A DNA stretch of 64,000 nucleotides, from NCBI RefSeq assembly GCF_003439925.1, contig NZ_QQRR01000002.1, positions 1-64,000 of the forward strand. Direction: 5' to 3'. This document shows, piece after piece, positions 1 to 64,000 of this stretch (position 1 is the first letter of the stretch; each line of letters starts with the position of its first letter). Origin of the DNA: Haloprofundus halophilus (lineage in GTDB: Archaea; Halobacteriota; Halobacteria; Halobacteriales; Haloferacaceae). The notes beneath the pieces are model-generated. The model did no database searches, was not told the origin of the DNA, and saw only the letters and a list, made by a program, of their open reading frames with translations. Position numbers and translations under genes: made by a program.

Positions 1-122
1 TAAGGCGGCCACAGCGGTGAGGTAACACCCGTACCCATCCCGAACACGGAAGTTAAGCTCACCAGCGTGAACGCAACTACTGGAGTGCGCGAGCCTCTGG
101 AAACACGTTCTCGCCGCCTGCC
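1..122 (+). rRNA. rrf: 5S ribosomal RNA (5' base probably clipped)
   Basis: The first 122 bases match the archaeal 5S rRNA layout. The 5' aaggcggcc pairs with the 3' gccgcctgcc to form helix I, and the conserved cccgtacccatcccgaaca block and the tactggagtgcgcgagcctctgg block are present. The gene seems to begin at or one base before the left edge. A tRNA-Cys follows about 110 bases downstream, which is the usual end of a haloarchaeal 16S-tRNA-Ala-23S-5S-tRNA-Cys operon, so the rest of the operon should lie to the left. Confidence 0.93.
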
Positions 123-230
123 ACTCATACTTCATCCACCACCCGCAGAGCGACAGCACCGCTCCGCGGGCGTTTCTATTTCGAACCACATCGCTATCCT
201 TAAGCGGACGACGCCAATACACTCAGATGC

Positions 231-306
231 GCCAAGGTGGCAGAGTCCGGCCGAACGCAGCGGCCTGCAGAGCCGCCCATCGCCGGTTCAAATCCGGCCC
301 TTGGCT
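231..306 (+). tRNA. tRNA-Cys (GCA)
   Basis: The acceptor stem gccaagg pairs with ccttggc, followed by U as discriminator, which is typical for Cys. The anticodon loop ctgcaga carries GCA and the T arm is cgccggttcaaatccggc. A TATA-like ccttaagcgg sits about 28 bases upstream (198-207), so it may also be transcribed on its own as well as by read-through from the rRNA operon. Confidence 0.95.
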
Positions 307-617
307 TCTCATCGATTCGTCACAACGTCCACAGAAGCGACCGCGACTCGTACCGTCAGGTACCGTCGCCGGACCCGTTTTGGTCGCCCTCACTCGTGCT
401 CGACGTTATCCGGGACGTAGTCTGAACTGCAGCCGATCCGTCCACACCCAGTTCGAGAGAGATCTTCGAATGCTACTGTAGTCGGTTTCTGTCTGCCAAC
501 TCTCTAACCCCTCGAAGGGGTCGTGGGGGCCGCCGACGTGGGTCGGTCTCCGTCGGGACGTCCCGTTTGTCTCCGTGATGCTTCCGATTTATATCAGGTG
601 GTGCGGAATGGCCTGCT
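307..617. other. intergenic region, rrn operon to sensor kinase
   Basis: About 310 bases without a convincing gene. The reading frames here lack haloarchaeal codon bias. The only signal I see is the TATA box just before the kinase gene; the rest is featureless. Confidence 0.6.
587..595 (+). promoter_or_regulatory. TATA box of the LOV histidine kinase gene
   Basis: The sequence atttatatc is centred about 27 bases before the ATG at 618. That spacing places transcription start at or next to the start codon, as in leaderless haloarchaeal genes, and supports this start. Confidence 0.6.
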
Positions 618-2870
618 ATGACGACGCCTCCGCTGAGTGAACTGGTCCCGTTCGGCGCCGAAACCCGGCCGACGAGGGTCCTCCTCGTGGACGACGACGA
701 GGAGGCAGTCCAGACGTCGGCGGCGTTTCTCCGGCGGGAACTGGACAGCGTCGAGACGACGGCGCTCACCGACTCGACGGAGGTGCTCGAAGCGCTGCGA
801 CACGAGGAGTTCGACTGCCTCGTGAGCGATTTCGATATGCCGGGGGCGACCGGCCTCGAACTCCTGCACGAGATACGCGAAGCGGGTATCGAGACACCGT
901 TCGTCCTGTTCACCGGAAAGGGAAGCGAGGAGATCGCGAGCCAGGCGATAACCGCGGGCGTCGACGAGTACCTTCAGAAAGGCGGTCCGGAGGTGTATCC
1001 GGTGCTCGCCAATATGGTGGAGAACCTCGCCGAGAAACACCGGGCGGAAACGTTGGTCCAGCGTGCGTTCTTGGCGATCGAGTCGGCGGAGGAAGCCATC
1101 GGAATCGTCGACGAGAACGGCGTCTATCGGTATCTCAACGAGGCGTACGCCGCGGTGTACGACCACACTCGCGCCGAACTGATCGGTCGGCACTGGGACG
1201 TGTTGTACGACGAATCGGAGGCCCGGCGGTTTCACGACGAAATCCTCCCCGAACTCGAACGGCGGGGGACGTGGCGCGGAATCTCGACCGGGCTGACGAA
1301 AGAGGGAGCCCCGGTCCCCGAACGGCTCGTCCTCACACGGATGGACGACGGCGGACACGTCTGCATCGTTCGGGAACTCGCCCGCGACGGCGAACTGGAG
1401 GCGGAACTGGCGCTCAAGACCCGAGCCCTCGACGCGGCACATCTCGGTGTCGTCGTCACCGATGCCACCGCGGAAGACAACCCCATCGTCTGGATAAACG
1501 AGGGGTTCGAGAACCTGACTGGGTACGGCCGCCGGGAGACACTCGGCCGAAACTGTCGGTTCCTTCAGGGGGAAGCCACCGACCCGGAGACGGTAGCGGA
1601 GATCCGGCGGGCGATCGGCAGCGAGGAGGCGATTTCGACGGACCTCCTCAACTACGACGCGAGCGGTGACCCGTTCTGGAACCGGCTCCACGTGTTTCCC
1701 ATCGAGGACGGCCACGGGTCGGTCACGCATTTCGTCGGCTTTCAGGAGGACGTGACCGAGCAGAAGCGAAACGAGAGACTGCTGCGCGCGAGCACGATGC
1801 GGCTGGAAGCGCTGTTCGAGCACTCGCCGGACATGATCGCCATCCACGACGCCGACGGGACGATACGCGACGTCAACGAGCGAATCTGCGAGGAGCTGGG
1901 CTACACCGAAAGCGAACTCGTCGGGAGAGCGGTCTGGGAGATAGACGCGACCGCCGACTCCGAGCGTGCACGGCAGTTCTGGGCGGCGCTCCCGACGAAC
2001 ACGCCGCGCCGCTTCGAGGGGGCGCTGGAGCGACGAGACGGGACGACCGTCGCCGTCGAAGTCCATCTGATTCGCCTCGAGCTCGACGGCGAGGACCGAT
2101 TCGTGGCGATGGACCGAGATATCGGCGACCGGAAGGCCCGCGAAGCGGCGCTCGTCGAACAGAACGAGCGGCTCGACAAGTTCGCGAGCGTCGTCAGCCA
2201 CGACCTCCGAAACCCGCTGCAGGTCGCGCAGGGTCGACTCCAGCTCCTCGAAGAGGATTACGAGAGCGAACACATCCCGCACATCTCGCGCGCGCTCGAC
2301 CGGATGGAGGCGCTGATAGCGGATCTCCTCGCGCTCGCACACGGCGGCGAGGCCGCGATGGAACTCGAACGAATCCAGTTGTCGTCGCTCGTGCGGGCGT
2401 GTTGGGAGACGGTCGAGACGGCGGATGCGACGCTCGTCGTTGACGCCGACGGCCACGTCGAGGCGGACCGAGACCAGCTCCGGCAACTGTTCGAGAATCT
2501 GTTTCGGAACGCTGTGGAACACGGTTCCGCAGGCAGTCGGCCCGCGTCCGACGACGATGTCGAACACGGCTCGAACGACGGGTCCGAAGCGGCTGACGAC
2601 GATGCCGACCCGGTCACCGTGCGGGTCGGCCGAACGCCGACGGGCTTTTTCGTCGCCGACGACGGGCCCGGCATCCCCGAGGCGATGCGGGAGGAGGTGT
2701 TCGAGGCGGGCTACTCGACCGCGGCGGAGGGCACAGGGTTCGGACTCAACATCGTCGAGCAGGTTACGGAGGCTCACGGTTGGCGAATCGACGCCGTCGA
2801 GAGCGACAGCGGCGGTGCACGTTTCGAGATAACCGTCGCCGCCGACGGCACCAGCGACGCTCCCGAGTAG
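618..2870 (+). CDS. LOV/PAS sensor histidine kinase with N-terminal receiver domain
   Basis: 750 residues, predicted soluble. Order: response-regulator receiver (about 20-135; acidic DDD cluster, phospho-acceptor Asp71 in SDFDMP, late Lys in YLQKGG), PAS (about 150-260), a LOV-type PAS (about 270-390), another PAS (about 395-515), HisKA with His528 in SHDLRNPL, and HATPase with N box ENLFRNAVEHG and G boxes DDGPGIP and GTGFGLNIV. The second PAS has the flavin-binding signature GRNCRFLQG with Cys313, plus FWNRL and the late Gln in FVGFQEDVT, so it probably binds flavin and senses blue light (family knowledge). The ATP domain carries a low-complexity acidic insert. No transmembrane segment and no response regulator gene is adjacent, so the output partner is unknown. 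A TATA box at 587-595 fixes the start. Confidence 0.9.
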   Translation: MTTPPLSELVPFGAETRPTRVLLVDDDEEAVQTSAAFLRRELDSVETTALTDSTEVLEALRHEEFDCLVSDFDMPGATGLELLHEIREAGIETPFVLFTGKGSEEIASQAITAGVDEYLQKGGPEVYPVLANMVENLAEKHRAETLVQRAFLAIESAEEAIGIVDENGVYRYLNEAYAAVYDHTRAELIGRHWDVLYDESEARRFHDEILPELERRGTWRGISTGLTKEGAPVPERLVLTRMDDGGHVCIVRELARDGELEAELALKTRALDAAHLGVVVTDATAEDNPIVWINEGFENLTGYGRRETLGRNCRFLQGEATDPETVAEIRRAIGSEEAISTDLLNYDASGDPFWNRLHVFPIEDGHGSVTHFVGFQEDVTEQKRNERLLRASTMRLEALFEHSPDMIAIHDADGTIRDVNERICEELGYTESELVGRAVWEIDATADSERARQFWAALPTNTPRRFEGALERRDGTTVAVEVHLIRLELDGEDRFVAMDRDIGDRKAREAALVEQNERLDKFASVVSHDLRNPLQVAQGRLQLLEEDYESEHIPHISRALDRMEALIADLLALAHGGEAAMELERIQLSSLVRACWETVETADATLVVDADGHVEADRDQLRQLFENLFRNAVEHGSAGSRPASDDDVEHGSNDGSEAADDDADPVTVRVGRTPTGFFVADDGPGIPEAMREEVFEAGYSTAAEGTGFGLNIVEQVTEAHGWRIDAVESDSGGARFEITVAADGTSDAPE

Positions 2871-2956
2871 CGACCGTCGTCTCCGCGGGCACCGGCCCCG
2901 CGTTCGTCGATTCCTCTCGCGCCGACCACCGCGTTGCGGGTCCGCGAAAAGTAATT

Positions 2957-2964
2957 GTTATACC
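2957..2964 (+). promoter_or_regulatory. TATA box for gene at 2987
   Basis: The sequence gttatacc lies 26 bases before the ATG at 2987, with an A-rich gaaaa element just upstream that could serve as BRE. It supports the start at 2987 rather than the longer open frame that overlaps the kinase gene. Confidence 0.55.
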
Positions 2965-2986
2965 CCGTCTCTCCTTTGCCCAAACT

Positions 2987-3847
2987 ATGCAACGACGCGC
3001 CGCAGCCATCTCCGTCGCGTTCTTCTTGTTAGTCGGAGCGGCCTCCTACTCGCTCATTGCGACGGCCGAAGAACCGACGATACAGTTCGAGAACGCCGAA
3101 CACGAACTTCAGGAGGGTGACCAGTTCACCCAGGGAGGACAGCAGTACACCGTGACGTCGCTCGACGCGCAGGTCGAAGGCGGCGACCACGGCAGTCCGA
3201 CCACGCTCTCTCGCACCGGTGAAATCGCGTGGACGAACGACTCCGCACGCTACACACAGACCTGGGAGAACAACTCCTCGGTGTCGGTCTCCAACGAGAG
3301 CTACCGCGTTCTCATCCCCAACGACTCCGACCCCGACAGCCTCACGCTCCGTGAGGAACTGAACCGCACGGCGCTGCTGCAGGCGAACGAGTCCGTCGAC
3401 AACGAGATGGTCACGCGCGACGGCCAGCGGTACGTCGTCTACAACGACGGCAGCGGTAACCCGACGCTCGTCCCCGAAGACCAGTTCTTCCCGGAACCGG
3501 AGAGCACCCAGTACGACGAGGGTCAGCAGTTCGACTTCGAGGGTAACCAGACGACCGTCGAGAACATCACCGCCAGCGAGGCGACGCTGGCGTGGACCGC
3601 GCCGCAGAACAACACCGCCGCCCTCGAAGACCAGGCCAACGTGACCGTCGGCGACCAGCAGTACCTCGCCTACTTCCCGGAAAACGAGACCGTCTACCTC
3701 ACGCAGGACAGAGCGAGCTACCAGGCACAACAGCAGGAGATCGCGACGTACAACCGTCACCTGAAAGGACTGCAGGGCGTCACCATCCTCTCCGGAGCGC
3801 TCGTCGTCCTGCTCATCGGTTTGGCGTACCTCCCCTCGCGGTACTGA
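2987..3847 (+). CDS. exported membrane-anchored protein with two related extracellular repeats
   Basis: 286 residues. An N-terminal hydrophobic segment (about 7-25) and a C-terminal hydrophobic segment (about 262-280) ending in a short basic tail suggest an external domain held by one or two membrane helices. The external part is acidic and rich in Asn-x-Ser/Thr sequons, usual for haloarchaeal surface proteins. Two halves look related: each starts with an EGxQF...GxQ.TV pattern, then an AWT motif, then a segment ending in a YL/YR-rich strand. No catalytic motif was seen and I do not recognise the family. It probably acts at the cell surface; function unknown. Confidence 0.75.
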   Translation: MQRRAAAISVAFFLLVGAASYSLIATAEEPTIQFENAEHELQEGDQFTQGGQQYTVTSLDAQVEGGDHGSPTTLSRTGEIAWTNDSARYTQTWENNSSVSVSNESYRVLIPNDSDPDSLTLREELNRTALLQANESVDNEMVTRDGQRYVVYNDGSGNPTLVPEDQFFPEPESTQYDEGQQFDFEGNQTTVENITASEATLAWTAPQNNTAALEDQANVTVGDQQYLAYFPENETVYLTQDRASYQAQQQEIATYNRHLKGLQGVTILSGALVVLLIGLAYLPSRY

Positions 3848-3949
3848 AGCTCTCTCCCCGCGCGGAACCAGACGCAGTTCGGCCGCGTTCCCCTTCTTCC
3901 GACGCCACTTCGCGGCGATAGCCCGCCGCACGCTCGGCGACGCCCGGGC

Positions 3950-4840
3950 TCAGGTGTCGTCCCGCTGACGCACCGCGAGAACCGGAGCCGAGACGGTCCG
4001 GAGCACGCGTTCGGTCACGCTGCCGAGTAGATACCGTCGAACGCCGCTGCGGCCGTGCGTGCCCATCACCACGAGGTCGACGTTGTTCGAGGAGACGTAC
4101 TCGCCGATCTCCTCGTGGGGAACGCCGTGGACGACGGTGGCCTCGCCGTCGACGTCGGCGTCGCGGGCGCGTTCGACGACCGCGTCCGCACCCGTCTGCG
4201 CCTGTTCCTCGAGCCGTTCGACGAAGCCGCTGTCGACGCCGCCGGCGTTGAACAGACCGCCCGCCTCCACGAGATTCACCGCCGAGAGCGCGTGGAGCTC
4301 CGCGTCGAACGCGCGGGCGATGGCCACCGCGTGTTCGGTCGCCACCGCCGCACAGTCGCTGCCGTCGGTCGGGACGAGAATCCGCTCGTACGGCGAGGCG
4401 TCGTCGTCGCCGTGGACGGTCATCACCGGACAGTCGGCCAAGCGGACGACCCGCTCGGCGACGCTCCCGAGGAGATATCGCTGCAGGCCGCTGCGCCCGT
4501 GCGTACCCATCACCACCGCGTCGACGTCTCGTTCGTCGGCGTCGGCGAGAATCTCCTCGTGCGGCACGCCCGTCCGAATCGACGTTTCGACGGGCACCGC
4601 CGTCGACGCCGCTCGTTCGTCGGCGTCGTCGAGCGTACGCTCTCCGAACCGGCGGAGGCTGTCCTGTACGTTCTCGGCGTCGCGTTCGTCGGTCGAAACC
4701 GCGACTTCGTCCGGCTCGGCGTTGACGACGTAGAGCACGTGCACCGACGCGTCGGTCGCTTCCGCCAAGAGCAGTGCGTGGTCTACCGCCCGCGCCGCCG
4801 CCTCACTGCCGTCGGTCGGAACCAGTATCGTATCGTACAC
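3950..4840 (-). CDS. tandem universal stress protein (two UspA domains)
   Basis: 296 residues made of two UspA domains (about 1-145 and 150-292). Each begins with a strand ending in VPTDGS and ends with the ATP-binding signature G-x2-G-x9-G-S (MGTHGRSGLQRYLLGS and MGTHGRSGVRRYLLGS), so both domains should bind ATP. This is the most complete of five UspA genes in the window. It is transcribed alone on the minus strand and convergent with 2987-3847; the gene at 4881 diverges from it over only 40 bases, so the two may share a control region. Exact stress role is not deducible. Confidence 0.92.
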   Translation of the reverse strand: MYDTILVPTDGSEAAARAVDHALLLAEATDASVHVLYVVNAEPDEVAVSTDERDAENVQDSLRRFGERTLDDADERAASTAVPVETSIRTGVPHEEILADADERDVDAVVMGTHGRSGLQRYLLGSVAERVVRLADCPVMTVHGDDDASPYERILVPTDGSDCAAVATEHAVAIARAFDAELHALSAVNLVEAGGLFNAGGVDSGFVERLEEQAQTGADAVVERARDADVDGEATVVHGVPHEEIGEYVSSNNVDLVVMGTHGRSGVRRYLLGSVTERVLRTVSAPVLAVRQRDDT

Positions 4841-4880
4841 ACTCGAACACCACGGAGTGGTATGTCATAACTCGATATGA

Positions 4881-5285
4881 ATGGTTCCTGCGCCCGACGG
4901 TCGGATAGAAGTGCCTCGCGGTGCAACGGCGGGTGTGTCCGAACCCAACGACGACAACGAGACGCCGCCGGCCGCCGACGTCGACGATACGCCGACGGTT
5001 CGCTGTACGCGCTGCGACCGCACCTGGGACCTCGGTTACGAACTCGACGAGCTGAGCGTCGGCAACCAGTCGTTCGAGCAGTTCGCGCTCGACCACAGAC
5101 GCCACACCGGCCACTTCCCCGACGACGTGACGCCGTGGGTCGCCACCTGCCGACGGTGCCCCGACGGCGACCAGTTCCTCTCCGAACACCCCGCGCGTCG
5201 GTGGGCGGAGACCCACGCCCGACACACCGGCCACACCGTCTCGCTCGACTACGGTGACGAGCAGTCCATCGTCGAACCGGAGTGA
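4881..5285 (+). CDS. protein with two zinc-finger-like Cys2/His-rich repeats
   Basis: 134 residues from the ATG at 4881, or 116 from a GTG at 4935; the second is possible because residues 1-18 look unlike the rest. The body contains two copies of one pattern: CTRC or CRRC, about 20-30 residues, then RHTGH (HRRHTGH at about 69-75 and HARHTGH at about 114-120). Each copy provides two Cys and several His and could hold one zinc. I know no named family; it resembles small haloarchaeal zinc-finger proteins that bind nucleic acid or protein. It diverges from the UspA gene, so co-regulation is plausible but unproven. Confidence 0.7.
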   Translation: MVPAPDGRIEVPRGATAGVSEPNDDNETPPAADVDDTPTVRCTRCDRTWDLGYELDELSVGNQSFEQFALDHRRHTGHFPDDVTPWVATCRRCPDGDQFLSEHPARRWAETHARHTGHTVSLDYGDEQSIVEPE

Positions 5286-5348
5286 GGTCGGCGCGAGCGA
5301 CAGAGCGGGGCCGACACGAGCAACAGGGCAGGGTCGGTGCGAGCGCGG

Positions 5349-6602
5349 TCAGCGGCGGTACGACAGCGGTTCTCGCAGCCGCCAGACGTCCGTCTCCGGG
5401 TCGAGTCGGTGCGGTTCGGCCCCTCGTTCGGTGAGGATGCCAGCGTGGTACAGCATCGCCTTCAACTGGAACACCGTCGGCGAGTGAAAGACGTCCCCCT
5501 CCCGAAGCGCTTCGAGCCGGAGGTCGCCGTCCCCGTCCAACACCCGACTGCGAACGTCCCGGGTTCCCCGAACGAACAGTTCCACGGTGAACGTCGGGTG
5601 GAGGACGTGCAGCCACTCGACGAGGTCGACGAGCGACGGGTCGCGGACGCCGTCCTCGTGCATGGTCTGCAGTTCCTCGACCAACAGTTGGGTCGCCGGG
5701 TACGCCCAGACGACGCGTCTCGTCAACTGCCCCCACTCGGGGGCGAGGTCGCAGAACCGCGTTCTCGACCCGCGCCACTCTTCGAACGTCGACAGTGCGG
5801 CGTCGACCGAGTCGTATCGGCGCAGCGCGAACCGGACTACCTCCTCGCCGAGCGACGTGAGTTCGGTGCGGTCGGGACGCTCGTCAGTGAGTCCGAGGAA
5901 CGCCGCACCCCGCCGGGCGTCGGCCGTCGCTCCGACGACGCGCTTGGCGAGTAGTTCGTCGGCGACGCCGTCGTGGTACAGCGCGAGCGGAACGCCGAGA
6001 TAGTTCTTCGGGTGGTTGAGCCCGAACGACTTGTTCGCGACTCCCTGTGCCGTCGCCTGAAATCTGATGGCCGTCGCGTCGTCGGAGGTCCGGTTACCGA
6101 CGACGCGCGGAACCTCCAGCGGCTCGACCGCTCCCCCCGCGTCGACGCCGAGGACGCCGACGTTGAGTTCGCGGGCGAGCGTCCGCGCCGACTGCGAAAT
6201 CGCCCGAGCGGGCGCCGCGACGTACGCGGCGTTGGCCTCGTGGAGCCGGTCGTACGCCTGCACGACTCCGCGTTCGACGTCGACGGTGCCCGACCCGGTG
6301 TACCCCTTCGCTTCGACGGCGACGAGGGGCGGTTGGTCCCCGAACCGCTCGACAGCGAGTAGTTCCGACTCTAAGAGCCGGACGCCGACGAGGTCCGGGT
6401 AGCCCGACCCCACGCGAACGTGGTTGAACGGCGCGAGTTGTTCGCGTACCGTCGACGAAATCGGTTGGCCCGGGAGCCACTCCTCCATCGCGAACTGTGT
6501 GTCCACGACCGAGTAGGTGTCCGGCTGGTTCGCGTCGGGAAAGAGACGGCGTTTGGCGTGGGCGAGGACCTCCGGTTCCGAGAGCGGTGCCGCGCTGGCC
6601 AT
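5349..6602 (-). CDS. PD-(D/E)XK nuclease-like protein
   Basis: 417 residues, cytoplasmic. Residues 60-120 carry a motif set typical of the PD-(D/E)XK fold: Pro69-Asp70 in GSGYPDLVGV, then Glu97-x-Lys99 in LVAVEAKGY, then a helix with VVQAYDRL. This resembles restriction-like and transposon-type nucleases and some haloarchaeal proteins of unknown role. The C-terminal 250 residues are alpha/beta and unassigned; a helix-turn-helix-like DGVADELLAKRVVGATADARRG segment is followed by a region with many aromatic residues. It lies next to a tRNA-Arg with a dispersed palindrome between them. No methyltransferase or toxin partner is adjacent, so calling it a defence gene would be a guess. Confidence 0.65.
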   Translation of the reverse strand: MASAAPLSEPEVLAHAKRRLFPDANQPDTYSVVDTQFAMEEWLPGQPISSTVREQLAPFNHVRVGSGYPDLVGVRLLESELLAVERFGDQPPLVAVEAKGYTGSGTVDVERGVVQAYDRLHEANAAYVAAPARAISQSARTLARELNVGVLGVDAGGAVEPLEVPRVVGNRTSDDATAIRFQATAQGVANKSFGLNHPKNYLGVPLALYHDGVADELLAKRVVGATADARRGAAFLGLTDERPDRTELTSLGEEVVRFALRRYDSVDAALSTFEEWRGSRTRFCDLAPEWGQLTRRVVWAYPATQLLVEELQTMHEDGVRDPSLVDLVEWLHVLHPTFTVELFVRGTRDVRSRVLDGDGDLRLEALREGDVFHSPTVFQLKAMLYHAGILTERGAEPHRLDPETDVWRLREPLSYRR

Positions 6603-6767
6603 GAGCTGTCGTCTCCCGTGGATGGTATGAATGGATGGGGTTTTGTCGAAGATGCGGATTCTACAGGGTCGAACGGCCGCCGCCGAGCGCCGAGGGGTGA
6701 GAAGTCTCTAGACGGCGTTAGTCGACTGTCGATTTCGTTCCGTCGAAACGCCAAAAACGGACCCGAC

Positions 6768-6798
6768 GGGAGTGAGCAAACGCTTCGCGTTTGCGAAC
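6768..6798. repeat. 31-bp dispersed palindrome, copy 1
   Basis: Contains gcaaacgcttcgcgtttgc (6776-6794), an 8-bp stem with a ttc loop. The flanks make 31 bases that match, as reverse complement, the element at 38569-38599 at every position except the three loop bases. It lies between the PD-(D/E)XK gene and tRNA-Arg, downstream of the tRNA. Confidence 0.8.
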
Positions 6799-6834
6799 TA
6801 CGTCGGGGGAGCGAGACGAACGAAGTGAGTCGAG

Positions 6835-6907
6835 CGGACCCGACGGGATTTGAACCCGCGACATCTTGGTCCGGAACCAAGCACTCTGTCCACTGAGCTA
6901 CGGGCCC
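6835..6907 (-). tRNA. tRNA-Arg (CCG)
   Basis: Read on the minus strand the acceptor stem gggcccg pairs with cgggtcc (one G-U pair) and G is the discriminator. The anticodon stem cttgg/ccaag encloses ttccgga, giving CCG for Arg codon CGG. The T arm is gcgggttcaaatcccgt. A TATA-like ggttatagcc lies at about 6932-6941, near 30 bases upstream. Confidence 0.95.
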
Positions 6908-7018
6908 TCACCCCGACGTACACGATAACTGGCTATAACCGTTGTGACCTAAACTCGCCGGCGCTGCCGTCTCGAGAGCCGTCGTCAGAAGAGAAAAAAT
7001 CGAACAGTCGTCGACCGA

Positions 7019-7609
7019 TTACGGTGCAGTACCGGTTTCGATGGTGAAATCCGCACGCGGGTAAGCGACGCAGGTGAGCGTGTAGCCCTCGTCGAGTTCG
7101 CCCTCGTCGAGCATCTGCTGGTTGTCGTGGACGACGTAGTCCTCGGAGTTGCCGCCGGAGGTGATCTGACCCGCACAGGAGACGCACTGCCCCTGTCGGC
7201 AGGCGTACGGGAGGTCCCAACCCTCCTCTTCGCCGGATTCGAGGACGGTCTGGTTGTTCGGAATCTCGATGGTCGAACCCTCTTTGACGAACTCCACCTC
7301 GAAGTACTCGACTTCGTCCTCGGGGATGTCAGCGGGGCTCGAACTCTCTTCTTGGGCCTCGCCCTCTTCGAGTTCGCCCTCCTCGCCCGCTGCCGCGCCG
7401 CCGACGGCGACGGCGCTGCCGCCGCCGATAGAGCGGTTCATCGGTTCGGGGAAGTCGGTCTCGGGGACCGTCGACGCGCGCTGTTCGAGCACTTCCTGGG
7501 AGATGTCGGCGGTGGCCGTCCACCCCGTCCCCTTCGAGAAGTGCATCGCGACGGCCAGCGCCGTCAGCGCCGCGCCCAGTCCTACCGCCACTGGGTCGAT
7601 GAGAGACAT
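7019..7609 (-). CDS. membrane-anchored plant-type 2Fe-2S ferredoxin
   Basis: 196 residues from the ATG at 7609; a longer frame exists but its first 55 codons look non-coding. One N-terminal hydrophobic helix (about 7-23) should anchor it; an acidic, Glu-rich linker (about 75-100) leads to a 2Fe-2S domain. Cluster ligands are Cys137, Cys142, Cys145 (CRQGQCVSC) and Cys180, the plant-type C-x4-C-x2-C...C pattern. It probably carries single electrons at the membrane, as other haloarchaeal ferredoxins do with 2-oxoacid oxidoreductases or reductases; the partner is not encoded nearby. Minus-strand genes 7731 and 8042 lie upstream and may be co-transcribed. Confidence 0.88.
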   Translation of the reverse strand: MSLIDPVAVGLGAALTALAVAMHFSKGTGWTATADISQEVLEQRASTVPETDFPEPMNRSIGGGSAVAVGGAAAGEEGELEEGEAQEESSSPADIPEDEVEYFEVEFVKEGSTIEIPNNQTVLESGEEEGWDLPYACRQGQCVSCAGQITSGGNSEDYVVHDNQQMLDEGELDEGYTLTCVAYPRADFTIETGTAP

Positions 7610-7730
7610 ATCGGCGGCTACGGAGTGCGGGTTTACAACAGTTGTGATTCCGCCGATAGCCCGGCGGCGCGGCGGTCGGCGCTCGGAGCGTCGCCGGCGA
7701 ACCACCGGGAACTCCCGCTGAGCGCGTTCG

Positions 7731-7976
7731 CTACTCCAGCGGAATCCGCTTGAACTCCTCTTCGCTGCGGGCACGTAGCTTGTCGAATCGGCTTCGAGCG
7801 CTCACGCGCGTCTCGCCGAACGTCGCCCCGAGGAGCGCCCCGACGGCCCCGCCGGTGCTCGCGGCTTCCTTACCGAACAGTCCGCCGAGACCCGCACCGA
7901 TAGCCGCGCCGATAGCTGCGTATCGCGCCCGACTCAGCATCCGTCGAAAGTGAGCAGTCGCATCGTTTCTGTCCAT
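7731..7976 (-). CDS. small glycine-zipper membrane protein
   Basis: 81 residues from the ATG at 7976. The centre (about 18-58) is a run of Gly/Ala-rich zipper segments (IGAAIGAGLGGLFG, then GGAVGALLGATFG) and the ends are charged. Such glycine-zipper proteins insert in or associate with membranes. The family is unknown to me. It sits between the 2Fe-2S protein and another small membrane protein on the same strand. Confidence 0.65.
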   Translation of the reverse strand: MDRNDATAHFRRMLSRARYAAIGAAIGAGLGGLFGKEAASTGGAVGALLGATFGETRVSARSRFDKLRARSEEEFKRIPLE

Positions 7977-8041
7977 ACTCCCCGTACGCCGCGGAGTCAG
8001 ATAACGCTGTTCTCGGTTCCCCCGTCGAAACGTCGACGCAG

Positions 8042-8368
8042 TCAGGGCGTCTCTGTCGACGGGGGGACCGGCGAGACTGGCGGAACCGACGAGACTGGCG
8101 GGACCGGCGACTTCCGTCGTCGCGCAGTCGCAGTCCGACGGGCCTCGACCACTCGCCCGAGCAACTCGTTCGCGACCACCGGCGCAGCACCGATGAGACC
8201 TGCACCGAACGCCAGTCCGTACCAACTGAGCACCCCGCGCGGAGTCGTCTGCACCACGTAGAGCGCGGCGACTGCCGCCAGAAGCGTCGCCGCCGCGAGC
8301 GTCACGCCGCATCCGAGCAGAAGCACCGCTCTGCGGAGTTGTCTCCCCCGTCCGAGAACCGATGTCAT
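8042..8368 (-). CDS. small two-helix membrane protein with Pro/Val-rich tail
   Basis: 108 residues. Two hydrophobic helices (about 14-38 and 48-66) are followed by a basic segment ARRTATARRRK and a C-terminal tail of PVPP(V/S) repeats. It is not recognised. It is in a minus-strand run of small membrane-associated genes upstream of the 2Fe-2S protein. Confidence 0.6.
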   Translation of the reverse strand: MTSVLGRGRQLRRAVLLLGCGVTLAAATLLAAVAALYVVQTTPRGVLSWYGLAFGAGLIGAAPVVANELLGRVVEARRTATARRRKSPVPPVSSVPPVSPVPPSTETP

Positions 8369-8458
8369 ACTTGATTCCTCGCTTCTCAGTAGTACGCTCG
8401 CCGAGGGGATAGCGTCGTCCCCGCGGTCCGTGGGACGGACCGTCCGTCTCCGAGACGC

Positions 8459-9352
8459 TCAGTCGCGAGCGACTTCGTGACGGCCGAAGCCGTAGCGGAG
8501 TCGGTTCGCCAACCGCCGCGAGAATCGTCCCTCGTTTCGGCTGTCGAAGCGCTCGGCGAGCGCCTGGTAGATGAGCGGCACCGGAACCTCCTGTTCGAGC
8601 GCCTCCTGGACCGTCCACGTGCCGGTCGAGCCGCCGGCGACGTGGTCGGCGACGTCGCCCAGATCAGAGCCCTCCTCGGTGAACGCCTCTTCGCAGAGTT
8701 CGAGCAACCACGAGCGGATAACCGCGCCGTTGTTCCACGTCCGGGCGACGGCTTCGAGGTCGAGGTCGTAGCGGCCGTCCGCGAGGAGTTCGAAGCCCTC
8801 GCCGTACGCCTGCATCAGCGCGTACTCGACGCCGTTGTGGACCATCTTCACGTAGTGGCCCGACCCCGACTCGCCCATCCGGTCGTGACCGTCGGGTCCG
8901 GTGGCGACGGCGTCGAAGACGGGCGTCAGTTCGTCGTACGCCCACTGGGGGCCGCCGACCATGAGCGAGAAGCCGAGTTCCGCGCCCGCGGGACCGCCGC
9001 TGGTGCCGCAGTCGAGGTACGCCGCCCGGCAGGCTTTCGCGCGCTCGACGGAGCGCTCGAAGTGGGAGTTGCCGCCGTCGACGACCACGTCGTCGGCGTC
9101 GAGGTAGGCGTCGAGGTCCGCGAGCGTCGCGTCGACGGCGTCGCCGGCCGGAACCATCAGCCAGATGCGCTTCTCGTCGCCGAGTCTCTCGACGAGGTCC
9201 TCGACGCTCGCTGCGGGCTTTGCACCCGCGTCGGCGGCGGTCTCGACCGCTCGTTCGCTCAGGTCGAACGCGACCACGTCGTGGCCCGCGGCGACCACTC
9301 GTTCGACGACTATCTGGCCCATTCGTCCGAGTCCGATGACGCCCAGTTGCAT
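8459..9352 (-). CDS. gnd: 6-phosphogluconate dehydrogenase (decarboxylating)
   Basis: 297 residues from the ATG at 9352, which is the shorter archaeal/Gnd-YqeC type rather than the 470-residue enzyme. The N terminus has the Rossmann motif GVIGLGRMGQ, VVDGGNSH follows at about residue 95-102, and the substrate region DCGTSGGPAG and the catalytic helix with KMVHNGVEYALMQAYGEG are intact. It oxidises 6-phosphogluconate to ribulose 5-phosphate and CO2 with reduction of a nicotinamide cofactor, feeding pentose supply in haloarchaea. Transcribed alone; the upstream CBS gene is divergent. Confidence 0.93.
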   Translation of the reverse strand: MQLGVIGLGRMGQIVVERVVAAGHDVVAFDLSERAVETAADAGAKPAASVEDLVERLGDEKRIWLMVPAGDAVDATLADLDAYLDADDVVVDGGNSHFERSVERAKACRAAYLDCGTSGGPAGAELGFSLMVGGPQWAYDELTPVFDAVATGPDGHDRMGESGSGHYVKMVHNGVEYALMQAYGEGFELLADGRYDLDLEAVARTWNNGAVIRSWLLELCEEAFTEEGSDLGDVADHVAGGSTGTWTVQEALEQEVPVPLIYQALAERFDSRNEGRFSRRLANRLRYGFGRHEVARD

Positions 9353-9469
9353 GGTCGGAGGTTTACCGGAGGGAGGTAAGGGGTTGTGGTTCGTCGGAGT
9401 CGCGGGGGTGACCCTCGCCACTCGGAGCGCCGCTGGACTTACGCTTCCCGAACCCGTACACCTCTCGAC

Positions 9470-9874
9470 ATGACGCTCTCTGACATCCTCGATGCAACCG
9501 TCGCAACGGCCGCGCCGACGACGCCCGTCGGCGACGTGACCGCCGCGATGCGCGAGGGGTCGCTCGAACTCGTCGCCGTGCTCGACGAACAGCGACCGCT
9601 CGGGCTGTTGACGCCCGCCGACATCGGTCGCGCGTACGTCGCCGGCGAGGACCTCGACGGCGAGACCGCCGGCGAGATACTCTCGGACGACCTCGTCACC
9701 GTCCGCGAGTCAGAGGACCTCTCGGCGCTGGTCGCGCACCTCGCGGACGAGAACGCTCGCCGCGCGGCCGTCGTCGACGACGCGGGCGACTTCGTCGGCG
9801 TCGTCCGGTTGGAGGACGCGCTCGTCCAGTACGGCGAGGATCTGACGCGCATCCTCTCGATGTTCGACGGGTGA
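9470..9874 (+). CDS. CBS-domain protein (two CBS motifs)
   Basis: 134 residues, almost only a CBS pair: first motif about 8-55 (LVAVLDEQRPLGLLTPADIG), second about 65-125 (RAAVVDDAGDFVGVVRLEDAL). CBS pairs bind adenosine nucleotides and act as energy or ligand sensors, usually within larger proteins; here it stands alone, so it may regulate an unlinked partner. The start at 9470 is preferred because upstream codons look like the gnd promoter region. Confidence 0.85.
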   Translation: MTLSDILDATVATAAPTTPVGDVTAAMREGSLELVAVLDEQRPLGLLTPADIGRAYVAGEDLDGETAGEILSDDLVTVRESEDLSALVAHLADENARRAAVVDDAGDFVGVVRLEDALVQYGEDLTRILSMFDG

Positions 9875-9964
9875 CGACGGCGACCGTGGTTGGTCGGCGG
9901 TCGTCCCTCCGCGTACGCCGCCGGAACCGCCCCGTTTTTCGGCCAGTCGCTCCTCCACCCGCAC

Positions 9965-11062
9965 ATGGACGAACGCGTACGCGAGCACGCCGAGGTGCTC
10001 GTCGACTGGAGCGCACGCATCGAGGCCGGTGACGACGTCGTCGTCAGCGTCGCCGAGGACGCCCACGACCTCGCCGTCGCCGTCGCGGAGAAACTCGGCG
10101 AACGCGGGGCGAACGTCGTCACCCTCTACGACTCCGCGGAGGTCTCGCGGGCGTACCTGAAGAGCCACGACGGCGAGTTCGACGAGGACCCCGCCCACGA
10201 ACTCGCGCTCCTGGAGAACGCCGACGCGTACCTCCGCCTCGGCGGCGGGCGGAACACGACCGCGACCGCGGACGTGCCCGGTGAAACCCAGCGTGCGTTC
10301 GCTCGGGCACGCGAAGGAACCCGCGAGGCCCGCATGGACACCGACTGGGTCTCCACCGTGCACCCGACGCGCTCGCTCGCCCAGCAGGCCGGGATGGCCT
10401 ACGAGGAGTACCGGCAGTTCGTCTACGACGCCGTGCTCCGCGACTGGGAGGCGCTGGCCGACGAGATGGCGCAGATGAAAGAGGTGCTCGACGCCGGGAG
10501 CGAGGTCCGCATCGAGAAGGAGCAGACGGACCTCACCATGTCCATCGAGGGGCGAACCGCCGTCAACTCGGCCGCGTCGGTCGCCTACGACTCGCACAAC
10601 CTCCCCTCGGGCGAGGTGTTCACCGCACCGTACGCCACCGAGGGCGAGGTGTTCTTCGACGTGCCGATGACCATCCAGAGCAAGCGCGTCACCGACGTCC
10701 ACCTCACCTTCGAGGACGGGGAGGTCGTCGACTTCGACGCCGGTCAGAACGAGACGGTCCTCGCGGACATTTTCGACACCGACGAGGGCGCGCGCCGCCT
10801 CGGCGAACTCGGCATCGGCATGAACCGCGGTATCGACCGCTTCACCGACAGCATCCTCTTCGACGAGAAGATGGGCGACACGATTCACCTCGCGGTCGGT
10901 CGCGCGTACGACTCCTGTCTCCCTGAAGGCGAGTCGGGCAACCAGTCGGCGGTCCACGTCGACATGATAACCGATATGAGCGAGGACTCGCGACTGCTCG
11001 TCGACGGCGAACTCGTCCAGCGAAATGGACGGTTCCGGTGGGAAGACGGCTTCGAGGAGTAA
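9965..11062 (+). CDS. M29-family metallo-aminopeptidase
   Basis: 365 residues from the ATG at 9965. It matches the aminopeptidase T/S (M29) family: N-terminal segment ERVREHAEVLVDWS, and a C-terminal metal centre with TEGEVFFDVPM, GARRLGELGIGMN, SILFDEKMGDTIHLAVG and SAVHVDMI..M. Family members are cytoplasmic aminopeptidases with two metal ions. The last ten codons are part of a 103-bp repeat that recurs downstream, so the stop codon region has been duplicated. The first copy has tttttt shortly after the stop, which could serve as a U-rich terminator. Confidence 0.92.
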   Translation: MDERVREHAEVLVDWSARIEAGDDVVVSVAEDAHDLAVAVAEKLGERGANVVTLYDSAEVSRAYLKSHDGEFDEDPAHELALLENADAYLRLGGGRNTTATADVPGETQRAFARAREGTREARMDTDWVSTVHPTRSLAQQAGMAYEEYRQFVYDAVLRDWEALADEMAQMKEVLDAGSEVRIEKEQTDLTMSIEGRTAVNSAASVAYDSHNLPSGEVFTAPYATEGEVFFDVPMTIQSKRVTDVHLTFEDGEVVDFDAGQNETVLADIFDTDEGARRLGELGIGMNRGIDRFTDSILFDEKMGDTIHLAVGRAYDSCLPEGESGNQSAVHVDMITDMSEDSRLLVDGELVQRNGRFRWEDGFEE

Positions 11063-11371
11063 CGGTCCCACGTTTTTTGGTGCAGATTTTTGCCGAGCGA
11101 GCGGAGCGAGCGAGGGAAAAAGGTGCAACGGACGATTCCGGTGGGAGGACGGGTTCGAGGAGTAACGGTTCCACGTTTTTTGGTGCAGATTTTTGCCGAG
11201 CGAGCGGAGCGAGCGAGGGAAAAAGGTGCAACGGACGGTTCCGGTGGGAAGACGGCTTCGAGGAGTAACGGTCCCACGTTTTTTGGTGCAGATTTTTGCC
11301 GAGCGAGCGGAGCGAGCGAGGGAAAAAGGTGCAACGGACAGTTCCGGTGGGAGGGCGGGTTCGAGGAGTGA
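11027..11371 (+). repeat. 103-bp tandem repeat crossing the aminopeptidase stop codon, 3.3 copies
   Basis: Stop codons of successive copies fall at 11060-11062, 11163-11165, 11266-11268 and 11369-11371, exactly 103 bases apart. Each unit holds the last about ten codons of the aminopeptidase, the stop, cgttttttggtgcag, an inverted gccgagcgagcggagcgagcgaggg stretch and an A-rich end. Units differ by a few substitutions, and copies 1 and 3 resemble each other more than they resemble copy 2. The final copy is cut after the stop. Confidence 0.95.
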
Positions 11372-11383
11372 CCGTTCGCGCGG

Positions 11384-11737
11384 CTACCGACGCTCGTCGT
11401 CAGAGTCCCCTTCGACGTCGATACTGAGCGGCTTGCTCTGTCCCTCCGACTCCCCGCCGCCGAGGAGCCTCGACCGGAGGTCGTCGGTGAACGACTGCAC
11501 CTGGTCGCGGACGGTCTTCACCTCTTCTTCGAACTTCTCGACCGTTCGCTCGACGTGGTACACTCGCGTCGCCGGAATTCGGCGGACGATGTCGCGCCCC
11601 TCGTCGTCCTCGCCGACTTTCACCAGCCAGTGGTCCTGGAAGTACGCGACGTGTTCGTTCTGGACGTTCTTCTCTATCGTCTCGCCGTCGGGGTCTTCGT
11701 ACACGATCGTCGCCTCGCCGAGTTCTTCGTCGACCAT
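11384..11737 (-). CDS. conserved haloarchaeal hypothetical, coiled-coil protein
   Basis: 117 residues from the ATG at 11737. The first 65 residues form a small beta-rich domain (ATIVYEDPDGETIEK, HVAYFQDHWLVKVG, IVRRIPATRVYHVER), then a heptad-like helix (about 66-92) and a disordered acidic tail. No enzyme motif is visible. Convergent with the aminopeptidase, whose repeats end 12 bases away. Confidence 0.7.
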   Translation of the reverse strand: MVDEELGEATIVYEDPDGETIEKNVQNEHVAYFQDHWLVKVGEDDEGRDIVRRIPATRVYHVERTVEKFEEEVKTVRDQVQSFTDDLRSRLLGGGESEGQSKPLSIDVEGDSDDERR

Positions 11738-11867
11738 AGGTGAGAGTGAGCGCCCAGACACGAAGTAGTGTGGGTCGATTCGACGCCGGTTGCTCGACCC
11801 GACGGCTGTTCGGCCCGACTCGACTCCCGCACGGAAAGCACTTACCGGACGACTCGCTTCTCTCCGT

Positions 11868-12266
11868 ATGCGTCGATACGCCCTCCTGTTCGTCGTCTTC
11901 GGCCTTCTCGTCGCCGGTTGCACCAGCGTCCCGCCGGCGGACGACTCCCCCGAGACGATCGCGACGGAGTCCCCGACCGAACCGCCGGCGACGACGTCGC
12001 CGACCCCGACCACCGACGGACACTCGACGACCGCCTACGCCGACTGTCCGTACCTCCTGCACGTCGAACTCGCCGACGAGGACAGGGCCGCGGGGGCGGA
12101 CCGGACGCTGGCGTACGAGAATCTCTCCGCCGACCGACGCACCGAGTTCGACCGCGCCCGCGAGAACGGAACTCTCTCGATGGAGTCGCTACCCGACACG
12201 TGGAGTGCGCCGCGAATCGTCGAGTACGAGGGAGAAGCGTACGAGACGGTCGCGGCGACCTGCTAA
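11868..12266 (+). CDS. small secreted lipoprotein
   Basis: 132 residues from the ATG at 11868. A signal peptide with basic start MRRY and hydrophobic core ends in the lipobox LLVAGC (Cys18), then a Thr/Pro/Ser-rich spacer, then a compact domain (about 55-132) with two Cys (YADCPYLL and the final Cys). It would be lipid-anchored outside the cell. No family recognised. Confidence 0.75.
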   Translation: MRRYALLFVVFGLLVAGCTSVPPADDSPETIATESPTEPPATTSPTPTTDGHSTTAYADCPYLLHVELADEDRAAGADRTLAYENLSADRRTEFDRARENGTLSMESLPDTWSAPRIVEYEGEAYETVAATC

Positions 12267-12297
12267 CGTCGACTTCGGACCCCGGCGGTCGGACCCA

Positions 12298-13110
12298 CTA
12301 CCCCTGCTTCGGTTCGTGGACGTGGCCGCACTCGGGGCACTCGACCTCCTCGGCGCGCAACTGGGCACTCGACTGGCGGACCTCGCGCATGACGCTCGAA
12401 ATCCGCTCCTCGGCGTCGAGTTCCTCGGCGACGGCCAGGTCGACGCCCTCTACTTCGAGGAGGAACTTCGCAATCTCGGTCACTTCGTACATCGTCTCGT
12501 CCAACTCTTCGGCGGTGAAGAAGCCGCTCATCGCGCCGTAGAGGAACGTCGCGCCTGCTTTCTTCACCTTCCCCTCGAAGGACGAACGCGCCTGATTGAC
12601 CGCCTGCGGGGTGTACGTGTCGGTCATGAACGGCACCAAGCGGGGGAGGTTCTCGCCGATTTTCGTCATCTCGACGCCCGTCTCGGTCCGGAAGTCCGCG
12701 CAGAGGCGCGCGATGGCCCACTCGCGGGCGGTGATGTACGTCCGGTCGCGGAGGAAGCCGTTGACGCGGTCGTACTGCGCGCCGTCCATCTTCTTGAAGC
12801 GGGCGTACTTCTGCACGTCCTCGGGCACGTCCTCTGTGGCGGTGTCGTCGACGGGACCGTCAGCGTCGGCAGGGCTGTCGGCGTCGACGGGACCGTCAGC
12901 GTCGGCGTCGTGGCGCTCGCCGTCGGTGTCGACGGGGCCGTCGCTCGCCTCCTCGGGCGCTGCCGCGCCGTTTTTCGTCTCTGTTGTCCCGGCCTCCTCT
13001 CTCTCCGCTGCGTCCGCCGTGCGGTCGTCAGCACCGACTGTCTCGTCGCGCGCACCGTTTTTCGTCTCTCGCTCGGGCGACTCCGAGGGCGTCGCGGGGT
13101 CGTCTGCCAT
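12298..13110 (-). CDS. conserved haloarchaeal protein with C-terminal zinc-ribbon half
   Basis: 270 residues. Residues 1-95 are disordered and acidic with repeated ADADGPVD-type blocks, probably expanded by slippage. The conserved part (about 97-260) is helical (KYARFKKMDGAQYDRVNGFLRDRTYITAREWAIARLCADF...), ending in CPECGHVH, a single CPxC knuckle. I believe this is a DUF5806-type family but cannot confirm it. The function is unknown; a nucleic-acid role is possible from the helical core plus zinc knuckle. Confidence 0.75.
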   Translation of the reverse strand: MADDPATPSESPERETKNGARDETVGADDRTADAAEREEAGTTETKNGAAAPEEASDGPVDTDGERHDADADGPVDADSPADADGPVDDTATEDVPEDVQKYARFKKMDGAQYDRVNGFLRDRTYITAREWAIARLCADFRTETGVEMTKIGENLPRLVPFMTDTYTPQAVNQARSSFEGKVKKAGATFLYGAMSGFFTAEELDETMYEVTEIAKFLLEVEGVDLAVAEELDAEERISSVMREVRQSSAQLRAEEVECPECGHVHEPKQG

Positions 13111-13241
13111 ACTCCGCCCTTGTGAACCGGGTACAAAAGGGTTGTCGGCGTGGTCCGACCAGCATCGGGACCCGCGTCGAAGCCGTCGACCCCCGCCTTC
13201 GGCGGCAACTGTTTTGGCCCCCGCCTGCGACTGCCTCGCAC

Positions 13242-13610
13242 ATGAAGGTGTTACTGGGAATCGGCGGAAGCGAGGACTCGTATCAGGCGCTCGAACGCAC
13301 GGTCGAACGGGCGGTCGCCGCGGCCGACGACCTCACCGTCGCCATCGTCGAGAACCCGGATTCCGACGCGACGCCCGAGGAGATAGAGACGCACGTCCGC
13401 GAACGACTGGAAGGCGTCGCCTTCGACGCCGAAATCCGACACGTCGAGGGCGACCCCGGAAGCCGACTGGTCGACCTCGCCGAGAGCGGCGGCTTCGACC
13501 AGGTCGTCCTCGGCGGCGGCCAGCGCAGCCCGATGGGAAAGATCAGCATCGGGAGCATCGCCGAGTTCGTGCTCCTGAACTCCCACAAGACGGTGAAACT
13601 AGTGCGATGA
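13242..13610 (+). CDS. universal stress protein family, short form
   Basis: 122 residues from the ATG at 13242. It starts MKVLLGIGGSEDS, a variant of the UspA first strand, and keeps the C-terminal nucleotide loop as LGGGQRSPMGKISIGSIAEFVL. The usual VPTDGS is changed to GIGGSE, so it is a divergent branch. Its stop overlaps the ATG of the GNAT gene (ATGA, 13607-13610), so the two are very probably one transcript and translationally coupled. Confidence 0.85.
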   Translation: MKVLLGIGGSEDSYQALERTVERAVAAADDLTVAIVENPDSDATPEEIETHVRERLEGVAFDAEIRHVEGDPGSRLVDLAESGGFDQVVLGGGQRSPMGKISIGSIAEFVLLNSHKTVKLVR

Positions 13611-14140
13611 AGCGAGAGCGTCTCTACCCCGACGAACCGGCGGGTCCGTTCGACGCCCCGCCCATCGAGTTCGAGGACCGCGAAGGTCGCGCCATCGAGG
13701 TCCGCACCTACGACCCCGACGGCGACGACTACGAGCGACTCGTCGAGATGTACACCGAGTTCGACCCCGCCGACCGCGCGCAGGGTATCCCACCTGGCCG
13801 CGAGGAGCGCATCCGGTCGTGGCTCGACACGATTCTCGACGCCGACTGTCTGAACGTCGTCGCCTGGCACGACGACGAGGCGGCGGGACACGCGACGCTC
13901 GTCCCCGACGAGGACGCCTACGAACTCGCCATCTTCGTGCTCCAGAAGTACCAGCGCGCCGGCATCGGCACGCACCTCATCGAGGCGCTGCTCGGCCACG
14001 GCCAGACCAGCGGCGCCGAGAAAGTGTGGCTCACCGTCGAGCGGTGGAACCGCGCGGCCGTCGCGCTCTACAAGAAGATCGGCTTCGAGACGAGCAACGC
14101 CGAGAGCTTCGAGTTGGAGATGGCGATTCGGCTGAACTGA
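13607..14140 (+). CDS. GNAT-family N-acetyltransferase
   Basis: 177 residues starting in a 4-base overlap with the UspA gene. Acetyl-CoA binding motif A is in LQKYQRAGIGTHLIEALLGHG (Q/R-x-x-G-x-G/A), preceded by the strand LAIFVL and followed by VWLTVERWNRAAVALYKKIGF, which is the standard motif B. The acceptor is not predictable. Coupling to a UspA-like protein suggests a shared stress or regulatory role; in other organisms UspA-type and GNAT domains are found together in protein acetyltransferases, but that link is an inference here. Confidence 0.85.
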   Translation: MKRERLYPDEPAGPFDAPPIEFEDREGRAIEVRTYDPDGDDYERLVEMYTEFDPADRAQGIPPGREERIRSWLDTILDADCLNVVAWHDDEAAGHATLVPDEDAYELAIFVLQKYQRAGIGTHLIEALLGHGQTSGAEKVWLTVERWNRAAVALYKKIGFETSNAESFELEMAIRLN

Positions 14141-14268
14141 CCCGACGCCGGCAGAGAACGTCCCGTGGACCGCCCACGAACCGTCCGAGGGCGTTCGCGC
14201 GCACACTCGCCGAACGCGTTCTTCCGAGAAGCGTACGACTAAGCACGTCTCCGTGCAGCACTCTGTGT

Positions 14269-15027
14269 ATGACTCGCACACCGGACGTGCTACTGGAGAA
14301 CCAGACGTGGACGGACGTCGAGAACGCCCTCGAAGACGGGACGCGAACCGCAGTCGTCGCCGTCGGCTCCGTCGAACAGCACGGACCGCATCTACCGCTC
14401 ATCATGGACACGCTCGCGGGCGACGAACTCTCGCGGCGCATCGCCGAGAGACTCGGCGACGCGTTCGCCGCGCCGACGATTCGACCCGGCTGTTCCGGAC
14501 ACCACATGGACTTTCCCGGTACGATCACGATTCCGCCCGAGACGCTGATGGAGCTGATTCGGTCGTACTGCCGGTCGCTGGACGCTCACGGGTTCGAGCA
14601 TCTCGTGCTCGTGCCGACCCACGGCGGTAACTTCGCGCCGGTCAACACCGTCGCGCCCGAGATCGCCCGCGAACTCGACGCGAACGTCATCGCGCTGGCG
14701 GAGCTCGACACGCTGATGGAACTGATGAACGAGGGCCTCCGCGCCGCGGGCGTCGAGTACGAGGAGCCGGTGATTCACGCGGGTGCGGCGGAGACGGCGA
14801 TGGTGATGGCCGTCGACGAGGGGCTCGTCCGGACGGACCGACTCGAAGTCGGCCGCGAGGGAGACATCTCCGTCTCGCGGCTGCTCAGCGACGGATTCAG
14901 AGCGATAACGGAGAACGGCGTGCTCGGCGACCCGCGGGAGGCGACGCTCGAGGCGGGCGAGGAGATATTCTCGAAACTCGCCGACGCCTACGCCGAGCGA
15001 ATCGAGGCCGAGCGCGACGCGGTCTGA
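14269..15027 (+). CDS. creatininase-family amidohydrolase
   Basis: 252 residues from the ATG at 14269. Metal-binding motifs of the creatininase fold are present: VGSVEQHGPHLPLIMDT (Glu, two His, Asp), GCSGHHMDFPGTI, LVPTHGGN and an Glu-containing HAGAAETAM. In archaea this family includes ArfB, which deformylates an intermediate in flavin and F420 synthesis, as well as creatinine amidohydrolase. I cannot choose between these from sequence alone. Monocistronic. Confidence 0.85.
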   Translation: MTRTPDVLLENQTWTDVENALEDGTRTAVVAVGSVEQHGPHLPLIMDTLAGDELSRRIAERLGDAFAAPTIRPGCSGHHMDFPGTITIPPETLMELIRSYCRSLDAHGFEHLVLVPTHGGNFAPVNTVAPEIARELDANVIALAELDTLMELMNEGLRAAGVEYEEPVIHAGAAETAMVMAVDEGLVRTDRLEVGREGDISVSRLLSDGFRAITENGVLGDPREATLEAGEEIFSKLADAYAERIEAERDAV

Positions 15028-15042
15028 ACGGCTCCTGCCGAA

Positions 15043-15495
15043 TCAGACCGACAGCACCGGCTGACTCGCGTACAACAGCACGTACTCGGCGGCCTTTTCG
15101 AGCACCTCGCCGGGGTCGCCGGAGACGGGCTCGCGCGGGACGACGATGAAGTCGGCGTCGAGTTCCTCGGCGGTGTCGAGGACGACGCTACCGGGGTGTC
15201 GGGTCTTCACGTGCGTCGAGAAGCCGTAGGCGGTCGACGTGGTCACTTCGACGTCGTGCACCTCGGCCATCTGCGCGACGTTGTCGGTGAACGACTCCGT
15301 CTCGGCGGCGACCTCGTCCTCGTCGACGGCGTCGCTCTCGATGGCGCGAACCATCTCTTCGCCGAGCACGTAGACGGCGTGGACGGCGGCGTCGTATCGC
15401 TCGGCGATGCCGATGGCGTACTCGATGGCCACTGTCGACTCGTCGCTCCCGTCGACCGGCACGAGCACGATGTCGAGTTCCAAGGGCGTCGTCAT
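15043..15495 (-). CDS. universal stress protein with degenerate ATP loop
   Basis: 150 residues, starts with IVLVPVDGSDESTVAIEYAI as usual for UspA. The C-terminal loop reads VPREPVSGDPGEVLEKAAEYVLL and lacks the G-x2-G-x9-G-S signature, so ATP binding is doubtful. It diverges from the complete UspA gene at 15619 across 123 bases. Confidence 0.88.
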   Translation of the reverse strand: MTTPLELDIVLVPVDGSDESTVAIEYAIGIAERYDAAVHAVYVLGEEMVRAIESDAVDEDEVAAETESFTDNVAQMAEVHDVEVTTSTAYGFSTHVKTRHPGSVVLDTAEELDADFIVVPREPVSGDPGEVLEKAAEYVLLYASQPVLSV

Positions 15496-15618
15496 ACCCC
15501 TCTCTGTGCGGGCCTACATCAAAAACGCTCCCCCCGAGCCGTCGCACTCGCCGTCTCCGCGCACCGACCCCCGTCGGTCGCGCGTGGTTTTATGCCGTGG
15601 CCGGGCGAACGCGGCGAT

Positions 15619-16056
15619 ATGTTCGACACCATCGTCATCGCGACAGACGGCTCCGAGAGCGTTCGCCGTGCGGTGGCCGTCGCACTCGACCTCGCGGAGA
15701 CGTTCGACGCGTCGGTGCACGCGCTCTACGTCGTCGACAGCGGGGAAGTGGACTCGTCGCCGGACCGACTCCGCGACGAGATGCGCGACGCGCTTCACGA
15801 ACGCGGCGAGGAGGCACTCGAAACCGTCCGCGCGGAGACGACCCGCGAGGTGACCACCGCCGTCCGCGAGGGCCGTCCCGCGGCCGTCATCAGCGACTAC
15901 GCCCGCGAGCACGACGCCGACGTGGTCGCCACGGGGACACGCGGGCGACACGGCGAGAACCGGTTTCTCATCGGCAGCGTCGCCGAGCGGGTCGTCCGGA
16001 CGTGTCCGGTCCCCGTGCTGACGGTGCGACAGCTCGACGCGTCGGAGAGCATCTGA
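15619..16056 (+). CDS. universal stress protein
   Basis: 145 residues from the ATG at 15619; upstream frame is non-coding. It begins TIVIATDGSESVRRAVAVAL and has an intact ATP loop TGTRGRHGENRFLIGS, ending VPVLTVRQ. It is divergent from the degenerate UspA gene at 15043, the two perhaps forming a sensor pair with one ATP-binding and one non-binding member. Confidence 0.92.
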   Translation: MFDTIVIATDGSESVRRAVAVALDLAETFDASVHALYVVDSGEVDSSPDRLRDEMRDALHERGEEALETVRAETTREVTTAVREGRPAAVISDYAREHDADVVATGTRGRHGENRFLIGSVAERVVRTCPVPVLTVRQLDASESI

Positions 16057-16175
16057 ACCGCGCGTTGGACTCCGGCACCGAAAGCTCGCGTCTCCCACCT
16101 CTCGGTCCCGACTTCCGTCGTGGACCGACTTCTCGGCAGTCGGTTTCGGTCGATTTTCGGCCGACCCGACCGCGG

Positions 16176-16616
16176 TCACTCGCCGTCGACGAGCAACTCG
16201 ACGACGGGCGTATCGGCGTCTCCGCGCTCTCGCGCCGCGAGCAGTTGCCACCGGGTGACGACGCCGGCGAGCCGGTCCGCGTCGTCGACGACCAACACGA
16301 ACCGCTCTCCGTCGCCGAGCGCGCGTTCGAGACACGTCTCGGCCGGAACGCCCGCCTCCACGACGAGCGGTCTCTCCGGGGTGAGATCGCCGACCGTCTC
16401 GGGCGCCAACGGGTCGGTCTCGTCGCGTTGCACCTGTCTCGGGCTGTACACGCCGAGCGGTCGCTCGCCGTCCAGCACGACGACGCACCCGCTCGGGTCG
16501 AGCCCGTCGGCCAGCGCGGCTAACGGCGTCCGCTGCGATACTCCGTAAACGGGCAACCCCAACGTCGGTTCGCCCGGCTCTCCGCCGGGTCGACCCCTCT
16601 GCACACTCCCTGACAT
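16176..16616 (-). CDS. CBS-domain-like protein
   Basis: 146 residues. Two CBS-like halves: about 20-65 (CVVVLDGERPLGVYSPRQVQ) and about 85-140 (FVLVVDDADRLAGVVTRWQLL). It is diverged compared with 9470-9874 and probably binds an adenosine ligand or serves as a protein interface. Stand-alone and convergent with the UspA gene at 15619. Confidence 0.7.
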   Translation of the reverse strand: MSGSVQRGRPGGEPGEPTLGLPVYGVSQRTPLAALADGLDPSGCVVVLDGERPLGVYSPRQVQRDETDPLAPETVGDLTPERPLVVEAGVPAETCLERALGDGERFVLVVDDADRLAGVVTRWQLLAARERGDADTPVVELLVDGE

Positions 16617-16759
16617 CGCGTCTCCCTTCGGACTGTCAGACGTTAGTTACTGACAGGCTACTGTTTGTGTCAACGGGTGCTTTACCCCCGTTCGGCGCGT
16701 GGCGGTCGCTCGTGGGACTCTCGAAAACCGGGTGACTGCGGGACGGTCGAACTCGGTTT

Positions 16760-16839
16760 CGCTTCCGACGGCGGTGGATTCGGCTTCCGACGGGGTGTTC
16801 GGCTTCCGACGGGGTGTTCGGCTTCCGACGCGGTCGAAC
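16760..16839 (+). repeat. 19-bp tandem repeat, about 3.5 copies
   Basis: The unit ggcttccgacggggtgttc occurs exactly at 16782-16800 and 16801-16819, with a degraded copy before it (from about 16760) and one after it (16820-16839). Confidence 0.85.
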
Positions 16840-16861
16840 CGGGAGAGAGCGAGAGATTCAC

Positions 16862-16893
16862 GTGATTTGGCTCGCTGACGCTCGCCAAATCAC
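16862..16893. promoter_or_regulatory. 10-bp-stem inverted repeat before the DHH gene
   Basis: gtgatttggc and gccaaatcac are perfect complements around a 12-base loop. It ends 33 bases before the ATG at 16927, where a TATA box or operator would be expected. It may act as operator, hairpin or terminator of incoming transcripts. Confidence 0.5.
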
Positions 16894-16926
16894 CGCCGTT
16901 TTCACCCCGCCACACCTCCGTCCCGT

Positions 16927-18162
16927 ATGGACGACGACCTCATCGACTCCGGACTGCTCCCCCTCTCGCGGAAATCGCTGCTCCCCGGGACCGGCTTTTT
17001 CTACCCCGACTCGCTCGACGAAGACCGCGCCGACGAACGCGTGAAGGAAGCCGTCGACGGCGCGGAAGCCGTCGTCGTCGCCGACCTCGACGCCGACGGG
17101 CTCGGCTGCGCGGCGCTGATTCGAGAACTGTACGACGCGGCGCTCGACCCCGAACCGTTCCTGGAGGACATCGAACGCCGCACGAGCGACGACCCGCTCG
17201 CCGCAGACGAGGAAGCCGAGGACGCGGACGAAGACGAGGAAGACGAAGCGCTCGACTCGCCGGTCGCGCTCGTCGGTGCGGGTCCGCACAACATGGAGGA
17301 CGCCCTCGAACGCGTCGCCGAGTACGCCGACGACGGTATCGACGTGTACGTCTGCGACCTCTGCCCGGACAGGTACGAGTACGTCGAGGAAGCCGTGGAG
17401 TCGATAGTCGCCCACGCCGACAGCGTCCGGTGGTTCGACCACCACCAGTGGGACGAAGCGGTCGAGAGCGCGGTCCGCGAGGCGGGCGTCGACCTCGTCG
17501 TCGGCGACTCCGACGAGGAGTGTACGACCGACGTCGCGCTGCGGTCGCTCGACTACGAGTTCTCCGAGCAGTTCGAGGAACTCGCCGCGGTGACCCGCGA
17601 CCACGACCTCTGGATTCGAGACGACGAGCGAAGCGACGACCTCGCCGACTACGCCTACTGGGTCGACAACGAGGAGTACGTCGCCGTCGTCGGCGCGTAC
17701 GGCGCCGACCTCCCCGAGCAGGCGCTCGCGTACGTCGAACACCGACGCGTCGAGAAGGAGCAACTCGTCGACCTCGCCGTCTCGCGCGCGGAGTTCAAAC
17801 GCGTCGGCGAGTGGACCGTCGGCGTCACGTACGGCCGCTGTTCGCAGAACGAAGTCGCCGAAGCGCTCCGCGAGCAGGGTGCCGACGCCGCAATCATCGT
17901 CAAGCCCGCCGGGAGCGCGAGCATCCGCGGTTCGGAGGGCTTCGAGCGCGCGCACGAAGTCGCCGCGTACGTCGACGGCGGCGGTCACCCGCGCGCGGCC
18001 GGCTGCAAACCCGACATCTACGACGACATGCTCGACTACGCGAACCACTGGAGCACCCAGGGAAGCGCGGCCAAGCGAGTCATCCTGGCCGCATTCGAGC
18101 GCGTCGCCGAAGCGGTCGAAGAAGAGACGGACGCCGAGGAAGGCGTCGAGACCGAACTGTAG
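16927..18162 (+). CDS. DHH-family phosphoesterase/exonuclease (RecJ-like)
   Basis: 411 residues. DHH motifs: VVADLDADGLG with Asp53, Asp55 and Asp57, and FDHHQWD with Asp171-His172-His173. The DHHA1 end carries GGGHPRAAG (Gly351 onward), the substrate-grip motif of RecJ and nanoRNase-type enzymes. An acidic low-complexity insert lies at about 90-118 (EEAEDADEDEED), common in haloarchaeal versions. It should need Mn or Mg and cleave single-strand nucleic acid or small phosphodiesters; haloarchaea have several such paralogs and I cannot tell which this is. Confidence 0.88.
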   Translation: MDDDLIDSGLLPLSRKSLLPGTGFFYPDSLDEDRADERVKEAVDGAEAVVVADLDADGLGCAALIRELYDAALDPEPFLEDIERRTSDDPLAADEEAEDADEDEEDEALDSPVALVGAGPHNMEDALERVAEYADDGIDVYVCDLCPDRYEYVEEAVESIVAHADSVRWFDHHQWDEAVESAVREAGVDLVVGDSDEECTTDVALRSLDYEFSEQFEELAAVTRDHDLWIRDDERSDDLADYAYWVDNEEYVAVVGAYGADLPEQALAYVEHRRVEKEQLVDLAVSRAEFKRVGEWTVGVTYGRCSQNEVAEALREQGADAAIIVKPAGSASIRGSEGFERAHEVAAYVDGGGHPRAAGCKPDIYDDMLDYANHWSTQGSAAKRVILAAFERVAEAVEEETDAEEGVETEL

Positions 18163-18171
18163 ACCGTCTCG

Positions 18172-18615
18172 CTACGCGTCGACGACCCAGCGGTCCGAGT
18201 ACGACTGCCCGCACTCGCACTGGGCGTAGGCGTGAATCACGTCACCCTCGGCGTAGAGGCCGCCGACCTCCTCGTTTTTCGCCTCCGCGAACGCGAAGAC
18301 GAACTTGACGCGGTGGTCGCCCTCGGCTCCACCGTCTTCGTCGCTCTCGGCGGCCGGACACTCCCCGCCGCTCAGGTCGTCGGCGATGGTTCCCTCGGTG
18401 TCCATCGCGCTCTGTGCGAACTCCATCGCCTTCATCCCGGTTCCGGCGGCGAACAGCTGTCGCCCCCTGTCGCCGGGTTCGACGAGGATAACCCCGCCCT
18501 CGACCGTCTCGCCGTAGTTGGCTATCTTCCCCTGCTCGTCGAGGTAGTCGTCGGTCAGAAACAGCGCCACGTCGTCGAGGCGCTCGCCCGCGAGAAACTC
18601 GTCTCGGTCGCTCAT
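18172..18615 (-). CDS. conserved haloarchaeal hypothetical (DUF5807-like)
   Basis: 147 residues. Conserved-looking blocks are DEFLAGERLDDVALFLTDDYLDEQGKIANYGETVEGGVILV, then GMKAMEFAQSAM, and a C-terminal YAQCECGQSYSD with two Cys near one another. It resembles a family I recall as DUF5807, not verified. A TATA-like ctttttacc lies about 30 bases before the ATG, suggesting a leaderless gene. Convergent with the DHH gene, ends 9 bases apart. Confidence 0.75.
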   Translation of the reverse strand: MSDRDEFLAGERLDDVALFLTDDYLDEQGKIANYGETVEGGVILVEPGDRGRQLFAAGTGMKAMEFAQSAMDTEGTIADDLSGGECPAAESDEDGGAEGDHRVKFVFAFAEAKNEEVGGLYAEGDVIHAYAQCECGQSYSDRWVVDA

Positions 18616-18670
18616 GCACTCCCGTCGGCGTGCCAGCGGTAAAAAGCGCGTGACTGCGAGTCGCTCCTCC

Positions 18671-19099
18671 TCACTCGTCCAACTGCTGGGCGATGTCCGC
18701 CAGCGACGATTTCGGCTGTCGCGTGACGCTGTAGACGGCGCGTTTGCCCGGCACGCGGAGCCCGTAGAGGTGACCGGGTTCGACCTCGTCGAGTTCGACG
18801 CTCGTGCCCGGCGTTCGGCCGTTCGTCTCGGCCCACTCGACCAGTCGGTTCTCGCCCTCGCCGGGCGTGCGGGCCAGACGGCGGTTGTCGTACGCGCCGC
18901 GAATAAGCATCCCCCGGGCGTCGCTGTCGATTTTAGCGTGGTGCTCGTCGCCGTCGAGGACGAGTCTGACGATGTCGCCGTCCTCGGCGTCGAGTTCGTC
19001 GGGGAGGCGGAGACAGGGGCGTCGCGTGCCGCCGCTCCGTTCGAGTCGCGCGCGGTACGTCGTCACCGAGGGGTTCTCGTGAGACACTCGGTCCGGCAT
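18671..19099 (-). CDS. conserved haloarchaeal hypothetical
   Basis: 142 residues from the ATG at 19099. Mostly beta: TTYRARLERSGGTRRPCLRLPDEL, IVRLVLDGDEHHAKI, MLIRGAYDNRRLARTPGEGENRLVEWA, ending LYGLRVPGKRAVYSVTRQPKSSLADIAQQ. The compact small-barrel look suggests an RNA- or DNA-associated protein but no family motif is certain. It is between S6e and the 18172 gene on the same strand, 52 bases after S6e. Confidence 0.7.
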   Translation of the reverse strand: MPDRVSHENPSVTTYRARLERSGGTRRPCLRLPDELDAEDGDIVRLVLDGDEHHAKIDSDARGMLIRGAYDNRRLARTPGEGENRLVEWAETNGRTPGTSVELDEVEPGHLYGLRVPGKRAVYSVTRQPKSSLADIAQQLDE

Positions 19100-19151
19100 G
19101 GTCGCCACTCCGGACGCGGTGGGGAAAAACGGTCGGAATCGGGTCAGGGCG

Positions 19152-19556
19152 TTACTCGTCGTCTTCGTCGCCGTCTTCGTCGTCGCCGCCGAGCGCGTCG
19201 GCGACGCTGCCGCCGTCGACGACTTTGGCGTTGATCTGGACGACTTCCTCGCTGATCTCGCGGCCGCGGACGCTGATACGCTTGCGCTCGCCGTCGCGCG
19301 AGGGCTTGTAGCCGACGCCGCCTTCGAGCAGCAGCGACTTGAGGTTCGGTCCGGGGACGTCTTTGCGCATCGGTCGACCGGCTTTGTCGGAGCCGCCGGT
19401 GAGTTCGAGGGTGAACCCGTCGAGGCCCACCGCACCGCCGTCGACCTCGTCGCCGAGGTCTCGGCCGAGGAATCGGTTCGCGTCCTGTCCGTCCGCGTCG
19501 AACTGGTGCGTCGAGCCGTCTTCGGGGTCGGCGACGACGACTTTGAAATCTGCCAT
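19152..19556 (-). CDS. rps6e: 30S ribosomal protein S6e
   Basis: 134 residues. It has the S6e signatures [46 protein letters not shown] and [17 protein letters not shown]. It is a component of the archaeal small subunit. The C terminus is acidic ([10 protein letters not shown]), as is usual in halophiles. A strong TATA box (19576-19586) supports the start. Confidence 0.98.
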
Positions 19557-19575
19557 ACGGGGTACGAAACGGTCG

Positions 19576-19586
19576 CGGATAAAAAG
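19576..19586 (-). promoter_or_regulatory. TATA box of rps6e
   Basis: On the minus strand ctttttatccg is centred about 26 bases before the S6e start codon, giving a leaderless or near-leaderless transcript. Confidence 0.65.
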
Positions 19587-19667
19587 AACGTCGAAAGGCG
19601 TCGCCGGATTCTCGCGCCCCCTCCCGGTCGTTGTCGGGCGTTTGGGGGTGTGACTGGTTCGCTCAGT

Positions 19668-20198
19668 TCACGCCTCCGGCAACACCAGTTCGGGGTCGTC
19701 GAGCGCGAACAACACCCGCTGGTCGTTCGACAGCGGTCGCAGCGCCACTTCGAGCCGCCCGACGCTCCGCGCGGCGCTCGCCACGCCGGCGATGTCGGCG
19801 ATGTCGTAGTACAGCGGGACGAACACGGCCCGTTTTTCGCCCGAGGCTTTCATCACCACGACGGCGAGGACGACGCCGTTCTCCCGCGTGCGAAGCACCT
19901 CCGACTCGTCGAACGTCGACGCCTCGACGACGCCCTCGACGGCGGTGAACTCGTTGCCCGGCAACAGCACGTCGAGTCCGCTCCAGCCGGGGCGTTCCTC
20001 GGATACATCCGTCTCGTCGCCGCCGAGTTCGTCCTCGACGTCCAGCCCGATATCGACGTTCGAGAGCGGTACCACGTCGCCCGGATGGAGCTCGGTCGTC
20101 TCCCAGCCCTCCTCTCGGTACGCCTCCGCGGTTGCCTCCATGTCGGCGACGACGGCTTCCCACGCCGCCTCCTTCCCCGACAACGGGTGGTCGTTCAT
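19668..20198 (-). CDS. conserved haloarchaeal hypothetical
   Basis: 176 residues from the ATG at 20198. Helical start WEAVVADMEATAEAYREEGWET, then an alternating beta pattern with LHPGDVVPL, FTAVEGVVEAST, VVLAVVVMKA and AVFVPLYYDIADIAGVASAA, then SVGRLEVALRPLSNDQRVLFALDDPELV. No catalytic motif identified. Divergent from the 20363 membrane gene over 164 bases. Confidence 0.75.
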   Translation of the reverse strand: MNDHPLSGKEAAWEAVVADMEATAEAYREEGWETTELHPGDVVPLSNVDIGLDVEDELGGDETDVSEERPGWSGLDVLLPGNEFTAVEGVVEASTFDESEVLRTRENGVVLAVVVMKASGEKRAVFVPLYYDIADIAGVASAARSVGRLEVALRPLSNDQRVLFALDDPELVLPEA

Positions 20199-20362
20199 AA
20201 CAGCGCCGTCCCGGAGCGGAGCCAAAAAGCTTCGTTTCGGCGACGCCGTGAATCCGCTCTCGACGACAGACTCCGACGGACGACTCTCCGCGTCCGTTAC
20301 TTGTTTTCGTCTCAAAATAAGGCACAACAATCATACGTGTCGTCGTGGCCCTATCCTATGCA

Positions 20363-20662
20363 ATGTCGATTTTAGGGCAATCGCAGAACCAGACGACACG
20401 AGAATCGCAGCAGGAGATGGCGCAGGCTCAGGAGTCCGGCGCCGACGTCGCGCTCATCGCCTCGGCGCTCTCGGTGGCGCTGTCGTGGTATCAGTTCTAC
20501 ATCCGCGGCAACAAGACGCGCGGCATCTTCATCGGCCTCTGGCCGCCGACGTTCCTCGCGTTCGCCAGCTACATGCGCCAGAAGGGGATGGCGGACCGAC
20601 TCGAGAACTCGGTCGTCGTCAACCCCGAGAGCCAGGGTCTGCTGAGCCGCGTCCTCGAATAG
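20363..20662 (+). CDS. small haloarchaeal membrane protein
   Basis: 99 residues from the ATG at 20363. Gln-rich N terminus (NQTTRESQQEMAQAQ), a hydrophobic helix about 32-52, then RGNKTRGIFIGLWPPTFLAFASYM, a second membrane segment with a Gly-Leu-Trp-Pro-Pro turn. The family is not recognised. It is a candidate membrane accessory protein. Confidence 0.7.
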   Translation: MSILGQSQNQTTRESQQEMAQAQESGADVALIASALSVALSWYQFYIRGNKTRGIFIGLWPPTFLAFASYMRQKGMADRLENSVVVNPESQGLLSRVLE

Positions 20663-20750
20663 GCCGATAGACGACCGATAGACGCTCGACGACAGACGGT
20701 AGACGACGGACGACCGATAGACCACCGACGACCGACACGCGACGAGACGT
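20663..20750 (+). repeat. degenerate short repeats after the small membrane gene
   Basis: Several variants of gacgaccgatagac are strung together (for example ccgatagacgaccgatagac and gacgaccgatagaccaccg). They follow the stop codon at once. Irregular in length, so slippage-derived. Confidence 0.6.
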
Positions 20751-20832
20751 ACTCCCGAGGTGCGCCTCGGGTTTCGACGATCGCGACTCATTTTTCGGGG
20801 CGACCCGCCGCCGGAGCGACTCCGCCCGCAGG

Positions 20833-22155
20833 TTACTCTCTGACGTTCGCGCCCGCAGCGTCGCCGAACGTCGACGACAGCGCGCCCGTCTCGCCCTCGG
20901 GGTCGTAGACGACCCGCCCGCGGACCGTCGTCACCCGCGGGAACACCCCCGAGAAGCCCTCGAACGGGGTCCACTCGCAGTTGCTGTGGAGTTCGTCGCC
21001 GCGTATCTCGCTCGGGTCGTCGGGGTCGACGAGCACGAGGTCGGCGTCCCTGCCGACTTCGACCGCGCCCTTCTGCGGCAAGTCGAAGATGCGCGCCGGG
21101 TTCGCGGCGGTGAGGTCGCGGACGCGTTCGTACGTCAGCCGTCCCTCGCGGGCCTCGTTCAGCAGCAGCGGCAGCATCGTCTCGACGCCCGGGACGCCGC
21201 TGGGCGCGCTCCAGAGGTCGGTCTCCTTCTCCTCGCGGGTGTGCGGCGCGTGGTCGGTGGCGACGATATCGACCGTCCCGTCGGCGACGCGCTCGTAGAC
21301 GGCTTCGCGGCGCGCCTCGCTCCTGAGGGGCGGATTCATCCGGCCGTAGGTGCCCAACTCCGAGAGGTCCTCGCGCGACAGCAGCAGGTGGTGCGGCGTC
21401 ACCTCGCAGGTCGCGCCCGCCTCGCTCGCGGCGTCGACGCCCTCGGGCGTGCTCGTGTGGGCGATGTGAATCGACGCGGCCGACTCCGCACCCACGTCGA
21501 GGGCGCGTTCGACGGCGGCGGCCTCGGCTTCCGCGGTCCGAAAGGCGCTCCACAGGTCGGCGTCGGCGTCGCGGCCCTCGCCGCCGGCATCCTCGTCCTT
21601 CGCGCTCTCGTCGAACAGTTCAGCATCTTCGGCGTGGACGCTCACGGTCACGCCGGCCTCGGCGGCGCGGACGACGGCGTCTGCGAAGAGGTCGGCGTCG
21701 ATACCCATGTCGCCGGTCGAGTCGGCGAGAAACACCTCGCCGAGCGCGAACAGCGGGCGGTCGAACAGCGAGTCGGGGTCCCACTCCTCCGTGACGCCGC
21801 CGCTGATGCCGTAGTCGACGAGCGATCTCTCGGCCAACTCGGCCTTCTCGTCGAAGGCGTCGCCGTCGATGGTCGGGGGACTGGTGTTCGGCTGGTCGAC
21901 GACGGTGGTGACGCCGCCGGCGGCGGCGCTCTTCGACCCCGTCTCCCACGTCTCCTTGTGCGCGTACCCCGGTTCGCGGAAGTGGACGTGTGCGTCGATT
22001 GCACCGGGGAGGAGCAGACGGCCGTCGGCGTCGAGTTCGCGTTCGTCGCCGTCGGGCGAGAGCGACCCCGCGGGCTCGACCGCCGCGATGGTCTCGCCGG
22101 CCGTCCGGACGTCTACCTCGCGGCCGTCGGCGAGGCGTGCGTGCGTGATGAGCAT
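20833..22155 (-). CDS. pyrC: dihydroorotase
   Basis: 440 residues from the ATG at 22155. Metal motifs: GAIDAHVHFREPG with His56 and His58, a Lys-containing region near the usual carboxylated position, THHLLL-type HHLLLS at about 255, and VATDHAPHT with Asp301. It closes carbamoyl-aspartate to dihydroorotate in pyrimidine synthesis. The type is the longer, amidohydrolase-class dihydroorotase. It is alone here, unlike bacterial pyr operons. Confidence 0.95.
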   Translation of the reverse strand: MLITHARLADGREVDVRTAGETIAAVEPAGSLSPDGDERELDADGRLLLPGAIDAHVHFREPGYAHKETWETGSKSAAAGGVTTVVDQPNTSPPTIDGDAFDEKAELAERSLVDYGISGGVTEEWDPDSLFDRPLFALGEVFLADSTGDMGIDADLFADAVVRAAEAGVTVSVHAEDAELFDESAKDEDAGGEGRDADADLWSAFRTAEAEAAAVERALDVGAESAASIHIAHTSTPEGVDAASEAGATCEVTPHHLLLSREDLSELGTYGRMNPPLRSEARREAVYERVADGTVDIVATDHAPHTREEKETDLWSAPSGVPGVETMLPLLLNEAREGRLTYERVRDLTAANPARIFDLPQKGAVEVGRDADLVLVDPDDPSEIRGDELHSNCEWTPFEGFSGVFPRVTTVRGRVVYDPEGETGALSSTFGDAAGANVRE

Positions 22156-22284
22156 TGTCTGGGTGTCCGACTCTCGTCGGGCGGGGTGGTAAACGGTGAC
22201 GGTCCGCGCGAGTGACGCCGCTCCGGTCGAAGCGTCGTCGGTTCGCGGGTATCGCTTATCGTTGTGGGCGACGTTCTCTACACG

Positions 22285-22476
22285 ATGTCTATCAACGTCA
22301 ACTCGATGAACAAACTCAGTATCGTATCGACGCTCGTCGACGCCATCGTGGCGTTCTCCAAGGGGCGGCGCGTGAGCGGCGTTCTGCTTCTCGCCGCGGC
22401 CGCGCTCTCCTCGCGCGTACCGGGAATCGGGACGGCCGTCTCGATGCTGCTGCGGGTCTACCGACGAGTGCGATAG
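22285..22476 (+). CDS. small membrane protein
   Basis: 63 residues from the ATG at 22285. Polar start MSINVNSMNKLSI, a hydrophobic helix about 33-53 interrupted by SSRVPG, basic end RVYRRVR. Short, but the reading frame follows haloarchaeal codon bias. Divergent from pyrC; function unknown. Confidence 0.55.
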   Translation: MSINVNSMNKLSIVSTLVDAIVAFSKGRRVSGVLLLAAAALSSRVPGIGTAVSMLLRVYRRVR

Positions 22477-22483
22477 CCCGTTT

Positions 22484-23173
22484 TCACCCGGTCTCCGCTT
22501 CGACGCGCTCGACCGTCGCGTCCCGGTCGTCGACGAACGCGTCCTCCAGCGCCCGAGCGACCGCTTCGGCGTCTCCATCACCGCCGGCGCGGGCGACACT
22601 GCCGACCGAACCGGGGTCGAACGGAACCGCCAGCGCCGCGTACACCGGTTCCAGGACGCCGGCGATCTCCTCGTGGTCGGCGACGAGCACGCACCCGGAG
22701 ACGAGCGCCGCGCCCCTGCGGACGCGCTGGGCGACGCCCGCGATTTTGCCCGCCGACTGCACCGAGTGAGCGCCCGGACAGAACGATTCGGGTGGTTCGC
22801 CCCGTTCGGCGTCGACCCCCACCGTCCGGAGTGCGCGAATCACCGTCGTCACCGCGTCGTCGTACCGCTGGTCCAGTCCGCGCCGCATGTCCTCGACCGG
22901 TCGGGCGTGCGCGAACGCGAGCGTCGTTCCGGTGTAGGCGACGGCACGACCGCCGACGCTCCGCTCGACGGGGGGGTACCCGCGCGCTTCGGCCGCCTCG
23001 CGGGCGGCGTCGTAGCGCTCGGCGCGCGCGTCGCGCCGTCCGAACGCGAGTTGCCGGTGCGGCGACCAGACGCGGAGCGCCGGGACGCCGGTCTCGGCGG
23101 CGTCTTCGAGCAGCGCCGCCGTCACGTCGCGGTCGGTCTCCGGGTCGCTCGCCCTGCCGCGTACGACTCGCAT
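22484..23173 (-). CDS. lipoate-protein ligase A family enzyme
   Basis: 229 residues from the ATG at 23173. Biotin/lipoate ligase fold: VWSPHRQLAFGRRDAR, then PPVERSVGGRAVAYTGTTLAFAHA with the lipoate-loop RxxGG, and FCPGAHSVQSAGKIAGVAQRV with a conserved Lys. It would attach lipoate, or a similar acyl group, to 2-oxoacid dehydrogenase E2 or glycine-cleavage H protein. No substrate gene is adjacent. Confidence 0.85.
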   Translation of the reverse strand: MRVVRGRASDPETDRDVTAALLEDAAETGVPALRVWSPHRQLAFGRRDARAERYDAAREAAEARGYPPVERSVGGRAVAYTGTTLAFAHARPVEDMRRGLDQRYDDAVTTVIRALRTVGVDAERGEPPESFCPGAHSVQSAGKIAGVAQRVRRGAALVSGCVLVADHEEIAGVLEPVYAALAVPFDPGSVGSVARAGGDGDAEAVARALEDAFVDDRDATVERVEAETG

Positions 23174-23297
23174 ATCGCCCTCTGCGCGCCGAGCGAACCT
23201 AATCCTCTCGGCTTCCCGCTCCCGTGTTGCCGTTCTTCTCACTGCCGCCTCCGCCGGCTTCGACGGGGCTATAGCCTCGAACGCCCACCTCTCGCCA

Positions 23298-24266
23298 ATG
23301 GCGGTCACGCTCTCTTCGCCCGTCGCCGAGCGCTATCGACGCTTCTCGCTGTACAACTCGCCGTACCCGGCGCACGACCGCGGCCGCGCCGTCGACTTCT
23401 ACCCCGAGACGAACGAGGGGCTCTCGCCGATTTCGGGGGAGGTGCTGGACACGAAGTCGGTTCGCGCGCCGCCGAAACCGTACGCCGTCGAGCAGGACCA
23501 TCTCATACTGGTCGCCGTCGACGAGGCGAACTCGCCGGGAGTTCGGTTCGACCGCGGAGAGCGGTCCGAAGACAGCGTCGACGGCGGCGACGGCGTCGGC
23601 GGCGGCGACAACGAGAGCGACCACGTCGCCCGAATCCTCCACGTCGACCCGGCGGTCGAACCCGGCGACTACGTCGAGGCGGGCGAGCCTCTCGGCGAGA
23701 TGGTCCGGTCGGGCTTTTTCGGTCGGTGGGTCGACAACCACGTCCACCTCGGCTTCCGCCGCGCCGACCAGAACGCCTACCGCGCGGGCGGGTCGCTCCC
23801 GCTGACGCTCGACGTACCCGTCGAACCGCTCGCGTGGGACGGCACCGGAACCGTCGTCGAGGTCGGCGAGACGTACGCGCTCCTCGATGCGCCGGCACAT
23901 CCCGACCCCGGTGCGTACTTCGCGGGCATCGCGGCCGACGACGGACGCGTTCTCGACGGCGGGTTGGCGCACTACGCCGGCGGCGGAGTGCTCTCGGCGG
24001 CGGACGGTCGCGCAGGTCGGGAACCGGCGGACGCACCGCTCTCGTTTCTCGGCTTTCCGGTCGGGTCCGTGGCCGGACGCGACGTGTGCTGGAACGATTT
24101 CGACGTGTTGGCCGACGGCGAGCGTGCGACCGGGCTCTCGCTGTTTCTCGCGCAGGATTCGGCGTTCGGGGCGAAACTCGTCTTCCACGAGGGCCACGCG
24201 TTCGCCGTCGGCGACGACGTCCGCGTCGAACTCGCGGAGAGCGACGACCCGATTCGTCTAGGGTGA
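23298..24266 (+). CDS. M23 (LytM)-like duplicated-hybrid-motif protein
   Basis: 322 residues, no signal peptide. The N-terminal half has an M23-like pattern: PAHDRGRAVDFYP, SPISGEVL, DHLILVAV, LHVDPAVEPGDYVEAGEPLGEMVRSG and NHVHLGFR, where the His-x-His would be a zinc ligand and the glycine-rich turn binds substrate in true peptidases. An acidic Gly/Asp insert lies at about 92-110. The C-terminal half is unassigned. Archaea lack peptidoglycan, so the role is open. An export signal is absent. Confidence 0.7.
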   Translation: MAVTLSSPVAERYRRFSLYNSPYPAHDRGRAVDFYPETNEGLSPISGEVLDTKSVRAPPKPYAVEQDHLILVAVDEANSPGVRFDRGERSEDSVDGGDGVGGGDNESDHVARILHVDPAVEPGDYVEAGEPLGEMVRSGFFGRWVDNHVHLGFRRADQNAYRAGGSLPLTLDVPVEPLAWDGTGTVVEVGETYALLDAPAHPDPGAYFAGIAADDGRVLDGGLAHYAGGGVLSAADGRAGREPADAPLSFLGFPVGSVAGRDVCWNDFDVLADGERATGLSLFLAQDSAFGAKLVFHEGHAFAVGDDVRVELAESDDPIRLG

Positions 24267-24282
24267 GTGGACCGTCGAGACG

Positions 24283-24422
24283 GCGGAGGGGAGTCGACGG
24301 TAGGACAGAGTCGACGGTAGGGCGGAACGGCGGTAGGGCGGAACGGCGGTAGGGCGGAGGCGACGGAACAGAATCGGCGGTAGGGCGGAGGCGACGGAAC
24401 AGAATCGACGATAGAGCGGGGT
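24283..24422 (+). repeat. mixed short tandem repeats, gcggtagggcgga type
   Basis: Several versions of cggtagggcggaacgg and cggtagggcggaggcgacgg, together with ggaacagaatcg blocks, are packed in about 140 bases between the M23-like gene and the DUF4385 gene, which converge here. A 31-bp larger unit (cggtagggcggaggcgac...gaacagaatcg) appears about twice. Confidence 0.8.
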
Positions 24423-24445
24423 CGACGCCGGAGTCGGTGACCGGA

Positions 24446-25072
24446 CTAACCGTGTTTCTCGCGGTGTTCGCGCTTCCGCTCGGCGTACGTCTCGTCGGCT
24501 TCGACTCTGTCCCACCAGACTTCGTAGACGAGCGCCGCTTCGCGTTTGTCGTCGTCGGCCCAGCGCTGGGCCTCGCACTCCTCGCCGTCGTCGTCGTACT
24601 TCTTGCCACCGGGGTAGCGCGCATACCGCATCGAGCGGGTGTAGCCCATCTGGAGGTACTTTCGGGCCATGTCCATCCCGACGAAGTCGTCGTCGTCGCG
24701 GTAGTCGAGAAATCGGTCGTAGATGGCGTCGCCGGATTCGTCGGCCGACTCCCGGTCCGCGTAACCCCACAGCGGTAGGAGTTCGTCCTTGTACGGTTGG
24801 ACCTTGAAGACGCCCTCCTCGCCGCGTCCGACCGAGTAACACTCGGGGCGGTCACGGAAGTTCGTCTCGTACTCGGGTCCGCTGTCTCCGCTGCCTCCGC
24901 TTCCTCCGCTGCTTTCGGAACGTGAATCGCCGCCGGGCGCCGCTTCCGACTGCGTCTCTCCGGTCGCTGCGGCGTCCGACTCGCTCGTCGGTTCGTCCGT
25001 CGATTCGGTCCGTTCGGTTCCGCTCGCCGCCGACTCGTCGCCCGTCCGACTTCCGTCCGACGTTGAGTCCAT
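24446..25072 (-). CDS. DUF4385-family protein
   Basis: 208 residues from the ATG at 25072. Residues 1-75 are disordered, Ser/Gly/Glu-rich. The conserved domain (about 76-200) runs CYSVGRGEEGVFKVQPYKDELLPLWGY, IYDRFLDYRDDDDFVGMDMARKYLQMGYTRSMRYARYPGGKKYDDDG and VYEVWWDRVEADETYAERKREH, which is the DUF4385 pattern found in bacteria, phages and haloarchaea. The function is not known. The name is recalled, not searched. Confidence 0.82.
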   Translation of the reverse strand: MDSTSDGSRTGDESAASGTERTESTDEPTSESDAAATGETQSEAAPGGDSRSESSGGSGGSGDSGPEYETNFRDRPECYSVGRGEEGVFKVQPYKDELLPLWGYADRESADESGDAIYDRFLDYRDDDDFVGMDMARKYLQMGYTRSMRYARYPGGKKYDDDGEECEAQRWADDDKREAALVYEVWWDRVEADETYAERKREHREKHG

Positions 25073-25184
25073 GCGCCCAGTACGCCGTTGTTCCGTATTA
25101 TTCCACCGTCGAACTCGCCTCGGAGTCGTCGGCTCGCGGCCGACGAATCGGCGGCTACAAACACCTCCGCGGACGAACACGACC

Positions 25185-25634
25185 ATGGACGACTCCGAAT
25201 CGTTCCCGTCGGACGCCGCTGCGCTCCTCCAGCAGTTCATCGAACAGGAACACGGCTACCTCTCGTGGTTGAACACGCGCGTCGACAGCATCGAGCGCGG
25301 ACGCGTCACGATGTCGATTCCGTACGACGAGAAACTCACCAACACCACGTCGCCGCCGACTATCCACGGGGGCGTCGCCGCGACGCTCGTCGACACCGTC
25401 GGCGGCGTCGCCCAGCGGTCGACGTTCGAGAACCCGGCGCAGGGCGGCGTCGCCACCGTGAACCTGAACGTCAACTATCTGCGCCGCGCCTCGGGCGACC
25501 TGACGGCGACGGCGGAGGTCGTCCGCGCGGGCGGGAGCATCGGCGTCAGCGAGATCACCGTCGAGAGTCCGACCCCCGACGGGGGGACCGAGGCCGTCGC
25601 CACCGGACAGGCCGCCTACCGACTGTTCAGGTGA
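25185..25634 (+). CDS. PaaI-type hotdog thioesterase
   Basis: 149 residues. HGGVAATLVDTVGGVAQRS is the hotdog helix with the HGG motif, followed by NLNVNYLRRASGDLTATAEVVRAGG. It should hydrolyse an acyl-CoA or aryl-CoA ester; the substrate cannot be stated. Its 3' end overlaps the convergent nicotinamidase-like gene by 8 bases. Confidence 0.9.
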   Translation: MDDSESFPSDAAALLQQFIEQEHGYLSWLNTRVDSIERGRVTMSIPYDEKLTNTTSPPTIHGGVAATLVDTVGGVAQRSTFENPAQGGVATVNLNVNYLRRASGDLTATAEVVRAGGSIGVSEITVESPTPDGGTEAVATGQAAYRLFR

Positions 25635-26205
25635 CTCGGTCGAACGTCACGTCGTCGAGCGTCGTCGTCTCGCCGAACAGCCAGTCGGCGTGGTCGACGG
25701 CGTACTCCTTGTGCCCCTCCTCGATGTAGCCGAGCGCGTCCGTGACGAGAATCGGCCGGAAGTCGCGGAGCCCGGCGCTCCCGGCGGTGTGGAGCACGCA
25801 GACGTTCGCCAGCGTCCCGCAGATGAGCAGGTCCCTCACGCCGTGGGCGTTCAGCCAGCCCTCCAGTTCGGTCCGGTAGAACGCGTCGTACGTGTGTTTG
25901 GTGACGACGTGGTCGTCCTCGCGGACGTCGAGTTCGTCGACGAGTTCGGCCTCCCACGTCCCTTCGACGACGTGTTCGCCCCAGCGGTCGAACTCGTCGT
26001 AGTAGTGGTTGCCGTCGAACTGTTCGGGCGGGTGGACGTCGCGGGTGAAGACGACGCGCGCGCCGGCGTCGTGCGCGCGGTCGACGAGCGTCGATACCGG
26101 GTCGATGGCTTCCTCGCTGGCGGGGGCGTAGAGGCTGCCGTCGGGGTGACAGAAGCCGTTCTGCATGTCGACGACGACGACGGCGGTTCGGTCCGAATCG
26201 TACAT
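25627..26205 (-). CDS. nicotinamidase-like cysteine hydrolase
   Basis: 192 residues from the ATG at 26205. Catalytic triad of the isochorismatase fold: Asp in VVVVDMQNGF, Lys in VVTKHTYDAF, Cys in ICGTLANVCVLHTA. Metal-ligand-like residues of nicotinamidase also appear: DxHP in RDVHPPEQ and WGEHVVEGTWEAEL, which resembles WPxHCVQGTxGAEL of PncA. So deamidation of nicotinamide is likely, but other isochorismatase-type activity remains possible. A nicotinate phosphoribosyltransferase is about 4 kb away. Confidence 0.85.
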   Translation of the reverse strand: MYDSDRTAVVVVDMQNGFCHPDGSLYAPASEEAIDPVSTLVDRAHDAGARVVFTRDVHPPEQFDGNHYYDEFDRWGEHVVEGTWEAELVDELDVREDDHVVTKHTYDAFYRTELEGWLNAHGVRDLLICGTLANVCVLHTAGSAGLRDFRPILVTDALGYIEEGHKEYAVDHADWLFGETTTLDDVTFDRVT

Positions 26206-26344
26206 ACGCGTCTCTCGGCTCGCGGTGAGTAAATCGTTTGGCAGGTCGAAGTCGCCACCGCGGCTCGCCGTCGACGACACCCGCGCCGTCGCAGGCGACG
26301 ACGCTCGGGCGACGATTTTTCACCTTCGACACCGTTGGAGACGT

Positions 26345-27895
26345 ATGCGAAGTACTCTCGCGGTTGCGGTTGCCGTGCTGATGGTGTTGTCGGGTTGTGC
26401 CGGATTCGTCGGTTCGGAGGAATCGACGCCCGCCGCCCCCGACGGCGCGGACGACACACCGTCGAGTGCCACGGACGCGGCCGATTCGGCCGCTTCGACC
26501 GACGACGCCCCGCCGGCCGGTGACGCGCCCGGTTCCGGCGACGCGATGGCACAGTCCCCGCCGGACCCCGACTCCGACAGACTCGGTTGGGAGGGCGGCT
26601 ACTGGTACAACGAGACGCTCTCGGTCGACCAGTCCGACGGCCTCAACGAATCGGAACTCGACGCGGTCGTCAATCGCTCGATGGCGCGCGTCGAGCGGAT
26701 TCGCGGCCTGGAGTTCGAGCAGTCGGTCCCCGTCGAAGTGATCTCGCGGGCGGAGTTCCGCAATCAGTCCGCGGGAGGCGGCGCGAACTACCCGCCGCAG
26801 CGCCGCGCGTTCGACAACGCGAAGTTCGAGGCGCTGTTCATGATCAACGAGTCGACCGACTCCATCGCCGTCCAGAACTCGAACACCGGAGCCTCCGTCG
26901 GCGGCTACTACAGCCCCGCCGAGAAGCGCATCGTCATCGTGAGCGAGAACACCACCTCGCCGAAACTGAACGAGGTGACGCTCTCGCAGGAACTGTTCCA
27001 CGCGCTGCAGGACCAGCAGTTCGACCTGACGCGCTACAACCAGTCGACGCAAGAGAGACACAACGCCGTCGACGGCCTCGTCGAGGGCGACGGCAACTAC
27101 GTCGACTGGCTCTACGAACAGCGCTGCGACGGCGAGTGGGACTGTCTCGAAGACAGCGCCCGAGGCGGCGGTGGCGACGGTCTCGCCAACTACGGCCCGT
27201 ACCTCATCCAGTACCAACCCTACAGCGACGGTCCCGCGTTCGTCCGACAACTCCGCGAGCGCGGCGGCTGGGAGGCGGTCAACGCCGCCTACGAGAACCC
27301 GCCCGCCAGTACCGAACAGGTCATCCACCCCGACCGGTACCCCAACGACACGCCGGTCGACCCCATCGTGACCGACCGCACGAGCGGCACGTGGCAGCAA
27401 CTCGAACCCGAAGGTCGGCCGAACTACGGCGAACTCGGGGAAGCGGGCGTGAACGCGATGCTCGTCTACCCACTCTACGAGACGAGGGGGCAGACGCAGA
27501 TAATCCCCGCCCAGCAGTGGTACAACCTCAACGAGAGCGGCGAAGTCGAGGAGTTCGACCCGTTCAACTACGACCACCCGTACACCGACGGCTTCCGCGG
27601 TGACCGCTTCGTCGCCTACCAGAACGACGCCGGCGAGACGGGGTACGTCTGGAAGCTCGTCTGGGACAACTCCTCGCAGGCCGGCGAGTTCCTCGACGGC
27701 TACGAGCGACTCCTCCAGTTCCGCAGCGCGCGAGAAGTCCGAGACGCCTCCGGGCCGGGGACCGTCTACCGAATCGCCGAGGGCGACAACGGCTTCGCCG
27801 ACGCGTTCCGCGTCGTCCACGACGGCGACACCGTCTACATCGTCAACGCGCCGACCGTAGACCAACTTTCGAACGTCCGCGCGACGCAGTCGTAG
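26345..27895 (+). CDS. Hvo_1808-family surface lipoprotein, QExxH variant
   Basis: 516 residues from the ATG at 26345. Signal peptide ends in lipobox VLSGC (Cys18), then a long Ala/Asp/Pro-rich linker to about 75. The rest matches the paralog at 28013 along its length: DRLGWEGGYWYN, VDQSDGLNE, YYSPAEKRIVIVSE and EQRC...EWDC. Where the paralog has HELVH, this one reads QELFH (Gln215, Glu216, His219), so one zinc-ligand His is missing and peptidase activity is in doubt. Probably anchored outside the membrane. The family name is recalled. Confidence 0.85.
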   Translation: MRSTLAVAVAVLMVLSGCAGFVGSEESTPAAPDGADDTPSSATDAADSAASTDDAPPAGDAPGSGDAMAQSPPDPDSDRLGWEGGYWYNETLSVDQSDGLNESELDAVVNRSMARVERIRGLEFEQSVPVEVISRAEFRNQSAGGGANYPPQRRAFDNAKFEALFMINESTDSIAVQNSNTGASVGGYYSPAEKRIVIVSENTTSPKLNEVTLSQELFHALQDQQFDLTRYNQSTQERHNAVDGLVEGDGNYVDWLYEQRCDGEWDCLEDSARGGGGDGLANYGPYLIQYQPYSDGPAFVRQLRERGGWEAVNAAYENPPASTEQVIHPDRYPNDTPVDPIVTDRTSGTWQQLEPEGRPNYGELGEAGVNAMLVYPLYETRGQTQIIPAQQWYNLNESGEVEEFDPFNYDHPYTDGFRGDRFVAYQNDAGETGYVWKLVWDNSSQAGEFLDGYERLLQFRSAREVRDASGPGTVYRIAEGDNGFADAFRVVHDGDTVYIVNAPTVDQLSNVRATQS

Positions 27896-28012
27896 CCCGC
27901 GCGAGCCGAACTCACGTCCGGATTCCGCGTTTCGGTCTCCGCCGTCGTCGACGGTTCCACTCGAACCTCCTCCTGTGGGAACGCTTTTCGCGGCGCATCC
28001 CAACGTAGAGGT

Positions 28013-29371
28013 GTGTACACGCGCATCACAGTCGCACTCGTCGCCTGCGTGGTCCTCGCCGGGTGCGCTGCACCGTTGACGGACGGGTCGCCGTTCGACG
28101 GCGGGTTCGGGCAAAGCGACGGCGAAGACCGCCTCGGCTGGGAGAACGGCTACGCCGCCGACGATTCCCTGAACGTCGACCAGTCCGACGGGTTGAACGA
28201 GACCGAGCGCGAGGCGTTCGTCGCCCGGACGATGGCCCGCGTCGAACTGGTCCGGCAGTTGGAGTTCGAAGAACCGGTCCCGGTCGAGGTCATCTCCCGC
28301 GAGGAGTACAGACAGCAACGGGGCGGAGCGACGGACCCAGCGTACGAAGCGTGGAACAACCAGGTTTGGGAGTCGCTGTTGCTCGTCGGCGAGGACCGGA
28401 ACGTCTCGGACGTGATGGACTCCGTCTACGGCGGCTCTGTGTTGGGGTACTACTCGCCGAGCGAGGACCGTATCGTCATCGTCAGCGACTCCGAGACGCC
28501 CGTCATCGACCGGACGACGCTGGCGCACGAACTCGTCCACGCGCTGCAGGACCAACACTTCGGCCTCGAGAGCGGCGCGGCGACGCAGGACGGCCAGCTC
28601 GCGCGAAACGGCATCGTCGAGGGCGACGCCCGCTACACCGAGACGCTGTACGAACAGCGCTGCGGCACCGAGTGGGACTGCGTCCCCCGGCCGAACAGCG
28701 GCGGCGGTGGCGGCGGCGACAGCGGCGCACCCGGCGTCTTCCTCACCATCTACACGCCGTACGCCGACGGCCCGCAGTTCGTTCACGAACTCCACCAAGA
28801 GGGCGGCTGGGAGGCGGTCGACGCCGTCTACGAGGAGAAACCGCAGAGCACCGAACAGATAATCCACCCGGCGAAGTATCCCGACGAGCGACCGGTCAAC
28901 GTCAGCGTCGAGGACCGCTCCTCCGAGGAGTGGTCGCGCTTCGACACCCGACCCGTCGCCGACACCGTCGGCGAGGCGTCGCTGTACGCGATGTTCTGGC
29001 AGAACGGCCACATCAGCCGGGAGAGCCTCCGGAACAGCCCCGACGAGTACTCGCCGTACAACTACTCGCACCCGGCGACCGAGGGGTGGGCCGGCGACGC
29101 CGTCGTCCCCTACGAGAGTGACGACGGCGAGTACGGCTACGTGTTCGAGAGCGAGTGGGATTCGGAGCGGGACGCCCGCCAGTTCGCCGACGCCTACCGC
29201 GCGACGCTGACGAACCGCCTCGGCGCGCAGCGGGTCGGCGACGGCGTCTACCGCGTCCCCGACGACAGCTCGTTCGGCGACGCGTTCCGAGTACGACAGG
29301 AGGGAACGACGGTCTCCGTCGTCAACGCACCGACGACCGGGCAGTTGGACTCGGTCCACGCGTCGGAGTGA
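28013..29371 (+). CDS. Hvo_1808-family surface lipoprotein, HExxH form
   Basis: 452 residues with a GTG start at 28013; the ATG set is not available nearer. Lipobox VLAGC (Cys19). Short linker, then the same domain as the previous gene, with an intact gluzincin-type AHELVHALQDQHF (His172-Glu173...His176) and NGIVEGDARY downstream, which may carry the third ligand. This makes it a candidate zinc peptidase. It lies 117 bases after its paralog in the same direction, a tandem gene duplication with strong divergence in the N-terminal linker. Confidence 0.86.
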   Translation: MYTRITVALVACVVLAGCAAPLTDGSPFDGGFGQSDGEDRLGWENGYAADDSLNVDQSDGLNETEREAFVARTMARVELVRQLEFEEPVPVEVISREEYRQQRGGATDPAYEAWNNQVWESLLLVGEDRNVSDVMDSVYGGSVLGYYSPSEDRIVIVSDSETPVIDRTTLAHELVHALQDQHFGLESGAATQDGQLARNGIVEGDARYTETLYEQRCGTEWDCVPRPNSGGGGGGDSGAPGVFLTIYTPYADGPQFVHELHQEGGWEAVDAVYEEKPQSTEQIIHPAKYPDERPVNVSVEDRSSEEWSRFDTRPVADTVGEASLYAMFWQNGHISRESLRNSPDEYSPYNYSHPATEGWAGDAVVPYESDDGEYGYVFESEWDSERDARQFADAYRATLTNRLGAQRVGDGVYRVPDDSSFGDAFRVRQEGTTVSVVNAPTTGQLDSVHASE

Positions 29372-29420
29372 CGCGCGCTCGCGGCGTCACTCTCAGTCGT
29401 ATCGGAGTCTCAGAAATTTC

Positions 29421-29437
29421 GTGATAACCACTATCAC
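29421..29437. promoter_or_regulatory. inverted repeat before UspA gene, candidate operator
   Basis: gtgata and tatcac are complementary around accac, ending 22 bases before the ATG at 29459. The element is AT-rich against a GC-rich background and overlaps where TATA and transcription start should be, so a repressor site or TATA context are both possible. Confidence 0.5.
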
Positions 29438-29458
29438 AGTCGGTGTCGTCCATCCGAT

Positions 29459-30292
29459 ATGCCACGGGAAGTGTTGATACCAACGGACGGGTCGCCGCTC
29501 TCGAAGGACGCGTTCGAACACGCGACGGCGACGTTCCCCGACGGAAACATCACCCTGCTTCACGTCATCGACCCTCGACACACCGCCCCGGACGACGACG
29601 AACTGAGCTCCGAACGGGTGTTCGCGGAATTGCTCGACGCCGCCGAGCGCCGCGGTATCGAGGTCGAAACCGAGACGCGAGTCGGTCACCCGAGCCGCGA
29701 GATCGTGACCTACAGCGAGCAGAACGGCGTCGACGAGATCGTGATGGGAAGCCACGGCCGAGAGCGGACGTCACGAATCCTGTTCGGGAGCGTCGCCGAG
29801 CGCGTCCTGCGACGAGCGCCCGTCCCGGTCACTATCGTTCACCCGCACCGACGGACGGGCGAGAAGCACCACCTCGTCGCGGTCGACGGCTCGGAACAGT
29901 CGAGGAGAGCGCTCGAATACGCCTTCTCCGTCTTTCCCGACGTCGAAACGACGATACTCCACGCGATCGACCCGATGGAGACGCACTACGGCGAGGGGCA
30001 GTTGGTCTACTCCGAAGCGGAGTACGAGCAGATCGAGGAGGAAGCCGAGCGGTTGCTGGCGGACGCACAGGACCTCGCGCGGGAGTACGACGCCAGCGTG
30101 ACGGCGACGACGATCACCGAATGGGGGCCGAACGAGCCTGCGGATGCGATTCTCGACTACGTGGAAAACAACGACATCGACCACGTGATTGTGGGGAGCC
30201 ACGGTCGGTCTGGTGCGTCTCGGCTCCTCCTCGGAAGTGTCGCAGAAACCGTCGCGAGGCGGTCTCCCGCGCCCGTGACCGTCGTCCGGTGA
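29459..30292 (+). CDS. tandem universal stress protein
   Basis: 277 residues, two UspA domains (about 1-135 and 140-277). First: VLIPTDGSPLS and MGSHGRERTSRILFGS. Second: LVAVDGSEQSRRALEYAF and VGSHGRSGASRLLLGS. Both keep the G-x2-G-x9-G-S-type ATP loop, although the first has Glu where Gly is usual. It has a short AT-rich promoter with an inverted repeat. Independent of the lipoprotein pair. Confidence 0.92.
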   Translation: MPREVLIPTDGSPLSKDAFEHATATFPDGNITLLHVIDPRHTAPDDDELSSERVFAELLDAAERRGIEVETETRVGHPSREIVTYSEQNGVDEIVMGSHGRERTSRILFGSVAERVLRRAPVPVTIVHPHRRTGEKHHLVAVDGSEQSRRALEYAFSVFPDVETTILHAIDPMETHYGEGQLVYSEAEYEQIEEEAERLLADAQDLAREYDASVTATTITEWGPNEPADAILDYVENNDIDHVIVGSHGRSGASRLLLGSVAETVARRSPAPVTVVR

Positions 30293-30472
30293 CTGTCCCT
30301 CCACCTGCTGTAGACGCCGAGCGGAGAGACCCCAGTACCGACGACAGTACGGGCGTCCGGTGCGGCCTCGTCGAACTCCCTGACCGAGCGTTTCGACGGA
30401 GCGATTCCGCCGTCCGCGCCACTCGGCGCGCAACGGGGTGACTTTTTGCGTCGGCCGGTCGAACGCGACGTA

Positions 30473-31630
30473 ATGAGCGACAGCGAGTTCGACATCGTCG
30501 GTCCCGAGGCCATCCGCGAGGGCCGCGCGACCGACGCCTACTTCGACCGGACCGAGACGACGCTCCGACACGCGGGCAAGAACCCGCCCGTCGTCGCCGA
30601 AGTCACCGCCGACCAGTTCCCCTCCGGCGACTTCGAGCTACTCGGCGGCGTGAAAGACGCCGCCGCGCTGTTGGCTCCTCTGGACGTCCGCGTCGACGCC
30701 CTCCCCGAGGGGACGCTGTTCGACGGCGGCCCGGTGATGCGAATCGAGGGCGACTACCTCGAGTTCGCGCGCTACGAAACGTCTCTCTTGGGCTTTCTCT
30801 CGCACGCATCCGGCGTCGCCACCGCGGCGCTCGAAACCCGGGTCGCCGCCCCGGAGTCGAACGTCCTCTCGTTCGGCGCGCGCCACGTCCACCCCTCCAT
30901 CGCGGCGATGGTCGAGCGCAGTGCGCTCCTCGGCGGCCTCGACGGCTTCTCGCACGTCGCCGCCGGCGACGTGCTCGGCCGCGAGGCCAGCGGGACGATG
31001 CCGCACGCGCTGCTGCTCTGTTTCGGCCGCGGCAATCAGGAGGAGGCGTGGCTGGCGTTCGACGAGGCGGTGCCCGAGGACGTGCCGCGCGTCGCGCTCT
31101 GCGACACGTTCTCCGACGAGAAGGACGAGGTCGTCCGCGCGGCGGAGGCGCTCGGCGACCGTCTCTCCGGTGTGCGCCTCGACACGACGAGTTCGCGCCG
31201 CGGCGACTTCCGCCACATCGTCCGCGAGGTGCGCTGGGAACTGGAGGCCCGCGGCATCGACGGCATCGACATCTTCGTCAGCGGCGGTCTCGGCCCGGCG
31301 GACCTCCGCCACCTCCGCGACGCGGTCGACGGCTTCGGCGTCGGCGGCTACGTCTCGAACGCCGACCCCGTCGACTTCGCGCTCGACATCGTCGAAATCG
31401 ACGGCGAGGCCATCGCCAAGCGGGGCAAACTCTCCGGCGTCAAGGAGGTGTACCGGACGCCCGACGGCCGCCACCACGTCGGTCTCCGCGGGGCGGAGCC
31501 CCCGGCGGACGGCGAGTCGCTGATGGAGCCGCTGGTCCGCGGCGGCGAGGTCGTCCGGTCGTTCGACGTCGACGCGGCCGCCGAGCGCGCGCTGGCCGAC
31601 GCGGCGAAGACCGGGTTCGGCGGGGAGTAG
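30473..31630 (+). CDS. nicotinate phosphoribosyltransferase
   Basis: 385 residues from the ATG at 30473. Archaeal-length enzyme with FGARHVHPSIAAMVERSALLGGLDGFSHVAAGDVLGREASGTMPHALL and the phosphate-binding SGGLGPADLRHL near the C-terminal part; VRLDTTSSRRGDF carries the conserved Asp/Ser near the PRPP site. It joins nicotinate to PRPP in NAD salvage. With a nicotinamidase-like gene at 25627 it could complete nicotinamide salvage. TATA-like actttttgc lies about 27-33 bases upstream. Confidence 0.93.
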   Translation: MSDSEFDIVGPEAIREGRATDAYFDRTETTLRHAGKNPPVVAEVTADQFPSGDFELLGGVKDAAALLAPLDVRVDALPEGTLFDGGPVMRIEGDYLEFARYETSLLGFLSHASGVATAALETRVAAPESNVLSFGARHVHPSIAAMVERSALLGGLDGFSHVAAGDVLGREASGTMPHALLLCFGRGNQEEAWLAFDEAVPEDVPRVALCDTFSDEKDEVVRAAEALGDRLSGVRLDTTSSRRGDFRHIVREVRWELEARGIDGIDIFVSGGLGPADLRHLRDAVDGFGVGGYVSNADPVDFALDIVEIDGEAIAKRGKLSGVKEVYRTPDGRHHVGLRGAEPPADGESLMEPLVRGGEVVRSFDVDAAAERALADAAKTGFGGE

Positions 31631-31654
31631 CGCCGCTGTCGCCCTCGGGTGTCG

Positions 31655-31912
31655 TCACTTGGTGACTGCCCCGAGCAGTTCGGTAACGATGGCGACACCG
31701 GAGAGTACGCTGACGACGACGCCGCCGAAGAAGAGAACGAGCTGTGGAACTCCTCCCTGAAGCGGAAACCAAACACCGAGGAGCCTCGCAAGCACACCTC
31801 CAGCGGCGACGCCGACCGACGTCACGCCGAGAGCGAAGACGAGCGCGTGCGGGAGGAACCGAAGCGAGTACCGAACCGTGGAGTAGGGGCTGGTTACGGG
31901 TGTTTCAACCAT
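31655..31912 (-). CDS. small two-helix membrane protein
   Basis: 85 residues. Two hydrophobic segments (about 18-42 and 53-80) joined by WFPLQGGVPQ; polar ends. Convergent with the nicotinate phosphoribosyltransferase gene. Family unknown. Confidence 0.65.
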   Translation of the reverse strand: MVETPVTSPYSTVRYSLRFLPHALVFALGVTSVGVAAGGVLARLLGVWFPLQGGVPQLVLFFGGVVVSVLSGVAIVTELLGAVTK

Positions 31913-32022
31913 TGCTTTTCAGCACTTGAACCACCGCCAAAACTCCGTCGGAGGTGAGCGCGAGGTGCAGTCGGTTTGGCTGTGGCTGGGTCGTAGCGAT
32001 TCGAAAAATCGGAATCGGCGAA

Positions 32023-32625
32023 TTACAGTTCCTGGACGCTGCCGCCGTCGGACCGCTCGCGGAACACTTGGCCCTCGAAGAGCGTCACCATCGTGTCGTC
32101 GTCCTTCCAGGCGAACGGCGAGAGCCGCGCCTTCCGGCAGACGCGCGTGAGGTACTCCTCTTTGCTCCAGCCGTTCTCGACGGGAATCGTCGGGTAGAGC
32201 CAGCCGTGTTGTCCGCCGCTGTCGACGGCGACCCCGTGGGTACCGAGTTCGAGGTCAGTGAGGGGGTCGTTGGTGAGAATCGTGTTGTTGACGATGCAGA
32301 CCGAGATGTTCAGATTCGGAAGCTCCGGCGGTTCGACTTCCGAGCCGCACGAGTCGCCCGACGCCGCTTGGATGGCGGCGTCGACGATCGCGTGACCGAG
32401 CTGGTCCTTCCCTCGATAGGCTCCCGCACAGCCGCGGAGCTGTCTTCGCCCTCGTGTGGACTGCAACCGGACGAAAGCGCCCGTTCGAGCGTAGAACGCG
32501 TCGCGCATGCTTCCCGGTTGCTCTCGTTGACCGTGCAAAACGAACGATTCGACCGATTCCCGAGCGAGTTCGACCGCTCGAGCCCCATCCTCGTAGGAGA
32601 GGCGTATGGTCTGCGCCTCGGACAT
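32023..32625 (-). CDS. AMMECR1/TIGR00296-family protein
   Basis: 200 residues. AMMECR1 hallmarks: AFVRLQSTRGRRQLRGCAGAYRG with LRGCxG, LNISVCIVNNTILTNDPL, ELGTHGVAVDSGGQHGWLYPTIPVENGWSKEEYLTRVCRKA. The family is widespread in archaea and eukaryotes; biochemical role not established. The short regions upstream include the divergent RNase P RNA promoter. Confidence 0.9.
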   Translation of the reverse strand: MSEAQTIRLSYEDGARAVELARESVESFVLHGQREQPGSMRDAFYARTGAFVRLQSTRGRRQLRGCAGAYRGKDQLGHAIVDAAIQAASGDSCGSEVEPPELPNLNISVCIVNNTILTNDPLTDLELGTHGVAVDSGGQHGWLYPTIPVENGWSKEEYLTRVCRKARLSPFAWKDDDTMVTLFEGQVFRERSDGGSVQEL

Positions 32626-32728
32626 ACAACCATTCTGGAGCGCAATTGACTTGAACGCTTCCCTTCACACAAGCTATCAATTTGGCGGATTTTAACGGCC
32701 GCATAACGGTGTTGAACCCGACCGAACG

Positions 32729-32737
32729 ACTTATTCG
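32729..32737 (+). promoter_or_regulatory. TATA box for RNase P RNA
   Basis: acttattcg is centred about 27 bases before the P1 helix start at about 32760, a match to the RNA polymerase spacing used for other stable RNAs here. Confidence 0.5.
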
Positions 32738-32759
32738 ACTCCTGAGAGTAGTTTCGCTC

Positions 32760-33186
32760 GGCAGAGAGAGCCCGACCACCGTGACCCACGGCGCGCTCGC
32801 GCGCCGCCGGGACATGAGGAAAGTCCCCCCACCGTCCGAACAGGTGACCGGGCGCAAGCCCGGAGTCGGAGACGGCTGGCTCTGGAACAGAAACGAGACC
32901 CCTCGGTCCGACCGATGACGTGCGCGAATCCGACCGTAAGGGAGGAGAGTTAACCCACGGAGGGTGCGTGGCGACTCCGTCGCCACGTTTAGCGCGAGCG
33001 GGCCTCGCCCGCTCGCGCGACGACCGAGAACGGATGGAACGGCGAAACCTCACCGGTGCAAGTCCGCGCCACGCGGCCGACGCGGCGCGATTCGTGCGTC
33101 GCCCGGCCGCACGGTAGTTCGGACGACGGACGCGGACGCTCAGCCGAATGTCGGGACGAACAGAAGGGGGCTTACTCCTCTCAGCC
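32760..33186 (+). ncRNA. rnpB: RNase P RNA
   Basis: Recognisable by the core gaggaaagtcc (32816-32826) and the matching 3' core acagaagggggcttac (from 33160), which form helix P4 and flanking conserved regions. The 5' ggcagagag pairs with 3' ctctcagcc to form P1 (one A-A mismatch), fixing the ends at about 32760 and 33186. The length of about 427 fits archaeal type A RNase P RNA. A middle stretch aaacgagacccctcggtccg and gtgcaagtccg are also typical. It processes the 5' ends of tRNA precursors. Lies between AMMECR1 and the P-type ATPase. Confidence 0.93.
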
Positions 33187-33288
33187 GCTTCTCGCGCCGA
33201 ACGACGCGGTCGTCCTCTCGCGTGTTATTAACGAGAACCCGCACCAGTAATAGCCTCGGCGTAACTCACCCCCCGATTCTGGTAGTTC

Positions 33289-33300
33289 GATTAATAAGCG
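33289..33300 (+). promoter_or_regulatory. TATA box of the P1B ATPase gene
   Basis: gattaataagcg lies about 27 bases before the ATG at 33322. This is a strong AT-rich promoter in a GC-rich genome and implies a leaderless transcript. Confidence 0.65.
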
Positions 33301-33321
33301 TGGACCGACTACTTCGAGTCG

Positions 33322-35988
<2,667 letters not shown>

Positions 35989-36130
35989 GACGGGCAGTTC
36001 TCCGCTTTCGAGCCGTCTTTTCCGATAGAGCATCCGACGCGACACGGTCCGTGTACCGGTTTTTCGACGTAAGTCTTCGACTACGTGAAGGGTCGCAACG
36101 CTCATACGTTCGTCTGTAGCAACTCATCGT

Positions 36131-37180
36131 ATGTCGTCTCGACTGCCGACGCTCGCCGTCGTCGCCCTCCTCCTCGTCGCGGGGTGCCTCGGCTCTCTCG
36201 CCGACGGCGGCGGCTCGTCGGACGTGCCGCTTCCGAGCAGTTCGTCGACCTCCACCGACCGAGAGCGAGCGACCGCGAGCACCGGGACCAACCCGTGGGG
36301 CGACGACCCCGTCGTCGTCGCCATCGAGAATCGCGACGAACCCGACCGCGAGTTCGCGCCGCTGGTCCGCGAGGCGACGAGTTACTGGGAGCAGAACGGC
36401 CGCGAGTACACCGGCTTCGACGTCGCGTACCGCGTCGTCCCCGACGCGGAGGACCCCGACATCGTCGTCGAGTTCGTCGACGAGGTGCCGAACTGTAGCA
36501 ACGTGACCGGCGCGGCGGGCTGTGCGCCGCGCATCACCGACTCGCGACAGATTCAGCGACCCGAGACCGTCTCGGTCCGAACCGGCCTCTCCGACGCGTC
36601 GACGGAACTCGTGTTGCGTCACGAGTTCGGGCACACGCTCGGACTGGGTCACGACGACGAACCGGCGGACGTGATGGCCGCCTCGTCGGTGCTGCACACC
36701 GAACCGCAGCCGAACGCCACCGAGCGGGCGTTCCCGTGGGCCGACCCCCACTTCACCGTCTACGCCGACACCGACGACGCGTCCGACCCCGAGGCCGCCC
36801 GCGAGCAGATTCGCCACGCCTTCGGCTACTACGAGGAGGGTGCCGACGAGAACGTCCCCGGCAACCTGACGTTCGAGTACGTCGACTCGCCCGAGGACGC
36901 CGACGTGCGAATCCAGTTCGCCGAGGACTCCGCCTGCGACGACGGCCCCGGGTCGTGCGCGGTGTCGTCTGGGCCGGACCCCGACGGCGACGGCGCGATA
37001 GAGGAGTACGAACGGCTCGAAATCACGCTCGTCGAACTCGACAGCGACGCTATCGGCTGGCACGTCGGCACGTGGTTCGCCACGTACGGCCTCGGTGCGG
37101 AGAATCCCGCCGACAAACCGGAGCCGTTCCAGGACCCCGACCCCGACTACGACGAAATCCGGAGCGAATGGTGGGAGTGA
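36131..37180 (+). CDS. secreted lipoprotein metzincin-like protease, duplicated domain
   Basis: 349 residues. Lipobox LVAGC (Cys19), Ser/Thr linker, then a catalytic domain (about 60-190) with the metzincin signature HEFGHTLGLGHD (His164, Glu165, His168, His174) and a nearby DVMA that may be the Met-turn. The second half (about 200-330) repeats the same outline: a DVRIQF strand, paired Cys, LVELDSDAIGW then HVGTWFATYGLG (from His311) in place of HEFGHTLGLG. So the C-terminal copy has lost the ligands and should be inactive. Disulfide-like Cys pairs occur in both halves. It likely acts outside the membrane. Confidence 0.85.
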   Translation: MSSRLPTLAVVALLLVAGCLGSLADGGGSSDVPLPSSSSTSTDRERATASTGTNPWGDDPVVVAIENRDEPDREFAPLVREATSYWEQNGREYTGFDVAYRVVPDAEDPDIVVEFVDEVPNCSNVTGAAGCAPRITDSRQIQRPETVSVRTGLSDASTELVLRHEFGHTLGLGHDDEPADVMAASSVLHTEPQPNATERAFPWADPHFTVYADTDDASDPEAAREQIRHAFGYYEEGADENVPGNLTFEYVDSPEDADVRIQFAEDSACDDGPGSCAVSSGPDPDGDGAIEEYERLEITLVELDSDAIGWHVGTWFATYGLGAENPADKPEPFQDPDPDYDEIRSEWWE

Positions 37181-37333
37181 GTCGGTAGCGGAGTAGCTTC
37201 GTTCAGTTCGTCGACGCCATCCCGCTCGGATTCTCCGTGCTGGTCTCGCTCTTCGCGTCGCTGTTCCTGTTTCTCTCGTGGTGGTGACGACTGTCGTCGA
37301 TACAATCATTTCACCTCCGGCCGAACGGAAGGC

Positions 37334-38230
37334 ATGGCTCCGCATCCGACGCCCCGGAGTTCGGTCTCGCTTTCGGTTCCGCCATCGGACGGCCCCAACG
37401 GCGGTGACGGCCGCCGCGTCGAGTGGCGTGCCGCGCCCGACGGCGAACTCGACCAACTCGCCAAACACGGGTTAGTCGGCCTCGTCGTCGCGTTTCTCTC
37501 CCTCGCCGTGGCGCTCGCGACGTTCGCCTCCCTCGACGCCCCGAGTGGCGGTTTCGGACGCGAGCGGCTGCTTTTGATTCTGCTTTTCGTCGGCGGCCCG
37601 GCGTCGCTGCTGTATCTGGCGGCGGCCGTCGGCGTCGAGGGGGGCGAGTCGGTGGCGTCGCTGTTTCCGGGCGTCGACACGCTCTCGCTTCCGCGTGTGA
37701 CGGCGGCGACCCTCGTCGGCGGTGTGATACTTTCGACGACGCTCCTGCACCCGCTGTTGCCCGTCGCCTACGGCGTCGGACTCGTCGCACTGTACGTCGT
37801 CGACAGGGCACGGCACACCGAGGGGGGTCTCGACACCGAGTCGGCGACGCTCGCGCGTCCGGTCGCCGACAGCCAACGGCGCCACGATATCTCGTCGCTG
37901 TCGGGGTACCGTTCACTTCGTCTCGGCCGATACGTCGTCTGTTGGCTGCGGTACGACGGCGTCGCGCTCAACGCGCCGCGCGTAGTCGTGTTTCCGGCAG
38001 CGTCGTTCCCCGCGATTCGGACCGTTCTCGACGAGATTCGAGCGGCGGAGCGCGAGAACGCTGCGTCCGACCCCGCCGTCCGCGTCGCCGCGGGCGGACT
38101 GGGACTGCTGTTTCTCGGCGTGGCGGCGTTCGTCGTGCTCGTCGTCGGCAACCCGCGACTCTCCGTCTACGCCGTCTGTGTCCTCGGTCTGTTCGCGGCG
38201 CTGTTGCTGTTCGCCGCGTGGCGAGCGTGA
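37334..38230 (+). CDS. integral membrane protein
   Basis: 298 residues. Hydrophobic helices at about 45-66, 80-100, 125-150, 152-170, 255-275 and 278-296, with a soluble domain between helices 4 and 5 (about 175-245) that carries Arg/Tyr-rich ISSLSGYRSLRLGRYVVCWLRYDG. No transport or catalytic motif identified. Neighbouring genes 36131 and 38282 run the same way, but with clear gaps. Confidence 0.75.
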   Translation: MAPHPTPRSSVSLSVPPSDGPNGGDGRRVEWRAAPDGELDQLAKHGLVGLVVAFLSLAVALATFASLDAPSGGFGRERLLLILLFVGGPASLLYLAAAVGVEGGESVASLFPGVDTLSLPRVTAATLVGGVILSTTLLHPLLPVAYGVGLVALYVVDRARHTEGGLDTESATLARPVADSQRRHDISSLSGYRSLRLGRYVVCWLRYDGVALNAPRVVVFPAASFPAIRTVLDEIRAAERENAASDPAVRVAAGGLGLLFLGVAAFVVLVVGNPRLSVYAVCVLGLFAALLLFAAWRA

Positions 38231-38281
38231 GCGTCGCCCGGCCCGCACAGCGTTTTGTGGCTCGCGCGCGAACGAGAGAAC

Positions 38282-38557
38282 GTGAACCTCGACGAACTCG
38301 ACGCGGCGCTTCGCCGCGAGTTCACCGGTGCCGAGGCCGAGCGACGCGTGGTCGTCAGGCAGGCCGGTGACCTCGCCGACACCGAGAAGGCCGAGACCGA
38401 CAGGGGCGTTCCGCTCACCGTCGACGAGATCGTCGACAATCTCTCGGACGCGCCCGACGAGGGCATCGCGAGTCGGTGGAACTGGTGGATGGGGGCGCTC
38501 GAAGCCGCCTACGGCGGCTACGAACCGTTTCAGGTGCGACGGATTCCGAAGGAGTAG
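38282..38557 (+). CDS. small conserved-looking hypothetical protein
   Basis: 91 residues from a GTG at 38282; a TTG-initiated longer version at 38255 adds WLARERE and is less likely because a TATA-like gcgttttgtgg lies 27 bases before the GTG. Acidic, with WNWWMGALEAAYGGYEPF near the end, a strongly aromatic block that looks conserved. Function unknown. Confidence 0.65.
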   Translation: MNLDELDAALRREFTGAEAERRVVVRQAGDLADTEKAETDRGVPLTVDEIVDNLSDAPDEGIASRWNWWMGALEAAYGGYEPFQVRRIPKE

Positions 38558-38568
38558 CGCTCGGCGAC

Positions 38569-38599
38569 GTTCGCAAACGCTTCGCGTTTGCTCACTCCC
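38569..38599. repeat. 31-bp dispersed palindrome, copy 2
   Basis: Contains gcaaacgcttcgcgtttgc (38573-38591). It equals the reverse complement of 6768-6798 over 31 bases except for the three loop bases (ttc against gaa). It lies between the convergent ends of 38282-38557 and 38613-38819, so it may act as a bidirectional transcript-end hairpin. Confidence 0.8.
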
Positions 38600-38612
38600 G
38601 CCGTCGGCGGAC

Positions 38613-38819
38613 TCAGTCGCGCCGTCCCCGCGAACGCGGCTGCTCGGGGACGAGCGTCAGTCCGGGGGCTTCTATCAGCGCCAGATAGCCGTGGGCGTCG
38701 ATGACGTGTCTTCGGAGCGTGTCGACGGAGACGCCGACGAACGACTCCCCGCAGTCGTCGACGGGGCAGAGACCGGTGACGGCAGACGACGCGCCGTCCG
38801 CCGACTTTCGGTCACTCAC
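38613..38819 (-). CDS. small C2H2-type zinc-finger protein
   Basis: 68 residues from a GTG at 38819 (VSDRKSADG). It contains CPVDDCGESFVGVSV then TLRRHVIDAH, that is C-x4-C-x14-H-x4-H, the layout of a classical C2H2 finger. Residues outside are basic or disordered (QPRSRGRRD at the end). Small zinc-finger proteins are numerous in haloarchaea. It would be a DNA, RNA or protein binder. Confidence 0.65.
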   Translation of the reverse strand: MSDRKSADGASSAVTGLCPVDDCGESFVGVSVDTLRRHVIDAHGYLALIEAPGLTLVPEQPRSRGRRD

Positions 38820-39086
38820 GTACGACACCCCCGGCCGGCGCTGCAACTCGTTTTTCCATCATTTTTCTGTCTGGTGAGACGCGATACACGGCGGTAACTG
38901 CGATTTTAACGTTGTAAACCTTCTGTTGACTGCCCGCCGAAACTGTCCGAACGGCGACCGTTGTTGCGGCCCGCCGTCGCACAGCGGCCGCAGTTCGGTT
39001 CACCCGCCGTTCACCCTCCCGCGGAGGTCAGGTCGCTCCCGACCGGAATCGACGGACCCAAACCGTCCTCTCGGCTAGTGGCCCCA

Positions 39087-40328
39087 GTGAAACTCCAGTT
39101 TCTCGGCGGCACGCGCGAGGTTGGTCGCAGCGCCATCCTCGTCGACGACCGTCTCCTCCTCGACTACGGGATGCTGACGGGGAACCCCCCGCAGTTTCCC
39201 GTCGGGTCGGTCGACCCCGAGGCCGTCGTCGTCTCCCACGGCCACCTCGACCACGTCGGCGCGATTCCCACGCTCCTGTCGGGCGACGCGCGCCCGCCCA
39301 TCCACTGGACGCCGCCGACGTACGAACTGGCGATGACGCTCGCGCGTGACACGCTCAAACTGCACGGCGGAACGTACAGCTGTCCGTTCACCGAGAACGA
39401 CCTCAAGCGCGTCACCGAGGTCGCCGAGACCCACGGCTACCGCGAGACGTTCGAGGCCGCCGGGTACGAGGTAACCCTCTACAACGCGGGTCACATCCCC
39501 GGCAGCGCGCACGTCCTCGTGGACGACGGCGAGACGCGGTTGTTGTACACGGGCGACTTCCACACCGACTCGGCTCGCGGACAACGCTTGGTGTCGGGCA
39601 CGACTGCACGGCCCGAAGCCGACGTCGTCGTCTGCGAGAGCACGTACTCGGACGTCGACCACGAGCCCCGTGCCGAGGTCGAACGGCGCTTCGTCGAGTC
39701 GGTGCGGACGACGCTCTGGGAGGGCGGCACCGTCGTCGTGCCGGCGTTCGCCATCGGGCGCACGCAGGAGTTGATGCTCGTCTGCGCGGCCCACGACATC
39801 GACTGCTACGTCGACGGGATGGGTCAGGGCGTCACCCGGATGCTCCGCAGCTACCCCGAGTTCGTCCGCGACGCCGACGCGCTCAAACGGGCGACGTCGA
39901 ACGCGCGCTTCGTCACCGGGAGAGACGGCCAGCGCAGGCGTATCGCCCGCAAGAACACGGTCGTCATCACCACCTCGGGGATGCTCTCGGGCGGCCCCGC
40001 GATGACGTACATCCCCGAGATTCGGACCGACCCGGTGAACAAGATCGCGATGACGGGGTACCAGGTCGAGGGGACGCCCGGCCGCGAACTGCTCGACCGC
40101 GGCCGCTGCGAACTGAACGGCGGCGTCGTTCCGGTCGCCGCGCAGGCCGAGGCGTACGACTTCTCCGCGCACGCCGACGCCGACGGCCTCCGCTCGCTTC
40201 TGGACGAGTACGGGGGGGCGAGAGTGCTGGTCAACCACGGCGACCGCTGCGAGGCGTTCGCGGCCGAACTCCGCGACGACGGGTTCGAGGCGACAGCGCC
40301 GGAGCTCGGCGAGACGGTCCGCGTCTGA
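39087..40328 (+). CDS. beta-CASP metallo-beta-lactamase nuclease (CPSF-like)
   Basis: 413 residues from a GTG at 39087. MBL motifs VVVSHGHLDHVGAIP, NAGHIPGSAH, LLYTGDFHTD and CESTYSD; beta-CASP motifs continue with GGTVVVPAFAIGRTQEL, ITTSGMLSGGPAM and AYDFSAHADADGL, and the last His in LVNHGD. Length and lack of KH domains fit archaeal aCPSF2 rather than aCPSF1. It should cut or trim RNA 3' or 5' ends. An alternative GTG at 39078 adds three residues. Confidence 0.9.
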   Translation: MKLQFLGGTREVGRSAILVDDRLLLDYGMLTGNPPQFPVGSVDPEAVVVSHGHLDHVGAIPTLLSGDARPPIHWTPPTYELAMTLARDTLKLHGGTYSCPFTENDLKRVTEVAETHGYRETFEAAGYEVTLYNAGHIPGSAHVLVDDGETRLLYTGDFHTDSARGQRLVSGTTARPEADVVVCESTYSDVDHEPRAEVERRFVESVRTTLWEGGTVVVPAFAIGRTQELMLVCAAHDIDCYVDGMGQGVTRMLRSYPEFVRDADALKRATSNARFVTGRDGQRRRIARKNTVVITTSGMLSGGPAMTYIPEIRTDPVNKIAMTGYQVEGTPGRELLDRGRCELNGGVVPVAAQAEAYDFSAHADADGLRSLLDEYGGARVLVNHGDRCEAFAAELRDDGFEATAPELGETVRV

Positions 40329-40367
40329 CTCGCGAAAACGACCGAAAGCGAGTCGGTGAACTCCGAG

Positions 40368-40997
40368 TTACAGCCCGCCCGCTCCGGAGCCGGCGTCGGG
40401 AAGATTCACTTCTTCGGCGGGCAGGCCGAGCGCTTCGAGCGCTTCCTTCAGGTGCTTCCCTTCGGCGTACTCCGCGCCCTCCTCGACACGCTTTTTCTGC
40501 GCCAGCGCGAGCACCTCGCCGCGGTGTTCGTCGGGAATCTCGAACTTGTCGGTGGAGAGCTCGATGACGAACCCGTTGTGGTCGGTGGTGTACAGCGAGT
40601 GGAAGATGCCGCGGTCGAACTCGTTGTAGCGGTGGCCGCGCTCCTCGAGAGCCTGCTTGATCTCCTCGATGCGCTCCGGTTCGAACTGGAAGGCGACGTG
40701 GTGGACGCCGCCCAGCGGCGTGCGCTGCGGGCCGCGGTTCGACTGCCGCCCCTCCTCGACGAAGAACGTCAGCATCCGGCCGTCGCCCGTGTCGAAGAAC
40801 AGGTGGGTGACGTGCGGCGCGTCGAGGTTCGGCTGTTTCAGCACCAGCGGCATGCCGAGCACGTCGCGATAGAACGCGACTGTGTCATCGACGTTGCTGC
40901 CGACGAAGGTGATGTGGTCGACGCCGGCGGTGTGAAACGGCGCGTCCGGTAAGTCGGCGGTGACTTCGAGCTCTGTCGTCGACTGGTCGTCGCTCAT
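40368..40997 (-). CDS. VOC-family (glyoxalase/extradiol dioxygenase-like) protein
   Basis: 209 residues from the ATG at 40997. Two VOC units of one domain: AGVDHITFVGSNVDDTVAFYRDVLGMPLVL and GGVHHVAFQFE then HGFVIELSTDKFE-type HNGFVIEL. His, His and Glu ligands for a divalent metal are in place. In haloarchaea these proteins are often called glyoxalases, but substrate cannot be derived. A Shine-Dalgarno-like gagaggagc precedes the ATG. Confidence 0.87.
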   Translation of the reverse strand: MSDDQSTTELEVTADLPDAPFHTAGVDHITFVGSNVDDTVAFYRDVLGMPLVLKQPNLDAPHVTHLFFDTGDGRMLTFFVEEGRQSNRGPQRTPLGGVHHVAFQFEPERIEEIKQALEERGHRYNEFDRGIFHSLYTTDHNGFVIELSTDKFEIPDEHRGEVLALAQKKRVEEGAEYAEGKHLKEALEALGLPAEEVNLPDAGSGAGGL

Positions 40998-41157
40998 GCT
41001 CCTCTCTAGTCGCTGATAACGGAAATACACTCGCTGACGCGAGCGTCACCCGGTTACCCGCGTGTCAGTAGCGGTCGGTTTCGGCGTGTCGGACGGTGAG
41101 AGGTAGACGCGGCCGATACCGCCGGACGGGGCGCTTCGTCGGAGCGCCACCGCGCCG

Positions 41158-41454
41158 TCACTGTACTTCCCGATACGGCCACTCGGGGTCGCGCTGGTCG
41201 CGCACCGTCGGGTCTCGTAAGTCCTCGGGGCGCTGCCCGTGTCCCGCCCAGCCGAACCGTCTCACGTTCTGCCACGCGTCGACGAGTGCGTCGGGGTTCT
41301 CGCCGCGAGTCACGGTCACCGACTCGAACTGCTCGGGATCGTCGGTCCACGCGCAGATATCACAGGCGTCGTACGACCCGCGTTCGCCTCGGCTCAGCGT
41401 CCGAAACCCGCAGCAGGGACAGAACCCTCGCAGTCGAGAGTGCCGTCGAGCCAT
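41158..41454 (-). CDS. CPCC-type cysteine-rich protein
   Basis: 98 residues. FCPCCGFRTLSRGERGSYDACDICAWTDDP is the CPCC domain pattern, with CPCC and CxxC forming a presumed zinc site. The rest (about 45-98) includes NPDALVDAWQNVRRFGWAGH. Usual in bacteria; less typical in haloarchaea, so lateral transfer is possible. Function unknown. Confidence 0.85.
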   Translation of the reverse strand: MARRHSRLRGFCPCCGFRTLSRGERGSYDACDICAWTDDPEQFESVTVTRGENPDALVDAWQNVRRFGWAGHGQRPEDLRDPTVRDQRDPEWPYREVQ

Positions 41455-41655
41455 ACCGATTAGTCCACGCCCGAGTATATCAATCTTTGCAGACTTTCGG
41501 TGAGATAATCACTATTTCACGACGGTGCGTCGCGGTGGAGAGTGACAATTCGACGTACGTTGTATCCTCGTGGAGTCGGCTCGTGGTGTCGACGGTGGGT
41601 GATCTGCACTGCGTTGTCGGCGAGCGATTTCGACCGCGTGGCCCGGCCCGTCCGT

Positions 41656-42612
41656 TCACTCGCTCGACGCGTCGGCCAGCGCCTCGAAGTCGTACTCGAC
41701 GCCGGTCAGTTCCTCGGAGACGCTCCAGAGTCGTCCGGCGGCCACCTCGTCGTAGGAGCGCTCGCTCGACTCCTGTACTTCGGGGTGGCCGCGCATGTTC
41801 ATCAGCCCGCCGGGGCCGACGTAACTTCCGCCGGGAACGTCCTCGGTGGCGGCGTACAGCATCGGCAGCGCCCCCCACTCGGCGGACTGTGCGAAGATGG
41901 CGTTGGCGACGCGCATCGCCGTCTTTCTGACTCTGGACCCCTTCGCTTCCGGTCCGCGGTACTGGAGGTTCGTCGCCGCGTAGCCGGGGTGACAGCCGAC
42001 GCTTCGGACGTTCTCTATCCCCTCGTCGTCCAGTCGCCGCTGGAGTTCGTAGGCGAACAGCAGGTTCGCCAGTTTGCTCTGGGCGTACGCGTCCCACTCG
42101 TCGTACGACTCCTCGCTCTGCAGGTCGTCGAAACCGATCTCGCCGCTCTCGTGGACGCCGCTGCTCTGAGTGACGACGCGCACGTCCTCGCCGGTCATCT
42201 GGTCGAGCAACAGCCCCGTGAGCGCGAAGTGACCGAGGTGGTTGACGCCGAACTGGGTCTCGAAGCCGTCTTCGGTCTCGCCGCGCGGAATCGCCATCAC
42301 GCCCGCGTTGTTGCAGAGCACGTCGAGTCGGTCGTGGACGTCCGCGAACGTCTCGGCGAACGTCCGTACCGAGTCGAGGTCGGCCAGGTCGAGTTTCTGG
42401 AGTTCGAGCGCGCCGCTGGGTCGGCTCGCGGCGAGTTCGCCTCGGGCCTCCTCGCCCCGTTTCATATCCCGACACGCCATGACGACGTGCGCGCCGCGGT
42501 GGGCGAACGCGCGCGTCGCGTGGTATCCCAGGCCGCTGTTCGCGCCGGTGACGACCACCGTCTGTCCGTCGAGTCGCGGCACGTCGGCTGCCGTCCAGTC
42601 GTCTCTCGTCAT
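41656..42612 (-). CDS. short-chain dehydrogenase/reductase
   Basis: 318 residues. Cofactor motif VVVTGANSGLGYHATRAF (TGxxxGxG), NNAGV, and catalytic YAQSKLANLL (YxxxK). It is of the retinol-dehydrogenase-like class with a C-terminal extension. The Arg following the first strand (ACRDMKRGEE) suggests NADP use. Substrate unknown. It lies 60 bases downstream of the KARI-like gene on the same strand and may share its transcript. Confidence 0.92.
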   Translation of the reverse strand: MTRDDWTAADVPRLDGQTVVVTGANSGLGYHATRAFAHRGAHVVMACRDMKRGEEARGELAASRPSGALELQKLDLADLDSVRTFAETFADVHDRLDVLCNNAGVMAIPRGETEDGFETQFGVNHLGHFALTGLLLDQMTGEDVRVVTQSSGVHESGEIGFDDLQSEESYDEWDAYAQSKLANLLFAYELQRRLDDEGIENVRSVGCHPGYAATNLQYRGPEAKGSRVRKTAMRVANAIFAQSAEWGALPMLYAATEDVPGGSYVGPGGLMNMRGHPEVQESSERSYDEVAAGRLWSVSEELTGVEYDFEALADASSE

Positions 42613-42672
42613 GACTCCACGTACGGTTTCGAGCGCAAAGAACGTTGTAGCGCAGTCGCGTCCTCGGTCGGT

Positions 42673-43746
42673 TTAGTTGGCGGACTCGTCGAGTTCGTCG
42701 GCGTCGCTCGCGTCGGCGTTGTTCGCGTCGGCGTCGCCGGCGTCGTCGAGTTCGTCGAGGCCGAACTCGTCGATGGTCGTCTGCTCGGCCTCGATCATCT
42801 CGTGGTCGCGGTACTTCTTGTAGAGGCGCTTCAGTTTCGGGTAGCCCGCCTGCTGCTGGAGCGTCCACTCCGTCGCGAACGAGCCGTCGTCGATGCCGTC
42901 CATCTTCTCGCGCATGAACTCCCGGAGCGGTTCGCGGTCGAACTCGTCGATTCCCGCCAACTGACCGTACTGGCTCGTCATCGAGTGCAGCGGCATCTGC
43001 TCGACGAGTCCCATCGTCGCCGCCTTCCGGAAGATGTGGCTCAGTTCCTGGGAGAGGTACTGCTCCATCAGGATGGCCTCGGGCGGCGCGCCCGCCTCGC
43101 GTTCGACCTCCCACTTGGCGATGAGCGCGTTGGCGATGACCGGGATGAGCCCCTGTTCGGTCAGCAGGTCGAGTTTCGTCTCCGTCTCGAAGTCGCCCTC
43201 GATGACGCCCGAGCGCGTCGCGCCGATGCCGTGGGCGACGGCGAGCGCCACGTCGAGCGCCTCTCCCGAGGCGTCCTGTTCGACCGCGAGGAACGCGGGA
43301 GCGCCGCGGCCGTCGACGTACAGTTCGCGGACCATCGCGCCGACCATCCGCGGCGCGACCATCACCACGTCCACGTCGTCGGGCGGCGAGATGTACTCGT
43401 AGGTGACGTTGTAGCCGGAGGCGAAGTTGAGCACGTCGCCGGATTCCAGATTCGGCTCGATGTGCTCCTCGTAGACCGCGGGGGCGACCTCGTCGGGGAC
43501 GAGCAGGAAGACGACGCTCGCGACGGAGACGGCCTCGCTCGTCTCGTAGACGGGGAAGCCGTCCTCCTGGGCCTCGTCCCACGAGGCGTCCCTGCGGTTG
43601 CCGACGACGATGTCCTCGACGCCCGCGTCGCGGAGGTTCTTCGCCTGCGCCCGTCCCTGGTTCCCGTAGCCGATGATGGCGACGGTGCGTCCGGAGAGCG
43701 CGTCGAGGTCGGCGTCCGATTCGTCGTAGACGGTGGAGTCGGCCAT
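42673..43746 (-). CDS. ketol-acid reductoisomerase-like protein (divergent)
   Basis: 357 residues from the ATG at 43746. The N-terminal Rossmann domain fits IlvC (VAIIGYGNQGRAQAKNL, VFLLVPDEVAPAVYEE, DVVMVAPRMVG). The C-terminal knotted domain keeps a D-x3-E pair (KLDLLTEQ), but the second metal pair normally in ECLHELK is altered (ILMEQYLSQELSHIF), and the canonical Rossmann loop HGFxIHYxxI reads ASGYNVTYEYI. This may be a paralog of IlvC with another function rather than the branched-chain enzyme. The tail repeats DADA/DASD. TATA-like gctatttcag lies upstream. Confidence 0.8.
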   Translation of the reverse strand: MADSTVYDESDADLDALSGRTVAIIGYGNQGRAQAKNLRDAGVEDIVVGNRRDASWDEAQEDGFPVYETSEAVSVASVVFLLVPDEVAPAVYEEHIEPNLESGDVLNFASGYNVTYEYISPPDDVDVVMVAPRMVGAMVRELYVDGRGAPAFLAVEQDASGEALDVALAVAHGIGATRSGVIEGDFETETKLDLLTEQGLIPVIANALIAKWEVEREAGAPPEAILMEQYLSQELSHIFRKAATMGLVEQMPLHSMTSQYGQLAGIDEFDREPLREFMREKMDGIDDGSFATEWTLQQQAGYPKLKRLYKKYRDHEMIEAEQTTIDEFGLDELDDAGDADANNADASDADELDESAN

Positions 43747-43876
43747 GCCTCTCTCTGCGTACGAGTCTCTGAAATAGCTTCGTGCCGACGCTCCCCGACA
43801 CCTTCCGACACCTCGCGACGCCGCCGGCGGACCAGTACGGCCCAAGGACTTTGCCTCGTTTCGTCCTACCCATCCT

Positions 43877-44293
43877 ATGCCACACGCAGGCGACATCGAC
43901 GAGGACATCTCCGAGGCGGAGCGACAGGCGCTCCACGAGTTTCAGGTCGGTATCGAGTACGTCTACCGAGGGTACGGGGCGCTGCTCGACTTCCACCACC
44001 ACCTCGGCCACGCGATGGACCGCATGGCCGACGCCGAACAACAGCTCCGAGCCGCGGGCCACGAGGAACTGGCGGACGAACTCCGGGACCGACACCTCCC
44101 GTCGGGGGCGCTCGACGACCGCTGGTCGTACGAGATCGTCGGCGACTTCCGTCGGAGCTTCCTGCAGGAGATAACCGACTACGAGGCGACCGTCCGCGAC
44201 GAACTCGTCGACGGTCTCGACCACGTGACCGAGCGACGGCAACAGACGGAGTGGCGCGAGCGCGCCGAGAGCGACGCGTGGAAGTCGGAGTGA
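43877..44293 (+). CDS. haloarchaeal hypothetical, helical
   Basis: 138 residues, nearly all helical, acidic and His-containing: ALHEFQVGIEYVYRGYGALLDFHHHLGHAMDRMADAEQQLRAAGHEELADELRDRHLPSGALDDRWSYEIVGDFR. The His/Glu density on one helix (FHHHLGHAMDRM) might hold a metal, but no ferritin-like ExxH pair is certain. Divergent from the KARI-like gene; ends next to the 44298 gene. Confidence 0.75.
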   Translation: MPHAGDIDEDISEAERQALHEFQVGIEYVYRGYGALLDFHHHLGHAMDRMADAEQQLRAAGHEELADELRDRHLPSGALDDRWSYEIVGDFRRSFLQEITDYEATVRDELVDGLDHVTERRQQTEWRERAESDAWKSE

Positions 44294-44297
44294 GAAC

Positions 44298-44603
44298 TCA
44301 GTCGTCGCTTTCGCCGTCTTCACCGTCGCTCGCCGCCTCGACGCGTCCGGCGTACTTCTCCAACTCTCCGGCGAGCGTTCGCGCCTCGTCGGCGGTGAGC
44401 GTCACCCGGTCGGCGTGCGCTGGAAGGTGCTCTAACTGAGTGTTGTCGAGTTCGAGTTCGAGCGTGACGGCGTCGGGGTTCTTTCTCGGCGCGGTGACGT
44501 TGAGGACGGCGAACGCCTCCTCCTCGAAGTCGTGGCCCTTCGCCTCGCCGTCGAGCATGTCGAACGTCGTGTAGGCGTTGATGCGGAGCAGTCGGTCTGG
44601 CAT
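44298..44603 (-). CDS. haloarchaeal hypothetical (DUF6360-like)
   Basis: 101 residues. A small beta protein: LLRINAYTTFDMLDGEAKGHDFEEEAFAVLNVTAPRKNPDAVTLELELDN, then LTADEARTLAGELEKYAGRV, with a disordered acidic end. I recall a similar family as DUF6360 but have not checked. A TATA-like caaatacaaagg is upstream. Confidence 0.75.
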   Translation of the reverse strand: MPDRLLRINAYTTFDMLDGEAKGHDFEEEAFAVLNVTAPRKNPDAVTLELELDNTQLEHLPAHADRVTLTADEARTLAGELEKYAGRVEAASDGEDGESDD

Positions 44604-44727
44604 ACTCGCCTTTGTATTTGGTCGACAATGGGCGTGACGGGTCGTCGTCGGAGAAGCGACGAACGTCCGACTCGTCGGGTGACTGTTCTCCGAAGGTAAC
44701 GACGAAAATTAGCCAATAAGGGCGTTT

Positions 44728-45558
44728 TCACTTCGTCCCAATGCCGATATTCATCCGGGTGGTCAAAACTGCGGGGCCGCTCCCCTTGGAGCGTTCACGG
44801 AGTTTGGTGTCCAGATTTTTTTGAACCTCGGATATCTGCTCTTGCGAGAGGTCGGCGACCAACGAGGCGGCGATGGGATTACTGTTAATCACCATGTTCC
44901 AGAGATGCGTGGCGGACCGGAACTCCGTGTCCCACACGTCGGTGTCGATGCGGATGTCGTTCAGTCTGGCGTCGGCCAACTGCTCACGCAGACTCTCGGG
45001 ATCTGCCACCTGGAATGGTAGGGGTGGGGGATCCATCGGGAGCCCATCGAAGTCGGGAACGGCCGCTTGCAGAGCCCCCACGAAGAAGGTGAGAAACTCC
45101 GCCTCGGTGGGCGGACCAAACGCTAGAATCAACACCCGACCATCTGGCTTTGTGACACGCACCATCTCGCGCAGCCCGCGCTGCATGTTCGGAAACAGTG
45201 AAACACCGTTCTGCGATGCGGAGACGTCGAAGGTATCGTCCTCGAGCTCGAGGGCGTGGCCGTCCATAACGTGGGCCGTGACGTTGGACAGACCCTCGTT
45301 CTGCGCACGCGCCACGAGCAGTTCCACCATCGCGGGGGAGATGTCCGTTGCCACTACCTCTGCGCCGAGGCGTGCCACTGGGATACTGAGCGCTCCGCTG
45401 CCGGCGGCTACGTCCAGAAATCGCATTCCTGGACGAAGGTCAACTCGCTGAAGCACGGTCTCCGCGAAAGAGATGGTAAAAGGAGTGGCGTACTCGTCGA
45501 AGCCGGCTGCAATCTCGTCCCAGGCGGCCTCTGTCTCTCGGGTATCCTTAGCGGTCAT
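44728..45558 (-). CDS. class I SAM-dependent methyltransferase
   Basis: 276 residues. Motif I LDVAAGSGALSIPVA (about 48-62), motif II acidic TDISPAM, motif III region VTAHVMDGHALELEDDTFDVSAS. It resembles UbiE/arsenite- or ubiquinone-type methyltransferases (N-terminal WDEIAAGFDEY). Base composition and codon choice are less GC-biased than neighbours, with more A/T at third positions and fewer acidic residues, so it looks acquired. Substrate unknown. A long hairpin-rich region follows upstream. Confidence 0.87.
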   Translation of the reverse strand: MTAKDTRETEAAWDEIAAGFDEYATPFTISFAETVLQRVDLRPGMRFLDVAAGSGALSIPVARLGAEVVATDISPAMVELLVARAQNEGLSNVTAHVMDGHALELEDDTFDVSASQNGVSLFPNMQRGLREMVRVTKPDGRVLILAFGPPTEAEFLTFFVGALQAAVPDFDGLPMDPPPLPFQVADPESLREQLADARLNDIRIDTDVWDTEFRSATHLWNMVINSNPIAASLVADLSQEQISEVQKNLDTKLRERSKGSGPAVLTTRMNIGIGTK

Positions 45559-46093
45559 GGGTATCCCTCACTTTGTCAGACCGGCAGACGGGACTGTGAA
45601 ATCGCCCTTGAACGCCTCTACCTGTACTACCGTCTGCCGAGTTCACGTGCACTGTCATCGTAAGACCACTCCTAGAGACGCGACGAGAGAGCAAGCCATT
45701 TGCCACTAATGGTAATTATATAAATGCAACGTCATACAAGGGAGGGGGAGTTTCCTCGGAATCCCCTCTCCGCGAATCGACCCCCTGTCTACAGCACGTG
45801 GTTCCTATCAAGGGCTGAGGATTCTGACAGAACCGCCAACGAGTATCTCTACCGCGAGCGAGCGAAACGAGCGAGCGGGCCGAGAAGCGAACGGCGGCGC
45901 GCTTTGCGCGCCGAAGTGAGCGACGAGTGTCCTCGTGAACGAAGTGAACGAGGGCTCGTCAGAGCTCCGCTCTGACGGTGCTTTTGGTCCGAGAGCAGAC
46001 GCGAAGCGTCTGCTAAGCTTTCGCGGTTTCACCGCGAAGACAGCTTTTGCCGAGCGGACGGCGAAGCCGTCCGCGCAGCGGAAAAGGTCGTAG
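45559..46093. other. intergenic region: AT-rich leader then hairpin block
   Basis: 535 bases without a credible gene. 45559-45850 is lower in GC and holds a strong TATA-like aattatataaat (about 45713-45725). 45858-46085 is packed with short inverted repeats. Downstream of nitrite reductase and upstream of the methyltransferase. Confidence 0.7.
45896..46074. repeat. block of six consecutive short hairpins
   Basis: Perfect or near-perfect stems: 45896-45912 (7 bp, ttt loop), 45931-45953 (6 bp, longer loop), 45957-45977 (9 bp, tcc loop), 45995-46013 (8 bp, gaa loop), 46020-46038 (8 bp, ttc loop) and 46054-46074 (9 bp, gaa loop). Stem and loop sizes match the dispersed palindromes at 6776 and 38573. 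It stands right after the nitrite reductase stop. Confidence 0.85.
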
Positions 46094-47860
46094 TTAGTCG
46101 TCCGACGTAATCGGCGTCCCGTCGGCCTCCGCGGGCGCGGGGCTGTCGTCCATCTCGTCCTCGTCGGCGTACGGGTACCACGTGAGCTTCGTGTTGTGCA
46201 TCATCGGGTCCTCGTAGTCGGTCTCCTCGGGTTCGACGAGTTCGGCGAGTTCCTCCTCGTCGAGGCGTTCGACGAACTCGCGGAACGTCTCCTCGCCCTC
46301 ACGCTGCTCCTCGAAGTTGGCGAGCAGGTTCCTTATCGCGCCGGGAACCTCGTCGGCGGGGACGCGCTGGCCGACCCAGTCGGCGAACTGCGGATTCTCG
46401 CCGAGACCGCCGCCGAGGCCGATGTCGAGCGCCTCGACGGCCTCGCCGTTCTTGCGCGTCTTCATCCCGCGGAGGCTCACGTCCGCGATTTGGGGTTGCG
46501 CGCAGGAGGCGGTGCAGCCCGAGAGGTGGATGTGGAAGTCCTCGACGCCCTCGGGGAGGTCGACGTTCTCCTTCAGCCAGCGCGCGTAGCGCACTTGCCG
46601 GTTCTTCGTCTCGACGATGGAGAGCGAGCAGAACTCCGTCCCGGTGCAGGCGATGGAGCCGCGCATGAACGGGTGCGGGTCCGGCGAGTAGTTCTCCAGC
46701 AACTGCTCGGCGAGCAGGTCGTCGAGTTTCTCCTCGGGCACGTCGGTGACGATGGCGTTCTGGCGCTGCGTCAGGCGAACTTCGCCGGAGCCGTACTCCT
46801 CGGCGAGGTCGGCGAGTTCGAGCACGTCGGCCGCGCCCATCCGGCCGACGAGCACGTCCAGTCCGACGTAGTAGTTGCCGTCGTTCTGCTCGTGGACGCC
46901 GACGTGGTCGGAGTGACCGCCCGTCGCGTAGCCGGAGTTGTACGAGTACTCCTCGCGGAGGTCCTCGCCCGCAGTGGGTAGCTCCCAGTCGACGTACTCC
47001 TCCTGGAGGACGCGACGGAACTTCTCGGGGCCCCACTCGTCCATCAGGAACTTGACGCGGGCGTTGTAGCGGTTCTCTCGGTCGCCGTGGTCGCGGAACA
47101 GCGCCGAGATAGCGCCGCCGACCTCACTGGCCCGCTCGGGCGTGACGAACACGTCGAGGCCGCGGGCCAGTCGCGGTTCGTTGCGGGCGAGGCCGCCGCC
47201 GACGCGGACGTTGAACCCCTTCCGTCCGCTCTTCGTCGCCGGCTCGAACGCGAGGTCGTTGATGTCGCCTTGCCCGCAGCCTTCGCGGCACCCGGTGACC
47301 GACACCTTCCACTTCCGCGGGAGGTTCGTGTGTTCGTCGTTTCCTTTGTAGGTGTCGTGGAGGTTCAGCGCGACGGGGAGCGCGTCGACGTGCTCGTGTT
47401 TGTCCTTGCCGGCGACGGGACAACCGACGATGTTCCGCCAGGAGTCGCCGCAGGCCTGCTGCGTGGAGAGCCCGTGTTCGTCGAGTTTCTCAAAGATAGC
47501 CGGGACGTCCTCGATGCGAATCCAGTGGAGCTGGATGGACTGCCGGGTGGTGAAGTCGGCGTACGCCGCGCCGAACTCGGGGTTGACGCCGGGGCCGCGG
47601 GCGAACTCGTCGGCGATCTCGCCGACGGCGCGGACCTGTCCCGGTTCGAGCACGCCGTTGGGCGTCCCGATGCGCATCATGAAGTAGCTCTCCTGGCCGT
47701 TTCGCTGGTGGTACAGCCCCCACCACTTGAAGCGCTCGAACCAGGCGTCGCGTTCGTCTTTGGGAATCGACTCCCACCCCTGCTCGGCGAACTCGAACAG
47801 ATGCTCCCGTATCTCGTTACCGTACACCTCGGACTTCCATCGCTCCACGTCGGTCGGCAT
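46094..47860 (-). CDS. nasD: ferredoxin-dependent assimilatory nitrite reductase
   Basis: 588 residues. Nitrite/sulfite reductase repeats with ferredoxin-like halves, and the 4Fe-4S/siroheme ligand set C-x5-C...C-x3-C at Cys405, Cys411, Cys449 and Cys453 (ACTGTEFC and SGCTASC). It has a conserved TTRQSIQLHWI and GCREGCGQGD. In haloarchaea this is the nitrite reductase NasD/NirA, reducing nitrite to ammonium with six electrons from ferredoxin. A sulfite reductase assignment is less likely but not excluded. The usual partner genes (nitrate reductase, transporter) are absent here. Confidence 0.88.
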   Translation of the reverse strand: MPTDVERWKSEVYGNEIREHLFEFAEQGWESIPKDERDAWFERFKWWGLYHQRNGQESYFMMRIGTPNGVLEPGQVRAVGEIADEFARGPGVNPEFGAAYADFTTRQSIQLHWIRIEDVPAIFEKLDEHGLSTQQACGDSWRNIVGCPVAGKDKHEHVDALPVALNLHDTYKGNDEHTNLPRKWKVSVTGCREGCGQGDINDLAFEPATKSGRKGFNVRVGGGLARNEPRLARGLDVFVTPERASEVGGAISALFRDHGDRENRYNARVKFLMDEWGPEKFRRVLQEEYVDWELPTAGEDLREEYSYNSGYATGGHSDHVGVHEQNDGNYYVGLDVLVGRMGAADVLELADLAEEYGSGEVRLTQRQNAIVTDVPEEKLDDLLAEQLLENYSPDPHPFMRGSIACTGTEFCSLSIVETKNRQVRYARWLKENVDLPEGVEDFHIHLSGCTASCAQPQIADVSLRGMKTRKNGEAVEALDIGLGGGLGENPQFADWVGQRVPADEVPGAIRNLLANFEEQREGEETFREFVERLDEEELAELVEPEETDYEDPMMHNTKLTWYPYADEDEMDDSPAPAEADGTPITSDD

Positions 47861-47948
47861 TGGAGTTCCCTATCGCCCACACGCCTAAACCACTCGTTGC
47901 CCCGTCAACCATCCCCGGTGCTCGCTGAAAGCGGATAATGTTGCCTAC

Positions 47949-48266
47949 TCACGGTCGTCGACTCGCGTTCGACGGCAACAGGCCGTCACGGTCGACAGTT
48001 CGCCACTCGCCGTCGACGACGCGGCCGACCGGCAACCAGTCGGTCGTCGTCTTTTCGCCGCAGACGATGCACTGACAGACCGCTCGGAGTTCGACCGTGC
48101 GGCCGTCGATTCCGGGTTCGACGAGGTTCTCGACCACCGCGTCGGCGAGGTCGCAGTCGCAGAAACCGGGGTCGTAGAGGCGCCAGAGCTCTCCGACGCC
48201 GACGCGTCGTTGGTCGTCGACGGAGAGCCACGCGCCGTCGTCCTGGATGCGAAGCGAGACGGTCAC
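47949..48266 (-). CDS. cysteine-containing haloarchaeal hypothetical
   Basis: 105 residues from a GTG at 48266; a TATA-like ggtatccga lies about 27 bases before it. Cys motifs CDCDLAD and CQCIVCGEKT, probably a zinc site. The fold looks beta-rich with a conserved GELWRLYDPGFCDCDLADAVVENLVEPGIDGRTVEL. Function unknown. Divergent from 48473. Confidence 0.7.
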   Translation of the reverse strand: MTVSLRIQDDGAWLSVDDQRRVGVGELWRLYDPGFCDCDLADAVVENLVEPGIDGRTVELRAVCQCIVCGEKTTTDWLPVGRVVDGEWRTVDRDGLLPSNASRRP

Positions 48267-48472
48267 TATCCGTCGTTCGGCCTTCGGATACCTGTCTACG
48301 TCGGTCGATGCAAGCTTCCGACATCCCCACGACGGACGGTGCGCGAACAATCGCGGGACTGCGGCGGGCCAGTCCCGTTTCGGCCGTCAGAAATAGCGGC
48401 AACCGGTTCCCGTATCGGGGAGTGCTGGCACGGTTTACTACCGAAGACGCCCTTATTCGGTCGACGCTCTCA

Positions 48473-48577
48473 ATGGGTACTGTGACGAATCTCCACGACG
48501 ACGCGACCCATCGAGAACACGCGTCCGCCGACGTCGCCCCCGAACTGTACGAGGAGGTCGATGCGGCGGATGAGTGA
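48473..48577 (+). CDS. very small acidic protein
   Basis: 34 residues (MGTVTNLHDDATHREHASA then DVAPELYEEVDAADE). Two AT-rich boxes lie upstream (tttacta 48434-48440 and cttattcgg 48452-48460). Its stop overlaps the next ATG (48570-48577), typical of co-translated genes. Support is only context and base bias. Confidence 0.45.
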   Translation: MGTVTNLHDDATHREHASADVAPELYEEVDAADE

Positions 48578-48776
48578 CCCGGCGCACTCCGAGAAGAGGA
48601 CGCCCGACGCCGACCGCCCGGCCGATACCGACCGCTCGGCCGATGCCGACTGCCCGACCGACGACGACCACTTCTCGGGTCTCGAAGACGGCGCCGGCTG
48701 TACCGAAATCTGGGAACACCTCTCGGAACGCCGAGCGCAGGCGGACGCCCGCCCGGCCGAGAACGCCGACGACTGA
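48570..48776 (+). CDS. small acidic haloarchaeal protein
   Basis: 68 residues. Low-complexity N terminus (DADRPADTDRSADAD) then the block DHFSGLEDGAGCTEIWEHLSERR, which looks conserved. It overlaps the preceding 34-residue frame by 8 bases. Family not verified. Confidence 0.6.
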   Translation: MSDPAHSEKRTPDADRPADTDRSADADCPTDDDHFSGLEDGAGCTEIWEHLSERRAQADARPAENADD

Positions 48777-48810
48777 CTCGAATCCTCCTCAAATTCCCAC
48801 AATGAGCTGC

Positions 48811-48900
48811 CGACTCCCAGCGCCCCGTCGTTCTCTGCGCCGCCGACCCCCAGTGCTCCGTCGTTCTCTGCACCGTCGAATCCCAGGGCTCCGCCGACAG
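48811..48900 (+). repeat. 33-bp tandem repeat, about 2.7 copies
   Basis: Units begin at 48811, 48844 and 48877 (cgactcccag, cgacccccag, cgaatcccag), 33 bases apart, sharing the core gctccgtcgttctctgc. It lies between 48570-48776 and 48993. Period divisible by three, but I see no reason to call it coding. Confidence 0.85.
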
Positions 48901-48992
48901 CCGCCCGTAGTCGATATCCCGACCTGTCGGTATCGCACCCCGCAGGCCAGAGCACGGGACGCTTTTGACCGACCCCGCCCAACGGACCGTAG

Positions 48993-49679
48993 ATGAGAGA
49001 CGACCCGACGCCGAACGTGCCGCCCTCGGAGGCCGACCGCACCTCGCCCGTCGGCGAACCGGTCGTCCGCTCGGACCCCGCGGTGACGGGTGAGCGGGCG
49101 CGCGAAGCGGTCGGCTTCGACCCCGACGACCCCGAGAGCGTCGCCCACGCCGCCGAGACGGTGCGTCAGTTCGCCGACTCGACGGTCGGCAGCGCGGACA
49201 ACGTCTACATGCTCCGCGGTGCCGCGGCGTGTGCGGCGCTCGTCCGCGGCGTCGGGTCGTACAAAGCGGCGGCCGAGGAGGCCGGCGGCGACGTCTCTGT
49301 CGCGTTCATCCGCAAGTGGGCGCGGGTCCACGACCTCCCGCGGTCGGTTCGTCGTCACGTCGCCCTCGGCCACATCGCGCCCACCGCGGCGAAGCACATC
49401 GCTCGCGTCTCCGGCGAGGCGCGGTTCGCGCTCGCGTGGGCGACGCTCGACGGCGACCTCACCGTCCGCGAGGTCCGTCGCCTCGCCAGCGCCGTCAACG
49501 ACGGCGAGAGCGTCGAGTCCGCCCTCCGCGAGCGCGGAATCGAACTGGGACACATCTCCGTCTCGCTGCCGCCGGAGGCGTACGTCGAACTCCGCCGTCG
49601 CGCGTCGCTGTCGGACCGGTCGCCCGACGACGTGCTGAGCGACGCGCTCGTCGCGTACCTCCGCGACGGAGACGAGTAG
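48993..49679 (+). CDS. ParB-like HTH / ribbon-helix-helix-like protein
   Basis: 228 residues. A helical part (about 50-180) includes GHIAPTAAKHIARVSGEARFALAWATLDGDLTVREVRRLASAV, which has the spacing of the ParB/KorB helix-turn-helix followed by its adjacent helix. The C-terminal ISVSLPPEAYVELRRRASLSDRSPDDVLSDALVAYL looks like a ribbon-helix-helix or short dimer region. It may bind DNA. I recall a DUF7119-like family, unverified. No ParA is adjacent. Confidence 0.65.
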   Translation: MRDDPTPNVPPSEADRTSPVGEPVVRSDPAVTGERAREAVGFDPDDPESVAHAAETVRQFADSTVGSADNVYMLRGAAACAALVRGVGSYKAAAEEAGGDVSVAFIRKWARVHDLPRSVRRHVALGHIAPTAAKHIARVSGEARFALAWATLDGDLTVREVRRLASAVNDGESVESALRERGIELGHISVSLPPEAYVELRRRASLSDRSPDDVLSDALVAYLRDGDE

Positions 49680-49699
49680 CCCCCGCAGTTGTAGCCCCG

Positions 49700-50944
49700 T
49701 CAGTTCTCCGCGAGGTACCGCCGCGCCGCCGTCGCAATCGTTGCCCGCGCCGTCTCCACGTCCGGCCAGTGGATCGTCTCGTTCGGGAAGTGCGCCTGTT
49801 CTATCGTCCCCGGTCCGAACACGACGGTCGGGATACCGGCCTCGACGTAGTGACGCGAATCCGCGCCGTAGGTCGCGCCGCGGGCTTCTGTATCGGCTAA
49901 CCCCGCGTCGCCCATCGCGGCCTGTAACGCCGCGACGACCGGTTCGTCGGCGTCGATTTCGGCGGACTCGAACTGGATGGTGAACCGCTCGAACTCGGGT
50001 GGGTGTTCGGTGAGCCACTCGCTCTCCGCGACGACCTCCGCGAGGCGCGCCTCGTACTCCTCCTCGACCTCGTCCACCGTCTCGCCGGGAGCGACGCCGA
50101 TGCGAATCTCCGCCGTCAGCGACGCCGGAACCGTCGAGGACCACGACCCGGCCTCGACGCGGCCGATGCAGATGGGCCACGGGACGGGGAACTCCTCGTA
50201 CAGCGGGTGGTGGACGCGCTCGCCGCGTTCGGCTTCGAGTTCCTCGAAGGCGTGACGAATCCGCTCGAAGTGCGGCAGGACCGACTCGCCGACCCACCGC
50301 GTCGCCGCGTGCGCCGACCGCCCGGTGAGGTGGAGACGCTTCATCACGGTCCCCTCCGTCGCCGTGACGACGGTCAGGTCGGTCGGCTCGGCGACGATGG
50401 CGGCGTCGCGGTCGAACGGGTAGGGGTTGTCGAGCGCCGCCGCGGCGGCTCCGATACCCCCGTCTTCCTCGCCGGTGACGCTCTCGACGACGATTCGACC
50501 GTCGAGTTCCAGTTCCTCGTTTTCGACGGCGTCGCGCACGTCGAGCGCCGCGAACACGCAGGCGGCAACTCCCGACTTCATGTCCACCGCGCCGCGGGCG
50601 GTGAGGTCGTCGCCGTTCCACGTCGGTTCGAAGGGGTCGCTGTCCCACAGTTCGTCTTCGGCGGGCACGACGTCGCTGTGGCCGTTCAGTACGAGCGTCG
50701 GTCCGGCGTCGGGGTTTCCGAACTCCAGCACGCCGGCGACGCTCGGTCTGTCGGCGACGACGATGTCGTCGGGGTCGTCCGGAAACGACGGATGCTCGGC
50801 GAGACGGTCGGCGTCCGCGTGCCACTCGACGGTCTCGAAGCCGAACTCGTCGAGTCGCTCGCGGAACCACGACTGCGCCGCCGCTTCCCGACAGTCGGTC
50901 GTGTCGAAACGGAGAAACTCCTCGGTGAAGGTCCGGAGATTCAT
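49700..50944 (-). CDS. M20-family metallopeptidase/deacylase (ArgE/DapE-like)
   Basis: 414 residues from the ATG at 50944; GTG at 50950 is possible. Motifs: LVLNGHSDVVP (His and Asp), ARGAVDMKSGVAACVFA (bridging Asp), VTGEEDGGIGA (catalytic and metal Glu) and GADSRHYVEAGIPTVVFGPG plus AHFPNE (His). Acts on N-acyl amino acids such as N-acetylornithine or succinyl-diaminopimelate; the substrate is not clear. Located upstream of tRNA-Lys, divergent. Confidence 0.92.
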   Translation of the reverse strand: MNLRTFTEEFLRFDTTDCREAAAQSWFRERLDEFGFETVEWHADADRLAEHPSFPDDPDDIVVADRPSVAGVLEFGNPDAGPTLVLNGHSDVVPAEDELWDSDPFEPTWNGDDLTARGAVDMKSGVAACVFAALDVRDAVENEELELDGRIVVESVTGEEDGGIGAAAAALDNPYPFDRDAAIVAEPTDLTVVTATEGTVMKRLHLTGRSAHAATRWVGESVLPHFERIRHAFEELEAERGERVHHPLYEEFPVPWPICIGRVEAGSWSSTVPASLTAEIRIGVAPGETVDEVEEEYEARLAEVVAESEWLTEHPPEFERFTIQFESAEIDADEPVVAALQAAMGDAGLADTEARGATYGADSRHYVEAGIPTVVFGPGTIEQAHFPNETIHWPDVETARATIATAARRYLAEN

Positions 50945-51059
50945 GTCCACACCGACGACGCCCCCCCGCCTAAGCGTTCGGACGCCCGAGGGTTTCGCCG
51001 CGTTGTCGGGCGGCCGCCGATGTAAACACTTTTCAGCGCTCTCGCGTAACTCAGTTCGA

Positions 51060-51133
<74 letters not shown>

Positions 51134-51556
51134 TTTTCCTGCGAACCGAGTGAGCAGTGAAAACGCTACAGGAGGTGTTGAATCAGGGAGTGAAGCGAGC
51201 GCCAGCGAGCGAAACGACCGTGGTTCAACTCCCTCCCAGCCCGCTTCTGCGACGAACCACCCGACGAGCATCGCGTAGCGGTGCGAGTCGCCCACGAGGA
51301 GCGAAGCGACTCCCGTCGGTCCGCCGACTCCGTTCGCTCCCCGCCGACGTCCGTTGCTCGTGCTCTGATGTGACGCAGAAGGTGGTGGGAGAACGGACGG
51401 TACGTGCTCTGTCACGCACCGTGAGCAATCTCAACGTCTCCCGAAGTCGAACTCTACCCAGTGACGTGGGTCAGCCAGCCATGTCTGATGCGGTCGTCGC
51501 GTCTGTCAGTGTTGTGATGAACGGAGACAGATTGGGGGTGCCTCCGGTCGCTCCGC
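51134..51556. other. intergenic region after tRNA-Lys
   Basis: About 420 bases. Holds a copy of the tRNA 3' end at 51222-51243, inverted gagtcg/cgactc-type runs (about 51267-51310) and nothing I can call coding. The frames here look like remnants without start or bias. Confidence 0.65.
51222..51243 (+). repeat. duplicated 3' end of tRNA-Lys (att-like)
   Basis: Twenty-two bases identical to the last 22 of tRNA-Lys (51112-51133), starting in the T loop and ending with the discriminator G. Position and orientation fit an attachment-site scar left by an element that integrated at the tRNA. The intervening 88 bases hold no integrase. Confidence 0.85.
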
Positions 51557-51910
51557 TCAATCTCGTGCACTGACGCTGACTCGCCCGTCCGCTCTCACGG
51601 CGACCTCGAACCCTTCGTAATCGAAGGCGAGTTCGCCGCGGATGTCTCGCGGCCGTCGCGAATCAGGGCCGAAGAGTGCAGTCTCGAGCGCGTCGACGTC
51701 GACGCTGTCGTAGAGCGGGGAGAACTCGTTGTGCAGCGGGTCTACACCCGCCGCGTCGGCGACAGCGCCGAGGATAGTGACACTCAAGTCGAGGGACTCA
51801 CCCGGGCGATACCATGCCTCTGATGTTCCAGGTGCGTCGTTCGCGCGCCCGTCCGCGTCGACGCTGTCCTCGGTGCTCGAGTGTTCCATCGATTCGACCT
51901 CTCCGACCAT
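51557..51910 (-). CDS. HalOD1-domain protein
   Basis: 117 residues. Disordered N terminus, then DLSVTILGAVADAAGVDPLHNEFSPLYDSVDVDALETALF and EGFEVAVRADGRVSV, the HalOD1 output domain found in halobacterial signalling proteins. It stands alone, without a receiver or kinase, so it may be a target or a truncated regulator. It is upstream of the bat-type regulator with 46 bases between them. Confidence 0.85.
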   Translation of the reverse strand: MVGEVESMEHSSTEDSVDADGRANDAPGTSEAWYRPGESLDLSVTILGAVADAAGVDPLHNEFSPLYDSVDVDALETALFGPDSRRPRDIRGELAFDYEGFEVAVRADGRVSVSARD

Positions 51911-51955
51911 ACTCCATATGTAATGAGAGACTGTGTAGCATCCTCGGTTGACTGT

Positions 51956-52639
51956 TCAATCATTTATATACTCTAACTCCCGGTCACTCCAGTCGACGCC
52001 GGCGAGTCCGTTCTGGACGAACGTTTTGTGGGCGCGTCGGAGGCGAACCGAGGCCGCCTGTGCGGAGATCCCCATCTCCTCCGCGAGTTCGCTCAGCGTC
52101 GTGCGCCGCGGCACCTCGAAGTATCCTCGGTCGAGCGCCCGTACGAGAATCTCGCGTTGGGGTCCCGTCAGACCGAACGACTCGCCGGGCAACTCGCCGC
52201 TCTCGCTGTACACGGCCGTCAGGTGACGGGTCACGTCGACGTCGAGGTCCTGTTTGTAGTACGCCTGGAGCGCTTCGCGGTCGGGAAACCGCATCCGAAT
52301 CTGCCAGACGCCGTCCTCCCACGTCATGTTGATATTCATCGCGCCCAGTTCGACCACTGCCGGGTACGCCGAGAAACTGTGCCCGTACTCGGTGTATTCG
52401 AGGTGGTAGAGGCGTTTGTCGTCGACGTCGACGAGCGGGGTGAGGTTGGTCACCGTCGGGTCGTCGTCGACGGCGGCGGCGAACTCCTCCGCGGAGATTC
52501 CCGTCACCCAGACGAACAGCTGAATCACGCCCGCCTCGTCCGTCTGTATCAACTCGACGTCGGCGACGACGCCGGGTTCGGAGGAGAGTGCCTGCTGGAG
52601 AATCGGCGTGTCCAGAACGAACTCCCCGATGAGACTCAT
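51956..52639 (-). CDS. bat-type transcriptional regulator (HTH_10)
   Basis: 227 residues. N-terminal ligand-like domain (about 1-145) without a recognised motif, and C-terminal HTH_10 (about 155-220): LTGPQREILVRALDRGYFEVPRRTTLSELAEEMGISAQAASVRLRRAHKTFV. This is the output domain of bacterio-opsin activator-like regulators. It may control genes in response to light, oxygen or metabolites; target unknown. Closest regulated candidates are the HalOD1 gene and dut. Confidence 0.9.
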   Translation of the reverse strand: MSLIGEFVLDTPILQQALSSEPGVVADVELIQTDEAGVIQLFVWVTGISAEEFAAAVDDDPTVTNLTPLVDVDDKRLYHLEYTEYGHSFSAYPAVVELGAMNINMTWEDGVWQIRMRFPDREALQAYYKQDLDVDVTRHLTAVYSESGELPGESFGLTGPQREILVRALDRGYFEVPRRTTLSELAEEMGISAQAASVRLRRAHKTFVQNGLAGVDWSDRELEYIND

Positions 52640-52723
52640 CTAGGCGCATCCAGTCGTCTCGAGGTAAAAAGGATGACTCTCCGACAACGTTTGCCGTGCG
52701 AACGGTTGGCTCCCGATACGTCG

Positions 52724-53200
52724 TTACAGATTCTCGCCCTGGTAGCTCCCGTCGTAGGTGCCGTCGTGGTCGGCCGCCGCGAGCACCAACTGCGCGATTC
52801 GCGCCCCGCGCTCTATCTCGACGTCGTGGTGGACTTCGAGGAGACCCTCGCCTTTCCCCTCGTAGCCGGCGTCCCACACCGCCGTGTTCAGCATGCAGGA
52901 GTTGCGCAAGAGCGACGACCGCGGGTAGATGAAGCCGACGTGGTCCTCCGGGATGCGGACCGTCTCCGCGTACCGGACGACGTAGCCGCCCGGCGGGAGG
53001 TAGTACGTCTCCGTCTCGCCGTCGGTCTCCTCGCGTTCGACCGCCTGTCGGTCGCCGACTTCCTTCCCGTCACACCCGATGCGACCGGGTTCGCGCTGTT
53101 CGAAGACCGCTTCGAGCGTCAGGTCGACGCCGTTCGGTTGCAGCTGCTCCGCCGAAACGGGCGAGACGTTGTCGCCGACGAACGAACCTGCTCGGTACAT
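52724..53200 (-). CDS. dUTPase / dCTP deaminase-family nucleotidohydrolase
   Basis: 158 residues. Conserved dUTPase/DCD motifs: YPRSSLLRNS, NTAVWDAGYEGKGEG (uracil recognition) and ERGARIAQLVLAAAD. Length and lack of the dCTP-deaminase-specific insert favour the archaeal trimeric dUTPase, removing dUTP and giving dUMP. The bifunctional dCTP deaminase/dUTPase type cannot be fully excluded. Confidence 0.87.
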   Translation of the reverse strand: MYRAGSFVGDNVSPVSAEQLQPNGVDLTLEAVFEQREPGRIGCDGKEVGDRQAVEREETDGETETYYLPPGGYVVRYAETVRIPEDHVGFIYPRSSLLRNSCMLNTAVWDAGYEGKGEGLLEVHHDVEIERGARIAQLVLAAADHDGTYDGSYQGENL

Positions 53201-53441
53201 GTCTCGGCATGTCGGTTCCCGGCAGATAGCCGTTCCCGTTTTCTACGGGCAATTCTGTCCGCTACGCGTGTCGCATCACACAACGGTTATCACCGTCACG
53301 CCGCTACAGGTTCGGTAGTTATCGATGGTCTCTCGACGCTCTCTCACCGTCGGCGTATCTGATGTAGCGGTGATTTTAGCCGCCGTCTCGGCGACGCGGC
53401 GGCGACGGGTTGCACGCGGACAGCAGGCGACGACACTCGGG

Positions 53442-53489
53442 CTCAGAATCCCTCTCGTCGACGGTCTCAGAATCTCTCTCGTCGACGGT
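53442..53489 (+). repeat. 24-bp direct repeat, two copies
   Basis: Copies at 53442-53465 and 53466-53489 differ at one base (tccctctc against tctctctc). They end 5 bases before the GTG start of the YeiH gene, so they span the promoter or leader. Confidence 0.85.
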
Positions 53490-53494
53490 CACCG

Positions 53495-54490
53495 GTGACG
53501 GTGGCGCCGACCGTCACTCGACGCCTCCCCGGGATGGCGCTCCTGGCCGGTATCGCGGTCGTTGCGTCCGCGGTAGGATCGGTGACACCGGCCGTCGACG
53601 GCCTCGTTCTCGCCATCGCTGGCGGCGCACTCGTCGCCAACACCGTCGGCGTCGCCGACCGATTCCGCCCCGGTGTGGCTCTCCACACGCCGCTGCTGGA
53701 GGCGGGAATCGTGCTCCTGGGTGCGAGTCTCTCCGCCGAGGCCGTCCAGTCGTCCGGGCTCCTCCTCGTCGGTCTCGTGACGGCGACTGTCGTCTCGGGA
53801 CTCCTGTTTGTCGAGGCGCTCTCGCGGGTTCCGTTCGACCTACCGACGAAAACCGGGTCGCTTCTCGCCAGCGGCGCCAGCGTCTGCGGCGTCTCGGCGG
53901 CGGCGACGGTCGGCGGGAGCATCGGCGTCGACGAGGACCAACTGGCCTACGTCGCCGCCAGCATTCTCCTCCTCGACGCGGTGACCATCGTCGTCTTTCC
54001 GGCGGTCGGGAGCCTGTTGGCGCTCGACTCCACGGAGTTCGGCGTCTGGGCCGGTCTGACGATGTTCAGCACCGGGCCGGTGACGGCGGCGGGGTTCGGC
54101 TACGACGCCGTCGCCGGACGGTGGGCGACGCTCACCAAGCTCCTCAGGAACACGTTCATCGGAGCCGTCGCCGTCGGCTACGCGCTCGCGTACGCCGCCG
54201 ACACCGATTCGAAATCGGTGGCGGCGCGCCTCTGGTCGGGGTTCCCGACGTTCCTGCTCGGCTTTCTGCTGCTCGCGGTCGTCGCCAATCTCGGCGCGTT
54301 CTCGGCCGGGCAGTTGGAAATCATCTCGCGGGCGGGTGACTGGTTGTTTGCGCTCGCCTTCGCGGGACTCGGGCTCGAAATACGACTCGAGGCGATGCGC
54401 GACGCCGGTCTCAAACCGCTGTTGGTGTTGACAACGTACCTCCTCGTCGTCGGCGCCGTCGCGCTCGTCGTGGTGACCGCGCTATTTTAA
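53495..54490 (+). CDS. YeiH-family permease
   Basis: 331 residues from the GTG at 53495; an ATG at 53534 would shorten it by 13 residues. Ten or so helices. Family features: LLEAGIVLLGASLS, LLASGASVCGVSAAATVGG, AFVVA-like AYVAASILLLDAV, and TKLLRNTFIG. YeiH proteins are called putative sulfate exporters on little evidence. No cys or sulfur genes adjoin, so substrate is open. Confidence 0.85.
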   Translation: MTVAPTVTRRLPGMALLAGIAVVASAVGSVTPAVDGLVLAIAGGALVANTVGVADRFRPGVALHTPLLEAGIVLLGASLSAEAVQSSGLLLVGLVTATVVSGLLFVEALSRVPFDLPTKTGSLLASGASVCGVSAAATVGGSIGVDEDQLAYVAASILLLDAVTIVVFPAVGSLLALDSTEFGVWAGLTMFSTGPVTAAGFGYDAVAGRWATLTKLLRNTFIGAVAVGYALAYAADTDSKSVAARLWSGFPTFLLGFLLLAVVANLGAFSAGQLEIISRAGDWLFALAFAGLGLEIRLEAMRDAGLKPLLVLTTYLLVVGAVALVVVTALF

Positions 54491-54605
54491 ACGCGTCGCC
54501 GCCGCGGTCGAGTTTTACTCGGTTCCGAATTTATACCGCCAGTTTCGCGAAAATTGCCGCCTCGATGCGATTCCACACGGTTCTTCGGGTAGGAAACACG
54601 CGGGA

Positions 54606-54613
54606 TTTATATC
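54606..54613 (+). promoter_or_regulatory. TATA box of the aconitase gene
   Basis: tttatatc is centred about 30 bases before the ATG at 54639, so transcription should begin at or next to the start codon. Confidence 0.65.
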
Positions 54614-54638
54614 CGACGGGAGACGACCATCGGACGTT

Positions 54639-56615
54639 ATGGGACAGACGGTAACTGAGAAAATTCTCGCCGACCACCTCGTCGAGGGTGAACTCACGCC
54701 CGGCGAGGAGATCGGCATCGAGATCGATCAGGTCCTCACGCAGGACACGACAGGAACGATGGTCTGGCTGCAGTTCGAGGCGCTCGAACTGGACGAAGTC
54801 CAGACCGAACTCGCGGCGCAGTACTGCGACCACCAGACGTACCAGTTCGACTTCAAGAACACGGACGACCACCGCTTCCTCCGCTCCGCGGCGGGTACGT
54901 TCGGCGCACACTTCTCCCGACCGGGCAACGGCATCTGCCACAACGTCCACAAGGAGAACTTCGCGGCACCCGGTAAGACCCTCCTGGGCTCGGACAGCCA
55001 CACCCCGACGCCCGGCGGCCTCGGTCAGCTCGCCATCGGCGCGGGCGGCCTCGACATCGCCGTCGCCATGGGCGGCGGCGCGTACTACGTCGAGATGCCG
55101 GAAGTCGTCAACGTCCGCCTGGAGGGCGAACTGCCCGCGTGGTCGACGGCGAAAGACGTCATCCTCGAGATGCTCCGTCAGCTCTCGGTGAAAGGCGGCG
55201 TCGGCAAGGTGTTCGAGTACACCGGTCCCGGCGTGGAGACGCTCTCCGTACCGGAGCGCACGACCATCACCAACATGGGCACGGAACTCGGCGCGACCTC
55301 CTCCATCTTCCCGACCGACGAGAAGACCAAGGACTTCCTCCGCCGCGTCGGCCGCGAGGACGAGCACGTCGACCTCCAGCCCGACGACGACGCCGAGTAC
55401 GCCGACGAGATCGTCATCGACCTCTCGGACCTCGAACCGCTCATCGCCAAGCCGTCGATGCCCGACAACGTCGTGCCCGTCCGCGAGGTCGCGGGCGAGT
55501 CCGTCGACCAGGTCATCATCGGCTCCTGTACGAACGGCGGCTACCCCGACATCCTCCCGGCCGCGAAGATGCTGAAGGGCCGCGAGATCAACAAGAAGAC
55601 CGACCTCATCGTCGCGCCCGGCTCGAAGCAGGCCTCCGAGATTCTGGCCCGTCAGGGCTGGACCGCCGAGATGATGGCCGCGGGCGTCAACTTCTCCGAG
55701 GCGACCTGCGGTGCGTGTATCGGCATCGGTCACGTGCCCGCCTCCGACTCCACGTCGCTGCGCACGTTCAACCGCAACTTCGAGGGCCGCTCCGGCATCG
55801 AGGACGACTCCGTCTACCTCTGCTCGCCGGAGGTCGCCACCGCGGCCGCCCTCAAGGGCGAAATCGTCGACCCGCGCGACCTCGCCGACGAACTCGGCGA
55901 CCTCGAGGACCCGGGCCTCGAACTGCCCGACAAGTACGACGGCTCGAAGGCCGACCTCATCGCGCCCGACGAGGCCGTCGACGACGACCTCATCAAGGGC
56001 CCGAACATCGGCGACGTGCCGCTGAAGGACCCGCTGCAGTCGCACCTCGAAGGTGAGGCGCTCCTGAAGATGACCGACAACATCACGACGGACCACATCA
56101 TCCCGGCGACGTCGGACATCCTCAAATTCCGCTCGAACGTGCCGAAGCTCTCGGAGTTCACGCTCTCGCGCGTCGACGAGTCCTTCGCACAGCGCGCACT
56201 CGACGCCGACGGCGGCTTCCTCGTCGCCGGCGAGAACTACGGTCAGGGCTCCTCCCGCGAACACGCGGCGCTCTGCCCGATGTACCTCGGCATCGAGGGC
56301 GTTCTCGCACAGTCGTTCGCTCGCATCCACAAGGCGAACCTGTTCAACTTCGGCCTCGTCCCGCTGACCATCGACGAGGAGACCTACGAGAAGATCGAGC
56401 AGGGCGACGACGTCGAAATCGTCGACGACGTCGGCGACGGCGTCCGCTCCGGCCAGGAGGAGTTCACGGTCCGCGTGAACGACGACTGGGAAGCGACCGC
56501 CCAGCTCGACGCCTCCGAGCGCGAGCGCGAGATTCTCGCCGCCGGCGGCAAGCTCTCGTGGACGAAGCAGCAGTACGAAGAAGGCGGCAGCGGCGCGACG
56601 CCCGCCGACGACTGA
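54639..56615 (+). CDS. acn: aconitate hydratase
   Basis: 658 residues, with all iron-sulfur-cluster ligands: Cys in GSCTNGGYPD and the pair in ATCGACIGIG. Substrate-binding SRPGNGICHNVH, GSDSHTPTPGGL and GQGSSREHAAL (C-terminal swivel domain) are intact. It converts citrate to isocitrate in the TCA cycle. The length and single-chain fused layout are of the compact archaeal aconitase, with a short C-terminal extension. Leaderless from its own TATA box. Confidence 0.97.
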   Translation: MGQTVTEKILADHLVEGELTPGEEIGIEIDQVLTQDTTGTMVWLQFEALELDEVQTELAAQYCDHQTYQFDFKNTDDHRFLRSAAGTFGAHFSRPGNGICHNVHKENFAAPGKTLLGSDSHTPTPGGLGQLAIGAGGLDIAVAMGGGAYYVEMPEVVNVRLEGELPAWSTAKDVILEMLRQLSVKGGVGKVFEYTGPGVETLSVPERTTITNMGTELGATSSIFPTDEKTKDFLRRVGREDEHVDLQPDDDAEYADEIVIDLSDLEPLIAKPSMPDNVVPVREVAGESVDQVIIGSCTNGGYPDILPAAKMLKGREINKKTDLIVAPGSKQASEILARQGWTAEMMAAGVNFSEATCGACIGIGHVPASDSTSLRTFNRNFEGRSGIEDDSVYLCSPEVATAAALKGEIVDPRDLADELGDLEDPGLELPDKYDGSKADLIAPDEAVDDDLIKGPNIGDVPLKDPLQSHLEGEALLKMTDNITTDHIIPATSDILKFRSNVPKLSEFTLSRVDESFAQRALDADGGFLVAGENYGQGSSREHAALCPMYLGIEGVLAQSFARIHKANLFNFGLVPLTIDEETYEKIEQGDDVEIVDDVGDGVRSGQEEFTVRVNDDWEATAQLDASEREREILAAGGKLSWTKQQYEEGGSGATPADD

Positions 56616-56728
56616 ACGCGCGTTCGCACCCGACTTCTCTATTTTTCGCTCGCCGAGCGGCCGCCTCGTCACCGCCGTCTCGGACGGACACCCGAACGGT
56701 CACTCGAACGTGACTGTTGCCCGCGCGC

Positions 56729-56739
56729 TTATTATTCGT
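56729..56739 (+). promoter_or_regulatory. TATA box of rimI
   Basis: cttattattcg, about 24 bases before the GTG at 56758. It decides between that start and the more upstream frame at 56710, which contains the TATA box itself. Confidence 0.6.
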
Positions 56740-56757
56740 CGCCTCGAACGGCCTCCC

Positions 56758-57318
56758 GTGACTACCATCCCCGCCGACGCCGAAGGAACGACCGTCCGAC
56801 GCGCCGAGCGGGCGGACCTCCTCGACGTGTTCCGAATCGAGAAGACCTGTTTCAAGCAGCCGTGGCCGTTCGCGGCGTTCGAGCAGTTTCTCGGTGAGCC
56901 CGGTTTTCTCGTCGCCGTCGACGGCGTCGACCAGTCAGCGGAACCGAGCGACGACGGCGTTCGTGTCGAGCGCGACGACGGCGGGTGCGCCGAACGCGTC
57001 GTCGGCTACGTCGTCGCCGACGTGATGCCGAACTACGGCCGCGACATCGGCCACGTCAAAGACATCGCGGTACACCCCGACGCACGCGGACGAGGGCTCG
57101 GTCGGATGCTGTTGCGGCAGTCGCTCGTCTCGATGGCGCTCGGCGGCGCGAACCTGGTGAAACTCGAAGTCAGAGAACACAACGAACCGGCGAAGACGCT
57201 GTACGAGAGCGAGGGCTTCGAACCCCTGCGGCGCATCCCGCGGTACTACGAGGACGGCGAGGCGGCGCTGGTGATGGTCGTCGACGCCGACGAGTGGCAG
57301 CGCGGCGGCGAGGAGTAG
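56758..57318 (+). CDS. rimI: ribosomal-protein-alanine N-acetyltransferase (RimI-like)
   Basis: 186 residues from a GTG start. GNAT motifs: IEKTCFKQPWPFAAFEQFLGEPGFLVA (RimI-like), IGHVKDIAVHPDARGRGLGRMLLRQSL (acetyl-CoA) and VKLEVREHNEPAKTLYESEGFEPLRRIPRYY. An acidic insert (EPSDDGVRVERDDGG) interrupts the domain between strands. The TATA box fixes the start. It may acetylate ribosomal S18 or other protein N termini, as archaeal RimI does. Confidence 0.9.
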   Translation: MTTIPADAEGTTVRRAERADLLDVFRIEKTCFKQPWPFAAFEQFLGEPGFLVAVDGVDQSAEPSDDGVRVERDDGGCAERVVGYVVADVMPNYGRDIGHVKDIAVHPDARGRGLGRMLLRQSLVSMALGGANLVKLEVREHNEPAKTLYESEGFEPLRRIPRYYEDGEAALVMVVDADEWQRGGEE

Positions 57319-57351
57319 TACGCTTTTTTCGCTCCGGCGACAACGGCGAGC

Positions 57352-57846
57352 ATGGGATACGCCTGTCCGGTCTGCGACGTGCCGCAGCGCGACGCCGAAC
57401 ATCTCGCCAACCACCTCGCGTTCACGGCGATGCTCCGCCACGAGGAGCACGAGGCGTGGCTCGACGAGCAGATTCCGAACTGGAGCGAGCGCGGCCCCAA
57501 AGAACTCGCCGGGGTCGTCCCCGACCACGCCGAGGAGACCGAGTACGACGAGGTGTTCGAGGACACGGTCGGGTCGACGCACACCGAGCGTGGCCACCAG
57601 CACGGACACGGCCACCAGCACGACCACGACAGTTCCCCCGGCGGCTTCTTCGACCCGGGTTCGGCCGCGCAGCGCGGGTCGGGGTCGATGAGCGCGGAGG
57701 CCCAGCAGGTGCTACAGGAGGCGCAGGAGTTGACCCAGCAGATGCTCGAAACGGACGAACCGGAGTCGGACTCGGCCGCGAACGAAGAGAGCGAGAGCGA
57801 GGTCGACGACGCCGAGGTCGGTGACGGCGACACCGACGAGGAGTAA
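57352..57846 (+). CDS. haloarchaeal zinc-finger-like protein with His-rich linker (DUF5810-like)
   Basis: 164 residues. MGYACPVCDVPQRDAEHLANHLAFTA is a C2H2-like finger (Cys5, Cys8, His17, His21). A central His-rich run HTERGHQHGHGHQHDHD (about 77-93) may bind metals. The end is acidic. I recall the DUF5810 family beside a DUF5809 gene, as found here at 57899, but this is unverified. Probably co-transcribed with rimI and the following genes. Confidence 0.75.
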   Translation: MGYACPVCDVPQRDAEHLANHLAFTAMLRHEEHEAWLDEQIPNWSERGPKELAGVVPDHAEETEYDEVFEDTVGSTHTERGHQHGHGHQHDHDSSPGGFFDPGSAAQRGSGSMSAEAQQVLQEAQELTQQMLETDEPESDSAANEESESEVDDAEVGDGDTDEE

Positions 57847-57898
57847 CCGACGACCCGGGACGGAAACGCGTTTAGGGCGACGCTCCGACAGGGCGAGC

Positions 57899-58315
57899 AT
57901 GCAGACTGACGGCGCGTTCGCGCCCGACTCCGAGGACGAAGCGCGCGAGCTGTACGACTCGGTCGGCCCCGCCGCACAGGTCGTCGTCCGCGAGACGGCC
58001 AAAGCGATGGAGTTCGACCGCGACGAGTACCGCGACCGAGTGACCGGCGAAGTCGTCGAGACGGCACGCGACGCGCTGTTTGCCTCGTTGCTCGTCGTCC
58101 ACGACGGCACACGCGAGGAGTTCGAGGCGTGGTGCGACGAGCACCCCGACTACGAGGTGGAGCGACTCGGCAGTGAGAACGTCGACAACGTCGTCTGGCA
58201 CGCGGTTCCCTTCGCGGACCGCGTGCTCGCGGCGACGTACCAGAACGAACCGGAGGCGGCGGCGGGGACGCTCCGGCGGCAGGCGTTCGGCCGGGTGTAC
58301 CGCGAGTTGTTCTGA
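57899..58315 (+). CDS. haloarchaeal hypothetical (DUF5809-like)
   Basis: 138 residues from the ATG at 57899. Helical (DEARELYDSVGPAAQVVVRETAKAMEFDRDEYRDRVTGEVVETARDALFASLLVV) with FEAWCDEHPDYEVERLGSENVDNVVWHAVPFADRVLAATYQNEP. No catalytic motif. Always beside the 57352-type gene in my recollection of haloarchaeal genomes. Confidence 0.75.
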   Translation: MQTDGAFAPDSEDEARELYDSVGPAAQVVVRETAKAMEFDRDEYRDRVTGEVVETARDALFASLLVVHDGTREEFEAWCDEHPDYEVERLGSENVDNVVWHAVPFADRVLAATYQNEPEAAAGTLRRQAFGRVYRELF

Positions 58316-58379
58316 CGCACTCCCGACTTCGCGCCGCCGCGAGCGCAACCGGTTTACTTACCCCGTCCGAACGACGGAC

Positions 58380-58763
58380 GTGCGACCGATTACGCGCCGC
58401 GTGCTGGCGCTCGTCGTCCTCCTCGCCGTCGGCCTGCTGGCGCTGGGGGCGCTCCCGAGCTATCTCGGCACGGGCGACCCGTACTACCTCACTGCCGAGG
58501 AGACGGACGCCTCGGGCCCGGCCGTGAACGTCACCGACTTCTCCGGCCAGCGGTATCCGTACCTCTCGACGGCGCTCGCGGAGGGCCGTTCGGAGGGGTA
58601 TCAGAAAGGTCCGTTCGGACTGAAGGAGTCGTTCACCCACTCGCCGTTCGACGAACGGGACGCGCTCACGACGCAGAACCCGGACGCCGAACGCGACGGC
58701 CGTGTGCTCGTCGAGTACGACGGGACGCGCTACTGGGTCGCCGTGGAGCAAGTGCAACCATGA
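58380..58763 (+). CDS. membrane-anchored hypothetical protein
   Basis: 127 residues from a GTG at 58380; TATA-like tttacttacc (58353-58362) lies about 24 bases before it. One N-terminal helix (about 6-26), then an external domain with RYPYLSTALAEG and GPFGLKESFTHSPFDERD. Its TGA overlaps the ATG of the NUDIX gene (58760-58763), so the two are co-translated. Confidence 0.72.
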   Translation: MRPITRRVLALVVLLAVGLLALGALPSYLGTGDPYYLTAEETDASGPAVNVTDFSGQRYPYLSTALAEGRSEGYQKGPFGLKESFTHSPFDERDALTTQNPDAERDGRVLVEYDGTRYWVAVEQVQP

Positions 58764-59389
58764 GCGACGAAACACACGACGACAGCGACCGCGACGACAG
58801 CGACCGCGACGACAGTAGGACGAACAGCGCAGCCAACGGCGGTCGCCGCGACGCGCTCGGCGACCCCGAGTGGCCCGTCCTCGACTCGAAGGCCGAGTAC
58901 GAGACGGGGTGGTTCACCGGCGGCTACGACCGGGTCCGGCAACCCGACGGCACCGAGAAACAGTACTACTGGGCGGAACTCTCGACGGCCGTCGTCGTCG
59001 TCGCGGTGGCGGAGGGCCACGTCCTCTTCGTCGAGCAGTACCGACCGACCGTCCGCGAGACGCAGTTGGAACTCCCTGCAGGAATCGTCGAGCAAGGCGA
59101 GTCGTTCACGCAGGCGGCCGAGCGCGAACTCCGCGAGGAGACCGGCTTCGAGGCGTCGAGTCTCTCGCTGCTGCAGGAGTTCTGGACCTGCACCGGCCTC
59201 CTTCGACACCGCCGCGGCATCGTCTTCGCGGAGGGTCTCTCGCCCGGCGAGCGAGAACTCGACTCCAACGAGTTCCTGACGCCGAAGGCGGTACCCATTG
59301 ACGACGCCGTCGCCGTCGCCCGCGCGCAACCGACGAACGACGCGACTATCGAGGGACTGTTGCTGGCGAAAGACGACGGGCTGTTGTAA
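58760..59389 (+). CDS. NUDIX hydrolase
   Basis: 209 residues. Disordered acidic start (about 1-30), then YWAELSTAVVVVAVAEGHVLFVEQYRP and the Nudix box GIVEQGESFTQAAERELREETGF, intact G-x5-E-x7-REUxEE. Spacing and the QLELPAG before it resemble ADP-ribose pyrophosphatases. Overlaps the previous gene. Confidence 0.9.
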   Translation: MSDETHDDSDRDDSDRDDSRTNSAANGGRRDALGDPEWPVLDSKAEYETGWFTGGYDRVRQPDGTEKQYYWAELSTAVVVVAVAEGHVLFVEQYRPTVRETQLELPAGIVEQGESFTQAAERELREETGFEASSLSLLQEFWTCTGLLRHRRGIVFAEGLSPGERELDSNEFLTPKAVPIDDAVAVARAQPTNDATIEGLLLAKDDGLL

Positions 59390-59390
59390 T

Positions 59391-60164
59391 CTATCCGTCG
59401 AGCGACTGCAGACCGACGACGACTCGGTTGACCACCTCGTCGACCGTCGGCGACGGAACCGACTCCGGTTTCTCCACTTCCGTCTCGCCGACGTCGCTGA
59501 CCGTCGCCTCGAACTGGCCGGTCGAGACGTCGTCGCTCATCAGGTAGTGGCCCGCCGAGGCGTCGTCGGTCACGTTCATCGTCGCGCGGGTGACGATTTC
59601 CCGGTCGCGGTCGACGTGGAGCGTCAACGTCGCGGTGCTGTTCTGACTCCACGGTCCGAAGTACATCGCTCTCGTCTCCTCACCGGTGAGGTTCGCGCGG
59701 AGGACGAGGGTCCCGTTGTCCGCCGACACCTGCTCGAACGTCGCGTTCTCAACCTGCTGCGGTCGGAAGAGGTGAATATCTGTGTACGACTTGCTCGGCT
59801 TGGAGTTCCACGCGCTCGGTGTCTCGGACGTGGTGTTTCGCGTCCACACCGTGTGGTGGGTGTACATCGCCTCGTACCGGCGGTCTGCGATATCCGCGCT
59901 GCCGTGCGCGCGTCCGCTCCGCCCGTCGACGGCATACGCGAACCGGTCGTGTGCCCCGCTCTCGAACCGAACGTCGAGGTCGTAGGTGTAGTTCGTCGCT
60001 CGCAGGTTCTCCATCGCTGTCGTCGCTTTCTCGGTCGGCGTGTCGTCGGCGGCGATGGCTCGGTGTTCGGCAGTCGGTGCGGGTTGGAGTGTCAGCGCGC
60101 CCGCCGCGGAGACGACGAGGAGGGTGACGAGGAGGAGGGCTATCCGCCGCGGGGGTCGTTTCAT
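59391..60164 (-). CDS. exported hypothetical protein
   Basis: 257 residues. N-terminal KRPPRRIALLLVTLLVVSAAGALTL is a signal or anchor without lipobox; the rest is a secreted domain rich in Thr/Asn and sequons. It is related in style to other haloarchaeal outer proteins of LolA-like or DUF-type, but I cannot name it. Divergent from the rhodanese gene over 79 bases. Confidence 0.75.
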   Translation of the reverse strand: MKRPPRRIALLLVTLLVVSAAGALTLQPAPTAEHRAIAADDTPTEKATTAMENLRATNYTYDLDVRFESGAHDRFAYAVDGRSGRAHGSADIADRRYEAMYTHHTVWTRNTTSETPSAWNSKPSKSYTDIHLFRPQQVENATFEQVSADNGTLVLRANLTGEETRAMYFGPWSQNSTATLTLHVDRDREIVTRATMNVTDDASAGHYLMSDDVSTGQFEATVSDVGETEVEKPESVPSPTVDEVVNRVVVGLQSLDG

Positions 60165-60243
60165 ATCACGAAATTACGTAACACAATAATAACCGTTTCC
60201 CCGCGACCCGCGCCCTTATCCGTCTTCGCCGGAATGTCGTGAT

Positions 60244-60600
60244 ATGGACGGCGAAATCACGCCCGAAGAAGTCGAGGACCTCCTCGACGGCGAGAACCCG
60301 CCGCGAGTCGTCGACATCCGCTCTCCGGCGGCGTTCGACCGCGAGCACATCTCCGGCAGCGAGAACATCCCCTTCGCCGAGTTGCCGAACCGCGTCGAGG
60401 CGCTCGCCGACGCGGACCGAATCGTCACCGTCTGCCCGCACGGGCAAGCCAGCCAACAGGCCGCCCGCCTCATCAAATCCTACGAGGGGACGAAAGACGC
60501 CCGCGTCGAGAGCATGAAAGGCGGACTCACCTCGTGGACCGGCGATGTCGACTCCGCGCGGCCGACCGAGAGCGACGAGGGACCGCAGTCGCCGTTTTAA
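60244..60600 (+). CDS. rhodanese-domain protein
   Basis: 118 residues. RVVDIRSPAAFDREHISGSENIPF and active loop VTVCPHGQAS with Cys64 as nucleophile. Acts as sulfurtransferase or sulfur carrier. A TATA-like cccttatccg is about 30 bases upstream. Its stop overlaps the stop of the convergent gene. Confidence 0.92.
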   Translation: MDGEITPEEVEDLLDGENPPRVVDIRSPAAFDREHISGSENIPFAELPNRVEALADADRIVTVCPHGQASQQAARLIKSYEGTKDARVESMKGGLTSWTGDVDSARPTESDEGPQSPF

Positions 60601-60914
60601 TTCTCCATTCGGAAGGAGACGAGTTTCGTTACGACACCGGCGACGACGACGGACTGCACGAAGAGAAATCCGTAGACGAGTAGCCAGATACTCGCCCCGG
60701 AGTCACCCGGAAACTCGTAGTAGAGATACCAATCGGTGAGTGAGGCGGCGACGATAGCCGGCGCACCGACTATCATCAGGTCTCGCGGAATCAACCCCCA
60801 CTCCGCCGACGCGACGACGACGCCGGTCACCGTGAACATCGCGAGCGTCACCCGACCCCACAATCGCCTCGTACCGCCGTCTGGGGCGAACAGATTCGGA
60901 GCGTTCACGCTCAT
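60597..60914 (-). CDS. four-helix membrane protein
   Basis: 105 residues from the ATG at 60914. Hydrophobic helices at about 22-38, 46-62 and 75-98. Family unknown. Overlaps the rhodanese stop by 3-4 bases. Confidence 0.65.
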   Translation of the reverse strand: MSVNAPNLFAPDGGTRRLWGRVTLAMFTVTGVVVASAEWGLIPRDLMIVGAPAIVAASLTDWYLYYEFPGDSGASIWLLVYGFLFVQSVVVAGVVTKLVSFRMEN

Positions 60915-61056
60915 CGCTCTCCGTCGTCGCACAAAAGTATTGAGTAAGTGACACCCGTCCGCGGCGGCCGGGTGGACTCGCCTCTCTACGAGGGGAGCGG
61001 TGAAAGAACGGAGACTCGACGTGAGGCCGAGTCAGGAGTTGGTCATGCGGGCGTGG

Positions 61057-61362
<306 letters not shown>

Positions 61363-61490
61363 CTACTCGATGGGGGTACAAAACAGTGTCGGGAACCGGT
61401 CCCCTCGGTCGCTTTCCGTGGGCTCTCACCGCGGGGGTCGCCTACGACCGAGGCTGCGACCGACACCGCGGCTGTCGCTGGTGACGACCG

Positions 61491-63728
61491 CTACGACCGG
61501 AACCGTCCCAGTATCGGCGTCGACCGGCCGACGAGCGCGTCGACCGTCTCGATCGCCGACTCCGCCTCGTCGCGGCTGACGCCCGGCCCGTACCGGGCGC
61601 GCTCGTACACCTCACCGACGCGGAGCGCTCTCTCGTCGAGGCCGAGTCGGGAGAGACTTCGCAAGTACCGCCGCGGTGTCTCGCCGGGTCGACGCGCCCG
61701 GTACTGCCGGGACAGCAGGTATTCGAGTCGCTCGAACGCCCGCTCGGTATCCCGCTCGGGCGTCCGTCGCCGTCCCTGAACCCGCACCCAGACGCTCCGA
61801 TACGCTCGCGTACTGACACCGGTTCGGCGCGCCACCGCCGCCAGTCCGACGAGCGCCGCCAGTCCGACGCCGAGCGTCTCGCTCGACGGGAGGCCGCCGC
61901 CGGCGTCCTCCTCGGCTGCGCCGACGCTCTCGCTCGTCGTCGGCACGGCCGTCTGGTTCTCTCCGAGTCCGCTCACCGCCCCACTGGGACGGCTCTCGTT
62001 CGCGCCGGACTGCTCGGCCTGCGGCCCGTCGACGTCCGCGCTCGTGTCGGTGGACGTCGTGTCGGTGGTCGTCTCGTCCGGCGTCTCGGTGGGCGTCGGC
62101 GTCCACTCGCCCTCCGAGGAGTTGCCGGTGTCGACGTTGCTCTCGTCGCCCTGTCGCGCGCTCTCCAGACGAGCGTTCTCGGCGGACTGACGCGGGTCGC
62201 TCGGCGTCGGGTCGAACTGCACCCAGCCGACCTCCGGGAAGTACACCTCGACCCACGCGTGGGCGTTCAGCCCGCGGACGACCCACTCGTTCTCGGCGAC
62301 CTGCTGACCGGGCGTGTAGCCGGTCGCCATCCGCGCGGGAATCCCCTCCGAGCGGAGCATCACGGCCATCGTCGACGCGTAGTACGTGCAGTATCCCGCC
62401 TCCATCTCGAAGAGGAACGCGTCGGCGACGTCGCCCGACGGTTCGTCGACGGTCAGCGAGTACTCCTTGGTCGACTCCAGATGCTCCTCGACGGCGACGG
62501 CCTTGTCGTAGGCGTTCTCCTCGTCTTCGGTCACGTTCGCGGCGCGCTCGCGGAGGCGGTCGGACGTGCTGTCGGGCAACTGGAGATACCGCTCCGCTAC
62601 CTCGTCGGGGTAGTCGTCGCCGGAGCGCCGCAGCTGCTCGGACGTGTAGCGCGGCGGTTCGCTGACGACGGTGTAGCTCTCGTTCGCGCGGAGCGACCCG
62701 CCGGCGCGCAGCGTCCCCTGGTCGGTGACGAGCGCGTCGTCGGCGGGGCCACCCCGCAGTTCGACCGGTTCGGCCGCCGCCGGCAGCGACTCCAGTCGCG
62801 TCCGCGCTGTCACGCGCTGGGTGAGTTCGCGGCGCTCGCCCGGCCCGCTCTCCAGTCGGCCGTCGTACACTCGGGTCTCGGATTCGGACCGCACCCACCC
62901 GCCGCCGGTGTAGCGGTCGTACACCGAGGTGCGCCAGTAGCGCGGTTCAGCGCTCTCGACGCTGAACCGCACTTTCGGTGACAGTCTGATGCTCCCTTCG
63001 ATGTCGACTTGGTCGCTCGACTGGACGAGATTCTGTTCGCTCGTCGGCGCGTTCGTCTCCGGGAGCAGCGGTTGCGTCGCACCGCCCGGAACGACCGACA
63101 GCGACGCCGAGGCGACGATCATCGCCGCGATTACGATAGCGAACGTATCCAGTTGCGCGCTGACACCTCCGCGGGCTTCGAGCGTTCCCAGGCCGACCGC
63201 GCCGGCGACGCCCACGACGCCGGCGAGCGTCGTCAGGGGGTCCGCGTCGCCCGTGAGTACCAACAGCAGGAGCGTCGCCCCGCCGACCGTCGCCGCGCTC
63301 ACGTAGCGCCGACGGAGCGCCAGATACCACGTGAAGAACACCGGCGCGGGCGTCGCCGCGAGCGCCCACACGTCCGCCTGCGCCAGCCGCAGCACCGACA
63401 GACCGGTGAGCAACGCCACGACGTCTGCGAGCACTCCGTCGAGAGAGAACGCGGCGCGCTGCGCCTCCGGTAAGGAGAAGAAGTACGCCGCGAACCCCGC
63501 CAGGAGAAACAGCAGCGTCAACACGAACGCCGTTCGCGGCCGGAACAGCCGCGCGACTCCCGTCGCGGCCAGCACGGTTCCGGCGACGACGAGGAGATAC
63601 GTCGCACTCTCGCCGACGCCGACGACGTCGGTGATGTGATAGAGCACGCTCGTGAGCGCGAACAGTAACAACGCGACGGCCGCGAGCGCGCCGCCGCGGA
63701 AGGTGCGGCGACTCGTGCGACGGCTCAC
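61491..63728 (-). CDS. transglutaminase-like membrane protein (TgpA-like)
   Basis: 745 residues. Five or so N-terminal helices (about 12-210), an external domain with the transglutaminase core: EMEAGYCTYYASTMAVMLRSEGIPARMATGYTPG (Cys), GLNAHAWVEVYFPEVGWVQFDPT (His and Asp). Ser/Thr linker about 520-610, a helix about 612-630, and a C-terminal DUF4129-like domain with RAFERLEYLLSRQYRARRPGETPRRYL. Its ATG overlaps the stop of the next upstream gene (63725-63728), so it is the distal gene of an operon that usually has MoxR and DUF58 partners. Confidence 0.9.
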   Translation of the reverse strand: MSRRTSRRTFRGGALAAVALLLFALTSVLYHITDVVGVGESATYLLVVAGTVLAATGVARLFRPRTAFVLTLLFLLAGFAAYFFSLPEAQRAAFSLDGVLADVVALLTGLSVLRLAQADVWALAATPAPVFFTWYLALRRRYVSAATVGGATLLLLVLTGDADPLTTLAGVVGVAGAVGLGTLEARGGVSAQLDTFAIVIAAMIVASASLSVVPGGATQPLLPETNAPTSEQNLVQSSDQVDIEGSIRLSPKVRFSVESAEPRYWRTSVYDRYTGGGWVRSESETRVYDGRLESGPGERRELTQRVTARTRLESLPAAAEPVELRGGPADDALVTDQGTLRAGGSLRANESYTVVSEPPRYTSEQLRRSGDDYPDEVAERYLQLPDSTSDRLRERAANVTEDEENAYDKAVAVEEHLESTKEYSLTVDEPSGDVADAFLFEMEAGYCTYYASTMAVMLRSEGIPARMATGYTPGQQVAENEWVVRGLNAHAWVEVYFPEVGWVQFDPTPSDPRQSAENARLESARQGDESNVDTGNSSEGEWTPTPTETPDETTTDTTSTDTSADVDGPQAEQSGANESRPSGAVSGLGENQTAVPTTSESVGAAEEDAGGGLPSSETLGVGLAALVGLAAVARRTGVSTRAYRSVWVRVQGRRRTPERDTERAFERLEYLLSRQYRARRPGETPRRYLRSLSRLGLDERALRVGEVYERARYGPGVSRDEAESAIETVDALVGRSTPILGRFRS

Positions 63729-64000
63729 GCAGTCTCACCCGTCGACCGCTGGCCGCCGTCCGAGCGCGCGGTTTCCGGCCGGTCGGTCGACGACTCCCCG
63801 TCTGCAGCGGCGCTTCTGTCGGTCGCCCGTCGCCTCTCGGTCAGCGCCTCGAACGACGTCTCCCGGTCGTCGACGAGCACCCGAACCGCGTCGCGCTCGG
63901 CGCGGACGACCACGTCGGCGGTCGCCTCCGGCGGTTCCCCTCCGCCGGTTCGCGCCAGCAGTTCGAGCAACCGCCGTCTGTCGCGGGCGGTCGGTTCCGC
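63725..64000 (-). CDS. partial gene, C-terminal end, open at right edge
   Basis: About 91 codons visible; the reading frame has no stop up to the window end. The sequence RDRRRLLELLARTGG...ADVVVRAERDAVRVLVDDRETSFEAL then a Ser/Asp/Glu tail looks like the end of a DUF58-type or similar protein, but too little is present to name it. Its stop overlaps the start of the transglutaminase-like gene by 4 bases, showing an operon. Confidence 0.7.
   Translation of the reverse strand, partial: AEPTARDRRRLLELLARTGGGEPPEATADVVVRAERDAVRVLVDDRETSFEALTERRRATDRSAAADGESSTDRPETARSDGGQRSTGETA

Follow-up and report, generated by a model that had tools for sequence, protein, structure and literature searches.

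The window analysed here is a stretch of 64,000 nucleotides from Haloprofundus halophilus, and it opens with a 5S rRNA (1-122, Rfam RF00001, 90.9 bits), the 3' end of an rRNA operon, followed by a tRNA-Cys (GCA; 231-306, found by ARAGORN and Rfam), both on the + strand. The gene of interest is thus placed after an rRNA operon, which ends with 5S rRNA and tRNA-Cys in congeners too. This gene, hereafter the window kinase, runs on the + strand from the ATG at 618 to a stop codon that ends at 2870, and encodes a protein of 750 aa with the architecture REC-PAS-LOV-PAS-HisKA-HATPase. A predicted promoter lies upstream, with a TATA-like TTTATAT at 588-594 (+) whose first base is exactly 30 bases 5' of the ATG. 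The congener G002 has this same TATA-like element at equal spacing (CTTCCGATTTATATCA versus CTTCCAATTTATATCA), and this conserved distance suggests that the transcript is leaderless and driven by an archaeal-type promoter. An antisense ORF of 727 aa (594-2777, - strand) covers nearly the entire gene; all domain matches of the stretch 618-2870 fall on the + strand and none on the strand of this ORF, which probably results from codon usage at high G+C. Elsewhere in the window, a near-identical peptide, MHLFPSLAPLARQKSAPKNV, recurs several times on the - strand at 10842-11371, just past an M29-type peptidase gene, and may mark tandem or dispersed DNA repeats. An archaeal RNase P RNA is found at 32760-33186 (+; Rfam RF00373, 136.5 bits).

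The domains of the window kinase follow one another in the order REC (residues 21-121), PAS1 (about 150-255), LOV (275-381), PAS3 (about 395-506), HisKA (519-575), and HATPase_c (617-741). Pfam recovers Response_reg, three PAS stretches, HisKA, and HATPase_c, all exceeding the curated cut-offs. The protein lacks a hydrophobic span (the maximal 19-residue Kyte-Doolittle mean is 1.14) and is acidic, with 20.7% Asp plus Glu and 1.1% Lys, which fits the expectation for a haloarchaeal cytosol. A preliminary description of this DNA had called it a soluble LOV-type histidine kinase, and its coordinates and key residues (C313, D71, H528, FWNRL, and the distal Gln) are all exact. The assignment itself is backed by the sequence, with a full set of flavin contacts and no hydrophobic span, and supports a cytoplasmic LOV-type histidine kinase.

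The LOV domain (1440-1760, +) includes the Pfam PAS_9 stretch at residues 280-381, and the putative adduct cysteine, C313 (1554-1556), lies within GRNCRFLQG at 310-318. The flavin contacts are Q317, N345, N355 (in FWNRL, 353-357), and the distal Q376 (in FVGFQEDVT). This segment aligns with 4GCZ, a YtvA-FixL chimera (domain E 2.5e-31). It also matches dozens of further LOV structures, among them 2PR5 and 1N9L, from phototropins, aureochromes, and bacteria. Together with the Pfam domains above their cut-offs, this structural match rules out a chance occurrence of the motif. FMN binding and a photocycle in up to 3 M salt have been demonstrated for the haloarchaeal LOV domain ALovD-1 (PMC12202551). 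From C313, the residues Q317, N345, N355, and Q376 are spaced +4, +32, +42, and +63, which is identical to the spacing of the ALovD-1 counterparts (C46, Q50, N78, N88, and Q109), and the four contacts also align in register with YtvA. The LOV signature that had been recognized from the letters (GRNCRFLQG, FWNRL, and a Gln inside a PAS cassette) is therefore borne out by the PAS_9 and 4GCZ matches and by the ALovD-1 register. The NCBIfam models YtvA_fam and BluLightHisKinLov match the LOV part only, and the whole-protein equivalog cut-offs are missed, with 169.8 of 250 bits for the YtvA family and 157.4 of 450 bits for the blue-light-activated histidine kinase. An AlphaFold prediction of the LOV domain from two sequences was poor, with a mean pLDDT of 54.8, and the pocket was therefore assessed solely by alignment to homologues.

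The flanking PAS domains are PAS1 (1065-1382, +; Pfam PAS stretches), which is without the LOV motif, and PAS3 (1800-2135, +; Pfam PAS stretch). PAS3 is closest to the solved PAS domain of a Haloarcula Htr-like protein, 3BWL (E 1.3e-38, residues 380-502), in whose crystal indole carbaldehyde was trapped fortuitously (PMC3726324). The HisKA (DHp) domain (2172-2342, +; Pfam PF00512, 2.5e-12) carries H528 at 2199-2201 in the H-box SHDLRNP, in which H528-D529-L-R-N532 forms an HDxxN motif. In HisKA proteins, this motif suggests kinase as well as phosphatase activity, and we accordingly read H528 as suggestive of both an autokinase and a phosphatase function. The HATPase_c catalytic domain (2466-2840, +; Pfam PF02518, 9.5e-18) has its N-box at residues 627-636, G1 at 681-686, and G2 at 705-710.

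The receiver (678-980, +; Pfam PF00072, 3.3e-20) has all of its phosphorylation residues, namely D25, D26, D71 (828-830, in SDFDMP), T99, and K121, and it is the sole REC of the protein. In a classical hybrid kinase the REC is C-terminal to the kinase; the window kinase instead has the layout of archaeal REC-HisK proteins, in which an N-terminal REC with a phosphorylatable Asp is followed by PAS/GAF and then by HisKA-HATPase. The preliminary description had placed this receiver at the wrong end, a view that falls because the N-terminal position is the rule among archaeal REC-kinases (445 N-terminal versus 53 C-terminal; PMC5847659), and its position as an unusual feature was dropped. Archaeal kinases with an N-terminal REC were earlier proposed as relay intermediates (PMC5847659). 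The accompanying suggestion that the protein receives phosphate as well as sending it is plausible by sequence, since the phosphorylation residues are complete.

The stretch between the tRNA-Cys and the downstream gene (window 306-2937; L126, L127, and L128) varies within the genus, as it holds the LOV kinase in two genomes, a short spacer in two, and other genes in one. In G002 the order of tRNA-Cys, LOV kinase, and downstream gene is kept. In G001, G003, and G004, the tRNA-Cys and the downstream gene are present and the kinase is missing between them; the gap between the aligned blocks is about 170 bp in G004, about 420 bp in G001, and about 2.2 kb, with other genes, in G003. The G001 spacer contains a short frame resembling the C-terminus of a histidine kinase (E 0.002; 1 of 500 shuffles was equally good), which is a hint, and no more, at loss rather than gain of the kinase. 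Among the first loci examined, the tRNA-Cys neighbourhood of the kinase is found in G002 only, and in other genera the gene lies elsewhere. No response regulator gene adjoins the kinase in the part of the window that was read, and the loci examined in relatives yielded no conserved neighbourhood pointing to a partner.

Of the 292 genomes of the class that were searched, 261 contain LOV-like domains at E 1e-20 or better, a threshold that by itself is no proof of an intact flavin site. We defined a closer family by the REC-PAS1 part and read 37 of its sequences, which were sampled by similarity to the window kinase, so that counts among them are not frequencies. The preliminary description had looked to haloarchaeal homologues with an intact Cys for support, and such proteins with the order REC-PAS-LOV-PAS-HK are found in G002 and, beyond this congener, in further genera and families of haloarchaea. 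The relatives take five forms: LOV-PAS3-HK as in the window kinase; LOV fused directly to a different HK; REC-PAS-LOV without a kinase (e.g., L059 and L100); a LOV-less REC-PAS1-PAS3-HK; and a two-gene form in L083 and L098, with a REC-PAS-LOV-HK gene followed, with a 4 bp overlap, by a PAS3-HK gene, as if the modules of the window kinase had been spread over two genes. L083 and L098 come from genomes of different families and share about 11 kb of DNA that is 97.8-99.3% identical and contains both of these genes as well as one that is TnpB-like; this near-identity would reflect recent transfer or contamination. Among viruses, 22 pattern matches yielded no confirmed LOV relative, and a scan of named genomes gave a single protein bearing the LOV motif, L009 from halophilic archaeon J07HX64.

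Of the 37 relatives, 19 have a complete flavin site, 14 have an altered one, and 4 lack the domain. The six residues of the site behave in a nearly all-or-none manner, with 6/6 in 19 rows, 5/6 in one, and at most 3/6 in the rest. It is important to note that the altered group is mixed: in G099 the distal Gln alone differs, so that flavin binding may be retained, and in G118, G122, G123, and G127 the third domain has no LOV motif and was perhaps never a LOV domain. The four LOV-less relatives form one clade; in one of them, G006, PAS1 continues directly into PAS3, and about 136 residues of the window kinase have no counterpart there. On a tree built from REC-PAS1 alone, the intact state of the flavin site changes about six times. 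The full set of REC phosphorylation residues is retained by 34 of the 37. Light input is thus not essential for such proteins, as LOV has been repeatedly lost or altered among close relatives. Within genus g28, the stand-alone REC-PAS-LOV proteins (L085-L091 and L059) form a series in which the flavin site is intact at one end and lost to varying degrees further on, with Q317 replaced by Y, H, or S, N345 by T, S, or I, Q376 by H or Y, and Cys by Tyr; the dN/dS of their LOV part is raised.

Between the window kinase and G002, the whole-protein dN/dS is about 0.21, which indicates a real gene under purifying selection. Over the LOV part the value is 0.14-0.15, with synonymous sites near saturation, and over REC-PAS1 it is similar (0.15-0.19). 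Against the more distant G066 and G017, LOV dN/dS (0.35-0.42) exceeds that of REC-PAS1 (0.22-0.25). In stand-alone relatives with altered sites, LOV dN/dS is usually raised (0.25-0.71, versus 0.07-0.52 for REC-PAS1), and in the stand-alone set of one genus it is usually 2-4 times the REC-PAS1 value.

A LOV search of the genome identified two clear LOV proteins, the window kinase and L074, and two weaker PAS matches with 28-32% identity. L074 (6902-8956, - strand; contig C2 near 1116901-1118955) is a Bat-like regulator of 684 aa with the architecture PAS-LOV-GAF-BAT-HTH_10 and an adduct Cys in the motif GQNCRFLQG. No rhodopsin was detected in the genome, whose assembly is rated 99% complete, and the same search was positive in 18 of 25 relatives, G002 among them. 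The genome also encodes one FAD-binding protein of the photolyase/cryptochrome type. It has 11 matches to REC and 16 to HATPase, and not all of the HATPase matches are kinases; four short REC frames of 182-252 aa are candidate partners of the LOV kinase.

Haloarchaeal kinases that combine REC, PAS, or GAF domains with LOV have been described in 2014 (PMC4844311) and 2025 (PMC12202551), and those proteins, including the Lake Diamante set of the latter, likewise have a complete flavin site, REC/PAS/GAF domains, and a C-terminal kinase. ALovD-1, from Halonotius, holds the middle position among the three PAS domains of a kinase whose full-length homologue has 726 aa, a likeness judged by the LOV domain and its description; the motif Phe, canonical in the window kinase, is Tyr in ALovD-1. 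The archaeal REC-HisK class shares the N-terminal REC, at least one PAS, and the C-terminal HisKA-HATPase (PMC5847659), whereas in the window kinase one PAS is LOV. Bat and LOV-BAT-HTH_10 regulators also carry a LOV-like domain in a haloarchaeal multi-domain protein, but their output is DNA binding, and the BAT and HTH_10 domains present in L074 are absent from the window kinase according to Pfam. Bacillus YtvA and the FixL chimera 4GCZ have the same LOV fold and flavin contacts. YtvA ends in a C-terminal STAS domain, and the chimera places a HisKA kinase under the control of LOV; the window kinase differs from the chimera in an extra PAS between LOV and kinase and in the REC-PAS1 part before LOV. 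The alphaproteobacterial Brucella LOVHK and Caulobacter LovK have the same succession of a blue-light LOV and a kinase, but these two use HWE-type modules, unlike the HisKA with N-terminal receiver found here.

We consider it likely, with a probability of roughly 80%, that the window kinase is a soluble multi-input haloarchaeal REC-(PAS)n-HisKA kinase that has a photoactive LOV as the second of its PAS-like domains. In favour of this reading are the domains and residues, the homology to solved LOV photoreceptors, the ALovD-1 register, the nearly all-or-none flavin site, the intact REC sites, the constraint on LOV against G002, and the two LOV proteins of a genome in which no rhodopsin was detected. 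The repeated loss or alteration of LOV in close relatives, the lack of an adjoining response regulator gene in the part of the window that was read, and the higher LOV dN/dS against more distant relatives speak against it. The gene, its domains and residues, and their conservation and distribution are observed; flavin binding, the photocycle, the sign of the response, the partner, and the physiology are the parts that we infer. FMN bound to LOV would absorb blue light and form an adduct from C313 to C4a, N5 would be protonated, and Q376 would flip. The resulting strain would travel via the helix after the DVT motif through PAS3 to the DHp helices and would shift the autokinase/phosphatase balance of H528. 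The receiver would act as a second, separate input, with D71 phosphorylated by another kinase or by H528 and setting or gating the activity, and the expected target of the output is one of the small number of further response regulators in the cell.

The receiver part of this reading has a rather unlikely alternative, compatible with a LOV photoreceptor, in which the REC serves H528 of the same molecule as a phosphate sink or relay partner, in the manner of hybrid kinases, and is not an input for another kinase. Its intact site, the excess of HATPase over REC matches (16, some not kinases, against 11), and the scarcity of free receivers would suit a role in cis; however, L059 and L100 keep REC-PAS-LOV without a kinase, so that the REC is useful with no kinase in cis, and C-terminal-REC hybrid kinases are rare in archaea (PMC5847659). 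We regard it as improbable that LOV binds flavin mainly as a redox or flavin-state sensor, with blue light incidental. A Cys-less haloarchaeal BAT-LOV does respond to chemical reduction and photoreduction (PMC4682037), and archaeal REC-PAS kinases are regarded as intracellular sensors (PMC5847659), but C313 would be dispensable to a domain that senses redox state alone, and the Cys, both Asn, and both Gln are retained together in the window kinase and its nearest relatives. That the light input is vestigial here and that REC and PAS3 drive the kinase, as in some relatives (14 of 37 altered and 4 of 37 LOV-less), is very doubtful, given a complete site and a LOV domain as constrained as REC-PAS1 against G002.

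In the photoreceptor kinase preferred here, the blue-light LOV module and the N-terminal REC are both usual for the group; what is modestly new is that the light sensor has repeatedly been lost or altered next to a receiver that stays conserved. In the literature searched, only one isolated canonical archaeal LOV domain has been characterised (PMC12202551), and for none of the archaeal LOV kinases is a light-regulated activity, a target, or a physiological role known. We tentatively propose that the phospho-receiver may be the constant core of the REC-PAS1 family and light a replaceable modulator, with LOV repeatedly inactivated or cut out and REC, usually together with a kinase, retained; the intact version in this genome, where no rhodopsin was detected, might then respond to the coincidence of blue light with a phospho-signal, a reading that we hold as a possibility rather than an expectation. 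Natural versions of almost the same protein, with the light sensor intact, broken at the flavin site, or deleted, are ready-made controls, and they make both the light control of archaeal phosphosignalling and the role of the N-terminal receiver directly testable.
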